Program-made: the position numbers and the translations under genes | Shown here: piece by piece, positions 1-53,376 of the stretch | Layout of the letters: each line of letters starts with the position of its first letter | How positions within the stretch are numbered: the stretch's first letter is position 1 | The notes under the pieces: model-generated | What the model was told of the DNA's origin: nothing | The model's database searches: none | What the model saw: the letters and a program-made list of their open reading frames with translations, nothing else | NCBI GenBank assembly: GCA_020060385.1 | Contig: JAGVAH010000039.1 | Location: 1 to 53,376 of the forward strand | Direction of reading: 5' to 3' | Origin: Syntrophobacterales bacterium | GTDB lineage: Bacteria > Desulfobacterota > Desulfobaccia > Desulfobaccales > 0-14-0-80-60-11 | DNA: 53,376 nt

Positions 1-2
1 CC

Positions 3-2408
3 CCCAAGGTGCGCAAGCCCAAGGAGGCGGTGGCCCGAGTGGTGTCTCTGCCTCCCAAGGAAGCGCCGCCCCCGGAGGCGGCCCCGCCGGCCCCGGCGGT
101 GGAGCCTGAGGCTCCAGCGGCTGCGGAGGCCAAAGAAGCTGCGGTTCCCAAGGATCAGGCCAAAGCGGCTGCCCCTGGTAAGGCTGCGGCCCCCGCTGAC
201 TCCGGCGCGGCCTTAAAGAGGCAAAAGGGCAAAGCCAGAAAGAAGGAGATTCCGGCCCGGATTATCAGCCTGCCCACGGAGCCGGTGCCGGAACCGCAGG
301 CGGCCGCTCCCCCGCCCGCCGCGGCTCCGCCGGATGGAAGGCCGGCTCCCGCAGTGCGGCCGGGAGCCAAATTGACGCCAGCACCCAAGCCGGCCCCGGA
401 AGAAGAGAAAAAGGGCAAAGCCAAGAAGAAGACCAAACGTCCGGAAACTACCGAAGCCGCCCGGGCCAAACCCGTGAAGAAACGGGAGGTGCGGGAACGG
501 GCCGATCTTTATGGCCTGGCCGAAGGGGAGGCCCGCCTCCCGGGCCGTAGAAAAGGCCTGCGGAAAGCCGTCAAGAAGATCAGCAAGGCCGAACTCACCG
601 TTCCCAAGGCCATCAAGCGCCGCATCAAGGTGGGGGAATCCATCACCGTGGGCGAACTGGCCAAGCGCATGGGCATCAAGTCCGGGGAGATCATCAAGCA
701 GCTCCTGCAGATGGGGGTGATGGCCACCATCAATTACCCCATCGATTATGACTCCGCGGTCCTCGTGGCCTCTGAGTTCGGGTTTGAGGTGGAGCGGGCC
801 ACCATGATGGAAGAAGATCTCCTGGCCATTGAGCCCCGGGAAGTCGGGGAGGCCGAACCCCGGCCCCCGGTGGTCACCATCATGGGCCACGTGGATCACG
901 GCAAGACTTCTCTCTTGGACGCCATTCGCCAGAGCCGCATCACGGCCGCGGAAGCCGGCGGCATCACCCAGCACATCGGCGCCTATCATGTGGAACTCCC
1001 TGGCGGCCACGGGGAGGTGGTCTTTCTGGACACCCCGGGCCACGAGGCCTTTACCTCCATGCGGGCCCGGGGCGCGCAGGTCACCGACCTGGTGGTGCTG
1101 GTAGTGGCCGCGGACGACGGGGTCATGGAACAGACCCGGGAGGCCATCAACCATGCCAAGGCTGCGGGAGTGCCCCTGGTGGTGGCCGTCAACAAGATCG
1201 ACAAACCCAATGCCAACCCGGAACGGGTCAAACGGGAGCTGTCCCAAGAAGGGGTGGTCTCAGAAGAGTGGGGCGGTGACGTCCTTTTTGCCGAGGTGTC
1301 GGCCAAGAAAGGCACCGGCATCCCCGATCTCTTGGAAAAGATACTGCTGCAGGCGGAAGTTCTGGACCTCAAAGCTCCCCGAGAAGGTCCGGCCCAGGGA
1401 CGGATCATCGAATCCCGCCTGGATAAGGGGCGGGGACCGGTGGGCACCGTGCTGGTGCAGTCGGGCGTCCTTAAGGCTGGGGATTACTTCGTGTGCGGCC
1501 CCCAATTCGGCAAGGTGCGGGGCCTGCTCAATGACCAGGGCCAAAAGGAGGATGAGGTCTATCCGGGCGTACCCGTGGAAGTGCAGGGTTTCAGCGGCGT
1601 GCCCGAGGCCGGGGACGAGTTCCTGGTGCTGGAGGATGAGCGAAAGGCCAAGCAGATTGCCATGATGCGGCAGCAGAAGCAGCGGGAAGCCGCCCTGGCC
1701 CGCATCAGCCGGGTCAGCCTGGAAAAGCTCTACCAGCGCATCCAGGAAGGGGCCGCCAAAGAGCTGAAGATGGTGCTCAAGGCCGACGTGGCCGGCTCCA
1801 TCGAAGCCCTGGCCAAGGCGCTGTCCGAACTGGGCTCCCAGGAGATCAAGGTCTCCCTGATCCACCAAGGCATGGGGGAGATTACCGAGAGCGACATCAT
1901 GCTGGCCTCGGCTTCCGACGCCATCGTCGTGGGGTTCAATGTCCGGGCCAACCCCAAGGCCATGGCCCTGGCGGAACAGGAGCAGGTGGACGTGCGCTAC
2001 TACGACATCATCTACAAGCTCCTGGAGGACATCCATGCGGCCCTGGAGGGCCTGCTGGAGCCGGTGGTGGAAGAGAAGGTCCAGGGGCGGGCCGAGGTGC
2101 GCCAGGTCTTCTCCATCACTAAGGTGGGCACCATTGCCGGCTGCATGATCCTGGACGGCAAGGTGGAGCGGAACTCCCTGGCCCGGGTGCTGCGCCAGGA
2201 CAAGGTCCTCATCGAGGCCGCCAAGGTCAATTCCCTGAAGCGCTTTAAAGATGACGTCAAAGAGGTCTTATCCGGCTATGAGTGCGGCATCGGCCTGGAC
2301 CGGTTCAACGAATTCCAGGCCGGGGACATTATCGAGACCTATACCCAGGAAAAGGTGAAGGCCGTGCTGGAAGCCCTGCCCACCCGAGAAGAGAAGGCGG
2401 CAGAGTAA
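3..2408 (+). CDS. infB: translation initiation factor IF-2 (5' end outside window)
   Basis: GTPase that places initiator fMet-tRNA on the 30S subunit and promotes subunit joining. The reading frame is open to the left edge, so the start is probably upstream and the first GTG at 9 is not trustworthy. The N-terminal 180 residues are low-complexity Ala/Pro/Lys with a motif ARVVSLP repeated as ARIISLP. The IF-2 N-terminal domain (around [15 protein letters not shown]) follows. The G domain has G1 GHVDHGKTS near residue 293, G3 DTPGHEAF, G4 NKID and G5 SAKKG, then the C-terminal domains to the stop. First gene of the infB-ylxP-rbfA-truB-rpsO-pnp cluster. Family identity is certain. Confidence 0.97.
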
Positions 2409-2454
2409 ACCGTGAGTTATTCCAGGCGCCCTACCGCCTTAACCAGAGAAAGAT

Positions 2455-2748
2455 ATGATTGTGGCCGCGGCCCGCATTACCTTGCTTATCCCTGATAACA
2501 ACTCTTTGAAGGGAAAGCGCCAGGTGGTGCGGAGCCTCATTGAAAAGGTGCGCCACCGCTTCGGCATCGCCATCGCCGAAGTGGACAGCCATGATCTGTG
2601 GCAGCGGGCGGAAATAGGTCTGGCGGTAGTGGGCAATGACGAGACGCTCCTCACCAAAACCGTGGACCGGGTGATGCATTTCATGGAGAACCAGCACCTG
2701 GCGGAGATCATCGACTCCCAACTGGAGTTGGTGCACCTGGAGAGATAG
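2455..2748 (+). CDS. ylxP: DUF503 / YlxP-like protein
   Basis: A 97-residue protein matching the DUF503 (YlxP) family, which classically sits between infB and rbfA. YlxP in Firmicutes is linked to ribosome maturation, but its biochemical role is not established. The start ATG lies 46 bases after infB. The typical features are the opening MIVAAARITLLIP, the SLKGKRQVVRSLIEKVRHRF segment and the closing acidic LELVHLER. No upstream promoter is visible, so it is probably co-transcribed with infB. Confidence 0.88.
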   Translation: MIVAAARITLLIPDNNSLKGKRQVVRSLIEKVRHRFGIAIAEVDSHDLWQRAEIGLAVVGNDETLLTKTVDRVMHFMENQHLAEIIDSQLELVHLER

Positions 2749-2760
2749 TTCCGGTAAAAG

Positions 2761-2793
2761 TTCAAAGTTCAAGGTTCAAGGTTCAAAGTTAAG
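2761..2793. repeat. period-7 tandem repeat, TTCAAAG family
   Basis: Four to five consecutive heptamers of TTCAAAG/TTCAAGG directly after ylxP. One of at least 16 arrays of 7-bp period in the spacers of this window. Confidence 0.85.
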
Positions 2794-2827
2794 GGCCGGC
2801 GATCAGGTAGTTTGGGAACCGGAAGAA

Positions 2828-2857
2828 CGAAAAACGGGAAACGAAAAACGGAAAACG
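2828..2857. repeat. period-7 tandem repeat, CGAAAAA family
   Basis: Four heptamers of CGAAAAA/CGGGAAA/CGGAAAA ending at the GTG before rbfA. They occupy the place where a Shine-Dalgarno sequence would be expected. Confidence 0.8.
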
Positions 2858-2866
2858 GTGTTTGAG

Positions 2867-3229
2867 ATGCGGGCCGGAGGCGGCAAAAGGGTGACCCGGG
2901 TGGCGGAACTACTCCGGGAGCAGATTGCCTTGATCCTGCTCCACAAGAGCCACGATCCCCGGCTCCAGGACCTGACCATCACCGGGGTGGAGATGAGCCC
3001 GGATCTGAAGCAGGCCCGGGTCTTCTATCTCCTCCGGGAAGGCGTGGACCCGGCCCAGGTCCAGGCCGCCTTGAAAAAGGGCCTGGGCTTCATCAAACAG
3101 GAACTGGCCCGGGAACATCTCCTGAGGGTGATGCCGGAGCTCTTCTTCCTGGCGGATACGGGCCTGGAGCGGGCCGCGCGCATTGATGAGTTGTTGCACC
3201 AATTGGAGACTTCGGAATCAGAGAAGTGA
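2867..3229 (+). CDS. rbfA: 30S ribosome-binding factor RbfA
   Basis: Assembly factor that binds the 5' helix of 16S rRNA during late 30S maturation. The protein is about 120 residues, with the KH-like fold signature: RVAELLREQIALIL, then DPRLQDLTITGVEMSPDLKQA, and the C-terminal LFFLADTGLERAARIDELL. I prefer ATG at 2867; the in-frame GTG at 2858 is possible, and neither has a clear ribosome-binding site because heptamer repeats fill the spacer. In many genomes a DHH phosphoesterase follows rbfA. Here a toxin-antitoxin module stands in that position. Confidence 0.93.
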   Translation: MRAGGGKRVTRVAELLREQIALILLHKSHDPRLQDLTITGVEMSPDLKQARVFYLLREGVDPAQVQAALKKGLGFIKQELAREHLLRVMPELFFLADTGLERAARIDELLHQLETSESEK

Positions 3230-3237
3230 TGGTAGGT

Positions 3238-3259
3238 TGTAGGGCGGGCATGGCCCGCC
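3238..3259. repeat. palindromic REP-like arm, left of the MntA/HepT module
   Basis: Contains TAGGGCGGGCATGGCCCGCC. It is nearly identical to one arm of the hairpin at 34823-34874 and inverted relative to the arm at 3954-3975, so the two arms bracket the toxin-antitoxin module. Confidence 0.7.
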
Positions 3260-3273
3260 ATCATGGCTGAATA

Positions 3274-3297
3274 GTTCAAGGTTCAAGGTTCAAAGTT
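3274..3297. repeat. period-7 tandem repeat, TTCAAGG family
   Basis: Three heptamers of the same family as 2761-2793, abutting the mntA-like start. Confidence 0.85.
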
Positions 3298-3304
3298 GAC
3301 TGCC

Positions 3305-3604
3305 ATGATTAGGAAGTCTAAAGAAATATTGAAGATCATCGAAGAAAACCGAGAAACCATAATGGGATACGGGGTTCGCAGCCTGGGCCTGTTCGGGTCC
3401 GCGGTTCGGAGGGAAGCCACCGACACCAGCGATTTGGATTTTGTCGTGGAAATAGACAATGTGACTTCTGACTCTTACATGGATTTAAAGGAAGTTCTTG
3501 AAAAGTTGTTCGGATATAAGGTTGATTTAGTTATGAAAGATGCTATTAAACCCAGGCTGCGGCCAATAATATTGGGCGAGACGGTATATGCCAAGGGATT
3601 ATAA
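3305..3604 (+). CDS. mntA: MntA-type minimal nucleotidyltransferase (antitoxin of MntA/HepT)
   Basis: A 99-residue nucleotidyltransferase with the fold signature GLFGSAVRREATDTSDLDF, that is G-S-x(n)-D-x-D, the metal-binding active site of the MNT family. In characterised MntA/HepT (type VII) systems this enzyme AMPylates the HepT toxin at the tyrosine of RX4HXY and neutralises it. ATG at 3305 is preferred; the TTG at 3296 is inside a heptamer repeat. The next gene starts at 3588, 17 bases before this stop, the usual translational coupling. GC content is clearly lower than in rbfA and truB, which suggests acquisition by transfer. The gene itself looks intact. Confidence 0.85.
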   Translation: MIRKSKEILKIIEENRETIMGYGVRSLGLFGSAVRREATDTSDLDFVVEIDNVTSDSYMDLKEVLEKLFGYKVDLVMKDAIKPRLRPIILGETVYAKGL

Positions 3605-3925
3605 GATTTATTTCGATGATATTCTCGAGTCGATTGAGAAGATTAATCGTTACATTATCGGCATGGATTTAAAGACGTTTTCAGAAGACGAAAAGACTGT
3701 CGATGCTGTTGTCAGAAATCTGGAAATTATTAGCGAAGCCACAAGGAAATTCCCCATGATGTAAAGGTTAGGTATCCAGATATAGAATGGACCAGAATCA
3801 TTGGTTTAAGAAATGTTATAGTTCATGATTATCCTTCAATTAATTTAAGAATAATTTGGAATATCGTTGAAGATAAATTGCCCATTTTGGACGAACAAAT
3901 AAGAAAAATTATTCACAAGGGTTAG
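3588..3925 (+). pseudogene. hepT: HepT-like HEPN toxin, frameshifted
   Basis: Starting at ATG 3588 the frame reads a HEPN N-terminus (MPRDYKIYFDDILESIEKIN, then DAVVRNLEIISEATRKF) and stops at TAA 3762-3764. The -1 frame continues the family without a gap: IPHDVKVRYPDIEWTRIIGL, then RNVIVHDY, to TAG at 3925. The crossover lies near 3745. RNVIVHDY is the RX4HXY catalytic motif and lies entirely after the shift, so an unshifted product would lack the RNase site and the tyrosine modified by MntA. Either a one-base indel inactivated the toxin, or there is an assembly error or ribosomal frameshifting. No canonical slippery heptamer is seen. Confidence 0.82.
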
Positions 3926-3941
3926 CCACAGGGCAGGAGCG

Positions 3942-3975
3942 GCCCACCCGGAAGGTGGGCTGTGCCCACCCTAAA
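3942..3975. repeat. palindromic REP-like arm, right of the MntA/HepT module
   Basis: Contains GCCCACC-x5-GGTGGGC and then GGTGGGCTGTGCCCACCCTA. The second part matches the right arm of the hairpin at 34853-34874 with three differences and is inverted relative to 3238-3259. Confidence 0.7.
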
Positions 3976-3984
3976 TGAAAAATA

Positions 3985-4887
3985 ATGCTCTCCGGTATCC
4001 TGCTCATTGACAAACCCGCCGGCCCCTCCTCCTTCGAGGTGGTGCGCCGGGTCAGGCGGGCTTTGCAGGTGCGGAAGGCGGGGCACGCCGGCACCCTGGA
4101 CCCCTTTGCCACCGGGCTGCTGCTCCTGTGCCTGGGGGAGGCCACCAAGCTGGTGCCCTTCCTGATGCCGGAGCCCAAGACCTACCGGGCGGTGGTAAAG
4201 CTGGGGGAAGAGACTGACACCCAGGACCCCACCGGCAAGGTGACGGCCCGGAGTGACCGGCTGCCCGAACCGGAGGCGATCTATGGGGCCGCGGCCAGTT
4301 TTGTAGGGGACATCCAGCAGACGCCCCCCATGTACTCGGCCCTGCACCATCAGGGGGAGCGCCTCTACAAGATGGCCCGCCGGGGGGAGACGGTGGCGGT
4401 CCAGCCCCGGCAGGTGACGATTTACGAGCTCCAGGTGGAGGAGGTGGCCCTGCCCCAGGCAACTATCACCGTGACCTGCTCCCAGGGCACCTACATCCGC
4501 ACCCTGGCCGCGGACCTGGGCCGGGCCCTGGGTTGCGGGGGGCACCTGACGGCCTTGCGCCGCCTGGCGGTGGGGCCTTTTAAGGTGGAGGAGGCCCTGG
4601 CCCTGGAAGCCTTGGAAGAGATGGCCAAAGAAGAGCTGGCCGCCCGGATCATCCCCCTGGGGGATTGCCTGCCGGGGTTCAGGCCCCTTTCCGTGGGGCC
4701 GGAGGACGCGGCCCACCTGCGCCACTGCCGCACCCTGCCCTGGCCCGGCAATCATGTGGCCCCCGGAGAGCGGGTGCGGGTCCTGGCCGGGGGGGATTTG
4801 CTGGCGGTGGCCGCCATCCGGACCGAGGGGGACCGGTTGGTGTTGGCCCCGGAGCGGGTGTTTGGGACAGTGAGCAGTGAGCAGTGA
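3985..4887 (+). CDS. truB: tRNA pseudouridine(55) synthase TruB
   Basis: Makes pseudouridine 55 in the T-arm of tRNAs. The 300-residue protein has motif I GILLIDKPAGPSSF, the catalytic motif GHAGTLDPFATGLL (Asp near residue 39), the KTYRAVVKLG strand, QTPPMYSALHHQG, and CSQGTYIRTLAADLG. The C-terminal 80 residues form a PUA-like tail. No good ribosome-binding site precedes ATG 3985, probably because the inserted toxin-antitoxin module and palindromes replaced the original spacer. Followed by rpsO and pnp as in many proteobacteria. Confidence 0.96.
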   Translation: MLSGILLIDKPAGPSSFEVVRRVRRALQVRKAGHAGTLDPFATGLLLLCLGEATKLVPFLMPEPKTYRAVVKLGEETDTQDPTGKVTARSDRLPEPEAIYGAAASFVGDIQQTPPMYSALHHQGERLYKMARRGETVAVQPRQVTIYELQVEEVALPQATITVTCSQGTYIRTLAADLGRALGCGGHLTALRRLAVGPFKVEEALALEALEEMAKEELAARIIPLGDCLPGFRPLSVGPEDAAHLRHCRTLPWPGNHVAPGERVRVLAGGDLLAVAAIRTEGDRLVLAPERVFGTVSSEQ

Positions 4888-4895
4888 GAGCAGTG
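4868..4895. repeat. period-7 tandem repeat, GTGAGCA family
   Basis: Three heptamers of GTGAGCA at the truB 3' end. The array overlaps the last codons and the stop, so the truB C-terminus (VSSEQ) is partly repeat-encoded. Confidence 0.8.
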
Positions 4896-5053
4896 TAGGG
4901 GTGAATCTTGTATGCGCCCTTACAGACACCAAGACTGCGGCGAGCAGCTTTATAGAAGGAAAAAAAATATCGCGGACGCGGGTGGCGAACTGCCCGGAGC
5001 CGGCGGTTTTACAATAAATTCGGCTATCAAATCAGTTACTCAGTTTTTCCAGC

Positions 5054-5085
5054 CAGAAGCTGCAAGCTGAGAGCTGACAGCTAAA
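5054..5085. repeat. period-7 tandem repeat, AGCTGNN family
   Basis: Four heptamers with the core AGCTG (AGAAGCT, GCAAGCT, GAGAGCT, GACAGCT) just before the rpsO ribosome-binding site. Same word family as the arrays at 45484-45570. Confidence 0.8.
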
Positions 5086-5100
5086 AACAAGGAGGAAGTC

Positions 5101-5370
5101 GTGGGCTTAGATACTGAACAGAAACGGGAGATCATTGATCGCTTCCGGCTCCATGAGGCGGATACCGGCTCCCCGGAAGTGCAAGTGGCCATCTTAAGCG
5201 AGAGGATCAATTATTTGACGGATCATTTCAAGTCACACGCCAAGGATCACCACTCCCGTCGGGGGCTGATCAAGCTGGTGGGCCAGCGCCGCAGGCTCCT
5301 GAACTTCTTGAAAAACAAAGATATCGAACGCTATCGGACCCTGATTGAACAACTGGGTCTGCGCAAATAG
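5101..5370 (+). CDS. rpsO: 30S ribosomal protein S15
   Basis: Primary 16S rRNA-binding protein of the 30S platform. It has 89 residues, the standard length, with the family signature [18 protein letters not shown] and [19 protein letters not shown] start at 5101, with AGGAGGAA seven bases upstream. The 213-base leader may include S15 autoregulatory structure, but I could not assign one. It sits 17 bases ahead of pnp; the rpsO-pnp pairing is widely conserved. Confidence 0.97.
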
Positions 5371-5387
5371 GAGGCAGTTTAAACCTC

Positions 5388-7550
5388 ATGTCAAATATAT
5401 TCAAAATAGAAGTGGGAGGCAGGGACCTCAGCTTCGAAACGGGCCGCCTGGCCCAGCAAGCCAGTGGCTCCGTATTGGTAAGATACGGGGAGAGCGCGGT
5501 GTTGGTCACCGCCGTCATCTCGGAGTCGACCCGGGAGGGCATCGACTTTTTGCCTCTGACCGTGGATTACATGGAAAAGGCCTATGCCGCAGGGCGGGTC
5601 CCAGGGAGTTTCTTCCGCCGGGAGATCGGCCGCCCCAGTGAAAAGGAGACCCTCACTTCCCGGCTCATCGACCGCCCCGTAAGGCCGCTTTTCCCCAAGG
5701 GGCTGAAAAATGAAATCCAGATCATCGCCACGGTGCTCTCCGGGGACCCGGAAACCGATCCGGATATTCCGGCCTTAAACGGCGCGGCCGCGGCCCTGGA
5801 GATCTCCAACATCCCCTTCAAGGGCCCGGTGGCCGCGGTGCGGGTGGCCAAGGTGGGAGAGGAGTTGGTCATCAATCCCACCGCCTCCCAACTCAAAGAT
5901 GCCAGATTGAATCTCATCGTCGCCGGCGCGCCCCAGGGGTTGGTGATGGTGGAAGGGGGCGCGGCCATGGCCTCGGAAGAGGAGGTCCTGGAGGCCCTAT
6001 TCTTCGCCCAGGAGCAGTTGCAGCCCATCCTGGCCCTGATTGCCAAAATGCGGGAGGAAGTGGGGCAGCCCAAGCTCCCGCCCCCGGAACTCCCGGATTA
6101 CGGCGATCTGCCGGAGCGGATTTCCAGCCTGGCCCGGGACCGGATTCTGGCGGCGGTGACCATCCCGGAAAAGCTGGCCCGCTACCAGGCCCTGGACGGG
6201 GTGCGGGACAGCGTCCTGACCGACCTGGGGGAGGCTAGCGCCAATGTTTCGGAAAAAGAAGTATCCGGTCTCTTTCAGGAATTCAAAAAACGCCTGGTGC
6301 GGGAATGGGTGCTCCAGGAACAACGCCGCATTGACGGCCGCAGCTTCAACCAGGTCCGGCCCATCAGCGGCGAAGTGAATCTTCTGAGCCGCACCCACGG
6401 CTCCGCCATTTTCACCCGGGGAGAGACCCAGGCCCTGGCTGTGGCCACCCTGGGCACCCCTTCCGATGAGCAGAAGATCGAGACCTTGATGGGCGAGACC
6501 TTCAAGTCCTTCATGCTCCATTACAACTTTCCCCCTTACTCCGTGGGCGAAACCCGCATGCTCCGGGGGCCGAGCCGCCGGGAAATCGGCCACGGCGCCT
6601 TGGCGGAACGGGCCATCTCCCAGGTGCTGCCCTCTGCGGATGATTTTCCTTACACCATCCGCATCGTCTCCGAGATCCTGGCCTCCAACGGCTCCTCCTC
6701 CATGGCCACGGTCTGCGGCGCGTCCATGGCCCTGATGGACGCGGGCGTGCCCATCCAGGCCGCGGTGGCCGGGGTAGCCATGGGCCTGATTAAAGAAGAG
6801 GACCAGGTGGCCGTGCTTTCGGACATCCTGGGAGACGAAGACGCCTTGGGGGACATGGACTTCAAGGTGGCCGGCACCGCCACCGGCATTACTGCCCTGC
6901 AGATGGACATCAAGATGACCGGCCTCACCCGGGAAATCATGGCCCAGGCCCTGACCCAGGCCCGGGAAGCCCGCCTCCACATCCTGGGGAAGATGGGGGA
7001 GGTGATTGCCGCGCCTGCCACCACCCTCAAGGAGCACGCCCCCAAGATCGTGGTGATCACCATCAACCCTGATAAGATCCGGGACGTGATCGGCCCCGGC
7101 GGCAAAATGGTGAAGCAGATCGTGGCCATGACCGGGGCCAAGATCGATATCGAGGACGACGGCCGCATCCACATCGCCTCTCCGGATCAGAAGGCCGCGG
7201 ACGAGGCCATCCGCATCATCAAGGAGATCACCGCGGAGGCGGAAATCGGGCAGATTTACAGCGGCAAAGTGAAGAAGATCATGGACTTCGGCGCGTTCGT
7301 GGAGATTCTGCCGGGCACCGACGGCCTGATTCACATCTCGGAACTGGAACACCACCGGGTCAAGATGGTGACCGACGTCCTGAAGGAAGGTGACGAAGTG
7401 ACGGTCAAAGTCTTGGACGTGGACAAACAGGGCAAAATCCGTCTTTCCCGCAGGGTCCTGCTGCCGGTGCCGGAAGGCATGCAGCCCCGGGAGCCGGAAA
7501 GCAGGGAGAAAAGACCCGGCCGTGGATTTCCAAAAAAGCGTACTGACTAA
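5388..7550 (+). CDS. pnp: polyribonucleotide nucleotidyltransferase (PNPase)
   Basis: Phosphorolytic 3'-5' exoribonuclease of the RNA degradosome. The 720-residue length is typical. Domains in order: first RNase PH domain (from SFETGRLAQQASGSVLVRYG), helical linker, second RNase PH domain (RRIDGRSFNQVRPI, FTRGETQALAVATLG), KH domain (KIRDVIGPGGKMVKQIV) and S1 domain (GKVKKIMDFGAFVEILPG). The final 25 residues are basic (RPGRGFPKKRTD). The 3' end overlaps the following peptidase gene by 29 bases. Confidence 0.97.
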   Translation: MSNIFKIEVGGRDLSFETGRLAQQASGSVLVRYGESAVLVTAVISESTREGIDFLPLTVDYMEKAYAAGRVPGSFFRREIGRPSEKETLTSRLIDRPVRPLFPKGLKNEIQIIATVLSGDPETDPDIPALNGAAAALEISNIPFKGPVAAVRVAKVGEELVINPTASQLKDARLNLIVAGAPQGLVMVEGGAAMASEEEVLEALFFAQEQLQPILALIAKMREEVGQPKLPPPELPDYGDLPERISSLARDRILAAVTIPEKLARYQALDGVRDSVLTDLGEASANVSEKEVSGLFQEFKKRLVREWVLQEQRRIDGRSFNQVRPISGEVNLLSRTHGSAIFTRGETQALAVATLGTPSDEQKIETLMGETFKSFMLHYNFPPYSVGETRMLRGPSRREIGHGALAERAISQVLPSADDFPYTIRIVSEILASNGSSSMATVCGASMALMDAGVPIQAAVAGVAMGLIKEEDQVAVLSDILGDEDALGDMDFKVAGTATGITALQMDIKMTGLTREIMAQALTQAREARLHILGKMGEVIAAPATTLKEHAPKIVVITINPDKIRDVIGPGGKMVKQIVAMTGAKIDIEDDGRIHIASPDQKAADEAIRIIKEITAEAEIGQIYSGKVKKIMDFGAFVEILPGTDGLIHISELEHHRVKMVTDVLKEGDEVTVKVLDVDKQGKIRLSRRVLLPVPEGMQPREPESREKRPGRGFPKKRTD

Positions 7551-8769
7551 CGGCCTGCGGGTCGTCACCGAAGCAGACCCCCACTTCCATTCCGTGGCGG
7601 TGGGGGTGTGGCTGAACGTGGGCTCCCGGGACGAGGCCCGGGAGGAAAACGGTTTCAGCCATTTCCTGGAACACTTGGCCTTTAAAGGCACCCCGGGGCG
7701 CAGCGCCCTGGATATCGCCCGGGAGATCGACCAACTGGGCGGCTCCTGCAACGCCTTCACCAGCAAGGAAAACACCTGCTTCCACGGCAAGGTCCTGGCC
7801 CAACACCTGCCCCGGGCCGTGGACCTCTTGAGTGACCTGGTGCTCCACCCCTGTTACCACCCCCCAGACCTGGAAAAGGAGCGGCAAGTGATCCTGGAGG
7901 AGATCGCGGCCCAGGAAGACAATCCCGAGGATCAGGTGCAGGTGCAGTTTGCCCGGGAATTCTGGGGGGACGCTCCCTTCGGCCGCCCCATCCTGGGGGA
8001 AGAGGGCCGCATTTCCCAGGCCACCAGAGACCAACTGCTGGCTTACCGGGAAATCGCCTACCGGCCTGAAGGCACCATCGTGGCCGCGGGGGGCCGGGTC
8101 GACCATCAAGAGTTGCTGGAATTGCTCACTCCCCGGTTCCAGGACTTCCACAACGGCTCTCCTCTTCGCCCCCGGGGGCCGGTGACCACCCATCCGGGGG
8201 TGTACCGGCAGACCCGGGACCTGGAGCAGGTCTACCTCTGCCTGGGGACCAGGGGCCCCGGGGCCGGGGATCTGCGGCGCTACCCGGCAACCCTCCTGCA
8301 ATTGATTTTGGGGGGGAACATGAGCTCCCGACTCTTCCAGGTGGTGCGGGAGGAACTGGGGTTGGCCTACAATATCTACTCCTTTATGAGCTTTTTCAGC
8401 GACACCGGCTTACTGGGCGTATGCGCGGGGGTGAGCCCCAAAAATTTGGAGCAGCTGCTGGCGGTGACCTGCCAGGAACTGAAGAAACTAAAAGCCGGGG
8501 CAGTGCCGGCAGAGGAACTGCACGCGGCCAAAGAATATCTGCAGGGCTCCATCTACCTGCACGCGGAGGACTGCGACCACCGCATGATGCGCCTGGCCAA
8601 AAACGAAATCCACTTTGGCCACTATATCCCTTTGGAAGAAATCATCGCCGGCCTGCTGGCCGTAACCCGGGAAGAAATTCAGGACCTGGCCCGGGAACTC
8701 CTGGACTCCCAAAACTGGGGCCTGGCCTTGCTGGGCCCGATGGCCGGGGAGGTGGGCATAGATTTTTGA
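7522..8769 (+). CDS. M16 family zinc peptidase (processing-peptidase-like)
   Basis: Insulinase-type metallopeptidase of 415 residues, the usual size for the PqqL/YmxG-like half. The inverted zinc motif HFLEH (HxxEH) is near residues 47-51, with the third ligand in the EKERQVILEEI helix and the R/Y region GGNMSSRLFQVVREELGLAY near residue 270. The GTG start lies inside the end of pnp, so translation is probably coupled. The pnp-M16 order is conserved in many bacteria; the substrate is unknown. No signal peptide is seen, so it is probably cytoplasmic. Confidence 0.92.
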   Translation: MDFQKSVLTNGLRVVTEADPHFHSVAVGVWLNVGSRDEAREENGFSHFLEHLAFKGTPGRSALDIAREIDQLGGSCNAFTSKENTCFHGKVLAQHLPRAVDLLSDLVLHPCYHPPDLEKERQVILEEIAAQEDNPEDQVQVQFAREFWGDAPFGRPILGEEGRISQATRDQLLAYREIAYRPEGTIVAAGGRVDHQELLELLTPRFQDFHNGSPLRPRGPVTTHPGVYRQTRDLEQVYLCLGTRGPGAGDLRRYPATLLQLILGGNMSSRLFQVVREELGLAYNIYSFMSFFSDTGLLGVCAGVSPKNLEQLLAVTCQELKKLKAGAVPAEELHAAKEYLQGSIYLHAEDCDHRMMRLAKNEIHFGHYIPLEEIIAGLLAVTREEIQDLARELLDSQNWGLALLGPMAGEVGIDF

Positions 8770-8790
8770 GGGGAGGGCCGGAAAGGAAAG

Positions 8791-8819
8791 TGATCAGTGG
8801 TCAGTAATCAGTGATCGGT
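8791..8819. repeat. period-7 tandem repeat, ATCAGTG family
   Basis: Four heptamers (GATCAGT, GGTCAGT, AATCAGT, GATCGGT) downstream of the M16 gene. Confidence 0.8.
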
Positions 8820-8860
8820 TTTGGTAGCCGCAGGCTTTAGCCTGCGCCGGCACCGGCTGA

Positions 8861-8896
8861 AAAAAGGGACCAGGGTTGGAACCCCGGTCCCTTTTT
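8861..8896. terminator. bidirectional Rho-independent terminator
   Basis: The stem AAAAAGGGACC pairs with GGTCCCTTTTT around a GC-containing loop. A-tract and T-tract make it usable from both sides, matching its place between the convergent M16 gene and the small minus-strand gene. A second small hairpin (GCAGGCTTTAGCCTGC) lies at 8830-8845. Confidence 0.85.
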
Positions 8897-8903
8897 GATT
8901 TTA

Positions 8904-8926
8904 ACGAAAAACGCCAAACGCCAAAG
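8904..8926. repeat. period-7 tandem repeat, AACGAAA/AACGCCA family
   Basis: Three heptamers with the core AACG, between the terminator and the 3' end of the small minus-strand gene. Confidence 0.7.
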
Positions 8927-8931
8927 GATCC

Positions 8932-9165
8932 TTAAAAGTCCTCGCCGTCCTCCATGATGGCCTTGTTGATGAATTTATAGAGGCTGCCGATCCATTCCAG
9001 TTCGTTTTCCAGCTCCGAGTTGGCGAAGATCCATTCGCCTTCCCGGTCCTTGGCGATGACCACGATCTCTTCGATGTCGTCCAGGTCCGTATAGAATTTC
9101 TCGATGACCTCCTTCACGGAACGTTTGGCGCGGGCAAAGGGAATAATGTTTTTTTTCATGCTCAT
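8932..9165 (-). CDS. small conserved-looking hypothetical protein
   Basis: A 77-residue acidic protein that I do not recognise. It begins MSMKKNIIPFARAKRSVKEV and contains a mixed alpha/beta pattern with IEEIVVIAKDREGEWIFAN, suggesting a small two-strand unit, and an acidic C-terminus. There is no membrane segment or signal peptide. It runs into a strong terminator and its codon use is like its neighbours, so it is probably a real gene. ATG 9165 or ATG 9159 could be the start; the ribosome-binding site is weak. Confidence 0.65.
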   Translation of the reverse strand: MSMKKNIIPFARAKRSVKEVIEKFYTDLDDIEEIVVIAKDREGEWIFANSELENELEWIGSLYKFINKAIMEDGEDF

Positions 9166-9240
9166 TGCGGCGGATTACCAACAACCCGTCATCCTCCAGT
9201 ATTGAAATTTCCCCTAGGGATGGAAGTGGTGATACCTCAT

Positions 9241-9401
9241 GCAAAAGGGGGGTTTCCGCCATTCTGAGGGCGGGGAGCCACCGAAGAATCTCATTTCTGG
9301 TGGCCCAGCCTTGTCAGGCCGGGGGGAAAAATTCGCACCGGCTGGAAAGCCTGGGCCACCAGCTCCTTCGATTCCCTCAGGATGACCAAAAGGGGTTTTG
9401 C
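9241..9401. repeat. dispersed palindromic element, CATTCTGA family (long form)
   Basis: Begins CCATTCTGAGGG and ends CCCTCAGGATGACC, with GAAGAATCT in the left half and an inner inverted pair TGGTGGCCCAG / CTGGGCCACCA. Related copies are at 13648-13712, 16891-17031 and 46809-46880. Confidence 0.7.
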
Positions 9402-9419
9402 GGTACCATCTCCAATAAA

Positions 9420-10241
9420 TTAATTTTTTCCGGAATGGGTCAAAAAATCAATGATTATTTCGTTGACCACGCCGGCGGCCTCTTCCTGGGGCGCGTGCCC
9501 CACCTGGTGGAGGATCAGGGGCGGCCGGGCCAGATGGGGCAGGCGGGCCTCCACCCATTTAGCCTGGCGCACCGGCAGGATGCGGTCCTCCTGACCCCAG
9601 ATAAGGACCACGGGTTGGTGAATTTTTTGGAGCAGGGCCTCGATTTCCGGCAGAGGAGGGATCTGCAGCTGTTGGCAGAAGCTCCTGAAGGCCAGGCGCC
9701 GGGGCAACTCTCGTAAGGGGCGGGCGTATCCGGCCACCACCTCCGGGGTGATGAGTTCCCGGCGATGGTAGGCCAGGCGCACGGCCCAAGGGATGATCCA
9801 GGGACCCATCAAGGCTGCGGTCAGTCCCCCCAGTACCGGCAGGCGCAGGGGGTAGAAGATCCAGGGCATCCGGGTCAGGGCTACGGCCGGGTCCAGGAGG
9901 ATGAGGGCCTTAACCCGTTCCGGGTAATCCCGGGCCAGCATCAGGGCCAGGCTGCCCCCCAGGCAATTGCCGGCCACGGTCGCTTGGCGGATGCCGTGGA
10001 GTTCCAAGAAATCGTTCAGGCCCCGGGTCAGAGTCTCCAAGCGGTAATCCCCGTCCCTGGGGGCGGGGGAGTAGCCGTGGGCCGGCAGGTCCGGGGCCAG
10101 CACCCGGAATTGCTTTCCCAGGGGCAGCAGGTTCCCCCGGAAGGAAAAACTGGAAGCTCCCAGGCCGTGGATGAGGAGAAGGGGAGGGCCATCCCCCTGT
10201 TTTTCACAGTGCCAAGTCCTGGGGTCGACTATCTGGGCCAT
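9420..10241 (-). CDS. alpha/beta hydrolase with Cys at the nucleophile position
   Basis: A 273-residue alpha/beta-hydrolase-fold protein. The oxyanion motif HGLG is at residues 25-28. The nucleophile elbow reads GNCLGG, with Cys93 where the family normally has Ser (GxSxG). The acid is Asp219 in GQEDRILP and the base His249 in VGHAPQEE, so the rest of the triad is present. Cys nucleophiles occur in dienelactone hydrolases, but the rest of this sequence looks like the 2-hydroxymuconate-hydrolase/haloperoxidase branch. The substrate cannot be named. No signal peptide. It is a single gene, divergent from the HD-GYP gene 590 bases away. Confidence 0.88.
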   Translation of the reverse strand: MAQIVDPRTWHCEKQGDGPPLLLIHGLGASSFSFRGNLLPLGKQFRVLAPDLPAHGYSPAPRDGDYRLETLTRGLNDFLELHGIRQATVAGNCLGGSLALMLARDYPERVKALILLDPAVALTRMPWIFYPLRLPVLGGLTAALMGPWIIPWAVRLAYHRRELITPEVVAGYARPLRELPRRLAFRSFCQQLQIPPLPEIEALLQKIHQPVVLIWGQEDRILPVRQAKWVEARLPHLARPPLILHQVGHAPQEEAAGVVNEIIIDFLTHSGKN

Positions 10242-10833
10242 GTCCGGGATGGGGGTTGAGGATCATAGGAAAATTTTATAAGGATTCTATCAGGTTTTGT
10301 ACTGGGTGGATACAGCAAAAATCCTGGTTCCGCCAGGTTTATCAGCCTCCCCCTGGAGGGCGCTGGCCCCAGATGGTCTATCCCCAGGGAAACGCTTCCT
10401 GCCCCTCTTTCTGCACCCGGCGATCCTTAACCCGGCCATCAATGTTCGCGCAGTCTTTCCCAGGCGTTGCCTCTGGCGGGTTATGGTCCTGGCTCTCACG
10501 AGATTAATTGCTCATCCGGCAACCCGGCAAAAAAAATCTTAATATAACTTAGTTACACACCGATATTGTTGATTAGAGATATTTCCATCTTTGGGGTTTT
10601 AGTTTGCCCGCATTTTTTCTGTTGAGGAATTTATGGATTTGGCCGCAGGATTAGGAGGTTATATCAATTGAGCACGATTGCCGGGCGTGGAAGCAGCGGC
10701 CAGGAATCAGGCATGGGCAACAAGAGGAGAACAAATTTGACAGGGAAGAAAAAGGGGTACCATGCTATTGATTAATTATTTTGCCGTCTCCCCCTTGCCA
10801 AAAAATTGGGGACAGGCTTCGCAGGAGAGCTGA
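10242..10833. other. 592-base spacer between divergent genes
   Basis: I see no convincing gene here. The right half, from about 10540, is AT-rich and must hold the HD-GYP promoter. AGGAGG at 10653-10658 precedes a TTG-initiated 35-codon frame (10668-10775) with no recognisable product. A TTGACA at 10737-10742 lacks a good -10 partner. Confidence 0.5.
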
Positions 10834-12120
10834 ATGTTGCATCGGGGAAGAATATATCTGCCATTAAATCCCGAGAAATTAAGATCCGGTGACGTAGTGA
10901 ATTTCAATGTCTACGTCAAAGAAGATAATCCGGGGCCAGAGAAACCGGAGTATTCGCTCTTTTGCCGGCGGGGAGAAGTCTTTAAGCCGGGGCATTTGGC
11001 CAGGATAAAATTTAATCACATTAACTCTGTCTATTATCACCGCCGGGATAAAGATCAAGTGGAGTATTATCTTGATCCAGATTTTACCCTCGTGGGAGAT
11101 TTGCAATTCCTCAAGCAGAAGAAAAGGTTGGGCGCGACGCTGGTACCCAAAGAAGATGTCTTTCTTCCCCTATCTGTTAAAAATATACAATTGGGAATGA
11201 GAGTAAATTTTGACGTCTTTGTGAAATATAAAAATATTGGGAAGATGGATTATAGTTATAAAATCCTTATTGTGGCGGGGGAGGTATGGGAGTTTGCATT
11301 AATTGAAGATCTGAAAGAAAAAAACATTAATTTTATTTATTTTCGTGAGCAAGATGAGGCTAAGGTACTTAATTACCTTTATTATAATATAGATCTAATA
11401 TTGGAAAGCAAAAGATTAATATCTGTTAAAAAGGCAGAACTAATCTATAATATTGCTCTCCTGTGGACGCGACGTTTTTATTGTGGGACCCATATTAGGA
11501 CTCCGGAAGAAATGGCAGAAGGTTTTAAGCTAGTTGGTTATTTGTTGAACACCCTTAATCAGGATGAGTATCATCGCCAATGGCTTCAGGAAATCCGCCG
11601 ATATGGGGACAAATTGCATGCCCACAGCTTAAATGTCTGCATCCTGGGACTGGCCTTTACCAAGTATCTCGGCTGGCAGGATGAGGACATAATGGAATTT
11701 GCGCAAGGAGCCTTACTGCACGACCTGGGTATGATTGAAATTCCATCGGCCATATTAAATAAGCCAGGTCGCCTATCGAAAGTAGAAAGGCAATTAATAG
11801 AAAAGCATCCTAAGAATAGTTGTCTGATTATCAAGGAAATAGCGCCTCTAAGTTTAAATTCCATGGTGATGATTTTTCAGCATCACGAAATGGGTGATGG
11901 TTCCGGGTATACCCAGGGCCTCAAGCTGCCCTTGATCAGTCCCTGGGCGCGGATCTTGCGGATCATCGATAGTTATGAAGCAATGATATCGAATCGCAGT
12001 TGGCGGGACAGATTTGACTCCGTGGACGCGTTGCAGGAAATGAGCAAAGATTGGTCGAATAGAGGCGTTTTCGATGCCGACTATCTGATAGATTTTATTA
12101 AATTTTTATCCGGGAAGTGA
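10834..12120 (+). CDS. HD-GYP domain protein with duplicated N-terminal module
   Basis: Probable cyclic di-GMP phosphodiesterase-family protein of 428 residues. Two copies of an N-terminal beta-rich module (about residues 8-85, LPLNPEKLRSGDVVNFNVYVK, and 110-190, LPLSVKNIQLGMRVNFDVFVK) precede the HD-GYP domain. HD is in LLHDLGM near 296, the HP pair in EKHPKN, and the second motif in QHHEMGDGSGYTQGL near 350, so GYP reads GYT and the Lys of HDxGK is Met. Catalytic activity is uncertain. GC content is far below that of its neighbours, suggesting transfer. The ribosome-binding site GGAGAGC precedes ATG. It converges on a paralogue at 12203-13351. Confidence 0.87.
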   Translation: MLHRGRIYLPLNPEKLRSGDVVNFNVYVKEDNPGPEKPEYSLFCRRGEVFKPGHLARIKFNHINSVYYHRRDKDQVEYYLDPDFTLVGDLQFLKQKKRLGATLVPKEDVFLPLSVKNIQLGMRVNFDVFVKYKNIGKMDYSYKILIVAGEVWEFALIEDLKEKNINFIYFREQDEAKVLNYLYYNIDLILESKRLISVKKAELIYNIALLWTRRFYCGTHIRTPEEMAEGFKLVGYLLNTLNQDEYHRQWLQEIRRYGDKLHAHSLNVCILGLAFTKYLGWQDEDIMEFAQGALLHDLGMIEIPSAILNKPGRLSKVERQLIEKHPKNSCLIIKEIAPLSLNSMVMIFQHHEMGDGSGYTQGLKLPLISPWARILRIIDSYEAMISNRSWRDRFDSVDALQEMSKDWSNRGVFDADYLIDFIKFLSGK

Positions 12121-12202
12121 CAACTGCGCCGGAAGATTTAAGAAGCAGCCCTTCTCCCCAATCTCCAAAGGCCCCCCGGGGAAGATCCCGGTTCCCTCCA
12201 CC

Positions 12203-13351
12203 CTAGGCGCTCTTCTTGGCTCCCGGGGAGTAGCCAGCCAGGAAACCGATGAATGCCTTTAAGTATTGGTAATCGTACACCTTGCTTTTCTCCCAATGCT
12301 GGCGCATGGTCCACAACGCCTCCTTGGGAGGGAGGGGCGGATGCCAGGGGCGTTCGGAGGTCAATTCTTCGTAACTGTCAATGATGCGCATGATCCGGGC
12401 CCAGGTGGGAATGGCGCTCAGCTTCAGGCCTTCCGGGTAGCCGGAGCCATCGCCGTTTTCATGGTGGCGCAGCACCATCTGCAAAGCCTCCCAGGGAATA
12501 TGGGAAAAACTTTGCAACATCCGGAACCCCTCGATGGTATGGCGCTGCATCTTGGCCAGATCGTCTTCATTGGGCCCTTCTTCCTTGGCGAATAACTCCC
12601 GGGGCAGGCGAGCATAGCCGATATCATGGATCAGGGCCCCCAGGCCGAAGTTCCGGGCCTTATCTGGGGGCCACCTTAAATAATTGGTAAAGGCCAGGCC
12701 CAGGATGCAGCAATTAATGGAATGGGTGTAGATGAAAAAGTCCTGTTTCCTGAGCTCCAGTAACAGCAAGGAATTGTAACTGGTGTTTTTAACGGCCCCC
12801 AATAAATCATCCACCAGGGATAAAGCCAGGTTGATCTGCTTGCCGGTGCGGTTCTTTTCGGCTGTAAAGAAGTGCAGGATCCACACCTGGGTGGCGTCGC
12901 AGACGCGCTGGGCCTTCTCCAATTCGCTATAATTTTCATCCTTTAAGAAGCTTTCCAGATGGCCCTGCAGATAGGTAAAGACCTGGTCCACCTCCTCTAA
13001 GGAGAAATAAAGCCACTGGATGTGCAATTTCTCCAGTTTCCGGTACCAATCTTCCTGGAACTTGTCTCCGGGGGCGCAGCAGCGGACAATCTTGGGCTCG
13101 GAGCTCCCTTTGCCTATCGTTTTCAGATAAAGGTCGAAGGTTACCGGTTTTCCCACCCGCACACTTCTTAAGGGCAAAGGGGCATATTGCTCCGCCTCCT
13201 TGGTGAGCACGGAGGCGATGACTTCACAAGACTGCATATCTTTACTAAAGAAAGTAGACATATGTTTTTTACCGAGATTCTGCAGCCCTCGAAGTCCCTG
13301 CAGAAAGAAATGGTTTGCGCGGCTCTTTTCTAAGTTTAATCTCCTGAGCAT
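12203..13351 (-). CDS. HD-GYP domain protein, single N-terminal module
   Basis: A 382-residue paralogue of the convergent neighbour. It has one N-terminal module (PLPLRSVRVGKPVTFDLYLK, about residues 55-130) and an HD-GYP domain with LIHDIGY near residue 239 and LRHHENGDGSGYPEGL near 290. The GYP motif is intact, the metal-binding His and Asp are present, and Lys of HDxGK is Tyr. Probably a cyclic di-GMP hydrolase. ATG 13351 opens an unusual basic leader; ATG 13261 is an alternative start. GC content is typical of the chromosome, unlike the partner. Confidence 0.88.
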   Translation of the reverse strand: MLRRLNLEKSRANHFFLQGLRGLQNLGKKHMSTFFSKDMQSCEVIASVLTKEAEQYAPLPLRSVRVGKPVTFDLYLKTIGKGSSEPKIVRCCAPGDKFQEDWYRKLEKLHIQWLYFSLEEVDQVFTYLQGHLESFLKDENYSELEKAQRVCDATQVWILHFFTAEKNRTGKQINLALSLVDDLLGAVKNTSYNSLLLLELRKQDFFIYTHSINCCILGLAFTNYLRWPPDKARNFGLGALIHDIGYARLPRELFAKEEGPNEDDLAKMQRHTIEGFRMLQSFSHIPWEALQMVLRHHENGDGSGYPEGLKLSAIPTWARIMRIIDSYEELTSERPWHPPLPPKEALWTMRQHWEKSKVYDYQYLKAFIGFLAGYSPGAKKSA

Positions 13352-13843
13352 TTTTTCTCAAAAATAATTTTGGCCCCGGGATAGTTGTCTTAAAGATTTT
13401 CTGTTGCCCTCATCTTGCCAGCAAATGCTTAGTTAATCAGTTACTTATGCACTTCTTGGAGGGTGCTTTTCCCTCCTTCGTGCGGCCTGTTGCTATTTTT
13501 CCCCTCGATTTCTGGAAAATATCAGGTTTTCCCTGAGGGAAAAACCAACAAGTTACCGATTGTTTATGAAGAAATTCTCCCTTATGTTTGCCGCAGCGGG
13601 GAAAACCCCTTGGGGGAAGACTGGAAGATATTGAACCTATTTTTCTTGTCACCCTGAGCCGCAGGGGAAGGGTCTAGTATTTGAAAATACTAGATTCTTC
13701 GCTCATAATGATAATTTGGGAAATATGAGGTTGTGCAATAGCTTCTAGGGACCATAGCGGGCTGCTTGAGGGGTTAAGAAGTATGGGGAAGCGATGATGC
13801 AGGTGTCAACCGACAGGTGGCGCATTCCCCGGGAAAGAGTTTA
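13352..13843. other. 492-base spacer between divergent genes
   Basis: Holds the start regions of the HD-GYP gene (minus) and the lytic transglycosylase (plus). It contains one palindromic element at 13648-13712. Short open frames here show no family features, and I identify no RNA gene. Confidence 0.5.
13648..13712. repeat. dispersed palindromic element, CATTCTGA family (short copy)
   Basis: Left end GTCACCCTGAG, an inner perfect pair CTAGTATTT/AAATACTAG, then ATTCTTCGCTCATAATGAT. A diverged copy of the family at 16891-17031. Confidence 0.6.
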
Positions 13844-15196
13844 ATGAAGATGCAGATGTGGGTAATAGTTGCCTGTTTGCTGCTTTTGGCGGGTTGTGGG
13901 GGAGCCAGGGGGTACCGGGGCCATTTTTACCAGGATGCCCCCGTGTGCCCGGTGGAAGATGCCTCCAAGGCCGATGAGTTGAGCGCCCAACATCTGGAAG
14001 AGCTTTACGCCAAAAGCGGCATTGCCGGCAGGGACCCAAGCCTGGAAGCTGAACTGAAGAAATGGGAGCATCAATCCAAATTTAACATGCCCATCCAGAT
14101 GAACAAACAGGTGCGGGCTTACCTCACCTATTTCTCCACGGACCGCAAAAAGATCATCGCCTGCCAACTGGCCCGCTCCACCCGCTACCTCCCCATGATC
14201 AAGGGCATCTTTCAAGATTATGGACTCCCGGAAGACCTGGCCTATCTGGCCATGATCGAAAGCGGCTTCAACCCCCGGGCACGGTCGCACGCCGGGGCCG
14301 TTGGCCTGTGGCAGTTCATCAAACCCACCGGCCAGCGCTACGGCCTGGCCATCAACAACCAGGTGGACGAGCGCCTGGACCCCGAGAAATCCACCCGCGC
14401 GGCCGCCAGATATCTCCGGGACCTGTACAAGCAGTTTGGGTCCTGGTATCTGGCCGCCGCCAGCTATAATTGCGGGGAGAGACGGGTGCAGCGGAAGTTG
14501 AACCACAGCCGGAATAAGAACTTTTGGGAACTATCCGCCAACAAGTGTCTTCCCAATGAGACCCAGAATTATGTGCCCCAGATGATTGCCGCCATCATCA
14601 TTGCCAAGAACCCCCAAAAGTTTGGTTTCACCGATGTGCCCTATCAGCAACCCTTGAGTAGGGGTGACTGGGAGATGGCAGAGTCGGGAAAAGAAAAACC
14701 CCTGGCCCGGGCGGGAATTTTGGGGGGGACCGCAAGTGTGCCTCCTCCGAAAAGCGGCCGGTCGTCCGTTGCGCCGGAAAGGAGTCGACCGTCCCCCCTG
14801 GCCGCCAAAGAAGAGAAAGACATCCCCAGAAAATTAAAATCTCCTGACCCGAAAAAGATCCGCTTAGCCCAGGGAAAGGGAAGAACCCAGGTGGCCCAGG
14901 CCGGGCACAAGGGGGATGGGGAAATCTATCAGGGTTCCCTAGTCGGGGCCCCCACCCCCCGGGGCCAGCATAAAGCCGTCAAGTCGGCCGCCATTAAATC
15001 CCATAAGAAAAAAACCCACCTGGCGGCCAAAACCGGTAAAGGCAAGAAACGATCTGTTGCCAGAGTGACCAAGAAAGGTGGAGTCAAGTATAGCAAGGCC
15101 AAGGGCCACCAGAAGCGAAGCTCCAGCCACCGGCCCCCCCGAGAAGCCAAAAAGAAAACCAGATCCAAAAAACTGGTCCTGTCCCAGACCCATTGA
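13844..15196 (+). CDS. membrane-bound lytic transglycosylase (MltD-like) with basic tail
   Basis: Peptidoglycan-cleaving lytic transglycosylase, about 450 residues. ATG 13844 gives a lipoprotein signal ending LLLLAGCGG, so it is probably anchored in the outer membrane. The SLT domain has LAMIESGFNPRARS (catalytic Glu near 138), GAVGLWQFIKPTG, LDPEKSTRAAARYLRDLY and AAASYNCGERRV. Family members usually end in LysM repeats. Here the last 170 residues are a Lys/Arg/Ser/Pro-rich tail without LysM, ending KKKTRSKKLVLSQTH. The tail may bind anionic wall polymers; that is inference. Confidence 0.9.
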   Translation: MKMQMWVIVACLLLLAGCGGARGYRGHFYQDAPVCPVEDASKADELSAQHLEELYAKSGIAGRDPSLEAELKKWEHQSKFNMPIQMNKQVRAYLTYFSTDRKKIIACQLARSTRYLPMIKGIFQDYGLPEDLAYLAMIESGFNPRARSHAGAVGLWQFIKPTGQRYGLAINNQVDERLDPEKSTRAAARYLRDLYKQFGSWYLAAASYNCGERRVQRKLNHSRNKNFWELSANKCLPNETQNYVPQMIAAIIIAKNPQKFGFTDVPYQQPLSRGDWEMAESGKEKPLARAGILGGTASVPPPKSGRSSVAPERSRPSPLAAKEEKDIPRKLKSPDPKKIRLAQGKGRTQVAQAGHKGDGEIYQGSLVGAPTPRGQHKAVKSAAIKSHKKKTHLAAKTGKGKKRSVARVTKKGGVKYSKAKGHQKRSSSHRPPREAKKKTRSKKLVLSQTH

Positions 15197-15468
15197 GGGC
15201 CAGGACATGCCCGGGACGATAATTCTGTGGCCGCAGCCCGGTGCCCAGGCAGAATGGAGTCTGGGAGCCCGCGGCTTTCCTGCCTCCATCGCCGCCGTTA
15301 ACATCCGAATAATTCAAGAGATAATCGTTTGATCAATCCTGGGCAGGGGAGGGGAGCCGGGGGATGACGGAGGGACCAGGGGGAGAGGGTGGATGGTCAA
15401 GGCTGAACCAGTCACTTCACCATGACCGGTTGATTTCCCTGCTTCGGCCGGGGATAATAAAAATAATC

Positions 15469-16110
15469 ATGAGTCTGCAGGTGTGCGAAACTTTTAGCAG
15501 CCTCCTGGGAGAATCCACCCTGGCCGGGCTGCCCGCCTTTTTCATCCGGCTTACGGGCTGTAATCTGCGCTGCGGTTATTGCGACACCACCTATGCCTAC
15601 GAGGGCGGGGTGGAGATGACAGCCCCGGAGTTGCTGGCCGCGGCCAGGTCCCATCCGGCCCGGCGGGTGTTGGTCACCGGCGGCGAACCCCTGCTCCAGG
15701 CCGAGACCCTGCCGCTCCTCTCCTCCCTGGCGGACGCGGGTCTGACGGTGCTACTAGAAACCAACGGGTCTTTGCCCATCCGGGAAGTGGATGCCCGGGT
15801 GCGCCGCATCCTGGATGTGAAGTGCCCGGGTTCCGGCATGGAGTCCCATAACCTGTGGGCAAACCTGGAGCAATTGCATTCCGGGGATGAAGTGAAGTTT
15901 GTCATCACGGATCATGGCGATTTCGTTTGGGCGATGGATATCATTGAGCGCCACCGCCTGGCCGGCCGGGCGCCCCTGCTCATCTCCCCGGTGTTCGGGG
16001 CCATTCCGCCCCGGGAAGTCGCGGCCTGGATTTTAAAGAGCGGCCTGCCCCTGCGCCTGAACCTGCAACTCCATAAATATATCTGGAGCCCGGAGGTGCG
16101 GGGAGTATGA
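15469..16110 (+). CDS. queE: 7-carboxy-7-deazaguanine synthase QueE
   Basis: Radical-SAM enzyme that converts 6-carboxytetrahydropterin to 7-carboxy-7-deazaguanine in queuosine/preQ0 synthesis. The cluster motif is CNLRCGYC (CxxxCxxC, Cys31, Cys35, Cys38), followed by VTGGEPLLQ and the C-terminal LQLHKYIW. ATG 15469 (MSLQVCETFSS) matches the family N-terminus; the frame extends upstream to 15364 but that stretch is not QueE-like. The stop overlaps the queC start in ATGA. Confidence 0.95.
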   Translation: MSLQVCETFSSLLGESTLAGLPAFFIRLTGCNLRCGYCDTTYAYEGGVEMTAPELLAAARSHPARRVLVTGGEPLLQAETLPLLSSLADAGLTVLLETNGSLPIREVDARVRRILDVKCPGSGMESHNLWANLEQLHSGDEVKFVITDHGDFVWAMDIIERHRLAGRAPLLISPVFGAIPPREVAAWILKSGLPLRLNLQLHKYIWSPEVRGV

Positions 16111-16880
16111 AGAGGCGGATGCTGGGAAATGATTTTGGGGGAGGGGGCCAGGGAGAGGAGCACAGGCGAGACGCCTGTGCTCCTGGGCCTCCCCCCGCAA
16201 ATACCCCCCCCAAACCTCTGGCAGTGGTGATGCTCAGCGGGGGCCTGGACAGTTGCGTGACCGCGGCCTGTGCCCGCCGGGATTTTGACCTGGCCCTGTT
16301 CCATGGCAATTACGGCCAGCGCACTGTGGCCCGGGAACTGGCCGCGTTCCGGGCCCTGGCCGCGTTTTTCGGAGTGGACCGGACCCTGGAGGCGGATTTG
16401 GGTTTTCTGGGGCGCTTGGGCCACTCCAGTCTCACAGATCCCGGTTGTCCGGTGCCCACCGGGGAGGAGGAGCCCCCCGGCATCCCCCCCACCTATGTGC
16501 CTTTCCGCAACAGCATCTTCCTGGCCGCGGCCGTGGCCTGGGCCGAGGTGCTTGGCGCCACGGCCGTTTTTGTGGGCGCCAATGTCCTGGACAACCCCGG
16601 GTATCCCGATTGCCGGCCCGAGTATTTTGCCGCCTATAACCGGGTCATCGACCTGGGCACCAGGCCGGAAACCCAAATTACCATCCATACCCCCCTGATC
16701 CACCTGGACAAGGCCGGTATTATCCGTCTGGGCCTGGAGCTGGGCGCGCCCCTGGAACTCACCTGGTCCTGTTATCAAGACGGCGATGCGGCCTGCGGCC
16801 TTTGCTCCTCCTGCCGTTTGCGCCTGAAGGGTTTTGCCGCGGTGGGCATCATCGACCCAATTAAATATCAAAAAATTTAG
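16107..16880 (+). CDS. queC: 7-cyano-7-deazaguanine synthase QueC
   Basis: ATP-dependent ligase that makes preQ0 from 7-carboxy-7-deazaguanine and ammonia. PP-loop SGGLDS begins near residue 44; the zinc site is CYQDGDAACGLCSSC. ATG 16107 overlaps the queE stop and has GGAGGTGCGGGGAGT upstream, so coupling supports it. The first 37 residues are a Gly/Pro-rich extension absent from the family, part of which (HRRDACAP) is encoded by a palindromic repeat. GTG 16224/16227 or ATG 16230 would give a family-like N-terminus. No queD or queF is seen nearby. Confidence 0.94.
   Translation: MKRRMLGNDFGGGGQGEEHRRDACAPGPPPANTPPKPLAVVMLSGGLDSCVTAACARRDFDLALFHGNYGQRTVARELAAFRALAAFFGVDRTLEADLGFLGRLGHSSLTDPGCPVPTGEEEPPGIPPTYVPFRNSIFLAAAVAWAEVLGATAVFVGANVLDNPGYPDCRPEYFAAYNRVIDLGTRPETQITIHTPLIHLDKAGIIRLGLELGAPLELTWSCYQDGDAACGLCSSCRLRLKGFAAVGIIDPIKYQKI
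16156..16184. repeat. palindromic repeat within the 5' end of queC
   Basis: Perfect 13-base arms AGGAGCACAGGCG / CGCCTGTGCTCCT around AGA. It is read in frame as part of the QueC N-terminal extension. Confidence 0.85.
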
Positions 16881-17060
16881 TTCCAAGTTCAGACCTCTGC
16901 GAAAGTCCTCCAACGTGTCATTCTGAGGGAGCGGAGCGACCGAAGAATCTCGTAGTTCCCAGTAGATACGAGATTCTTCACTCCGCTGCGCTCCGTTCAG
17001 AATGACAGAAAAGGGGCTTTCGCAGAGGTCTCAAGTTCCAAGTTCCAGGTTCCCAGTTAA
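16879..17060. repeat. period-7 tandem repeat, AGTTCCA family, split by an inserted element
   Basis: AGTTCCAAGTTC at 16879-16890 and CAAGTTCCAAGTTCCAGG onward from 17032 join in exact heptamer phase if the 141-base palindromic element at 16891-17031 is removed. Confidence 0.85.
16891..17031. mobile_element. 141-bp MITE-like palindromic element, CATTCTGA family
   Basis: Perfect 15-base terminal inverted repeats AGACCTCTGCGAAAG (16891-16905) and CTTTCGCAGAGGTCT (17017-17031). Inside are GTCATTCTGA / TCAGAATGAC, GAAGAATCTCGTA / TACGAGATTCTTC, and GGAGCGGAGCG opposite a related GCGCTCC. It has no coding capacity and could fold into one long hairpin. It interrupts a heptamer array cleanly with no visible target duplication. 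Confidence 0.75.
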
Positions 17061-17092
17061 AGCAGGGTATGCCCGGGGCACCAGGCCCTCAG

Positions 17093-17122
17093 GACGGGGG
17101 CGGGCGGGGACGCCCGCACTAC
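17093..17122. repeat. short GC-rich hairpin
   Basis: GGGCGGGCGGGGACGCCCGC followed by ACTAC, a hairpin similar in style to the other TAGGGCGGGC-type repeats, here between queC and the first dodecin gene. Confidence 0.5.
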
Positions 17123-17165
17123 GACTTCTGCTTAGTCGCAAGATTAACGATCAACCGTGCTCATA

Positions 17166-17194
17166 ACTTTAAACCTTGAACTTTGAACCAGAAC
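17166..17194. repeat. period-7 tandem repeat, TTTGAAC family
   Basis: CTTTAAA, CCTTGAA, CTTTGAA, CCAGAAC: complementary-strand version of the TTCAAAG family, upstream of the dodecin genes. Confidence 0.75.
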
Positions 17195-17303
17195 TTGCAT
17201 CCCGGATAATCGAACTTATTATAAGGGTAACCTGGGGCTGGGGGTCGCCGCAACCGAACTCTGGGCGGTGGCTCTGGACCCGATCACCAAAAGGAGGCGA
17301 GTT

Positions 17304-17510
17304 ATGTCCACTAATGTTGCCAGAGTCACCCACATCATCGCCGAATCCCCCAAGAGCTTCGATGACGCCGTGCAAGTCGGGTTCGCTCGGGCCGCCAGCA
17401 CTTTGCGGGGTATTACCGGCTTGCGCATTGCCGAACAGCGGGTGTCCGTCAAGGACAACAAAATCGCCACTTACCGGGTGAAGATGGAGGTGATCTTCAT
17501 CCTGGAATAA
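17304..17510 (+). CDS. dodecin family protein (first of tandem pair)
   Basis: A 68-residue dodecin, a small protein that assembles into hollow dodecamers which bind flavins or CoA in characterised members. ATG 17304 has AGGAGGCGAGTT directly upstream; an extended frame to 17268 is not family-like. Motifs: ESPKSFDDAVQVGFARA helix, TLRGITGLRIAEQR strand, and the C-terminal VKMEVIFILE strand. The flavin-stacking Trp of archaeal dodecin (RGIRWFEV) is absent: the segment reads RGITGLRI. Followed 30 bases later by a second dodecin. Confidence 0.9.
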   Translation: MSTNVARVTHIIAESPKSFDDAVQVGFARAASTLRGITGLRIAEQRVSVKDNKIATYRVKMEVIFILE

Positions 17511-17540
17511 GGCCGCCTTTAGGGCAAGGAGGGAACGATC

Positions 17541-17750
17541 ATGGCGAGTCAAGTAGCCAGAGTGACCCAGGCCATTGCCGAATCCCCGGTCAGTTTTGAG
17601 GACGCCCTCCAGGTGGGTTTCAAAAGGGCCACCGAGACCCTTAGGGGTATCACCGGCCTCCGTATCCTGGAACAGAGGGTGGCTGTTAAAGATAACAAAA
17701 TCGCCACCTACCGCGTCAGATTCGAGGTGATCTTCTTACTGGAAAAGTAA
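17541..17750 (+). CDS. dodecin family protein (second of tandem pair)
   Basis: A 69-residue paralogue of the preceding gene, sharing most of RGITGLRI-EQR and VKDNKIATYRV, so it is a recent tandem duplication. AGGAGGG seven bases before ATG 17541. It also lacks the stacking Trp. The stop TAA overlaps the rtcA start in TAATG, so dodecin and rtcA are translationally coupled. Whether the two dodecins form mixed dodecamers is unknown. Confidence 0.9.
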   Translation: MASQVARVTQAIAESPVSFEDALQVGFKRATETLRGITGLRILEQRVAVKDNKIATYRVRFEVIFLLEK

Positions 17751-18766
17751 TGCTCCATCTTGACGGCTCTTATGGAGAAGGGGGCGGGCAGATTTTGCGC
17801 ACCGCCCTCTCTCTGGCCGCCACCCTGGAACAGCCGGTCCACATCGCCGATATTCGGGCGGGACGGGCCAAACCGGGGTTGAGACCGCAACACCTGACCG
17901 CGGTTCTGGCTTTGGCCCGGATTACCAGGGCCGAAGTCGGGGGCGCGGAGCTGCATAGCCGGGAGGTGACCTTCCGGCCCCGCCATCCCCAACCCGGCTC
18001 CTACCTTTTTGACGTGGCGGAAAAAACCGGCAGCGCCGGGTCCGTCACCCTCCTGGCCCAGGCCCTGCTGCCGCCGCTCTTGGCCGCGGGCCAACCGTCC
18101 AGTTTGATCCTCCGGGGCGGGACCCACGTGCCCTGGAGCCCCCCCGCCCATTACTTCCTTAACGTCTTCCTGCCGGCCCTGGCGCAGTTGGGGGCCAAGG
18201 TGGAAATGACGCTCAACCGCTGGGGCTGGTATCCCCGGGGGGGAGGGGAGGTGGGCCTGGAAATCCAGCCGGCCCCCAAACTGTCTGGGGCCGAATGGCT
18301 CACGCCCCCGGATTTCCAGACCTTCCGGGCCCTTTCCGCCGCCTCCCGGCTGCCGGAACACGTCCGCCGCCGCCAGGGGGAGCGCCTCAAGTCCCGCCTG
18401 GGGGAGGAGCTGCCGGTGGATCTCCTGGAGGCCGGAGGCCTGGACCCCGGCAGCCTGGTCCTGATCTATGGGCCCCGGGCCGGGTTCGACGCCCTGGGGA
18501 CCAGGGGGAAACCCGCAGAGAAGGTGGCCGACGCAGCCGCGGACGCGTTTCTTTCCTTCCGGGACCGCCGGGCCGCGGTGGACCGGCATCTGGCGGACCA
18601 GATCGTCCTTTACCTGGCCCGGGCCCGGGGCCCCTCCAGCCTCATCACCCCGGAAATCACCCTCCACCTCCTCACCAACCTTTGGGTCATCGAGCAGTTC
18701 CTGGGGCCCATCTTCGAGGTCCAAGGTGAACTGGGGGAGCGGGGGGAGATCAGGGGCTGCAAGTAA
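17750..18766 (+). CDS. rtcA: RNA 3'-terminal phosphate cyclase
   Basis: Converts RNA 3'-phosphate to 2',3'-cyclic phosphate using ATP, via a covalent histidine-AMP. The 338-residue length is normal. Motifs: LDGSYGEGGGQILRTALSLA at the start, RAGRAKPGLRPQHL, RGGTHVPWSPP, GWYPRGGGEV, and the C-terminal VDRHLADQ with the nucleotidylated His. In E. coli rtcA is paired with the ligase rtcB under sigma-54 control. Here neither rtcB nor rtcR is seen; the partner genes are dodecins. The start overlaps the dodecin stop by one base. Confidence 0.95.
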   Translation: MLHLDGSYGEGGGQILRTALSLAATLEQPVHIADIRAGRAKPGLRPQHLTAVLALARITRAEVGGAELHSREVTFRPRHPQPGSYLFDVAEKTGSAGSVTLLAQALLPPLLAAGQPSSLILRGGTHVPWSPPAHYFLNVFLPALAQLGAKVEMTLNRWGWYPRGGGEVGLEIQPAPKLSGAEWLTPPDFQTFRALSAASRLPEHVRRRQGERLKSRLGEELPVDLLEAGGLDPGSLVLIYGPRAGFDALGTRGKPAEKVADAAADAFLSFRDRRAAVDRHLADQIVLYLARARGPSSLITPEITLHLLTNLWVIEQFLGPIFEVQGELGERGEIRGCK

Positions 18767-18785
18767 GCGGTCAGCTTCCTTTCCC

Positions 18786-19751
18786 TCAAGATGTTTCCTG
18801 CAAACGTAAAGAGATGGGGAAATGATCGCTGAAACCGTGGGGATCAAGCGATGATTGCCTCCCGAACCTTTTCGGCGCCGGATAATCGCCGCTTTTCACC
18901 ATTTCAGGGAACCTGAGGACTTCCACCGATTCCAGGATGGCGGCAAGTCCAGATCTTCCCGTCAAAAGACCTTTGGATACCAGGAACTGGTCCAGCACAT
19001 TGGGGGAATTATCGTAGTAATGGGTGCCGATCCCTTGCCCCATTATGGGCCACATGAGGTTGAGAAATTTGGCGGATTTGGCCCTGGCGACCCTGGCCCG
19101 CAGGCGTTCACCCAGGGCATAATCAGTAAGGGAACGGTTGCTGGGCTCATCATTGAAGTCACCCATTGCCAAAACGGCCACATTATCGTTGTTCTGAACT
19201 TCCCTGACGCGTTCATGAAAATAGGCCAGGGTCTCCCCGGCGATAATGCGGTAAGGCTCTGTTTCAAATTGGCCGCCCATCCGGGAGGGCCAGTGGTTGC
19301 CGATAACTACCAGGAGCTTGCCGGTTGCGGTGCGGAAATTGACCTGGAGCAGGTCCCTGGTGGCGGTGCGTTTGACAATAAAATGGGAAAAATTTTCATT
19401 GGCCGTCAAAAGATCCCGGTCGTAAATAAAGGCCACATCAATTCCCCGATTATCCTTGGTGTCAAAATGAACGATCTGGTAGTTACGATTAAGGATACTT
19501 AAGGCATTTACCAGCAATCCCAGGACATATTCGTTTTCGATTTCACAGACCCCGAGGAGATCAGGGCCCCTGCCGCCATGCATCTGGCGGATGATCGAGG
19601 CCAGTTGGCTGATTTTTTGGTCTAGGACCTGGCTGGTCCAGCCGGCCAGTTCTCCCTCCAGGGTACGTTTAAGTTTGTCGGACCGGCGTGGTGAATCGAA
19701 TACATCAAATAAATTCTCGACATTCCAAAACGCCAGGTAGTATTCACCCAT
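18786..19751 (-). CDS. endonuclease/exonuclease/phosphatase (EEP) family protein
   Basis: A 321-residue DNase I-like fold protein, related to secreted or cytoplasmic EEP phosphoesterases. Motifs: FWNVENLFD (metal-binding Asn), GVCEIEN (catalytic Glu), VIGNHWPSR, AMGDFNDEPSN (catalytic Asp/Asn) and GFSDHFPI (catalytic His). No signal peptide. AAGGGGGTG precedes ATG. Substrate unknown; it could be nuclease or phosphatase. Single gene, divergent from the M20 hydrolase. Confidence 0.9.
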   Translation of the reverse strand: MGEYYLAFWNVENLFDVFDSPRRSDKLKRTLEGELAGWTSQVLDQKISQLASIIRQMHGGRGPDLLGVCEIENEYVLGLLVNALSILNRNYQIVHFDTKDNRGIDVAFIYDRDLLTANENFSHFIVKRTATRDLLQVNFRTATGKLLVVIGNHWPSRMGGQFETEPYRIIAGETLAYFHERVREVQNNDNVAVLAMGDFNDEPSNRSLTDYALGERLRARVARAKSAKFLNLMWPIMGQGIGTHYYDNSPNVLDQFLVSKGLLTGRSGLAAILESVEVLRFPEMVKSGDYPAPKRFGRQSSLDPHGFSDHFPISLRLQETS

Positions 19752-19788
19752 GAGAACACCCCCTTAGCAGAATTTTGCCACTGCTGAC

Positions 19789-19816
19789 AATATAAGTCCC
19801 ATTAAAAAGAAGTAAA
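19789..19816 (-). promoter_or_regulatory. candidate sigma-70 promoter for the EEP gene
   Basis: On the minus strand TTTACT, 16 bases, TATATT, ending about 38 bases ahead of the EEP start. Placement and an AT-rich context fit; no experimental support. Confidence 0.45.
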
Positions 19817-19916
19817 TATTTTCGCCGGTAAGAGCTGGCGAGATAACCTTGGGGTCTCCCGCAAAATCAATAATTTCCTTTCTCCCCGGGCAAGCCCGCG
19901 TTAGAATGGGCCTATC

Positions 19917-21113
19917 ATGGAATTGATTAAAGAAATTATGGATCGGGCCGAAGGCCTGACGGGGGAGTTGATCCGCCTGCGCCGGGAGTTTCATCAATAT
20001 CCGGAATTGTCCCATGAAGAGGAGCGTACCGCCGGGGTGGTGGCCCGGTATCTCCAGGACCTGGGCCTGGAGGTGAAGACCGGCCTGGCCGACCACGGGG
20101 TGGTGGGGACTTTTGCCGGCTCCCGGCCGGGCAAAACCGTGGCCTGGCGGGCGGATATGGACGCCCTGCCCCTGGAGGAAAAGGCGGCCGTGCCCTGGCG
20201 CTCAAAGGTGCCGGGGGTGATGCACGCCTGCGGCCACGACTTTCACCTGAGCGTCGGCCTGGCCGCGGCCCGCCTTCTCAGCGGCATGAAAGACCGCCTG
20301 GCGGGGCGGTTCCGCTTTATCTTTCAACCCGCGGAAGAAGGCCCCCCCCGGGGGGATAAGTCAGGGGCCCAGGGCATGGTGGCCGCGGGCGTTCTGGCAG
20401 ACCCGCCGGTGGACGCGATCCTGGCCCTGCACGTGGCCCCCAATCTGGACGTGGGGTACATCCGCCACAGCCCGGAGGTGGTCATGGCCGGGGCCGACCG
20501 GGTGGAGTTGGCCATCACCGGCAAGGCGGCCCACGGCGCCACCCCCCACCGGGGAGTGGACCCCATCCTGGTGAGCGCCCAGGCCTTGACGCAAATCCAG
20601 AGCTTCTTGGCCCAAAGGATCGATGCCCGCCATCCGGTGATCCTCACCTTTGGCCGCATTGCCGGGGGCAACCGCTTCAACATCCTGGCGGAGCGGGTGG
20701 AATTGGAGGGAAGCTTCCGGTATTTGCAGGAGTCCGTGCGCCAGGACGTGGAGCAGGGGCTGAAGGGGCTGATGCGGGGGCTGGCCCAGGGGAGCGGCGC
20801 CAAGATCGCGCTCCACTTCCACTCCACCTATCCCCTCCTGAAAAACGACTCCCAACTGAGCGCCCGGGCCGCGGAGGTCCTGGCCCGGATCTTGGGGAAG
20901 AACCACCTCAAACTGCATCAACCGGCCATGGGCAGCGAGGATTTCTCGTACTACGCGGCCCGGGTCCCGGCCTTCTATTTCTTCCTGGGGGTGCGCCCTC
21001 CCGGGGGGAAGGTCCAGTCCCTCCATTCCCCGGAATTCGACCCGGACGAGGCCGGGCTGACCTGGGGCCTGAAGGCCGCAGCGGGGCTCTTGGCCACCCT
21101 CAGTGAACCGTAA
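19917..21113 (+). CDS. M20D-family amidohydrolase / carboxypeptidase
   Basis: Zinc hydrolase of 398 residues, similar to N-acyl-L-amino acid amidohydrolases and hippurate hydrolases. Metal-binding motifs: HACGHDFH near 102-109 and QPAEEG near 135. The dimerisation domain runs about residues 185-300 (ITGKAAHGATPHRGVDPI). GSEDFSYYAARVP near 340 supplies the last ligand. No signal peptide, so cytosolic. Substrate not determinable. Intact and with typical codon use. Confidence 0.92.
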   Translation: MELIKEIMDRAEGLTGELIRLRREFHQYPELSHEEERTAGVVARYLQDLGLEVKTGLADHGVVGTFAGSRPGKTVAWRADMDALPLEEKAAVPWRSKVPGVMHACGHDFHLSVGLAAARLLSGMKDRLAGRFRFIFQPAEEGPPRGDKSGAQGMVAAGVLADPPVDAILALHVAPNLDVGYIRHSPEVVMAGADRVELAITGKAAHGATPHRGVDPILVSAQALTQIQSFLAQRIDARHPVILTFGRIAGGNRFNILAERVELEGSFRYLQESVRQDVEQGLKGLMRGLAQGSGAKIALHFHSTYPLLKNDSQLSARAAEVLARILGKNHLKLHQPAMGSEDFSYYAARVPAFYFFLGVRPPGGKVQSLHSPEFDPDEAGLTWGLKAAAGLLATLSEP

Positions 21114-21129
21114 GACTCTTTCTCGGGAA

Positions 21130-21162
21130 GTTCAAAGTTAAAAGTTGCAGGTTCAAAGTTAG
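21130..21162. repeat. period-7 tandem repeat, GTTCAAA family
   Basis: Five heptamers (GTTCAAA, GTTAAAA, GTTGCAG, GTTCAAA, GTTAGGG) after the M20 gene. Inverted relative to the array at 21294-21324, which follows the convergent trmO-like gene. Confidence 0.8.
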
Positions 21163-21203
21163 GGATACATCAGTTGGACCGGGTATCTTGGTCTTTATAC
21201 TGG

Positions 21204-21284
21204 TTGTCAAAAGTTTTCCCCCCTCACCCTAACCCTCTCCCCCCGCTGGGGGGAGAGGGGATAAGAGGAAAGGACATTTGGCAA
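21204..21284. mobile_element. 81-bp element with TTGYCAAAAG terminal repeats
   Basis: Ends TTGTCAAAAGTTTTCC and GGAAAGGACATTTGGCAA are imperfect inverted repeats. The core is CTCACCCTAACCCTCTCCCC, then a GC hairpin and GAGAGGGGATAAGAGGAAA. A near copy closes the window at 53290-53376, with the same TTATACTGG flank to the left. Confidence 0.75.
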
Positions 21285-21293
21285 ATGCTATAA

Positions 21294-21324
21294 TTTTGAA
21301 CTTTGAACCTGGAACTTTGAACTA
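21294..21324. repeat. period-7 tandem repeat, TTTGAAC family
   Basis: TTTGAAC, CTTTGAA, CCTGGAA, CTTTGAA at the 3' end of the minus-strand trmO-like gene. Confidence 0.8.
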
Positions 21325-21882
21325 ATCTTCAGGCCGCGGCTTCTTCAGCCATTCCGGGGTCACTGCTTGGGGGATGGAGTCCCCCTTGGGGATATAGGGC
21401 TTGAGATCGATAATGGGGGAGCCGTCTCGGGCGTCCAGGCCCTCCACTTCCAAGGTGTTACCTTGCACCTGCAGGATGCGGCAGGCGGTGAAGCCGATGA
21501 GGTTGGGCCGCACCGGCGCCCGGGTGGCAAAGACCCCGGTCAGGGGATTGGCGGGGTCCCGGCGGGGATGGACCTTGAGGATGGCCCGGTTTTCCGGGGT
21601 GTCGTTCTCATGGAACCAATAGAAGACCCAGACGTGGGAGAACCCGGCCAGGCCGTCCAGGGCCGGGGCGTATTGGGGTAGGATTTCCAGGAAGGTTTTC
21701 TTTCCCTGGTGCTTGACCACACCGATGGGATTTAGGCGAAAGTCTTTGATAGTCTCTCTCCTCTGGGCCTTTGCCGGACCCTTGCCGGTTTGTCCCTGGG
21801 TCGTGCCTGATAAAAAGAGGAAAATCACCGCCAGCCAGATCAACCCTTGGGAGTATCGACGCGACACGATATCAGCCCCCAC
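21322..21882 (-). CDS. TrmO-like (TsaA) domain protein with N-terminal export signal
   Basis: A 186-residue protein. About residues 48-175 match TrmO, the SAM-dependent tRNA t6A37 methyltransferase: LNPIGVVKHQGKK, LAGFSHVWVFYWFHEND, TGVFATRAPVRPNLIGFTA, VEGLDARDGSPIIDLKPYIP. The family RPNPIG reads RPNLIG here. Ahead of the domain are a basic start, a hydrophobic stretch LIWLAVIFLFLSG and GTTQGQTGK, which look like a signal peptide or membrane anchor. That is unexpected for a tRNA enzyme. ATG 21882 overlaps the aroB 3' end by 11 bases, so it is the last gene of aroF-aroB-trmO-like. Confidence 0.85.
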   Translation of the reverse strand: MGADIVSRRYSQGLIWLAVIFLFLSGTTQGQTGKGPAKAQRRETIKDFRLNPIGVVKHQGKKTFLEILPQYAPALDGLAGFSHVWVFYWFHENDTPENRAILKVHPRRDPANPLTGVFATRAPVRPNLIGFTACRILQVQGNTLEVEGLDARDGSPIIDLKPYIPKGDSIPQAVTPEWLKKPRPED

Positions 21883-22966
21883 CCCCGTTGACTTCCATCA
21901 TCACTTCCGCAATTAATCCCAGAGACACTTCCTCCTGGATCACCGGCTCCCCCAGGCGCTTCAGGAGCACGAAGACCACCTTGTCCTCCTGGCGCTTCTT
22001 GTCCAGGGCCAGGGCCGAGAGAACCGCGTGCAGGTCGAGGCGGGGGAGGCGGCGGGCCAGGCCGAAATGGCGAATGAGTTGACGGCCCCAGGCACCTTCG
22101 GACCGGGGCAGGCCCGCCAGTTTTTCCGAGAGGATGAGCGCGGCCAGCATGCCCCAGGCCACGGCCTCGCCGTGGGGCAGGCGGAAGGAAGAGGCCTGTT
22201 CCAGGGCGTGGCCCAGGGTGTGGCCGAAATTGAGGATGCGCCGCAGGCCCCCCTCCCGTTCATCCGCGGCCACCACCTGCGCCTTGATGGCCGCAGCCCG
22301 GTGGATGACCTCCGTTAATTCTGCCTCGTTCCCAAAGATGCGGGCTTTGGCCTGGTCCAGTCGGGACAACAGGTCCGGGTCCTGGATGAACCCGGCCTTG
22401 AGGACCTCGGCCAGGCCGTTGCGCCGCTGGGCCGGGGGCAGGGTCCGGAGGAATTGGGGATCAATGGCCACCAGCCGGGGTTGGTGAAAGGTGCCCAGGA
22501 GGTTTTTTCCTTCCCGGAGATTGATGGCGGTCTTGCCGCCGATGGCCGCGTCCACCATGGCCAGCAGGGTGGTGGGGACCTGCACAAAGGGCAGTCCCCG
22601 CATGAAGATGGAGGCCAGAAAGCCGGTGAGGTCGCCCACCACTCCCCCCCCCAGAGCGATCAGGGGCGAGGTGCGGTCCGCGCCCCGGGCCAGGAGTTCC
22701 CGGGCCAGGCGCTGGGCCACGGGCCAGGTCTTGGCCCGTTCCCCCCGGGGGGTGGTGAGGAGGGTAGGGGAGTAACCGGCCTCCTTGAGGACTGAGACCG
22801 CCTGCTGGCCGTAAAGGCCGCCCACCCGGGTGTCGGTGATGAGAAAGACGCGGCGGGGCAAGTTAAGGGACGCCAGCAAGCGGGACAGGCGGAGGCGCAG
22901 GCCCGGGTCGATGCGGATCTGGTAGCTCTGGTCCCGGCCGGGCAGGGGCAGGGAAATCTCCCTCAA
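21872..22966 (-). CDS. aroB: 3-dehydroquinate synthase
   Basis: Second step of the shikimate pathway: DAHP to 3-dehydroquinate, using NAD and a divalent metal. The 364-residue length is standard. Motifs: ALGGGVVGDLTGFLAS (NAD-binding glycine turn), GLPFVQVPTTLLAMVDAAIGG, KNLLGTFHQP, NGLAEVLKAGF and the metal histidines in LNFGHTLGHALE and RLPHGEAVAWGM. It starts 4 bases inside the end of aroF, so the two shikimate enzymes are co-translated. Confidence 0.96.
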   Translation of the reverse strand: MREISLPLPGRDQSYQIRIDPGLRLRLSRLLASLNLPRRVFLITDTRVGGLYGQQAVSVLKEAGYSPTLLTTPRGERAKTWPVAQRLARELLARGADRTSPLIALGGGVVGDLTGFLASIFMRGLPFVQVPTTLLAMVDAAIGGKTAINLREGKNLLGTFHQPRLVAIDPQFLRTLPPAQRRNGLAEVLKAGFIQDPDLLSRLDQAKARIFGNEAELTEVIHRAAAIKAQVVAADEREGGLRRILNFGHTLGHALEQASSFRLPHGEAVAWGMLAALILSEKLAGLPRSEGAWGRQLIRHFGLARRLPRLDLHAVLSALALDKKRQEDKVVFVLLKRLGEPVIQEEVSLGLIAEVMMEVNGGGG

Positions 22967-23970
22967 TGCCAGCCTCCGGGCCGCAGTTTCTGGAGTTCCT
23001 CCATGAGGACCGCAAACTGCTGGGGGTAAAGGGATTGGGCCCCGTCGGACATGGCCTTTTCCGGTTCGTGGTGCACTTCGATGAGCAGGCCGTCACAGCC
23101 TGCGGCCACCGCGGCCCGGGCCAGGGGCGGCACCAGGTCCCGGCGGCCCGCGGCGTGGCTGGGGTCCACGATGATGGGCAGATGGCTCTCTTTACGCACC
23201 ACCGGAATGGTGGCCAGGTCCAGGAGGTTGCGGGCGTGTTCGCCGATGGCCCTGACCCCCCGCTCGCAGAGAATCAAGCGGGGATTGCCTTCGGAGAGGA
23301 TATACTCCGCGGCCATGAGCCATTCTTCCAGGGTGGCGGACATGCCCCGTTTTAAGAGCACGGGTTTTCCTGCCTGCCCCACCAGGCGCAGGAGGGTGAA
23401 GTTTTGCATGTTCCGGGCGCCGATCTGGATAATGTCGGTGTATTTCTCCACCAACTCCAGGGAGCAGGGGTCCACGGCCTCGGTGATGATCAACAGGCCG
23501 GTCTCTTCCCGCACCCGGCGGAGGATTTTCAGGCCCTCTTCCCCCAAACCCTGGTAGCTGTATGGAGAAGTACGGGGCTTGAAGGCCCCGCCCCTAAAGA
23601 CCGAAGCGCCCGCAGCCTTTACCGCCCGGGCGATGGTCAGGGCCTGGGTTTCGCTCTCCACCGCGCAGGGGCCGGCCATGACCACGAATCGCCCCCGGCC
23701 CAACTCCAGGCCCGGCAGCGAAATGAGGGTGTCTTCCCGCTTCATTTCCCGGCTCACCAGCTTATAGGGGCGGGAGACGGGGATGGCCTGGATCACCCCG
23801 GGCATATCCAGAAACAAGGCCGGGTCCACCGGCCCGGGATTGCGCAGGATGCCGATGGCGGTGCGTTCACCCCCGGGCATGGGCTGGGCCGCGTATCCCA
23901 GGGACTCAATTTTGGCCACTACCGCCTCTATTTGGGCGGGGGTGGCGTCCTTATCCATGACGATGAGCAT
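22963..23970 (-). CDS. aroF: 3-deoxy-7-phosphoheptulonate synthase (class Ib DAHP synthase)
   Basis: First step of aromatic amino acid synthesis: PEP plus erythrose 4-phosphate to DAHP. The 335-residue protein has an N-terminal ferredoxin-like domain (MLIVMDKDATPAQIEAVVAK, about residues 1-70) of the type that binds Tyr/Phe for feedback control, then a barrel with VMAGPCAVESETQ, RGGAFKPRTSPYSYQG, KRGMSATLEEWLMAAEYI and PIIVDPSHAAGRRD. GGAGAACC precedes ATG. First gene of an operon with aroB and the trmO-like gene. Confidence 0.96.
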   Translation of the reverse strand: MLIVMDKDATPAQIEAVVAKIESLGYAAQPMPGGERTAIGILRNPGPVDPALFLDMPGVIQAIPVSRPYKLVSREMKREDTLISLPGLELGRGRFVVMAGPCAVESETQALTIARAVKAAGASVFRGGAFKPRTSPYSYQGLGEEGLKILRRVREETGLLIITEAVDPCSLELVEKYTDIIQIGARNMQNFTLLRLVGQAGKPVLLKRGMSATLEEWLMAAEYILSEGNPRLILCERGVRAIGEHARNLLDLATIPVVRKESHLPIIVDPSHAAGRRDLVPPLARAAVAAGCDGLLIEVHHEPEKAMSDGAQSLYPQQFAVLMEELQKLRPGGWH

Positions 23971-24375
23971 GGCTGGTTCTCCGGCGGGAACAGGAGTATG
24001 CTTCTGGGAAACGGGATCCCAACAGGGGCTGGCATCAAGTTCCCCGCGCTCTCAATAATCTACTTAATTGGTATCAAGGGCAGGGCAAAATGTCAAACCG
24101 GGATTGCCGGGAATCTATCAGGCTTTGGGGAAGGGGGCGGCGGGAAAAGAAAAGAGGCCGGAAGATTACTACCTCAGTGTTGCTGCCCTGACTTATAGTA
24201 ACATTGAAGCATGTTATATTATCCCCCCCTTTTCTAAAGGGGGGTAGGGGGGATTATATAACCTCCTGATAATCCTCCTAAATCCCCCTTTAGGAAAGGG
24301 AGACTTAAATACCCGGCATTTAAAAGAGATTTAGTTCACCATACCCCCTTGATGGCAACCGACGTGGTGGGGGCG
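23971..24375. other. 405-base spacer upstream of aroF
   Basis: Holds the aroF control region (a minus-strand TTGACA at 24091-24096 with a weak TACCAA 17 bases further) and the GGGGGG-rich palindromic repeat at 24221-24310. No leader peptide with Trp/Tyr/Phe codons and no T-box was recognised. Confidence 0.4.
24221..24310. repeat. CCCCCTTT/AAAGGGGG palindromic repeat
   Basis: Two submotifs: CCCCCTTTTCTAAAGGGGGG with TAGGGGGGATT, and CCTAAATCCCCCTTTAGG with AAAGGGAGACTT. The same submotifs occur in swapped order at 50903-50983. Confidence 0.75.
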
Positions 24376-25345
24376 TCAGGAATCCTTCTGGGACTGCTGT
24401 AGTTTTTCCAGGGCCCGCTGCAAGTTGGTCTTGGCTTCCTGGTAAAAGGTGGGGCGGAGGTCCAGGGCCTTCTGGAAGCATTTGGCGGCATTCTCGTATT
24501 GACCGTCCTTAAAATAAAAGACTCCCAGATTGTTGTAGGCCTGGGCCTCATCGCCGGCCTTCAGGAAAGCTTCCAGGGCCTCAGGATACCGTTTCAGACC
24601 CCCCAGGGCCATGCCCAATTGCCGGTTGACTTTGGGGTCCAGGGGGGCCAAGGCTTGCGCTTTTTTCAAGGGGATCAGGGCCCGCGTGTAGTTGTTTTCC
24701 TGGAGATAGACCTGTCCCAGGACGGTGAGAGTGTCCACGTTATTGGGCTCCAAGGCCAAGACCTGATTGAATTGGGAGACGGCCCGCTGGGGCTGTCCCG
24801 CCTCCAGGTAAGCGACGCCCAAAAGATGGTGGGCTTTGGCCCGTCTGGGGTCCAGGCTCAGCACCCGTTGAAATTCGTCGATGGCCAGGGCATATTTTTT
24901 TTTCTTCCAGGTGGACCAGGCCCAGGGCTTCGTGGGCCTGCAGCATTTGCGGCCGCTGCACCAGAACCAGGGCCAGTTCCTTCCGGGCTGCCTCCAACTG
25001 TCCATTGAGGAAATATATGACCCCCACTTTGTAGCGGAGGTCATAACGGGCAGGATTATCCTTGAGGATTTCCAGAAAATTAATCAGGGAGGTTTCATAA
25101 TCCCGGCTGCGTAAGGACATCTCCCCCAGGGCTTCCAGGCGCTCCAGGGGCATGGATTTCCCACCTCGTTGAGCCTGGGCCTGCTTCTTGTCCCATTCTG
25201 CGTCCGCGGTCGCCAGGGCGTTTTCCCGCTTCATCAATTCCTTGCGCATGCTGTCCGGGGTTTGCTTGCCGCTGCACTGCCCCAGAAGCAGCGGCAAGGC
25301 CAACACGACCGGCAGCAGCAGGAACCGGTGAAGCCTCAGAGCCAT
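24376..25345 (-). pseudogene. TPR protein of the Tad-like locus, frameshifted at an A9 tract
   Basis: The first frame (25345 to about 24903) gives a signal peptide (LLLPVVLALPLLLGQCSG), a charged linker and the first tetratricopeptide repeats, ending in VHLEEKK. The other frame continues at once with YALAIDEFQRVLSLDPRRAKA and four or five more TPRs to the stop at 24376. The crossover is a run of nine A on the coding strand (24895-24903); eight would keep the frame. The gene is disrupted, expressed by slippage at the A-tract, or miscalled. The role is probably TadD-like, as a pilus assembly lipoprotein. It starts 3 bases after the upstream TPR/LytR_C gene. Confidence 0.8.
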
Positions 25346-25348
25346 GGG

Positions 25349-27298
25349 TTAATCGCTCAATTTGGCCATAACATCGGTGCGTTGCAGCAAGTCTTTCCCC
25401 AGCAGCACCTTCACGGCCACCTCTCCCTGGAGTTTGGCGCTCTGCTCCAGCTGGGAATGGGGGAAGAACTGTTGGTTCAGATTCCGGGCCATCTTTTCCG
25501 CGCCGGGACGATAGTAGATGATGGTCTTTTCCGCCCCGAAGTCGATGTGATTGCCGATACAGGTGACGTTGAAACCTTCCTGGGAGAGCATGGCTCTGGC
25601 CTTGTGGGCCAGATTCTGGGCGCCGCTGCCATTGCGGATTTCGACGCCCCAGGTTTCCAATTCGACGGCGGTCAAATAGGGATGGTCACTGGCTTCCCGG
25701 GACGCAGTCTTGGTGGGGACCGCAGCTGCGGCCGGCAAGGCTGCCGGGGCTGGCGCTTTGGCTGGAGCCGCCGCCGGCGCGGGGGCAGTGGCGGCCGCGG
25801 CCGGTTTCAGTTGCTGGGGATCAGAGCCAAGGCCGGCGGCAACCTTCTCAGCCGCAGTCTCGGGTTCGCTGGCTAGGTCAGCAGAGGTTGAGCCATCCTT
25901 CCCCAGGACGATCTTGATGTCCGCACCCGGGGCGAACTCTTCCCCGATTGCCACTTTTGACTGGGGGAAAAACCTGGCGCTCAAGGTCCGGGCCACATCC
26001 TCCGATCCCTGGCGATAATAGATCACCGTATTTTCCACGCCGAACCCCTGGTAGTTGCCGATGTGCACCACCTTAAAACCCTCTGCGGTGAGCATGGAAC
26101 TGGTGCGGCTCGCCAGTCTGTAAGCGCCGGTGCCGTTGGCGACTTCAATGCCGCTATTGATCAGTCTATCAAGGACTGCGGCCATCTGGGTTTTTAACGA
26201 TTTGGGCCGTTCCCGGGTGGGGGCAGGAGTGGCATTCTTCACGGGGGCTGCGGCCTCCTGGGAAGGCGCCGGAGTCTGGTGGGTCCTGGCTTGAGGCTCA
26301 GCCAGAACCTTAGCCGCGGCCTTTTTCTGAACCCCTCGGGCGTCAGTCTTTGCCAAGGCCCTGGAAGATGGAGGTTCGCTCTTGGCCCGTTTCGCCGCTG
26401 AGGGCTTCTGAGACTGCGGTGATGCGGATTTCCCGGAGGGACCCAGGGCTGCTCCCTCATTGTGGCTTGAGGCCGCAGCCGGAACAGGCTGGGCCGCCAG
26501 TTTAATCGGCCCCGGGACTTTGATGGGGGAAGCGGCCGGGGTCGGTGGCTGGGATGCGGGCACGGCTGGCGCCGGTGTCAGGGATGGCGATCCAGGGCCT
26601 GAGTCCAAGGCAATGGGGGCGGCAGCCGCAGCCGGTTGCAGGTTTTGGGCGTACTGGGGTTGATCCCCTATGCCCAGGGCCACCATTACCTGCTGCATTT
26701 TTTTCTGGGCCGCCATTTCACCTTCCGCTTTTTGCCAGAGGCGAAGCGCCTCCTGGGAACGCCCCTGGCGGCACAGCAGAAGCCCCAAATTGTTGCGGAC
26801 CGTAAGGTTCTGGGGATTCTTGGCCAGGGCCTGGCGGAAACAGGCCTCCGCCTTTTCATATTGGCCGGTGAGATAATAGGAGAAACAGAGATTATTATTC
26901 AAGGCCTGGTTGGAGGGGTCCAGGGCTAGGGCCTGTTGATAGAGTTTTTGGGCCCGGTCAAATTCTCCCACTTCTTCGTAAGTGCGCGCCAGGGCATCCA
27001 AGACCTTTAGATTTCCAGTGTTTTCTTGGTGCGCGGCTTCCAGTTCCTTTAAGGCCAACTCCGGCCGCCCCATCAGTTTGAGGTAATGGGCATTGCGCAA
27101 GGATCTGGCGGCATCTCCCTGGGCCGGCCGGATTCCCGGTCCCCAAAGGCCTGCGCCATTGGAGTGCTGGCCGTATTCCGAGGTGGTGCGACTGCAGCCG
27201 GAACACCCCCAGAGGACCATGGCGCTAAAAACCCCGATGCCCATAATGGCGGCGAGGGCCAGTAACTTCACGGTTATCCCAGTTCTTGGTGTAATCAC
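25349..27298 (-). CDS. TPR protein with two LytR_C domains
   Basis: About 649 residues. GTG 27298 is chosen because GGAGGG lies eight bases ahead; the frame extends to 27319 from TTG. Order: N-terminal membrane segment (LLALAAIMGIGVFSAMVLWG) followed by CSGCS; four TPRs (about 55-190, e.g. KVLDALARTYEEVGEFDRAQ); a long Ala/Pro/Lys linker; LytR_C domain 1 (IEVANGTGAYRLASR); a second linker; LytR_C domain 2 (VEIRNGSGAQNLAHKARAML). LytR_C domains are thought to contact cell-wall or pilus components. Probably a periplasmic scaffold of the Tad-like machine. Confidence 0.85.
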   Translation of the reverse strand: MITPRTGITVKLLALAAIMGIGVFSAMVLWGCSGCSRTTSEYGQHSNGAGLWGPGIRPAQGDAARSLRNAHYLKLMGRPELALKELEAAHQENTGNLKVLDALARTYEEVGEFDRAQKLYQQALALDPSNQALNNNLCFSYYLTGQYEKAEACFRQALAKNPQNLTVRNNLGLLLCRQGRSQEALRLWQKAEGEMAAQKKMQQVMVALGIGDQPQYAQNLQPAAAAAPIALDSGPGSPSLTPAPAVPASQPPTPAASPIKVPGPIKLAAQPVPAAASSHNEGAALGPSGKSASPQSQKPSAAKRAKSEPPSSRALAKTDARGVQKKAAAKVLAEPQARTHQTPAPSQEAAAPVKNATPAPTRERPKSLKTQMAAVLDRLINSGIEVANGTGAYRLASRTSSMLTAEGFKVVHIGNYQGFGVENTVIYYRQGSEDVARTLSARFFPQSKVAIGEEFAPGADIKIVLGKDGSTSADLASEPETAAEKVAAGLGSDPQQLKPAAAATAPAPAAAPAKAPAPAALPAAAAVPTKTASREASDHPYLTAVELETWGVEIRNGSGAQNLAHKARAMLSQEGFNVTCIGNHIDFGAEKTIIYYRPGAEKMARNLNQQFFPHSQLEQSAKLQGEVAVKVLLGKDLLQRTDVMAKLSD

Positions 27299-27502
27299 TG
27301 CTCTACCCTCCGTAATCAAGCCCTGTTACTGGCTGAAGCTGCATGGGCCGCAACCTGCAAGGCCGGCCGCTATTGGTGACTAGGTCCAGTCGTTCATTAA
27401 ACCAGGGCGCCAGAGGTAACCCGGTTGAACCTGTAATTGCGCCCTATCTTCCCCCCTGCCAGGGGCATGGGGAAAGGGAAGTTCGATCAGTTGGTCCTGC
27501 TA

Positions 27503-27823
27503 TTATCTGCCGCCAGGAATAATGGAGAGGACGGGTCTCGGTCTCTCCTTTTCCTTGAAGCTCTTATCATAACGATTCTGCTCGTTCTGCGTGGCCTGGG
27601 GCCCCAGTCCCACCGGGGGCTTGGGATCCACCGCCTCCGGAGGATTGACCATCATCTCCAAGCGGTTGTAGGTCACGGAGCGGCCGTAATCCGCTTCCAT
27701 GGTCCGGGGCACGCCGTCCGCGGGGCCGGCGCAGCCCGCGCACCACCATAGAAGCATACCCAAAAGCAGGCCATGGGTTATCAGGAAGCGGTGTTTTTGT
27801 GGTCCTCTTATATGTTGGGTCAT
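27503..27823 (-). CDS. small lipoprotein-like component of the Tad-type locus
   Basis: A 106-residue protein with a signal segment LLLGMLLWWCAGCAG whose Cys could be lipidated, although the box is not canonical. A short conserved-looking core VTYNRLEMMVNPPEAVD follows. Small proteins with this core often lie next to RcpA/CpaC secretins in Tad loci. They may help secretin assembly, but that is inference. It starts 15 bases after the secretin gene and belongs to the same transcript. Confidence 0.7.
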   Translation of the reverse strand: MTQHIRGPQKHRFLITHGLLLGMLLWWCAGCAGPADGVPRTMEADYGRSVTYNRLEMMVNPPEAVDPKPPVGLGPQATQNEQNRYDKSFKEKERPRPVLSIIPGGR

Positions 27824-27838
27824 CTTTGCTCCCCCTGG

Positions 27839-29428
27839 CTATTGCACAGCTTTATGCCCGAAACCGGCGGGTAAGTTTAGCGGTGCGGGGGGCGGGTTGG
27901 AAGGTTTCTGTTTATTGCGGCCTTCCAGGGCCCCCAAGAGATAGGCTTCAAAGTCATCGGGGTCAATATATTTATCGGTGGGGAGTCGGGCCGCGGTGGT
28001 GGTCAACGGTTTCACCAGGCGCGGGGTCACCAGGACCACCAATTCCGTTTCATTCTTCTGGTAACTGCTGGACCGGAAGAGGGTGCCCAGGATGGGAATG
28101 TCGCCAAGTAACGGGAATTTATTAATCACGTTGCGGTGGGTGTCCGACAGCAAGCCGGCAATGGCGAAGGTCTGGCCGTCTTTGACCTCCACATGGGTGG
28201 CGGTGCGCCTCACTCTCAGACCCGGCACCTGAAAGCCGGAGATGATTACCGGCGCAGTGGTGAAATCCAATTCCGAGACCTCGGGGTTTACCTTGAGGGC
28301 GATCTTGCCCGCATCCAGCACCGTGGGAAGAAATTTCAAGGCTATCCCGTACGTTTTATATTCGATGGTAATAACTGAGCCGCCGGCGCCGGGTTGGGGC
28401 ACGGGCACGGGAAATTCCCCACCCGCCAGGAAAGAGGCTTCCTGGCCGCTGGTAGCCACCAGATTCGGCTCCGCCAGGATCCGGCCCAACCCCTGGGTCT
28501 TCAAAGCCTCAAAAAATGCGGTCCAGACCCAACTGCCGGTGGTCCAGCCGGCCATGGCGTTGACCGCGGTGGAAACCGTTTGGTCGATGGATATGGAGTT
28601 GAAGCCCCGGGCAAAGGAATTGAGGCCGGTGAGATTGTTCAACATACTGAGGACGAAGTTGCCCTGGTGGTCAGTGGCAAAGAAGTTGACGCCGATCCGC
28701 CGCCCCACATCCCGTTGGATCTCGGCGACCCGCACCTCCACCATCACCTGCTGCACGCCTCCCACATGCATAAGATTGATCACCCGGCCCTTTTCCTGGG
28801 TGCCTGAAGATGCCTGGGCGCCTCCACCTCCACCACCGGCGCCCCCGGTGGTGGTGCTCATGCTGATTCTACTGGCCTGAGGATCTTCCACCGCGCCGCC
28901 CCCACCGGACTTAATCCCCAAAAAGCCTTCTGCCACGGTGATGGCAGTCTGCTGGGCCGCGGGACTGGAGACCTCCCCGGAGAGGACCACCGAGATGCCT
29001 GCGGCCGCTACGCCGATCTTTTCATGGGGCAAAACCTGGTGCAGCTTTTCTTTCAGGAGAGAGATGTCCAGTTCCACGTTCACTTGGGTGGAAGTGAAGC
29101 GTTTGCCTTTTCCCCAGAGGATGATGTTGGTCACCCCGGGGGCCAGGCCGTTGATATAGATTTCGCGCTCGGAAATCACCACGATATCGGCGATATCGGG
29201 ATTGGCCACCGAGATGCGGGTAACGGGGAAAGGCGTTTTCACCACCTTGGAACTCCCCACCCGCAGGCGCAATATTTGTTTTATCTCCTGGTCCCGCATC
29301 CTCTCCAGCAGGTCGGCGCCCCAGGCCGGTCCCCACCCGGCCCAGAGGCACAAAACCATACCCAGGAGAACCCCCCCCCATAACCTGGCCGTGGCGGCTT
29401 TCCACTCCAGGTTGGTTCTCTTAGTCAT
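27839..29428 (-). CDS. Tad-type outer-membrane secretin (RcpA/CpaC family)
   Basis: Outer-membrane ring through which Flp-type pili emerge. The 529-residue protein has a signal peptide ending AWGAD. An N-terminal pilus-assembly domain follows (GSSKVVKTPFPVTRISVANP, DIVVISEREIYINGLAPGVTN), then a BON-like segment with a Gly-rich loop (about 175-205). The secretin domain covers about 240-480 (VEVRVAEIQRDVGRRIGVNF, FLAGGEFPVPVPQPG, and the closing FPLLGDIPILGTLFRS and ELVVLVTPRLV). AAGGAAA precedes ATG. The usual neighbour CpaB/RcpC is missing. Confidence 0.94.
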   Translation of the reverse strand: MTKRTNLEWKAATARLWGGVLLGMVLCLWAGWGPAWGADLLERMRDQEIKQILRLRVGSSKVVKTPFPVTRISVANPDIADIVVISEREIYINGLAPGVTNIILWGKGKRFTSTQVNVELDISLLKEKLHQVLPHEKIGVAAAGISVVLSGEVSSPAAQQTAITVAEGFLGIKSGGGGAVEDPQASRISMSTTTGGAGGGGGGAQASSGTQEKGRVINLMHVGGVQQVMVEVRVAEIQRDVGRRIGVNFFATDHQGNFVLSMLNNLTGLNSFARGFNSISIDQTVSTAVNAMAGWTTGSWVWTAFFEALKTQGLGRILAEPNLVATSGQEASFLAGGEFPVPVPQPGAGGSVITIEYKTYGIALKFLPTVLDAGKIALKVNPEVSELDFTTAPVIISGFQVPGLRVRRTATHVEVKDGQTFAIAGLLSDTHRNVINKFPLLGDIPILGTLFRSSSYQKNETELVVLVTPRLVKPLTTTAARLPTDKYIDPDDFEAYLLGALEGRNKQKPSNPPPAPLNLPAGFGHKAVQ

Positions 29429-30280
29429 CTTTACATTTCCTTATATTTATTTCTAGACGTTTCGGTCCTTCTATAAAACAACTTTAAAAAATCTCAACCC
29501 ATTTTAATTTTGGTAAACATTCAATGTCAATCAATTTATTAATCCTAACTAAAATTATTAAAATCTGGTTTGATATTTTTATTCTCGGTTCCAAAAATCG
29601 GATGACAGTTGTCGCTATTCTGTCCGTTTAAAAATGGGTTCTCTATTGGCATCTCTTTCCCTCTTTGATGCGCGGCCGGGGTGAAAAAGTTAACGGGAAA
29701 TTGAAAATCCGTACCCTGGTAGTTGCCTCGAAAATGACAACCGGGTTGGGATACTTTCTTTCATTGAAGAGGAAATGACATAAATTGGGGACGGGAGAAT
29801 CCTGGCAGCAATGGCCCCACGATACGGAGGGTATTTGGTCCAAGAATACGAAAGTTGCTTGCCCCTTGGACATAACCGCGTCCCCTTGGTGATGGTCGCC
29901 TAGCCCTAAACCTTATGGAGTCTTGCTTTCCCGGATCATAATAGCATCCGGCAACCTCGATGATGGTAGATGCTTTACTATCAAGCCCCCACCTGCCGCG
30001 CTCCTCCAGAGGTATGTTGTGTTTTTTGCCATTATAATAAAGTGTTATAAAACAGCGGGGCCTTTTCCATGATATTTCTATCCGCCTTGAGAGTTATACA
30101 AGATTCGAGCCAAAGGGCCGGTCAGATGGGGAAATGGTGCCCGGCCGGAGAGGAGGCAGGCTGTTGCTGGCGCTTGGGGTGTACCGGGGTTGACTGATTA
30201 GCTGGGGGGGTTGCTGGGGGCAGGGGCAATAACCGGGAAAATGTCAAGATAATTGACCCTAGTCAGATTTCCGACACTTT
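29429..30280. other. 852-base spacer in the Tad-like locus
   Basis: The left third is AT-rich and holds the secretin promoter (29502-29530). A TATAAT-like box (ATTATA on plus, 30031-30036) faces the same way further up. A 76-codon minus-strand frame at 29643-29873 has an AAGGGGA site but no family features. I looked for a Flp prepilin (GxxxxEY motif) and found none. Confidence 0.5.
29502..29530 (-). promoter_or_regulatory. candidate sigma-70 promoter for the secretin operon
   Basis: On the minus strand a consensus TTGACA, 17 bases, then TTAAAA, in an AT-rich stretch about 75 bases ahead of the secretin start. Confidence 0.55.
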
Positions 30281-30832
30281 TTAATAATGCAGCCCCCGCC
30301 AATAGAGAACCGCCATGCCCAGGGCCATGGCCACTGCATAGGGTATCTTCTGTTGGGGAAGAGACTCTCCGGGGGGTGTCGTGCCGGGGGCAGGGCCGCG
30401 CCCCCATCTGCGCAGGTAATTCCAAACTTGGCGCAGGTAGGACCAGAGGACCCCCCGCCATCCCAGGACCAGCAGGATTAAAAGTCCCCCGCAAATCCCC
30501 ATGTAGAGAAAGAGAAAGAAGGTGTGTTGGGGGCCCAGCCAGGCCCCCAGCGCGGCCAGGGCCTTGACGTCCCCTGCGCCCATGCCCCGCAGCAGATAAG
30601 GCATGATCAGGAGGCCGAAGCCCAGGGCCAGGCCCAGGAATCCGGACCAGAGCCCGGCCCAGCCAAAAAACCCCAATTGAAAGCCCAGGCCGGCCACGGC
30701 GGTTCCCAAGGTCAGGTAATTGGGAATGCGCTGCGTCCTGATATCCCCCCAGGCCATCCAGATGGAGAGCAAAAGGGGGAGCAGCAAAGAAACATTACTG
30801 CCCAGCCAGGGGGCAAGGTCGGTGGATGTCAC
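30281..30832 (-). CDS. A24 prepilin peptidase (TadV/CpaA family)
   Basis: Membrane aspartyl protease that processes Flp-type prepilins. Two catalytic Asp motifs are present: GDIRTQRIPN (Asp near residue 30) and GMGAGDVKA (GxGD, Asp near 88). There are about six hydrophobic segments and a basic cytoplasmic region near the C-terminus (RQVWNYLRRWGRG). GTG 30832 is preferred, with GGAGG seven bases upstream; the frame is open to ATG 30907, but that extension is hydrophilic and not family-like. Its pilin substrate is not in the window. Confidence 0.88.
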   Translation of the reverse strand: MTSTDLAPWLGSNVSLLLPLLLSIWMAWGDIRTQRIPNYLTLGTAVAGLGFQLGFFGWAGLWSGFLGLALGFGLLIMPYLLRGMGAGDVKALAALGAWLGPQHTFFLFLYMGICGGLLILLVLGWRGVLWSYLRQVWNYLRRWGRGPAPGTTPPGESLPQQKIPYAVAMALGMAVLYWRGLHY

Positions 30833-31033
30833 GCACAACCTCCGGAAGGACGGAACCTCATCCCAGACGAAATTTTGACGGTCGCGGTAGCAAACATGCC
30901 TGGACAACTTATCGGCATTCCCGCTTTCTTCTTGATTGATCTCGGCAAATCCGGGACCCTGGCGGCCAGGAGGAACTCTGCCACCAAGGTCCCGAATTTA
31001 AAGGGCAGGGGGTGAGAGGCGCAGCGGCTTTTC

Positions 31034-31597
31034 TCAGGATTCCGGGGCGCGGCGGTCCCGGCCCAGGACATCGCAGACCATGACCACCAGGTCGCTGCTC
31101 CGGCCGGTGAAGTCCTTGACCAGGTCTTCGAAGACCGCCTTCACCGAGAAGCCGGCCCGTTTGAACGCGGTCAAGGCCCCCTGGGCCTGGAAGTGGATCT
31201 CGGCGATCAGCTTTTCCAGGCCGAATTCTCCCGCCAGTTCCACCAGCTCATTGATGAGCAGGGTGCCCAGGCCCTTGTTCTGGTAGTCTTTGGCCACCAC
31301 CACCCGCACATTGCCCAAGTGGCGCTTCCAACCCATCCGGCGCATATGCAAGGTGCCGTCGCCCACGATCCGGCCATCCACTTCGGCCAGCAAGGGGAAG
31401 GCCCGCTGATAGTCGATGTTGTTCACCCAGCGGTCAATGACCGCCGCATCCCGCACGTCGCTGCGCAGGAAGAGGAGGTCTTTTTCGTCGAGTCCCCGGA
31501 AAAAAGCCAGCAGCTTTTCCCGGTCCTCCTTCACCATGGGCCGCAGAGTCACCCGGGTGCCGTCTTTGAGCACCCCTTCTTTGGAATAAGGCACCAT
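31034..31597 (-). CDS. GNAT family N-acetyltransferase
   Basis: A 187-residue acetyltransferase. Acetyl-CoA-binding motif A is VRVVVAKDYQNKGLGTLLIN (Q-x-x-G-x-G type); the following motif B is GALTAFKRAGF. The N-terminus DGTRVTLRPMVKEDREKLLAF is typical of GNATs related to acetyl-CoA synthetase-modifying enzymes. Substrate unknown. It stands between the prepilin peptidase and an aldo/keto reductase remnant. Confidence 0.88.
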   Translation of the reverse strand: MVPYSKEGVLKDGTRVTLRPMVKEDREKLLAFFRGLDEKDLLFLRSDVRDAAVIDRWVNNIDYQRAFPLLAEVDGRIVGDGTLHMRRMGWKRHLGNVRVVVAKDYQNKGLGTLLINELVELAGEFGLEKLIAEIHFQAQGALTAFKRAGFSVKAVFEDLVKDFTGRSSDLVVMVCDVLGRDRRAPES

Positions 31598-31662
31598 CTT
31601 GCCCCCTCAGTTTGGATGTTACGGTTAGCAGTCAGCTTGCCACCACCAGGGTGAGATCCCCC

Positions 31663-31815
31663 TCACAGGTTCAACAGCTTCATCATGGCTGCGGGATAGC
31701 GTGGGCCCACAACCATGCCCCGGGGGGCCGCTTCCTCCAGGCGCTCCAGGTCGGCCCTGGTCAGGACGATTTATAGCGCCCCCAGGTTTTCTTTAAGATA
31801 GCCCCGCTTTTTCAT
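31663..31815 (-). pseudogene. C-terminal remnant of an aldo/keto reductase
   Basis: Reading from ATG 31815: MKKRGYLKENLGAL, a TAA stop, then in the same frame IVLTRADLERLEEAAPRG and MVVGPRYPAAMMKLLNL to TGA. The segment matches the last 45-50 residues of aldo/keto reductases (family pattern YLEENLGAL...LEAAFPPG...GERYPEAMM). The rest of the gene is gone, and the internal stop shows decay. Confidence 0.75.
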
Positions 31816-31828
31816 GCCTCCATCCTCT

Positions 31829-32575
31829 TCACATCCCCTGGGCCAATCTCTCCGCCAGGAAAGGGGGCAGGCCCGCGTCCAGGATGCGGCGCTGGGCCCC
31901 GGCAATATCATAGGGCACGGACTTGAAATGGATGGAAAACTCCTCCCCGTCGAAAATGGCGTACGCGGCCTCCGGGTTGCCGTCCCGGGGCTGGCCCACG
32001 CTGCCGGGATTGATCAGGTAATGGGCGTCCCGGGCCAGAGCGACCTTGGGTTGTTTTATTTCCTTTAAAGCCACCGTGCCCCGGATATCCCGGATCCACA
32101 AGGCCCGGCGATGGGTATGTCCAAAAAAACAGACTCTCAATTTTGCCTGCTTGGCCATTTCTTTGAAGACCCGTTTCCCCTGAAAGTGATAGGCGATATA
32201 AGTGTCGGTGCTGGTGGGGGTGCCGTGGCAGGCGAGAAAACGTCCCCCCAGCTCCTGGGTCAAGGGCATGGCCTCCAAGAATTTCCGCAGCCCCGGGTGA
32301 ATCTGCTCCCGGGACCACAACAAGGCTTGGTGGGCGATGATATTGAAGTGCTCGGCCCGCTCCGGCTCCAGCAGGGCCAGGTCGTGGTTCCCGGCCAGAT
32401 TAACCAGGTGCGGGGTTTGCAGAATCAGTTCCAGACATTCGTTGGGACTGGCGTTATAACCCACCAGGTCCCCCAGGTTGAGGACGGCCTCCACCTCCTC
32501 CCCGCGGATGGCCGCGAGTACGCTCTCCAGGGCCTCCAAATTGCTATGGATATCGGCGATGATGGCCAGACGCAT
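31829..32575 (-). CDS. metallophosphoesterase (YfcE/MJ0936-like)
   Basis: A 248-residue calcineurin-like phosphoesterase. Metal-binding motifs in order: IADIHSNLEAL (D-x-H), LNLGDLVGYN (GD), LAGNHDLAL (GNH), ACHGTPTSTD (H) and FFGHTHRRAL (GHTH). INPGSVGQPRDGNPEAAYAI is typical of the YfcE-like branch. No signal peptide. Substrate unknown; phosphodiesterase activity is usual. Divergent from the RNase II-family gene. Confidence 0.92.
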   Translation of the reverse strand: MRLAIIADIHSNLEALESVLAAIRGEEVEAVLNLGDLVGYNASPNECLELILQTPHLVNLAGNHDLALLEPERAEHFNIIAHQALLWSREQIHPGLRKFLEAMPLTQELGGRFLACHGTPTSTDTYIAYHFQGKRVFKEMAKQAKLRVCFFGHTHRRALWIRDIRGTVALKEIKQPKVALARDAHYLINPGSVGQPRDGNPEAAYAIFDGEEFSIHFKSVPYDIAGAQRRILDAGLPPFLAERLAQGM

Positions 32576-32585
32576 ATTAAAAACA

Positions 32586-32614
32586 GGTTTTCGGTTTTCG
32601 GTTTACTGTTTTCT
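32586..32614. repeat. period-7 tandem repeat, GGTTTTC family
   Basis: GGTTTTC, GGTTTTC, GGTTTAC, TGTTTTC just upstream of the phosphoesterase start. Inverted relative to the array at 32716-32739 on the other side of the spacer. Confidence 0.8.
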
Positions 32615-32715
32615 GCGAAAAACGGTAATCAACGGATGGTATTCGCTAATAGCCTCTTTCTTCTAAATTACTTTATATCATGGGTTCGAGCCAGATAGAA
32701 TCACTGAAGAATTTA

Positions 32716-32739
32716 ACAGAAAACAGAAAACAGAAAACC
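32716..32739. repeat. period-7 tandem repeat, GAAAACA family
   Basis: Three exact heptamers of GAAAACA upstream of the RNase II-family gene. A further array of this word is at 46402-46421. Confidence 0.85.
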
Positions 32740-32799
32740 ATCTTCCCTCGCCTTCCTTGACCATTCCCCGGGATTCTGGTACTTTTGCCCCACCTTATC

Positions 32800-34788
32800 A
32801 TGGAACCCGGCTATTTAGTAGAATTCTTCGACCAGAGACGCATCCTCTGCGGGATCATCCTGGAGCTGAAGGGGGAGCGCTTACATGTCCTGGCCCAGAC
32901 CAACCGGGAGATGACCCTGGCCCGGAAACGGGTGCTCCATGCCTGCCCCAGCCCCCTTTCTCCCCAACTCCCCCGGCAGCAACTCCTGGCCCACCTGGAG
33001 GAAACCGCCCGCAAACGGGAGGCCTTAAAGGACTCCATCCGCCTGGAAGAAATCTGGGAACTGCTGGCCCAGGAGGCCCAGGCCTTGAGCGGGGCGGAGA
33101 TGGCCGACCTCTGGTTTGCCGGGGAAGCCACTGCCGATCAAAAGGCGGCCCTGGAGAGGGCCTTGTTGGCGGATCGCTTCCTCTTTAAATATAAAGACGA
33201 CCTCTGGGCGCCCAATCCCCCGGAGACGGTGGCCAGCCTCCAGGAACAGTGGCAGCGGGAGCAGGAGCGCCTCCGGGAAATGGAGGCCGCGGCCGCCTGG
33301 CTCCGGGCCCTGTGGGACGGGGAAAAGGCCCCGGAGCCCCAGGGCAAAGGGCAGCTACTGGAGCTTTTACGGAACATGGCCGTATGGGGACCCGAGGCCC
33401 CGGACTATGCCCAGGGGAAGGCCTACCTGGAAAAGGCCCGCCTCACCGCGCCGGACGCGCCCTTTCTTCTCCTGGTGCGCCTGGGGGTCTTCCAGGAAGA
33501 CGAAAACCTGGACCTCCACCGCCTGGAGGTGCCCCGGGAATTCCCGGGGGAGACCCGGGATCAGGCCCTTAATCTCTGCCGCCGTCCCCCGCCGGACCCT
33601 TATGTCGCCCAGCGCCTGGACCTCACCGCCTGGCCCTGTTTTACCATCGACGGAGAGCGCACCCGGGATTTCGACGACGCCCTCAGCCTGGAAGAAGTGC
33701 CGGCAGGCTGGCGCCTGGGAGTGCATATCGCGGATGTATCCTCCCTGGTGGCGCCGGACACCCTCCTGGACCAGGAGGCCCAGGAGCGGTCCACCTCCAT
33801 CTACCTGCCGGAACACCGCCTGCCTATGCTGCCGGAGGAGATCTCGGAGGACGTGCTCAGTCTCCTGGCCAGCCAGGAACGCCCGGCCCTGAGCTTCCTG
33901 GTCACCCTCAGCCCGGCGGCGGAAATCCTCGACTGGGAAATCCGTCCCAGCCGCATCCGGGTCCAGCAGCGGCTGACCTACCAGGAAGTGGACCTGCTTT
34001 TGCCCCAAGATCCGCAACTCACCAACCTTTCCCGGTTGACCACTCTCCTCAAGGAGCGCCGCCTGGCCCAGGGGGGCTATGAGCTGAAGCTCCCCGAGGT
34101 GTGGGTGGCCTTCACCCCCCAGGGGGAGATTCAGGTAACCGTGGAGGACCAGGAGACTCCGGCCCGCTCCCTGGTGGCGGAGGCCATGGTCCTGGCCAAC
34201 TGGCTGGCGGCCCGGTTCCTGGCGGAGCAAAAGGTGCCCGCGATTTTCCGCAGCCAGCCCGAGCCCCGGGAAGCCATCAACCGGGAGGAACCCAAGGGCC
34301 TCCTGGAACTCTACCGGGACCGCCGCCGCTTGAGCCGGGTGGTCATGGACCTTACGCCCCAGCCCCATTGGGGCTTGGGATTGGCGCACTACACCCTGGC
34401 CACTTCCCCCATCCGCCGCTACCTGGACCTGGTGATCCACCGGCAGCTTTTGGCCCATGTATGCGCGGCCCCCTTACCCTATAATCCCGAAGAGCTGGGA
34501 CGGATTCTCACCGCCATCGAGCCGGCCATGAGACGGGCCGGCCTCCTCAAGACCCGGCGCCTGCGCTATTGGCTGCTGAAATACCTGGCCGCCCGGGTGG
34601 GGCAGAAAAAAGAGGCCCTGGTCCTGGAAGCCCTGCCCCACCGCTACCGCCTCCTCTTTGCCGATATCCTCCTGGAAGTCTTCCTGCCCGCGCCCGCCAC
34701 CTTGACCCTCACCCCCGGGGACCTGGTCCTGGTGCGCCTGGATCGAGTGTTGCCGAGGGAAGACCAAATAAAGATCTCTTTGGCGTAA
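32800..34788 (+). CDS. RNase II/RNB-domain exoribonuclease
   Basis: 3'-5' exoribonuclease family protein, about 662 residues. The N-terminal 250 residues hold divergent cold-shock-like and helical regions. The RNB catalytic domain spans about 275-590: FTIDGERTRDFDDALSLEEV (four catalytic Asp near 285), LGVHIADVSSLV, YLPEHRLPMLPEEISEDV, and HYTLATSPIRRYLDLVIHRQ. The C-terminal S1-like strand region is short (about 60 residues). ATG 32800 (MEPGYLVEFF) is preferred over TTG 32785. It is closer to the shorter RNB proteins of deltaproteobacteria and cyanobacteria than to E. coli RNase R. Confidence 0.9.
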   Translation: MEPGYLVEFFDQRRILCGIILELKGERLHVLAQTNREMTLARKRVLHACPSPLSPQLPRQQLLAHLEETARKREALKDSIRLEEIWELLAQEAQALSGAEMADLWFAGEATADQKAALERALLADRFLFKYKDDLWAPNPPETVASLQEQWQREQERLREMEAAAAWLRALWDGEKAPEPQGKGQLLELLRNMAVWGPEAPDYAQGKAYLEKARLTAPDAPFLLLVRLGVFQEDENLDLHRLEVPREFPGETRDQALNLCRRPPPDPYVAQRLDLTAWPCFTIDGERTRDFDDALSLEEVPAGWRLGVHIADVSSLVAPDTLLDQEAQERSTSIYLPEHRLPMLPEEISEDVLSLLASQERPALSFLVTLSPAAEILDWEIRPSRIRVQQRLTYQEVDLLLPQDPQLTNLSRLTTLLKERRLAQGGYELKLPEVWVAFTPQGEIQVTVEDQETPARSLVAEAMVLANWLAARFLAEQKVPAIFRSQPEPREAINREEPKGLLELYRDRRRLSRVVMDLTPQPHWGLGLAHYTLATSPIRRYLDLVIHRQLLAHVCAAPLPYNPEELGRILTAIEPAMRRAGLLKTRRLRYWLLKYLAARVGQKKEALVLEALPHRYRLLFADILLEVFLPAPATLTLTPGDLVLVRLDRVLPREDQIKISLA

Positions 34789-34794
34789 AAAGAT

Positions 34795-35000
34795 TCTCAC
34801 CCAAAGACGCCAAGGCCCAAGATGTAGGGTGGGCATGGCCCACCAATAAAAAGGTGGGCCATGCCCACCCTACATTTTCCTGACTCCAGCAGACCCGGCC
34901 CCAAGGCTGTGTGGACCTTATACGCGGCATCAACAATGAGCCGGGCAACCTCATTTTTCTTTATTCTCTTGCTCTTGCGCCTTTGCGCCTTGGCGTGAGA
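34795..35000. repeat. inverted pair of CACxCCAAGGCGC-type repeats flanking a palindrome
   Basis: ATTCTCACCCAAAGACGCCA at about 34791-34812 is mirrored by CGCCTTGGCGTGAGATATTC at about 34986-35006. Together they enclose the hairpin at 34823-34874. Confidence 0.6.
34823..34874. repeat. perfect 22-base inverted repeat, TAGGGTGGGCATGGCCCACC type
   Basis: Two perfectly complementary 22-base arms with an 8-base AT loop (AATAAAAA). It may end transcription of the rnb gene on plus and purB on minus. The same arms, one slightly altered, bracket the MntA/HepT module at 3238-3975. Confidence 0.85.
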
Positions 35001-35005
35001 TATTC

Positions 35006-36307
35006 TTATCCGGCTCCCCCAAAAACCCGGGCGAAGATGGCGGGCACGTGCTGGAAATAGCGCTTCAGGTCGAAGATGGCGGCTATTTCCTCCGAGGACA
35101 GGTGCTGGCTGATCTCCGGGTCGTCCTTAACCCGCTGGGCGAATTCCCCCCCCTCCTGCCAGACCAGCATGGCCGGCCCCTGCACCAGGCGGTAGGCCGC
35201 GTCCCGTTGCAGCCCTTTCTTGATGAGGGCCAGGAGCAGGCCCTGGGAGAAGACGAGGCCGTGGGTGAGGTTCAGGTTTCTGGCCATATTCTCCGGATAG
35301 ACCTGGAGGTTCTTGACCATACGGGTGAGGCGGCCCAGCATGAAGTCCAGGAGAATGGCGCTGTCCGGGGCGATGATCCGCTCCACCGAGGAGTGGCTGA
35401 TGTCCCGTTCATGCCAGAGGGCCGCGTTCTCCAGGGCCGCCAGGGCATTGGCCCTAAGCAGGCGGGCCAGGCCGCAGAGGTTCTCCGAAAGGATGGGGTT
35501 GCGCTTGTGGGGCATGGCCGAAGAGCCCTTTTGCCCGGCCGCGAAGCTTTCTTCCGCCTCCCGCACCTCGGTGCGCTGCAGGTGGCGGATCTCCAGGGCG
35601 ATCTTTTCCACGCCGGTCCCCACCAGGGCCAGGGTGGCAAAGAATTCGGCGTGGCGGTCCCGTTGGATGACCTGCGTGGAGATGGCCGCGGGCTCCAGGC
35701 CCAGGAGGTCGCAGGCCGTGGCCTCCACTTCCGGGGGCAGGTGGGCGAAGGTGCCCACCGCGCCGGAGAGTTTGCCCACGGCCACGGCCTTCTGGGCTTG
35801 CAGCAGCCGCTCCCGGTGGCGCTGAAATTCTGCGTACCAGAGCGCGAATTTCAGGCCCAGGGTGATGGGTTCCGCATGCACCCCGTGGGTGCGGCCCACC
35901 ATCACCAGGTCTTTATGGGCGTAGGCTTGGTCCTTGAGCACCGCCAAAAGCTCATCCACGTCGGCGATGAGCAGGTCCCCGGACTCCTTCAGGCGCAGGC
36001 CCAAGGCGGTGTCCAGGACGTCCGAGGAGGTGAGGCCGAAATGGAAGTAGCGGCCGTCCTCCCCCAGGCACTGGGAGACCTGGTCCACGAACGCGGCCAC
36101 GTCGTGGTGGGTCTTCTTTTCGATCTCCAGGATGGCCTCCACGTCGCAGACGGCCCCGGAGCGGGCCCGGGCCGGGACGTCCTTGGGGATGACGCCGTGC
36201 TCGGCCATGGCCTCCATGGCGGCCAACTCCACTTTGAGCCAGGTGGCGAATTTATGCTCTTCGGACCAGATGCGGGCCATGGCCTCGCGGCTGTAACGGG
36301 GGATCAT
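35006..36307 (-). CDS. purB: adenylosuccinate lyase
   Basis: Catalyses two fumarate-releasing steps in purine synthesis (SAICAR to AICAR; adenylosuccinate to AMP). The standard-length protein of about 433 residues begins MIPRYSREAMARIWSEEHKF. Motifs: GLTSSDVLDTALGLRL, VGRTHGVHAEPITLG and the family signature GSSAMPHKRNPILSEN with the catalytic Ser loop. ATG 36307 has AAGAGGT upstream; GTG 36316 is also in frame. The C-terminal domain is complete. Confidence 0.96.
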   Translation of the reverse strand: MIPRYSREAMARIWSEEHKFATWLKVELAAMEAMAEHGVIPKDVPARARSGAVCDVEAILEIEKKTHHDVAAFVDQVSQCLGEDGRYFHFGLTSSDVLDTALGLRLKESGDLLIADVDELLAVLKDQAYAHKDLVMVGRTHGVHAEPITLGLKFALWYAEFQRHRERLLQAQKAVAVGKLSGAVGTFAHLPPEVEATACDLLGLEPAAISTQVIQRDRHAEFFATLALVGTGVEKIALEIRHLQRTEVREAEESFAAGQKGSSAMPHKRNPILSENLCGLARLLRANALAALENAALWHERDISHSSVERIIAPDSAILLDFMLGRLTRMVKNLQVYPENMARNLNLTHGLVFSQGLLLALIKKGLQRDAAYRLVQGPAMLVWQEGGEFAQRVKDDPEISQHLSSEEIAAIFDLKRYFQHVPAIFARVFGGAG

Positions 36308-36471
36308 ATTGGTCACCTCTTACATCAAAATTGATCTAGATGGTCCGGTATTCTTAAGAAATGGCTTTACCGGGTTCGGTCAGGGATTTAAGATGAATAC
36401 CCGGTGATTATAAACGGAAGGCTCTGGGAAGAGAAGAAAATATGCGGGTTGGAGAGGGGGCGCGGGGGGCC

Positions 36472-36498
36472 GGTAGGGCAGGCGTCCCCACCTGCCGT
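36472..36498. repeat. short hairpin repeat, GTAGGGCAGGCGTCCCC type
   Basis: GGTAGGGCAGGCGTCCCCAC with CTGCC, a small palindrome resembling the TAGGGTGGGC family, upstream of the methyltransferase gene. Confidence 0.5.
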
Positions 36499-36546
36499 CC
36501 GCTCCCTGGCCCCTCCCCCCATCAACCCTTTCTCAAAAGGTGAACC

Positions 36547-37194
36547 ATGCCCGATTGGGGAGAAATCTTTGCCGCGCCGGAGATGCAGCGCCTTAAGCCC
36601 AATCCGGAGTTTCTGGCGATTCTGCCGGAGGTGCAGGCCGCGGGCTACCGCCGGGTCCTGGACGCGGGCTGCGGCGCGGGGCGGCATCTGCTGCCCCTGG
36701 CTCAAGAAGGGTTTGAGGTCTGGGGGGTGGACCGGGAACTGACGGTCCTGGAGGCCTTGCAGAAAAAGCTCAGGGCCTCAGAGATACCGGCTTCTTTGGT
36801 GCTGGCGGACCTGGGCCGTTTGCCGTTTCCCGGCCCCTCTTTTCAAGGGGTGGTGTCCATCAACGTCATCAACCACGGTTATACCCGGACCTTCCAGAAT
36901 TATTGCCGGGAGCTGGACCGGGTCCTGGCCCCTGGAGGGCACCTGTTCATCTACGTCTCTCCCCGGGAATTCGGGGACCTGGTGCGGCGGCCCCAGACCC
37001 GGGAACTGGAGCCCGGCACCCTGGTGGAGATCGACACCCCGGACGGCGAGATGATCCACCATTTCCCCACCCCGGAAGAAATCCAGGGGCAATTTCCCGG
37101 CTACCGCGTTCTGCGGGGAGAGACCATCGCCGCGCCCATCCCCTTCATGGGCGGGGTGGAAATGCCCCAATACGTCTTTTGGGCCCGGAAGTAG
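36547..37194 (+). CDS. class I SAM-dependent methyltransferase
   Basis: A 215-residue methyltransferase. The SAM-binding motif I is VLDAGCGAGRHLLPLA (near 40-53), motif II acidic VWGVDRELTVLE, and VLADLGRLPFPGPSFQGVVS and RELDRVLAPGGHLFIYVSP follow as in the UbiE/methyltransferase-11 group. AAAGGTGAACC precedes ATG 36547. The substrate cannot be inferred. Single gene. Confidence 0.88.
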   Translation: MPDWGEIFAAPEMQRLKPNPEFLAILPEVQAAGYRRVLDAGCGAGRHLLPLAQEGFEVWGVDRELTVLEALQKKLRASEIPASLVLADLGRLPFPGPSFQGVVSINVINHGYTRTFQNYCRELDRVLAPGGHLFIYVSPREFGDLVRRPQTRELEPGTLVEIDTPDGEMIHHFPTPEEIQGQFPGYRVLRGETIAAPIPFMGGVEMPQYVFWARK

Positions 37195-37527
37195 GGACGC
37201 AACAAAGGCAAGGGTGGACATGCGGGGTCACCCCGGCATTTGTCACCTTTTCCAGCGCCTTGTTTTTATGGTTTTTTTTCCCCCTTTAGAAAAGGGCGGG
37301 GCAGAGCCGCAGTTCACTCCCCTTGTAGGGGGCAGGGTTAGGGTGGGAGTGTTGTCTTCCGGGAGGTTCAGGGCAGGCCCCCCTCACCCCGACCCTCTCC
37401 CCCCGCTGGGGGGAAAGATGGGGCCGGTGAACTTATCAGGGCAGTAAAAAATCAAAAAAACAGGGGCGGGCGCCATCCCCGCCCCTGCTGCCTTGCTTTT
37501 AGTTTTCCAGCGCCTTACCGCTTGTTA
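37195..37527. other. 333-base spacer with repeat fragments and the flgE terminator
   Basis: Contains TTCCCCCTTTAGAAAAGGGC (37276-37295, CCCCCTTT family), a core copy of the CTCACCCYRACCCTCTCCCC element (37380-37425) without its terminal repeats, and the flgE terminator. No gene seen. Confidence 0.6.
37446..37488 (-). terminator. Rho-independent terminator of the hook operon
   Basis: On the minus strand CAGGGGCGGGG pairs with CCCGCCCCTG around ATGGCG, then a T-rich run TTTTTTTGATTTTTT. It lies 40 bases after the flgE stop. Confidence 0.88.
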
Positions 37528-38772
37528 CTATCGTTTCAGGGCCAGCGTCTCTTCCATCAGGGTGTCGCTGGTGGTGATGATCCTCGAGTTGGCCTGGAAG
37601 GCCCGCTGGTAGATGATCATGTGCACGAACTGCTCCCCCAGGTCCACGTTGGACTGCTCCAGGGAGTTGGAGGTGATGGAGCCCAGGCCGTTGGTGCTGG
37701 GCGCGCCGGTGAGGGCCACCCCGGAATCCTGGGTTTCGGTGTAGAGGTTGGACCCTTCCCGGGCCAGCTTGGTGGGAGAGTTGAACCGGGCCAGGGTGAG
37801 CTGGTAGAGGGGGGTGATCTGGCCGTTGGAATAGGTGCCGGTGATGATCCCTTCGTTATTGATGGAGACCCCTTCCAGGTAACCGGGGCCGTAGCCGTCC
37901 TGGGAGGCGTAATTGGTCACCGAGGACGCGGCGTACTGGGTGGTGCTGCCGCCGCTGGTTCCTTTCATCTTCAGCTCGACAGTACCGGCCAGGGACATTG
38001 GCGGGCTGGTCAGGGCCAGATCATAGTCGCCGTCACTTGTCATAGCCCCCGAACTGTCAAATACTAGATCGGTAGAACCAGCACCGCTATGGTTGGTAAT
38101 GGTGATCGCGTAGGTTCCATCAAGGGTGCCTGTGACTTCCCAAGTATTGGCCAAGGTGGCGCTTTTAGTGAAGGTCATATTCACGGTATGGCTGTTACCC
38201 TGGGAATCGTAAACGGCCAGGGCGGAGGAATAGGAATCAGGGGGAGTTAGAGTGCCGTCGGCGTTGGAGTCCAGGTTGAGGACCATCTCCAAATTCTCTG
38301 TGGGCTGGGGAGGGCTGTAATTCTGGGAGATGACGATATCCGTGTCCGTGCCGCTGGCGCTGCCGTTGACCATCTGCTTGCCCTGGACCCGGTAGCCGTG
38401 GGCGTTGACCAGGTAGCCGTCCTTGTTCAGGGAGAAATTGCCGTCCCGGGTGTAATAGACCGCACCGGTATTGGTCTCCTTGACGATGAGGAAGCCGGTG
38501 CCGGTGATGGCCACGTCCACGGAGTCGGCGCTGGTCTCCAGGGACCCCTGGGAGAAGATGGGGGTGATTTGGGAGATGCGGACGCCCCGGCCCTCCTGCC
38601 CGGGCCCGGAACCGGTGGACACCGTCTGGGCCATCAAATCCTCGAAATTTACCTGGCTGTACTTGAAGCCGGTGGTGCTGAGGTTGGCGATGTTGTCCCC
38701 AATCACCCCCATGGCCTCGCCGAAGCTGCTGAGGCCGGTTAAGCCGGTGTACATGGCGCTGGAAATAGACAT
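37528..38772 (-). CDS. flgE: flagellar hook protein FlgE
   Basis: Structural subunit of the flagellar hook, 414 residues. N-terminal motif SISSAMYTGLTGLSSFGEAM, GDNIANLSTTGFK, a variable central domain of Ser/Thr/Gly-rich strands, and the C-terminal SNVDLGEQFVHMIIYQRAFQ plus SRIITTSDTLMEETLALKR, which form the coiled-coil D0 region. GGGGGCC precedes ATG. Last gene of fliK-flgD-flgE. Confidence 0.96.
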   Translation of the reverse strand: MSISSAMYTGLTGLSSFGEAMGVIGDNIANLSTTGFKYSQVNFEDLMAQTVSTGSGPGQEGRGVRISQITPIFSQGSLETSADSVDVAITGTGFLIVKETNTGAVYYTRDGNFSLNKDGYLVNAHGYRVQGKQMVNGSASGTDTDIVISQNYSPPQPTENLEMVLNLDSNADGTLTPPDSYSSALAVYDSQGNSHTVNMTFTKSATLANTWEVTGTLDGTYAITITNHSGAGSTDLVFDSSGAMTSDGDYDLALTSPPMSLAGTVELKMKGTSGGSTTQYAASSVTNYASQDGYGPGYLEGVSINNEGIITGTYSNGQITPLYQLTLARFNSPTKLAREGSNLYTETQDSGVALTGAPSTNGLGSITSNSLEQSNVDLGEQFVHMIIYQRAFQANSRIITTSDTLMEETLALKR

Positions 38773-38833
38773 GGTTTGGCCCCCTCCAAAGGCCTGGGTA
38801 CGGGGCCGCCGCCGGGCGGCCCCGGGTCGTTGT

Positions 38834-39559
38834 TTAAGATTCTTCCACGGAAACGATGTTGTCCAGGGTAGTCAGACGGCCGTTGATTTTCAGATAAACG
38901 TTGTCCGAATCCTGGAGCACTTCCTCCACTACGCCGGTAACCAGGGTGGCGGTGGTTACTGAATTTCCCTTGGCGTCCACCGCATTCACCGAGAAGGAAT
39001 ACGTGCCGTCGGCCGCTTGGTTGCCGTTGCTGTCCTTGCCGTCCCAGGAGATCTCGCAGTTGCCCGCGCCTTGGGACCCCAGGTCCATGGTCCGCACCAG
39101 GGCGCCGCTGCTGTTGTAGATTTTAACCGTGACCTTGTTCGCGGCCGATCCCAGGGCGCAGGACATCTCGCCGGGGGTGCCGCTGCTGACCGTGAAGACG
39201 TTCCCCTGGGCCGTCACGTTCTTGCCCAGGAGAGCCACTCCCTGGCCGATCTTTTGGCTGCCCTGCAGGGAGGCGATGGTGGTGTTGAAATCATCCAGTT
39301 TCGAGTTGACGTTGATGAGCTGCTCCAGGGAGCTGAATTGGGCCAGTTGGGCCACAAAGTCCTTGGGATCCGCCGGGCTCAAGGGATCCTGATACTGCAA
39401 TTGGGTGGTCAGGAGCTTGAGAAAATCTTCCTTGCCCATGTTGATGCTGCTGCTGGCGAGGGAACTGGAGCTCGAGCTGGAACTGCTGCTTGACGAACTG
39501 GTGGTGCCGCTGGTGGTGGTGGGGATGCTGGAAATGTCGACGGAATAGGTGGTGGCCAT
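38834..39559 (-). CDS. flgD: flagellar hook-capping protein FlgD
   Basis: Scaffold at the tip of the growing hook, removed when the hook is complete. The 241-residue protein has a Ser-rich low-complexity N-terminal linker (about residues 20-35), then MGKEDFLKLLTTQLQYQDPL and FVAQLAQFSSLEQL (family N-terminus), and a C-terminal FlgD-Ig/Tudor-like region with CEISWDGKDSNGN and AADGTYSFSVNAVD. It lies between fliK (24 bases) and flgE (61 bases). Confidence 0.94.
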   Translation of the reverse strand: MATTYSVDISSIPTTTSGTTSSSSSSSSSSSSSLASSSINMGKEDFLKLLTTQLQYQDPLSPADPKDFVAQLAQFSSLEQLINVNSKLDDFNTTIASLQGSQKIGQGVALLGKNVTAQGNVFTVSSGTPGEMSCALGSAANKVTVKIYNSSGALVRTMDLGSQGAGNCEISWDGKDSNGNQAADGTYSFSVNAVDAKGNSVTTATLVTGVVEEVLQDSDNVYLKINGRLTTLDNIVSVEES

Positions 39560-39583
39560 GGCCTTAATCCTCTAGAAGGTTAA

Positions 39584-41887
39584 TCATGCAAAACAATCAA
39601 TGCCTCCGGCAATGGCTCTTCCGGCCCATTGCCGCTGTGGGGTGGGAGGTCTTTCCCACTTGTCAGGATCCTTTTTGCCGGTTTCCTTCTGGTCCCCGGG
39701 ATTCTGGGAAAAGTTCAGGGTATACTGCCCCTGGGACTGATCCTGGTGGTGGAACTGAAACTGGGTCAGGATCAGGCCTTGCTGGTTCAGGGCCTGGGCC
39801 AGCTGCTGCACCCCGGCCGCGGCTGCTTCCGCGACCGCGGAATGGCTGGTGATGGCGGTGACCTCCACTGTCTGGCCCCTAAGACTCAGGGTCAGGTCGA
39901 GTTTACCCAGGTCCGGGGGATTGAGGGTTAAAGAGACCTGGTTCTCCCCGGGACGGAGATTTCCTAAAATCCCGGATTGGACCTGGGACCACAGGGCTTC
40001 CCGGGCTTCGGGAGTCAGGTAGGAATTGGCAAAGGTCTGATTGCCGGCAGCCACCTGGGCCCCGGCATGGTCTGGGCTCTGGGCCCCGGCCAGGTTTGCC
40101 GCCTGGACCCCGGGAAGGTCTGCCGCCTGGGGGCTATTGCTGTTAAAGCTGGCCAAATAACTATCCAGGTCGGCAGTCCCGGTATTCTGTTGGGCACCCC
40201 CACCTAGGTTGCCTGTCTGCGCCTGGGGGAGGGAGCCCAAGTTCTTCCCCAAATTGCCATGGCCGCCCCCTTTGCCCTGGCCCGCTTCCATCTGCTGCAA
40301 CAGGGGCACTTGGCGGACCCTGAGGCTGCCCGGCAGATAGAGGGGTTTGGGGCTCTCCTCCCCTTGGGGAGTGGAGGTGGGGGCCATCTGGGCCAGGGTG
40401 GCCTGCAATTCCCCCCGGGTGATGGGGGTGGGACCGGAAGTCAAGGTCTGGACCAATTCCGGGTCCATGCCCGCCTGGGTCAAAAGCTGCCGCCATTTTG
40501 CCAGGTCTGTGCCTCCATTCAGAAGCGGCATGGAATTACTGACCTTATTCGAGGTCGCGGCCTCGGGGTTAGCAGCCCCGGAGGACGATTGGCCACTTTG
40601 CTGGATGAGTTCCCATACCTGGGACAGGGGAATGCCGTTGGGAAAATTTTGCTGGTTCAGGCCAGTCAAGGACTCCCCCGGCACCCCCAACTTCTGCAAT
40701 TCCAGGCGCAGATCCCCCAGGGCCTGGGGCGGCAGGGTCAGACTTTCCCAGAGGCTTTGGTAATCGGGCTGACCGGTAAGGTTCTGGACCGCGGTAAGTT
40801 GGGAGCCGGAGGCCGCCAGGGTCTCCTTCAAAGTGGTTTGCACGCCTTTTAGCCAGGCAGCCTGCACTTGGGCGGCAGTGAGGCCTTGTTCCTGAACCTG
40901 GGGCGAATTTAAAAGGTTTTCCACCAGCTTCGGGGGAATGCCGGCCTTGAGGAGAAAGTCCTGCACTTGGGAGACGCGGTCCGGGGTCACTTTCAGGGCC
41001 TGTCCCGGCTGCTGGTTCAAGAGCTCCGTCAAGGCTTTCAAGGCCGGAGGCATATCCAATTCCACCGTGGCCTTGGTCAGCTGGGAGTTGGCTGTCTGGG
41101 CCACCTGGGCCGTCAGTGGTTGCTGGGAGTTTTTTGTCTGGGCCACCTGTGCCGCCAGCGGCTGCTGGGAGGTTTTTGTCTGGGCCACCTGTGCCGCCAG
41201 CGGCTGCTGGGAGGTTTTTGTCTGGGCCTCCTGGGCCAACTGGGCCACCTGGGCCGCCAGGGCCTTCTGGGAGGTGTCCTGGCAGGCCTCCTGCCAGGCG
41301 GCCTGCACATCCTGGGCGGTCAAGCCCTTGGTCTGAAAAGTGTCAGAATTGAGCAGGCGATCCACCTGGGCGGCGGGAAGTCCGGCCTGCTGGAGAAAGG
41401 CCTTCAACTCCTGGATTTGCTCTGGGGACACCTTCAGGGATTGCCCCGGCTGCTGGTGCAAGAATTCCATCAACCGTTTCAGGAGCGCGGGCATCTCGGT
41501 GTTGGGCTGGACCACGGCGGCCGCCAGCGTCGAGCTATCCCCGGTGGTTTTTCCGGTCAAGCGGTTGAGCCCGGACTGGACTTCCGCCTGCAAAAGGGAG
41601 CTCTTGCTGCGCATTTCTTTGATTAAGGCCCCCCGTGTGGATTCCCATTTGGACCGGTCGTTGATCACGGAGGAAGTGGAGGAAGATGCCGCGGGCTTGG
41701 CCTGGAGGAGTTGCGACTTCAAATTGGAGCGGGTTGCGGACCGGGAAGAGGAGCTGCCATAACCCCGGGAGGATATCCGGGACTGGAGCATGGACTGAAA
41801 CTGGTCCTGATTAGGGTATCCCTGGGCCCGTGTGGCCGTCTGGGACTTCAGATTCAGAATCGGGGGGGTAACGCCGGTTGCCTGCAT
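39584..41887 (-). CDS. fliK: flagellar hook-length control protein FliK with repeated modules
   Basis: Molecular ruler that sets hook length and triggers the export switch. At 767 residues it is long for the family. The C-terminal Flg_hook domain is intact: QVSLTLNPPDLGKLDLTLSL and LTQFQFHHQDQSQGQ. The middle has an approximately 80-residue helical module seen twice clearly (HQQPGQSLKVSPEQIQELKA; NQQPGQALKVTPDRVSQVQD) and perhaps twice more in weaker form. Between the clear copies is a Gln-rich 14-residue tandem repeat. GGAGGAGG precedes ATG. First gene behind a sigma-54 promoter. Confidence 0.9.
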   Translation of the reverse strand: MQATGVTPPILNLKSQTATRAQGYPNQDQFQSMLQSRISSRGYGSSSSRSATRSNLKSQLLQAKPAASSSTSSVINDRSKWESTRGALIKEMRSKSSLLQAEVQSGLNRLTGKTTGDSSTLAAAVVQPNTEMPALLKRLMEFLHQQPGQSLKVSPEQIQELKAFLQQAGLPAAQVDRLLNSDTFQTKGLTAQDVQAAWQEACQDTSQKALAAQVAQLAQEAQTKTSQQPLAAQVAQTKTSQQPLAAQVAQTKNSQQPLTAQVAQTANSQLTKATVELDMPPALKALTELLNQQPGQALKVTPDRVSQVQDFLLKAGIPPKLVENLLNSPQVQEQGLTAAQVQAAWLKGVQTTLKETLAASGSQLTAVQNLTGQPDYQSLWESLTLPPQALGDLRLELQKLGVPGESLTGLNQQNFPNGIPLSQVWELIQQSGQSSSGAANPEAATSNKVSNSMPLLNGGTDLAKWRQLLTQAGMDPELVQTLTSGPTPITRGELQATLAQMAPTSTPQGEESPKPLYLPGSLRVRQVPLLQQMEAGQGKGGGHGNLGKNLGSLPQAQTGNLGGGAQQNTGTADLDSYLASFNSNSPQAADLPGVQAANLAGAQSPDHAGAQVAAGNQTFANSYLTPEAREALWSQVQSGILGNLRPGENQVSLTLNPPDLGKLDLTLSLRGQTVEVTAITSHSAVAEAAAAGVQQLAQALNQQGLILTQFQFHHQDQSQGQYTLNFSQNPGDQKETGKKDPDKWERPPTPQRQWAGRAIAGGIDCFA
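41110..41235. repeat. 42-bp in-frame tandem repeat within fliK
   Basis: About three units of 42 bases, the last two nearly identical, encoding AAQVAQTKTSQQPL-type repeats. It is coding and in frame, so unit-number changes would alter FliK length by 14 residues. Confidence 0.85.
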
Positions 41888-41928
41888 GCCTCCTCCTGGG
41901 CGCAGAATTCAAGTCTGCCCGTAGGGGA

Positions 41929-41944
41929 AGCAAGGGCTGTGCCA
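41929..41944 (-). promoter_or_regulatory. sigma-54 promoter of fliK-flgD-flgE
   Basis: On the minus strand TGGCACAGCCCTTGCT: GG of the -24 box and GC of the -12 box are exactly 10 bases apart, matching the RpoN consensus TGGCAC-N5-TTGCW. It lies about 42 bases ahead of the fliK ATG, leaving a short leader with a strong ribosome-binding site. Confidence 0.85.
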
Positions 41945-42141
41945 TTTGCAAGTTAAAGGATTATCCAAGAAAATTCGAGTTCTGATGAAAATCCAGGGGC
42001 TGGAAACCGGCAAAATCCGCCCTTTGTGGCGGCAAAAAATGCCGCTTAAGGAAGGTTTTGAGTTTTCAGTTCTCGGTCTTTGGTTAAAAGGGTAAAGATT
42101 GTCAATAAGTTACCTGGCAAATGGCTATTATTTGCCAAGGG

Positions 42142-42153
42142 AAATGGTATAAT
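42142..42153 (+). promoter_or_regulatory. candidate extended -10 promoter for ispG
   Basis: TGGTATAAT at 42145-42153 is a perfect extended -10 (TGnTATAAT). No strong -35 lies at the usual distance, which extended -10 promoters do not require. It is about 30 bases ahead of the ispG ATG. Confidence 0.6.
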
Positions 42154-42181
42154 CCTAAGAAAATTTGCAGAAACCAGGACA

Positions 42182-43255
42182 ATGAAACCTAGAGTTACCA
42201 GAGCCATCCATATCGGGCCGGTGCAGGTGGGGGGCGGAGCCCCGGTGGTGGTCCAGTCCATGACCAACACCGATACCCGCCAGGTGGGGGCGACGCTGGC
42301 CCAGATCCAGCGCCTGGCGGCCGCGGGCTGCGAAGTGGTGCGTCTGGCCGTGCCGGATCAAAAGGCGGCCCGGGCCTTCGGGGAGATCAAGGCGGCCAGC
42401 ACCGTGCCCCTGATTGCCGACATCCACTTCAACCATCGCCTGGCCCTGGCGGCCCTGGACCAGGGGGCCGATGCCATCCGCATCAATCCCGGCAACCTGG
42501 GGGGCATACAAAAAACCCGCCAGGTGGTCAAGGCCTGCCGGGAGAAAGGCGTGTCCCTGCGCCTGGGGGTGAATGCCGGGTCCCTGGAGGCGGACCTGCT
42601 GGCCCGGTACGGGGCGCCCACCGCCGAGGCCCTGGCGGCCAGCGCCCTCAGGTGGGTGCGGCAGTTTGAGGATTGGGGCTTCCATGATTTTAAGATTTCC
42701 CTGAAATCCTCCGATGTTTTGGTCACCGTGGCGGCTTACCAGGAATTGGCCCCCCAGGTGGACTATCCTTTCCACCTGGGGGTCACCGAGGCCGGGGGCC
42801 TCATCGCCGGCACGGTGAAATCCGCGTTGGGCATCGGCCTGCTCCTGGCTGCGGGCGTCGGCGACACCCTGCGGGTCTCTTTGACCCGGGACCCGGTGGA
42901 AGAAGTGCGGGTGGCTTACGAGATCCTCCGGGCCCTGCACCTGAGGGAGCGGGGGGTGGAACTCATTTCCTGCCCCACCTGCGGCCGCTGCGGCATCAAT
43001 CTCTTCCACCTGGCCGAAGAGGCGGAACGCCGCCTCCTGAATATCGTCACCCCCCTGAAGGTGGCCATCATGGGCTGCGTGGTCAACGGCCCCGGGGAGG
43101 CCCGGGAGGCGGATGTGGGCATCGCCGGGGGCAAAAAGGTGGGGGTGCTTTTTAAGAAAGGGCAACTGGTGCGCAAGGTCCCGGAGAAGGAACTGCTGGC
43201 CGCGCTCCTTAAAGAGGTGGAGGCCCTCACCGGAGAAAAGGTGGGTGAGGTTTAG
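42182..43255 (+). CDS. ispG: 4-hydroxy-3-methylbut-2-en-1-yl diphosphate synthase
   Basis: [4Fe-4S] enzyme of the MEP isoprenoid pathway, converting MEcPP to HMBPP. ATG 42182 (MKPRVTRAIHIGPVQVGGGA) matches the family; the frame extends to 42080 but that part overlaps the promoter. The TIM-barrel motifs APVVVQSMTNTDTRQV, ADIHFNHRLAL, RINPGNLGG and LRLGVNAGSLE are present. Cluster ligands lie in ISCPTCGRCGINLF and AIMGCVVNGPGEA with the following Glu. Length 357 residues is usual. Followed by two lipoprotein genes with their own leader. Confidence 0.96.
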   Translation: MKPRVTRAIHIGPVQVGGGAPVVVQSMTNTDTRQVGATLAQIQRLAAAGCEVVRLAVPDQKAARAFGEIKAASTVPLIADIHFNHRLALAALDQGADAIRINPGNLGGIQKTRQVVKACREKGVSLRLGVNAGSLEADLLARYGAPTAEALAASALRWVRQFEDWGFHDFKISLKSSDVLVTVAAYQELAPQVDYPFHLGVTEAGGLIAGTVKSALGIGLLLAAGVGDTLRVSLTRDPVEEVRVAYEILRALHLRERGVELISCPTCGRCGINLFHLAEEAERRLLNIVTPLKVAIMGCVVNGPGEAREADVGIAGGKKVGVLFKKGQLVRKVPEKELLAALLKEVEALTGEKVGEV

Positions 43256-43469
43256 GATATTAAGGTAATAATAGAAAGCATAATTTTAAGCATTAAACAG
43301 TATTCCCTATCTCTAAGATTTTCCCTGCCAATTGAGTGTCACCGGCTGACCGCCGTCCTTTAATTTTTATTTCAGGAATTTGGAACAATTACCGAAATAA
43401 TCTAGGAAGTTGGAGAATTATCCTGCGGCAGGGTTTTGTTGGGAATAAGGTAAGGTTGTAAAAAAATTC

Positions 43470-43498
43470 TTGACAAACGGCTTTAAAGTTCTTAATCG
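43470..43498 (+). promoter_or_regulatory. candidate promoter for the lipoprotein pair
   Basis: TTGACA at 43470-43475 with a weak TAATCG 17 bases further, about 37 bases ahead of the first lipoprotein start and in an AT-rich stretch. Confidence 0.4.
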
Positions 43499-43534
43499 AG
43501 AAGTTAAATACCCTAATCAGGCGGGGGAGCAGCA

Positions 43535-43972
43535 ATGAAAATTATGGGCCCAATCTTATTGATGGTTTTGTTGTTGGCAGGATGCGCTACTTATCAACAT
43601 TCTGAATACATCGATACCGATCAACTCAATGGCTATGCTTCCGGGAAATATACCAACAGCAGTTCCGGCCCCTCCGGCACCTTTGCCATCGCCGGCGGCG
43701 GCGGGGGTATCGGCACGGGCGGGAACTCGGGTTTCGGCGCCGGCGCCCTGACCATTAATTCCAGCCCTCCGCAAATAACCCCCTATAATTTTGCCAGGGC
43801 GGTGGCCATGATCAATTACAGCAAGAAATTAAAATCGGTCAAATATGATGAAACCGGGGGCATCATCGAGTACGAGTTCGACCAAGCGCCTTTGCCCGGG
43901 AGAAGCAGCTCCGCCGCGGTTTCCCGTCAACCCCGGCTCCCTTCTTCTTTTGGTTACCAACCCGTGGAATAA
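43535..43972 (+). CDS. unknown lipoprotein with Gly-rich segment
   Basis: A 145-residue protein I do not recognise. A clean lipoprotein signal MKIMGPILLMVLLLAGCATY predicts an outer-membrane lipoprotein. Residues 50-70 are Gly-rich (GGGGGIGTGGNSGFGAG). A short alpha/beta region follows (PYNFARAVAMINYSKKLKS, VKYDETGGIIEYEFDQAP). GGGGGAGC precedes ATG. It ends 10 bases before another lipoprotein gene, so they form a pair, probably surface components. Confidence 0.75.
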   Translation: MKIMGPILLMVLLLAGCATYQHSEYIDTDQLNGYASGKYTNSSSGPSGTFAIAGGGGGIGTGGNSGFGAGALTINSSPPQITPYNFARAVAMINYSKKLKSVKYDETGGIIEYEFDQAPLPGRSSSAAVSRQPRLPSSFGYQPVE

Positions 43973-43982
43973 AGGGGGGGGT

Positions 43983-44546
43983 ATGGGAAAAAAGATATTT
44001 TGCTTAATTATCATAACTGGTTTGGCGTTTGGCTGTGGGGCCAGTGTGCGGGAAGGAGTGCCGCTTACCTCTTCCGCTCAATATGATAATCCCATCGCCG
44101 CCCTGGGTGGCGATAACGCCCTGGCTTTTAATCCCCAGGAGGATGTGGAGGCGGCCTTACCGGATATGCGTGATCTGCCCATCCCCGCGAGCTTGAAGAA
44201 GGGGAAGCAGGTCCGCCTTTATACCGGCATCATTAAAAATAAGACCAGGTATGACGTGGAGGTCCCTTCAGGCAACAGCGACGCTACTTTGATCATCCCG
44301 GCCAGAGGCTGGATAGAATATAACTCCTGGGTGCCCAGGTTCGATCTTACCGCTTATCGGGACGGCAAGCCCTTTTATTGCATGAAAATCTTTGCCAACC
44401 CCAAAAGCTATCCCTTCATGTGCCAAAAATACGATTTCATGGTGGAAATCGTGAAGGCAGAGCCGAAGGCCAAGAGAAAGTTGAAAAGGGCGATAAAGAA
44501 GAGGAAACAGGCGGCCCAAAAGGAGGGAGCGGCAGGGATAGGGTAG
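43983..44546 (+). CDS. unknown lipoprotein with basic C-terminus
   Basis: A 187-residue protein starting at ATG 43983; the longer open frame to 43845 is a shadow of the previous gene. Signal MGKKIFCLIIITGLAFGCG ends in a lipobox Cys. The central domain has a beta-strand pattern (QVRLYTGIIKNKTRYDVEVP, LIIPARGWIEYNSWVPRFDL). The last 30 residues are Lys/Arg-rich (KAKRKLKRAIKKRKQAAQK). The preceding run of eight G acts as a poor ribosome-binding site. It ends in a strong terminator. Function unknown. Confidence 0.8.
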   Translation: MGKKIFCLIIITGLAFGCGASVREGVPLTSSAQYDNPIAALGGDNALAFNPQEDVEAALPDMRDLPIPASLKKGKQVRLYTGIIKNKTRYDVEVPSGNSDATLIIPARGWIEYNSWVPRFDLTAYRDGKPFYCMKIFANPKSYPFMCQKYDFMVEIVKAEPKAKRKLKRAIKKRKQAAQKEGAAGIG

Positions 44547-44589
44547 GGAGCGACGTTTTTTCCTGTCCCTGACTCGTTGCGGATTTACA

Positions 44590-44628
44590 GGGGAAAGCCG
44601 GAGTTCGCCGGCTTTCCCCTCTTTTTTG
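44590..44628 (+). terminator. Rho-independent terminator after the lipoprotein pair
   Basis: Stem GGGGAAAGCCGG / CCGGCTTTCCCC around AGTTCG, followed by TCTTTTTT. Very strong. Confidence 0.92.
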
Positions 44629-44774
44629 CTCAGAAGTCGGGATATCTTGCCGGGGAAGTCGAGGTTTCTGACCCCGACTTCCCCGGCCTAAAAAATAGAG
44701 GGGGCTGGGAGGGGATTTTGAGGGGAGTGCGGGGGAGCCACTGCTCCCCCGGCTCTCCCCTCAACTTTCTCTTC

Positions 44775-45446
44775 CTAAACCGGCCGGGTCACCGGGCGGG
44801 TGAGGTTTTCCTGGATATTCAGGTAGACTTCGGAGTAAGTCAGGCGGTCCTGGCTCCAGGCATAAAAGGCGTTGAGCATCATGGCGGCCACCATGAGGTT
44901 GGTGAAGAGGAGTTGGGGGGCACCCGCGGCCATGAGTTCTTCACAGGAGAGGTCCGCGGGGTGCCGGTCCTGGGGCTGGGCGATCTCCGGGTGGTAGCGG
45001 CTCAAGGAGGGGGTGAGGTCCAGGCCCTGCCGCCGCGCGAAAACCTGGACGTTGCCGTCCACAAAATCATTGCCCCCGGAAATGAGGGTGATTTCGGCTA
45101 GGGTGGCGGCATGATCGCTCACCAGCTTGCGGCTGGCGTGATTGTCCACCATCAGGAAGACCACCTCCCCGGCCCGGATAAGGCGGGAGACGTTGGCCCC
45201 GGTGACAAACTCCGGCACGGACCGGAGAGACAGATTTTCGAACTCCTGGGCCAGTTCCTGGGCCTTCACCTCCGCCTTGTTCCCCAGACGGCTGAAGGAC
45301 TGGCGGGAGGCGTTGGCCCGCTCGAAGCGGTCACCGTCGATGAGGGTGATCCGGGCCTTTTCCCTGGAATACTGCAAATAGCGGCAGAGAAAAGGCAGCA
45401 AGGCGCAGCCGATGCCGCCGATGCCCACAGCTTTGATTTCCAGCAT
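44775..45446 (-). CDS. ThiF/E1-like adenylyltransferase
   Basis: A 223-residue protein of the ThiF/MoeB/E1 family, which adenylates the C-terminal Gly of ubiquitin-like or sulfur-carrier proteins. Motifs: nucleotide loop VGIGGIG (8-13), LIDGDRFERANASRQ (Asp37, Asp39, Asn45, Arg48, Gln49), GNKAEVKA (Lys57/Lys61) and MVDNHASRK (Asp101), so the adenylation site looks complete. There is no CxxC zinc pair; a lone Cys168 in DLSCEEL could accept a thioester. The resemblance is to ThiF proteins found beside JAB proteins, as in PRTRC systems. The JAMM-protease gene lies 129 bases upstream on the same strand. No ubiquitin-like partner is seen. Confidence 0.85.
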   Translation of the reverse strand: MLEIKAVGIGGIGCALLPFLCRYLQYSREKARITLIDGDRFERANASRQSFSRLGNKAEVKAQELAQEFENLSLRSVPEFVTGANVSRLIRAGEVVFLMVDNHASRKLVSDHAATLAEITLISGGNDFVDGNVQVFARRQGLDLTPSLSRYHPEIAQPQDRHPADLSCEELMAAGAPQLLFTNLMVAAMMLNAFYAWSQDRLTYSEVYLNIQENLTRPVTRPV

Positions 45447-45483
45447 AAAGTCTCCCAGAGAGGTCCTTAGATGGAAGGGGCTA

Positions 45484-45570
45484 AAAGCTTTCAGCTATCA
45501 GCTTTCAGCAAAGAAAAAAACTTAAATACCATATTTAAGCTGAAAGCTGAAGGCTGACAGCTGCAAGCAT
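45484..45570. repeat. opposed period-7 arrays forming a large hairpin
   Basis: AGCTTTC/AGCTATC heptamers at 45484-45510 face AGCTGAA/GGCTGAC heptamers at 45538-45568. Between them is the perfect pair CTTAAATA / TATTTAAG around CCA. The whole 85 bases between the JAMM and ThiF genes can fold on itself. Confidence 0.75.
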
Positions 45571-45575
45571 ACTTC

Positions 45576-46238
45576 TCACGTCCCAAATTCGATGGGCCGG
45601 GGCAGGGGGGTGACTTTGCTCTCCACCTCTTGGGCCCAGTCTTCTTTAGGCGGCGCCTGCCCCCAGGGGATGGGGTAGGGGGTGAAGAGGCGCTCCGGGG
45701 GGATCTGGCCCCGGAGGCCCTGGACCACCACGGAACAGGAGATGGTCAGCTCCGCGTCGATGTTCCCCAGGGTAATGTGAAAACCGTCCTCATGGCGTTC
45801 GTCATTCTCATCCCTTTCGGAGTGGAAGGCCTCCACCCCTGCGTGGCTGTGGATGGTGCCCAGGCGGGTGAGGTCGGCGGGGAATTCCTTGACTTCGTAG
45901 TCGCAATGGCCGCCCCCCACGGTTTGGTGGGGAACGACCAATTCATAGGCCCGGGTGGCCTGCCGCCAGGCCAGCAGGACCACGGCCTCGCTTTTATAGC
46001 GGGAGTAGACCGCCTGGAAAAAGGCCAGGGACTGGAGGAGCAGGGCCCCGGGCAGCGGGGGGGCGGTGAGGCGCACTTCCGGCTCTTGTCCCTCAAGCCA
46101 GGGGATACCCCGGGCGGGCACCGCAGCCGTAAAGAAAGGAGTACTCTTCACCAAGAAAAGACCGTCTTGAGTGAGGAGGTAATAGATGGGGTCGTTAGGG
46201 GGCGTAAAATCCTGGTCTTTCAGGTAGATAGGCAGCAT
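45576..46238 (-). CDS. JAB/JAMM (MPN) domain metalloprotease-like protein
   Basis: About 220 residues; ATG 46238 is preferred because the frame upstream to 46265 lies in a heptamer repeat. The N-terminal 80 residues are a strand-rich domain (PIYYLLTQDGLFLVKSTPFF). The JAMM domain follows: catalytic Glu near 84 in SEAVVLLAW, and the zinc motif HSHAGVEAFHSERD near 130-143, an exact HxH-x7-S-x2-D. Eukaryotic and bacterial JAMM proteins remove ubiquitin-like tags or process their C-termini. With the E1-like gene downstream it makes a two-gene module. Confidence 0.85.
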   Translation of the reverse strand: MLPIYLKDQDFTPPNDPIYYLLTQDGLFLVKSTPFFTAAVPARGIPWLEGQEPEVRLTAPPLPGALLLQSLAFFQAVYSRYKSEAVVLLAWRQATRAYELVVPHQTVGGGHCDYEVKEFPADLTRLGTIHSHAGVEAFHSERDENDERHEDGFHITLGNIDAELTISCSVVVQGLRGQIPPERLFTPYPIPWGQAPPKEDWAQEVESKVTPLPRPIEFGT

Positions 46239-46241
46239 AAT

Positions 46242-46282
46242 CAGTGGCCAGTTGTCAGATAACAATAATCCAGTCAGTGACC
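46242..46282. repeat. period-7 tandem repeat, CAGTGGC/CAGTTGT family
   Basis: CAGTGGC, CAGTTGT, CAGATAA, CAATAAT, CCAGTCA: degenerate heptamers directly upstream of the JAMM gene. Confidence 0.65.
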
Positions 46283-46341
46283 ACTTCCTGGGGTTTGGAA
46301 TAGTTGGCCGAGGTCTGGGAGCGGTAAAATCCCACCCCCAT
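46255..46341 (-). CDS. possible 28-residue small ORF upstream of the JAMM gene
   Basis: ATG 46341 has GGGAG seven bases upstream and opens a 28-codon frame (MGVGFYRSQTSANYSKPQEV, then DWIIVI). Its C-terminus lies in the heptamer repeat. It is too short for a ubiquitin-like protein. It may be a leader peptide or chance. Confidence 0.25.
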   Translation of the reverse strand: MGVGFYRSQTSANYSKPQEVVTDWIIVI

Positions 46342-46401
46342 GTTTTCTCTCCCTGCCCTCATAAACATCTATTCAAGAGACTTCATTATTACCTAATTCT
46401 T

Positions 46402-46421
46402 TAACAGAAAACAGAAAACCG
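46402..46421. repeat. period-7 tandem repeat, GAAAACA family
   Basis: Two to three heptamers ACAGAAA/ACAGAAA/ACCGTAC at the 3' end of the minus-strand cupin gene. Same word as 32716-32739. Confidence 0.75.
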
Positions 46422-46423
46422 TA

Positions 46424-46738
46424 CTACAGCGTGGGGGCGATGAACACCAGCAGCCGCACGCGGGTGAGGGCCCGCAGGCCGTGGGGTTCGGAGACCGGCA
46501 TAATCTGCAGGGTGCCGGTCTTGGCCGGGATTTCCTCGGGGCCGCCGGTAAAGACCCCTTCTCCTTCCAGGATCAGGAGGGTTACTTCCGAGTCGGCGTT
46601 ATGGGAGTGCACCGGCAGTTCCTGGCCAGGCTCAAAATTGAAGGTGAGGAGCCGCAGGTTGGGAGAATCGAAGAGCAGTTCCCGATAAGGTTTATCTGCG
46701 GTGAACTTGGCTGTTTCCGGTAAATTGAATAATTTCAT
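46424..46738 (-). CDS. small single-domain cupin
   Basis: A 104-residue cupin_2-type barrel. Motif 1 is PGQELPVHSHNADSEVTLLIL (His, His, Glu metal ligands) and motif 2 is IMPVSEPHGLRAL (His). Ribosome-binding site GGAGGCGGC before ATG. Such cupins bind metal and small ligands; function unknown. It is on the same strand as the JAMM/ThiF pair, 180 bases upstream, and may or may not belong with it. Confidence 0.85.
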   Translation of the reverse strand: MKLFNLPETAKFTADKPYRELLFDSPNLRLLTFNFEPGQELPVHSHNADSEVTLLILEGEGVFTGGPEEIPAKTGTLQIMPVSEPHGLRALTRVRLLVFIAPTL

Positions 46739-47063
46739 GCCGCCTCCTTCCCCTGGGGGGCAAATCCGGAATTATAAGTCATTGCCAAACCTCAATTTCC
46801 CCGCAACTGCCATTCTGAGCGCAGGGAAGAATCTCGCATTCCCAAGGCGTTGAGATCCTTCACCGCTTTCAGAATGATGGAGAAAAAGGTTTTGCCCTAG
46901 CTTTTAACGCAGGTCGCGGCCGCCCCGCGACGATGGTGAAGATAATAGATTTCTTAAAAAACTTTGTCAATCAAGGAAACTGCCCGCCCATAAAAACCTT
47001 TCTTGCTAAATCTTCGGAATCCTGGGAAAATATCGGTATCTCGGAAATAGGAAGGTCATCAGG
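46739..47063. other. 325-base spacer between divergent genes
   Basis: Holds the palindromic element at 46809-46880 and the start regions of the cupin and the kinase fusion. No gene seen. Confidence 0.5.
46809..46880. repeat. dispersed palindromic element, CATTCTGA family
   Basis: GCCATTCTGAGCGCAGGGAA with GAATCT in the left half, and GAGATCCTTCACCGCTTTCA then GAATGATGG in the right half. Short copy of the family at 16891-17031. Confidence 0.75.
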
Positions 47064-48698
47064 GTGACCCCACGCATTATCCTCGCCGGAGAGGCGTCCG
47101 CCGCAGCCCGGGAATTGGCCGGGATCCTGGCCGGGAACGGCTACGAAGTAACTTTTTCTTCTCTGGAGCAAGTGCTGGGGGAGGGCCTGAGGCCGGACCT
47201 GTTAATCATTTTGGATGAATCCCCGGAAGCGTATGACGCGGTCCACCGGTTTAAGTCCCAGAAAGACTTTAAGGAAGTGCCCCTGATCGTCACCCTGGAT
47301 CAGTTTGAAGCCGCGGCCGCGGCCCGGGCCCTGGAAAGCGGGGCGGACGAGTTTTTGGTGCAGCCTTTCCGGGCTCCAGAGGTCCTGGCCCGGGTGGCGG
47401 TGCTGCTGCGCCTCCAGGATGACCGGCGCCTGTTGGTGGCCTCCCAGGAAGAATTCAACCGCATCTTTCACCAGACTCCCCATCCCCTGTTTCTCTGTGA
47501 CCGCCAGGGAGAGTCCTTTACCCTGAACCCCACCTTGGCCCGTCTCCTGGGCTACTCTACCAAAGGCAACGAGAAGCTGCCCCTGGCCACGGCCGATCTG
47601 CTCTACGGCCCGGGGGACCGGGAACGGCTGGACAAGATTCTGGCCCGGGAGGGAGAGGTGAAGCATGTCAAGGTGAATCTCAAGAGCCGGGAGGGAAGAC
47701 CGGTGCCGGTGCTGCTCAATGACCTGACCTTGCCAGCTGCGGGGCCGGAGATGCACGGCTTCCAGGTGGCGCCGGTGGGTTCCCCTTCCCCTTTGAAAAA
47801 GGCCCTGAAGGGGTTGGTGGAGCATCTTCTCCCCAGCGCCCGGGATTACCTGGCCCTGCTGCAGTTGACCCCCCTGCTGGGGGGGCGTTATGAGAAGATC
47901 AAGAAATTGGGGCAGGGCAGCTTCGGGGAGGTGTGGCTGGTGGTGGATACCGAAGAGCTGGGCCCCCAGCGCCAGTTCGTGGCCAAGATTCCCTTTCTGA
48001 GGGCGGCGAACCCCAAATTCCGCAAGGAGGCCGCGATTTGCGAGAGGCTGGCCCCCCACCCCGGGGTGGTGGGTCTGGTGACCACCCTGGAGGAGGACGG
48101 CAAGCTGGTCTTGATCCAGGAATACGCGGCCGGGAAGACCCTGGCGGACATGTTGGGGGAGGAGCTGCCCCGGCCCCTGGTGGAGCGCATCGTCCTGCAA
48201 CTGATCGAGGTGGTGGCCCATGCCCACCGGCACCAGGTGATGCACCGGGACATCAAGCCCAACAATATCATCATTCAGCCGGATGGGGTCTTGAAACTGC
48301 TGGATTTCGGAGCGGCCAAGATCTTGAAGGACAAAGACATCAGCGCCACGGTGGTGGGCTCTCGGCCTTTTATGGCCCCGGAGCAGATCATGGGGGAAAG
48401 CGAGCGCCGCAGCGACATCTGGGCCATCGGCGTGCTCATGTATCTGCTCTATACCGGGGACCTGCCCTTCTACAGCGAGGTTGAGAAACTTCTCATCGAT
48501 CAGATCCTGGAGCAGGAACCCGTACCGCCCCGGGAGGAAAACCCGGAAATTCCTCCGCCTTTGGAGGAAATTATTCTGAAATGCCTGAAAAAAAAGGTGG
48601 GAGAACGCTATCCCCACGCCCTGGCCCTGAGGGATGACCTCTTGCGCCAGTTTCCCCACTACGGCACCCAGACCGGGAGGTGGCCGTGGATCCAGTAA
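47064..48698 (+). CDS. receiver-PAS-Ser/Thr protein kinase fusion
   Basis: A 544-residue three-domain signalling protein. Residues 1-125: receiver-like domain that keeps an Asp in LLIILDESPEA but has lost the acidic N-terminal pair (RIILAGEAS) and the conserved Lys (VQPF instead of KPF), so phosphorylation is doubtful. Residues about 130-245: PAS domain (NRIFHQTPHPLFLCDRQGES, LLGYS). Residues about 272-530: Hanks-type kinase with GQGSFGEVW, VAKI, VMHRDIKPNN, LLDFGAAK and FMAPEQ, all catalytic residues present. No transmembrane segment. GTG start with AGGAAGG upstream. Its 3' end overlaps the next gene. Confidence 0.9.
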   Translation: MTPRIILAGEASAAARELAGILAGNGYEVTFSSLEQVLGEGLRPDLLIILDESPEAYDAVHRFKSQKDFKEVPLIVTLDQFEAAAAARALESGADEFLVQPFRAPEVLARVAVLLRLQDDRRLLVASQEEFNRIFHQTPHPLFLCDRQGESFTLNPTLARLLGYSTKGNEKLPLATADLLYGPGDRERLDKILAREGEVKHVKVNLKSREGRPVPVLLNDLTLPAAGPEMHGFQVAPVGSPSPLKKALKGLVEHLLPSARDYLALLQLTPLLGGRYEKIKKLGQGSFGEVWLVVDTEELGPQRQFVAKIPFLRAANPKFRKEAAICERLAPHPGVVGLVTTLEEDGKLVLIQEYAAGKTLADMLGEELPRPLVERIVLQLIEVVAHAHRHQVMHRDIKPNNIIIQPDGVLKLLDFGAAKILKDKDISATVVGSRPFMAPEQIMGESERRSDIWAIGVLMYLLYTGDLPFYSEVEKLLIDQILEQEPVPPREENPEIPPPLEEIILKCLKKKVGERYPHALALRDDLLRQFPHYGTQTGRWPWIQ

Positions 48699-49732
48699 CC
48701 CACGTAGCCAGCGGCTTGCTGCTGTCCCAGCTGATTCCTGCGCCCTCCCGGTGGTGGGCCGCGCTGGCCGGGGTGATCCTTTCAGTGCTGCCGGACCTGG
48801 ATTATTTTCTGGGGATGAGTGACCGGCTGGCTTATATCCGCTACCACCGGGCCTTCACCCACTCCTTGCTGGCCGTGCCGCTGTGGGCCCTGCTGGTGGC
48901 CGGAGTGGGCCGGGTCCTGGGGGGCCCCCGCTGGTTTCAACCCTTGCTGCTCTTGGGGCTGGCGGTTCTGGCCGTACACCTGCTTCTGGACCTGGCCACC
49001 TCTTACGGCACGCAACTCTTCAGTCCTTTTTCCCGGCGCAAGTTCACCCTGGACCTGGTCTTCATCATCGACCCCTATATGACCGGCATGTTGGCGGCCG
49101 GGGCCCTGGCCGCGCTCATTTCTCCGGCTTGGGGGCGAAAAGTGGGCATGGTCTGTCTGGTTGCCGCGGGATTCTACCTCTTTATTTGCGGCTACTACCA
49201 CCATCAGGCCCTCTCCCTGGCCCGGCAGGTTTTTAATACCGAAACCCGGGCCGGGGCCACGGTGGCCGCGTTGCCCCAGCCTTTCTCCTGCCGCCGCTGG
49301 CAGCTGATCGCCGCGCAACCCCGGGAAATCAAGCAGGCCCTGGTGGAATTGCCCTATCTGGCGCCATCGCGGCTGCATGGCAGCATCAGGGAGGTCCAGG
49401 AGGCGGCCGCCAACATCCCCTGTCCCCGGGTGCCTGCCGGGGGCTACCAGCCGCCGGAGAGCCTGATCATCCAGGATTGGCGGGCCGCGCCCGGAGCGCT
49501 GCCGGTCTTTGGCCCGGAAGCCCGGCGGCTGTTGGATATCTATCTGGATTTCGCCCGCTTCCCCTTGCTGGCCCGGGCTGAAAGCCAGTCTGCGGACCTC
49601 CTCCTGGAATGGGTGGACCTGCGCTTCACCGTCCCGGGCCGGCCCTTTCCCTTTGTCTTGCAGATGCGCCTGGACGGGGAGGGGAATCTGCTGCAGGGAG
49701 AGATCGGCCGGTGCCAGGTGAGAAATGAATGA
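48686..49732 (+). CDS. DUF457/YdjM-type membrane metal-dependent hydrolase
   Basis: A 348-residue inner-membrane protein. GTG 48686 (MDPVTHVASGLLL) has GGAGG five bases upstream; GTG 48680 would overlap that site. The N-terminal half has 4-5 membrane segments with the family motifs LPDLDYFLGM and YHRAFTHSLLAVPLW (HxxxTHS), then LDLATSYGTQLFSPFSRRKF. The C-terminal 150 residues are a soluble extension with Cys and Pro. It overlaps the kinase gene by 13 bases, so it may be its target or partner. The enzymatic role of the family is unproved. Confidence 0.85.
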   Translation: MDPVTHVASGLLLSQLIPAPSRWWAALAGVILSVLPDLDYFLGMSDRLAYIRYHRAFTHSLLAVPLWALLVAGVGRVLGGPRWFQPLLLLGLAVLAVHLLLDLATSYGTQLFSPFSRRKFTLDLVFIIDPYMTGMLAAGALAALISPAWGRKVGMVCLVAAGFYLFICGYYHHQALSLARQVFNTETRAGATVAALPQPFSCRRWQLIAAQPREIKQALVELPYLAPSRLHGSIREVQEAAANIPCPRVPAGGYQPPESLIIQDWRAAPGALPVFGPEARRLLDIYLDFARFPLLARAESQSADLLLEWVDLRFTVPGRPFPFVLQMRLDGEGNLLQGEIGRCQVRNE

Positions 49733-49789
49733 ATGCGAATGCGGGTCTTAATTTGCCAGACTTGCTGCTTGAAGTTGGCATTTATTTAT

Positions 49790-49816
49790 ATTAAACTAGT
49801 CTCAGACTAGTTTAAT
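49790..49816. promoter_or_regulatory. 27-bp palindromic operator of the Phd/VapC operon
   Basis: ATTAAACTAGTCT, C, AGACTAGTTTAAT: 13-base arms, perfectly complementary, around a single base. It lies directly before the antitoxin start and overlaps a TATATT box (49787-49792), as expected for autorepression by the antitoxin. Confidence 0.85.
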
Positions 49817-49826
49817 GGAGCTAAAT

Positions 49827-50066
49827 ATGACGCAAATAGGGGCTTATGAGGCCAAAACCCGTCTGTCCCAATTGCTGGAGCAGGTGGCCCGGGGGGAAGA
49901 AATTATCATCACCAAGCATGGCGTCCCGGTGGCGGCCTTAACGCCTGTGCTTGGTTCCCGCCCACAGAATCCTCGAGAGGCCATAGCGGCCATCAAGACC
50001 TTCCGCCGGTCGCATCGGTTGGCTGGAATGTCAGTGCGGCAAATGATTGATGAAGGACGTCTTTAA
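49827..50066 (+). CDS. Phd/YefM-type antitoxin
   Basis: A 79-residue antitoxin (ATG 49827, with TGGAGC upstream; ATG 49815 lies in the operator). The N-terminal DNA-binding domain is TQIGAYEAKTRLSQLLEQVA, followed by IIITKHGVPVAAL, typical of Phd proteins. The C-terminal SHRLAGMSVRQMIDEGR would wrap the toxin. The stop overlaps the VapC start in TAATG. Confidence 0.9.
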   Translation: MTQIGAYEAKTRLSQLLEQVARGEEIIITKHGVPVAALTPVLGSRPQNPREAIAAIKTFRRSHRLAGMSVRQMIDEGRL

Positions 50067-50488
50067 TGTCACTGTCCGCCATAGTATTGGATGCCTCCAT
50101 GGCTTTGGCTTGGGCCTTTGAAGACGAAGGCAACGCTTACACCGATACGGTTCTGGAATCACTGGCCGAAGTCAAAGCCTTCGTGCCCGCCATCTGGCCC
50201 CTGGAAGTGGGCAACGCCCTCTTAGTCGCAGAACGGCGCGGGCGTCTCAATCAAGCAGCTACCGTGCAGTTTTTGGCTCTTCTCTGGCAGCTTCCCATCA
50301 TGGTAGAGACGGAGAGACCGGAGCAGATGTTAGGAGAAACCCTGGCACTGGCGCGGGAGCATGGGCTTTCCACCTATGATGCCACCTATCTCCTCCTGGC
50401 CATGCGTCGCGGTTTTCCTTTGGCCACCACCGACGCAGGCCTGCGTCAGGCCGCTACCCGGGCGGGTGTGCCCCTGTTTCGGCAATAA
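50066..50488 (+). CDS. vapC: VapC-family PIN-domain toxin
   Basis: A 140-residue PIN ribonuclease; in the family it cleaves tRNA or rRNA to stop translation. The four acidic residues are all present: Asp9 (VLDASMA), Glu47 (LEVGNAL), Asp105 (TYDATYL) and Asp123 (TTDAGLR). It begins in the antitoxin stop codon, so expression is coupled. No sign of inactivation, unlike the HepT locus. Confidence 0.92.
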   Translation: MSLSAIVLDASMALAWAFEDEGNAYTDTVLESLAEVKAFVPAIWPLEVGNALLVAERRGRLNQAATVQFLALLWQLPIMVETERPEQMLGETLALAREHGLSTYDATYLLLAMRRGFPLATTDAGLRQAATRAGVPLFRQ

Positions 50489-50500
50489 GGTAGAGATTAA

Positions 50501-50863
50501 TTGTCCCAGTCGTCGACCAACAATCTATTTTCCGGGATTCCCAGGGAAATCCCCCAAGAGATCATCGAAGTTCTCGTAAAAACATCGGATTTCCATCTGG
50601 AGCGCATCGTCTCCGCCGGCCAGGCCACGCCGCCGGGGGTGTGGTACGACCAGGAGACCCATGAATGGGTGCTGCTCCTGGCCGGCGCGGCCGCCCTGTT
50701 ATTCGCGGGGGAGGACCGGGTCCGGACCCTCCACCCCGGGGACTATGTCCTCATCCCGGCCCATTGCCGCCACCGGGTGGAATGGACCGACCCGGAGCAA
50801 AAAACCGTGTGGCTGGCCCTGCATTTCCGGGAGAAAACCGAAAAGACGGCAACGACCGGGTGA
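50501..50863 (+). CDS. cupin-domain protein
   Basis: A 120-residue cupin. TTG 50501 has AAGGTAGAG upstream. Motifs: PPGVWYDQETHEWVLLLAG and HPGDYVLIPAHCRHRVEWT, giving metal-binding positions (His and Glu of motif 1, two His of motif 2). It resembles cupins annotated as phosphomannose-isomerase-like. It lies 12 bases after vapC, but this is probably chance proximity. Confidence 0.85.
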   Translation: MSQSSTNNLFSGIPREIPQEIIEVLVKTSDFHLERIVSAGQATPPGVWYDQETHEWVLLLAGAAALLFAGEDRVRTLHPGDYVLIPAHCRHRVEWTDPEQKTVWLALHFREKTEKTATTG

Positions 50864-50902
50864 GGGCGGGAAATGGCTCTTCATGGCCTTACCGTGGGAG
50901 CC

Positions 50903-50983
50903 AAAATCCCCCTAAATCCCCCTTTAATGAAAGGGGGACTTTAGAAAACCCCCCTTTTGTTTAAAGGGGGGTAGGGGGGATTT
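50903..50983. repeat. CCCCCTTT/AAAGGGGG palindromic repeat
   Basis: AAATCCCCCTAAATCCCCC, then TTTAATGAAAGGGGGACTTT, CCCCCCTTTTGTTTAAAGGG and TAGGGGGGATTT. Same submotifs as 24221-24310 in swapped order. Confidence 0.75.
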
Positions 50984-51010
50984 CTCAGGCCCGGGGGGTG
51001 AGAAATCCTT

Positions 51011-51973
51011 TTGATTCATGGATGTTTAATCGCTCGATTATCCTGGTTTTTTATTGGCTTGCTGCTTATATCATTGACGACTCCGGGATCCGCTGAACCC
51101 ATGAACCGTGAAGCCATTCGGGCCAATTTGACCGCCCACCTCAAGTACCTCAGCGTCACCCTGGGGGACCGCTCCGTCTACCGGCCCGAAAATCTGCAGA
51201 AAGCTGAAGACTATGTCTTCGGCAATTTTCAGGAGATGGGCTACGCTCCCCGGCGCCAGACCTTCATCTATCAACGCCAGGAAGTGAGCAACGTCATCGC
51301 CGGGGACCAGTCCCCGGGGGGCTACTATATTCTGGGGGCCCATTTCGACACGGTGGCGGGCACCCCCGGCGCGGACGACAACGCCAGCGGCGTAGCTGTT
51401 CTCCTGGAAGTGGCCCGCCTGGCCCAGAACAAAAAACCGTCCCGGCCCTGGACCTTCATCGGCTTCACCACCGAGGAGCCCCCGGCGTTTTTCACCCCCT
51501 ACATGGGCAGCCGGGTCTATGCCAAGAGGGCCCGGAAGAATCGGGAGAAGATCCTGGGCATGCTCTGCCTGGAAATGGTGGGCTACTACCGCCAGGAGCC
51601 GGGGAGCCAGCAACTGCTTTTCCCTCTGCAATTCATGGGTTATCCCACCACCGGCAATTTCATCGGCATGGTGAGCGACCGGCGCTCCAAACCGCTCCTG
51701 GAGAGGCTGGATCGGGCCGTCAAGCAGGGCTGCAATCTGCCCACGGTCACCCTGGCCGTGCCCCTGGGGGGGTATATCCTGCCGGACGTGCGCCTGAGCG
51801 ACCACGCCAATTTCTGGGACGAAGGCTACCCCGCCATCATGCTCACGGACACCGCCTATCTGCGCAATCCCCACTACCACGGCCCCGGGGACGTCATGGA
51901 GAACCTGGACCTGGAGGCCATGACGGAACTGGTGCTGGGTTTGGCTAATTTTGTGGGCAGAGAAGGCAAATGA
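51011..51973 (+). CDS. secreted M28 family zinc aminopeptidase-like protein
   Basis: A 320-residue M28 peptidase with an N-terminal signal (LSWFFIGLLLISLTTPGSAE). Zinc-site motifs: LGAHFDTVAGTPGADDNASG (His and the bridging Asp), TTEEPPAF (catalytic Glu), LEMVGYYRQ, and a final His in RLSDHANFWDEG or PHYHGPG. The substrate is probably peptides outside the cytoplasm. TTG 51011 is in frame; no ATG is nearer than the MNREAIR position (51100), which would lose the signal. Confidence 0.88.
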   Translation: MIHGCLIARLSWFFIGLLLISLTTPGSAEPMNREAIRANLTAHLKYLSVTLGDRSVYRPENLQKAEDYVFGNFQEMGYAPRRQTFIYQRQEVSNVIAGDQSPGGYYILGAHFDTVAGTPGADDNASGVAVLLEVARLAQNKKPSRPWTFIGFTTEEPPAFFTPYMGSRVYAKRARKNREKILGMLCLEMVGYYRQEPGSQQLLFPLQFMGYPTTGNFIGMVSDRRSKPLLERLDRAVKQGCNLPTVTLAVPLGGYILPDVRLSDHANFWDEGYPAIMLTDTAYLRNPHYHGPGDVMENLDLEAMTELVLGLANFVGREGK

Positions 51974-52411
51974 AAGTGAGCGGTGCTTTGTTTACCTTGG
52001 TTTTACCCCGGTCATCCACCAGAAGAGTGGGGGGCCAGAAGGGGAAAATCCTCGCTTTTAATTGACATTTCTGCTGAAAGATGCTAGATTTTTGACCCTC
52101 GACCCAGGGGTCATCCCGGTGTTGGACAATCAGGTGATGAACAACACCGCCCGCAGAATCATTACCTCAAATTATTGCATCATTACCTGGAATACGGCAT
52201 GGCCAACCTTGCCAGGTAATCCAAACCTCCTCTTGTGGCCCCATCACCCACAATCCTACCCAGGGGCTGTTCAATGTTAGCAAATAAACACCACCACCCC
52301 GCGAATCAGGCAGCACGGTTGGCATGGCGACTCCGCCGCCAGTCGGCCGGCTGCGGCCGTAAGGCTTCGTCCAGCACCACCAAACTCTTTCTCTGGCAGG
52401 AGGACGGGAAC
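51974..52411. other. 438-base spacer with promoter and long leader
   Basis: Holds the promoter at 52062-52090 and then about 315 bases of leader before the beta-helix gene. The short hairpin GACCCTCGACCCAGGGGTC is near 52094-52112. No known riboswitch was recognised. Confidence 0.5.
52062..52090 (+). promoter_or_regulatory. sigma-70 promoter ahead of the beta-helix gene
   Basis: TTGACA at 52062-52067, a 17-base spacer and TAGATT at 52085-52090: a near-consensus promoter. Confidence 0.65.
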
Positions 52412-53248
52412 ATGAAAAGGATATGGTTGATTGTTGCTTTGCTGAGTGCGCTGCTGCTGGGCGCCACCCCGGTTCTGGCCCAAGACGGCTTTTATGTCAT
52501 CGCCGGCGGCGGCAGCGTGGGGACCAAGATTACCAGCCTGCCTTACGAGATCAACTCGTCGGGTTTATATTGCCTGGCCCGGAATCTTACTTACTCTGGC
52601 ACCACCGGCAATGCCATCACTGTAAATGTCAGCGACGTTACCCTAGACCTCATGGGCTTCAAACTGAGCGGACCGGGGAAGACCTCCGGCTCCAGTAATT
52701 TAATCTATATCGCTTCGGGGGTAAGTGACGTAGAAATCAGGAACGGCTCTGTTACCGACGCAGGCGGTTATGGCATTTATGGCCCAAGTCCTTATGGAGT
52801 TCGGGTCATCGGGCTGCGGGTCAGGGATGTTGGGAGCGCAGTTCAGTTGTTGGGATATAACCACCTGGTCATGGGCTGCACGGTCCTGAATAGCGCACAG
52901 GGAATATTCATCTGGCAAGGTTTGATAAAGGGCAACCAGGTATACAATATTGGTGGCATAGGTTTGAATACGAACAATGGCTCCACCGTATCCGGCAATG
53001 TGGTCAAATCCTGTGGTACAGATGGTATAGGTGCTGGTGCGGGCTCCTCAGTGCTGGACAATACAGTTATGGACAACGACGGATACGGGATCCTGACAGG
53101 TTATGGTGTCACCGTTAAGGGCAATACGTGCCGCGGCAATACTAAGGAAGGAATCAAAACCGGTAATGATTGCCTTATCACCAATAATTGCACCCAGGGG
53201 TTGACCGTCGGCAGCAACTGCTACGCGGTGTACAATCGCACGTATTAG
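52412..53248 (+). CDS. secreted right-handed parallel beta-helix protein
   Basis: A 278-residue protein. ATG 52412 has AGGAGG upstream and opens a signal peptide (MKRIWLIVALLSALLLGATP, cut after VLA). The mature part is built of short beta-helix rungs like those of NosD and pectate-lyase-type proteins (VTLDLMGFKLSGPG, VEIRNGSVTDAGGYGIYG, LDNTVMDNDGYGILTGYG, VKGNTCRGNTKEGIKTGNDC). Cys recur on the rungs (CGTDG, CRGNT, CLITNNC). It is probably a cell-surface or secreted carbohydrate-related protein; no catalytic residues can be assigned. Confidence 0.82.
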   Translation: MKRIWLIVALLSALLLGATPVLAQDGFYVIAGGGSVGTKITSLPYEINSSGLYCLARNLTYSGTTGNAITVNVSDVTLDLMGFKLSGPGKTSGSSNLIYIASGVSDVEIRNGSVTDAGGYGIYGPSPYGVRVIGLRVRDVGSAVQLLGYNHLVMGCTVLNSAQGIFIWQGLIKGNQVYNIGGIGLNTNNGSTVSGNVVKSCGTDGIGAGAGSSVLDNTVMDNDGYGILTGYGVTVKGNTCRGNTKEGIKTGNDCLITNNCTQGLTVGSNCYAVYNRTY

Positions 53249-53289
53249 GCCGGACTGGCATCCCCTGGTTCAGGGGAGACTTATACTGG

Positions 53290-53376
53290 TTGCCAAAAGT
53301 TTTTTCCGCCCCCCCTCACCCTAACCCTCTCCCCCCGCTGGGGGGAGAGGGGATAAGAGGAAAGAACTTTTGGCAA
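53290..53376. mobile_element. second copy of the TTGCCAAAAG-terminal element (window edge)
   Basis: Starts TTGCCAAAAGTTTTTTCC and ends GGAAAGAACTTTTGGCAA at the last base. Core CTCACCCTAACCCTCTCCCC and GAGAGGGGATAAGAGG as in 21204-21284. The window may cut the far flank. Confidence 0.75.

Follow-up and report, generated by a model that had tools for sequence, protein, structure and literature searches.

Two neighbouring genes of a Syntrophobacterales bacterium, coding for an E1-like adenylyltransferase and a JAMM protease, raise the question of which protein they act on. The window, i.e. the whole stretch of DNA analyzed (53,376 nucleotides), contains no ubiquitin-like protein (Ubl) and no E2 adjoining the pair. 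The earlier note on this DNA had been right about that absence, and had concluded that the two genes stand alone, with a substrate that might be encoded elsewhere or be an unrecognised small protein.

The adenylyltransferase and the JAMM protease

The E1-like gene (44775..45446, minus strand) encodes a 223-aa protein of the ThiF family, which scores 64.7 bits against the Pfam ThiF model, above the cut-off. The closest named family and best NCBIfam match is PRTRC_ThiF (TIGR03736), at 43.7 bits against a cut-off of 144.75, i.e. below the level of membership. All of the adenylation residues recognised in the earlier note are in place (G8xGGxG13, D37, D39, N45, R48, K61, D101 and C168), and they are invariant across the family and out to the PRTRC ThiF homologues. 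The best solved-structure match of the E1 profile is MoeB (1jw9); the protein has no rhodanese domain.

The JAMM/MPN+ protease gene (45576..46238, minus strand) encodes 220 aa from the ATG at 46238, which was taken as the start because the homologues begin there; a TTG at 46265 was rejected. The protein scores 27.1 bits against Prok-JAB of Pfam (cut-off 25.0), and its closest named family and best NCBIfam match is PRTRC_A (TIGR03735), at 38.4 bits, below the membership cut-off of 101.8. Profile comparison (hhalign, E 8e-14) identifies the two as homologous. The exact HxH-x7-S-x2-D site and catalytic Glu that had been read in this protein (H130-x-H132-x7-S140-x2-D143 and E84) are invariant out to PRTRC_A. 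An AF2 model (pLDDT 82) has the bacterial deubiquitinase BilC (8tyx_B) as its top solved structure, and its fold also matches Rpn11 and AF2198. Judged by these residues and by the MPN fold of the model, the protein is predicted to be a JAMM/MPN+ metalloprotease. The pair had been likened to PRTRC and bacterial ubiquitin-like systems, and this likeness holds, in that the closest homologues belong to the PRTRC set and the JAMM model matches BilC.

A ubiquitin-like partner on another contig

The earlier note had proposed a search of homologous neighbourhoods for a recurrent small protein ending in Gly, and such a protein was found in Candidatus Methylomirabilota. In this group, in which one genome scan gave relatives at 46-47% identity, the JAMM gene occurs in 17 of 95 genomes, within operons of the order AAA-(X)-JAMM-E1-Ubl; the Ubl directly following the E1 is a small protein of 89-102 aa (first loci found), putatively of the beta-grasp fold. 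Three Methylomirabilota loci lack a Ubl gene directly behind that of the E1, and the genomes G410 and G417 have a Ubl without a JAMM match.

The genome of the window (G000) encodes the Ubl on a different contig, C32 (L067:1937-2257, plus strand). The pair is not, therefore, without a partner, and the suggestion of an unrecognised small protein encoded elsewhere was the correct one. A weak Ubl match at G000:C64 (L066) was judged to be due to chance after the ORFs had been read, and a 250-aa gene beside the Ubl gene was rejected as a component, since it is present in 23 of the 25 genomes compared, non-carriers included.

The Ubl is conserved through ...LEFVRLAGEKG and divergent thereafter; AGEKG closes the conserved block in every complete bacterial copy that was read, and the tail that follows GEKG in bacterial copies varies from 0 to 43 residues. 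Four Methylomirabilota copies end exactly at GEKG. In two other cases from this group (genomes G410 and G411; L163:507-1193, and L164 on the minus strand) a conserved acidic domain (approx. 118 residues) is fused in frame to the Ubl, directly behind AGEKG. A conserved end followed by a variable tail or a fusion is the pattern that would fit a precursor trimmed by the JAMM protease. The Pfam ThiS model matches 10 of 14 copies, with L067 above the gathering score; the conserved C-terminus, AGEKG, differs from the C-terminal GG of ThiS/MoaD proteins. An AF2 model built from three Ubl sequences (pLDDT 47) was too poor to be used for fold assignment.

Co-inheritance of five genes

The JAMM gene was detected in 13 of 59 sampled relatives (one as a contig-end fragment), all belonging to one Desulfobaccales family, in which the carriers represent four of nine genera. 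Among relatives, full-length JAMM copies share 74-88% identity and the E1 proteins 75-89%, and the E1 gene accompanies that of the JAMM protease, being adjacent wherever the contig allows.

Among the 25 genomes common to all five gene searches, the JAMM, E1, Ubl, AAA and X genes are all present in the same 10 (G000-G006, G008, G011 and G013) and all missing in the same 15. The E1 was scored as present at E below 1e-100, and the AAA ATPase gave E values of 8e-142 or better in carriers and generic matches, no better than 2e-43, in non-carriers; the latter contained no JAMM, no X and no significant Ubl. For any one pair of genes, the probability of agreeing to this extent by chance comes to approx. 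1 in 3.3 million with genomes as units, these genomes being related to each other, and to 1 in 126 with the genera of the family as units. The Methylomirabilota operons are an observation separate from this count. The view of the pair as standing alone does not hold, given that Ubl, X and AAA are inherited together with it in all ten carriers.

In the Desulfobaccales the five genes do not form a single operon: the E1/JAMM locus lies apart from the AAA/X/Ubl region, in which no more than a few kb separate AAA from Ubl in several relatives. Contigs C31 (AAA and X) and C32 (Ubl) of the genome of the window may be adjoining.

Features flanking the pair

An inverted heptamer repeat (45498..45550), with perfect arms of 12 bp (45498-45509 and 45539-45550), lies between the E1 and JAMM genes. 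This gap measures 33-329 bases in orthologous loci, and its sequence is mostly unrelated among them; several relatives (L014-L019) carry in it heptamer-type short repeats of varying sequence, e.g. GAGCAGT arrays. Since the orthologous gaps are mostly unrelated and several contain other short repeats, the hairpin was rejected as a functional element. A 28-codon frame upstream of the JAMM gene (46255..46341, minus strand) is probably not a gene: none of the other carriers showed it, their sequence upstream of the JAMM gene being different, and it was rejected as a component on these grounds. The cupin gene (46424..46738, minus strand) is near the pair in most relatives; it was not found beside it at 4 of the 12 relative loci fetched, and was accordingly placed outside the system. 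The hairpin, the frame and the cupin gene named in the earlier note all exist; the weight given to them did not stand, as none follows the pair consistently, and all three are incidental. Elsewhere in the window (47064-48698, plus strand), a single chain combines receiver-like, PAS and Ser/Thr kinase domains.

The short frame invites the explanation that the E1 and the JAMM protease act on an unrelated RiPP-like peptide encoded at the locus. In some RiPP clusters peptides are modified by ThiF-like enzymes (PMC12250964), and a short frame is indeed present upstream; its absence from that position in other carriers, together with the occurrence of the Ubl in 10 of 10 carriers and in no non-carriers, makes this explanation hardly credible.

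The E2-like protein X and its phage relatives

Protein X (260 aa; contig C31, L141:6532-7311, minus strand) matches no model of Pfam or NCBIfam. It has one invariant Cys (Cys149), found within a CL motif in 19 of 19 full-length bacterial X proteins. In the divergent Methylomirabilota, X is located between AAA and JAMM, i.e. in the place which PRTRC_B has relative to PRTRC_A. The alignment of X with its phage members scored 29-35 against PRTRC_B (hhalign), compared with a maximum of 24 over 100 column shuffles, and the Cys of X falls on the conserved Cys of PRTRC_B, as the Prok-E2_D/PRTRC_B type demands; without the phage sequences the match was marginal, its score being reached by 3 of 200 and 9 of 200 shuffles. 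The E2 type in the 2006 description has an invariant His downstream of the Cys (PMC1779556). The alignment of X contains no invariant His C-terminal to the Cys, and because this residue is missing, we term X E2-like and not a proven E2. One genome (L165) has a duplicated X gene, with a copy on each side of the Ubl gene, and in one relative two near-identical tandem genes of 119 aa lie between the AAA and X genes (L077:14567-15502).

The phage members come from seven IMG/VR contigs of 50-109 kb (L167-L173), which carry JAMM relatives at 34-39% identity (one scan); the contigs, viral according to IMG/VR, were read within 5 kb of the JAMM gene. Each of them encodes X, JAMM, E1 and Ubl. The phage X is homologous to the bacterial X (hhalign, E 6.6e-34), and the phage Ubl ends in [AG]GxKG followed by 0 or 1 residue. 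The Ubl alignment including the phage members scored 19.7 against PRTRC_C (hhalign), compared with a shuffle maximum of 15.9 (200 shuffles), with the terminal KG aligned. The PRTRC_C model itself (TIGR03738) has no match in the genome of the window and none in the control genomes either, so this result is not evidence of absence. Judging from these alignments, the phage copies bridge, by homology, X to PRTRC_B and the Ubl to PRTRC_C.

The phage JAMM proteins and most phage X proteins are extended at the C-terminus by long additional regions, and an N-terminal stretch of the L167 Ubl has a weak PHROGs link to endonuclease VII and repressor families. A second ThiF-like gene, whose product has the conserved end P-[ED]-[TR]-GAA, lies downstream of the phage Ubl gene (L167:8165-9151, L169:8266-9141, L170:7766-8677 and L173:7788-8636).

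With PRTRC A and ThiF as the closest named families, and an X-JAMM-E1 order equal to the B-A-ThiF order of PRTRC, the genes might be taken for what is left of a PRTRC plasmid system that degenerated after settling on the chromosome. We regard this as very improbable, as none of the catalytic residues has been lost, either across genera (74-89% identity) or in Methylomirabilota, and the genes are strictly co-inherited with a specific AAA ATPase, for which the PRTRC loci examined carry no annotation. Moreover, no counterpart of ParB, PRTRC_E or PRTRC_F, the other genes of the plasmid operon, was seen in the window or in the fetched neighbourhoods.

The AAA ATPase

The AAA ATPase (approx. 580 aa; contig C31, L141:7969-9711, minus strand) has the Walker A motif GPPGVGKT and an intact acidic Walker B. 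In part of the Methylomirabilota (L037-L039, L127 and L162) a second, PAN-like AAA gene (approx. 315 aa) is convergent with the Ubl gene; it was rejected as a core part, since the Desulfobaccales give generic AAA matches only.

The genome of the window (99.95% complete) contains no match to the proteasome-fold family PF00227, while most of the relatives tested have one. In relatives, both carriers and non-carriers have such matches, several of them beside AAA matches, as expected of HslV. A link with a 20S proteasome was rejected, given the lack of PF00227 in the genome of the window and its independence of carrier status in the relatives. Unfolding or extraction is a more likely role of the AAA ATPase than delivery to a 20S proteasome, because the genome of the window has no proteasome-fold gene.

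Proposed function of the system

We consider it probable that the pair supplies the E1 and the JAMM protease, the latter serving maturation and deconjugation, of a chromosomal five-gene ubiquitin-like system (Ubl, E1, X, JAMM and AAA). The best reading of the genes is an AAA-coupled chromosomal variant of the ubiquitin-like system of the PRTRC type, its genes being divided among two or more loci. From the sequences we infer that the system conjugates proteins, and the following course of events may be envisaged. The JAMM protease would trim the Ubl precursor at its C-terminus, cutting after ...AGEKG, and the Gly laid bare in this way would then be adenylated by the E1. The Ubl would be passed on as a thioester via Cys168 of the E1 and/or Cys149 of X, and X or the E1 would attach it to target proteins, an attachment that the JAMM protease would reverse. 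Modified targets would be unfolded or extracted by the AAA ATPase.

The main rival is a sulfur-carrier pathway, in which a ThiS-fold protein is trimmed by the JAMM protease, adenylated by the E1 and made into a thiocarboxylate that delivers sulfur. QbsE/QbsD/QbsC and CysO/Mec are systems of this type. The Pfam ThiS matches of the Ubl and the position of MoeB as the best solved-structure match of the E1 speak for such a pathway, as does the combination of a JAMM protease, a ThiS-like protein and an E1 known from siderophore sulfur systems (PMC1779556). The ...AGEKG end in place of GG speaks against it, as does the nature of the consistent partners (E2-like protein and AAA ATPase); neither a sulfurtransferase nor a biosynthetic enzyme was seen to recur alongside the genes, the E1 lacks a rhodanese domain, and the PRTRC set, to which the closest homologues belong, has its own E2-like protein. 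On balance we find a sulfur-carrier role unlikely. The earlier note had held that constant association with ThiS/MoaD-type carriers would reduce the pair to ordinary cofactor synthesis. This applies in part: Pfam places the partner in the ThiS fold family, yet the protein has the GEKG end and a variable tail instead of GG, and it is accompanied by the JAMM protease, the E2-like protein and the AAA ATPase.

The conjugation system preferred here would also bear on wider questions. Ubiquitin-like systems of bacteria are understood in few cases, and most of the examples that have been studied are mobile defence operons. A chromosomal system conserved across genera and equipped with a dedicated AAA ATPase would offer a simple model of modifier, activating and transfer enzymes, deconjugase and unfoldase outside eukaryotes and archaea, and the phage copies are a route to asking about the origin of PRTRC-type systems. 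Tentatively, and with the chances lying somewhat on the other side, we propose that the five genes form a ubiquitin-like pathway of bacteria that has an AAA unfoldase of its own and works without a 20S proteasome, and that it shares its descent with a cassette carried by large phages, the E1-E2-Ubl-deconjugase set having been traded between bacteria and phages. The exact five-gene set may already have been described in the literature. The case also indicates that orphan-looking E1/JAMM pairs can have distant partners, which are detectable by co-occurrence and by the signature of a modifier with a conserved end and a variable tail.

Comparison with known systems

The archaeal SAMP/UbaA/JAMM1 system resembles the one described here in its modifier of the ThiS fold (predicted here from the Pfam match), MoeB-like E1 and JAMM protease. 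The differences are the E2-like partner and the dedicated AAA ATPase found here, the lack of a proteasome-fold gene in the genome of the window, and the single C-terminal Gly, which follows Lys, in place of GG. The CysO/Mec and QbsE/QbsD systems likewise combine a JAMM protease, a ThiS-like protein and an E1; unlike them, the present set has the GEKG end and E2-like and AAA partners, and no metabolic genes were seen recurring with it.

The Bil (BilABCD) and Bub systems share the logic of Ubl, E1, E2 and JAMM protease, and BilC is the top solved match of the JAMM model. There is a single Ubl domain here, against two in BilA, and the E1, at 223 aa, is devoid of the extra domains of BilD. An AAA ATPase is added with respect to both systems, and the genes are unlinked in the genome of the window.

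The PRTRC system, which we equate with the ‘fourth operon type’ 6d of Iyer, Burroughs and Aravind 2006 (PMC1779556), shares with the present set a Ubl ending in FVRxAGxKG (in part of the family), a single-domain E1, a JAMM protease with an N-terminal alpha+beta region and an E2-like protein encoded directly upstream of it. The proteins described here score far under the PRTRC models, and X has no invariant downstream His. In contrast to PRTRC, the Desulfobaccales set is chromosomal and split, and includes a dedicated AAA ATPase.
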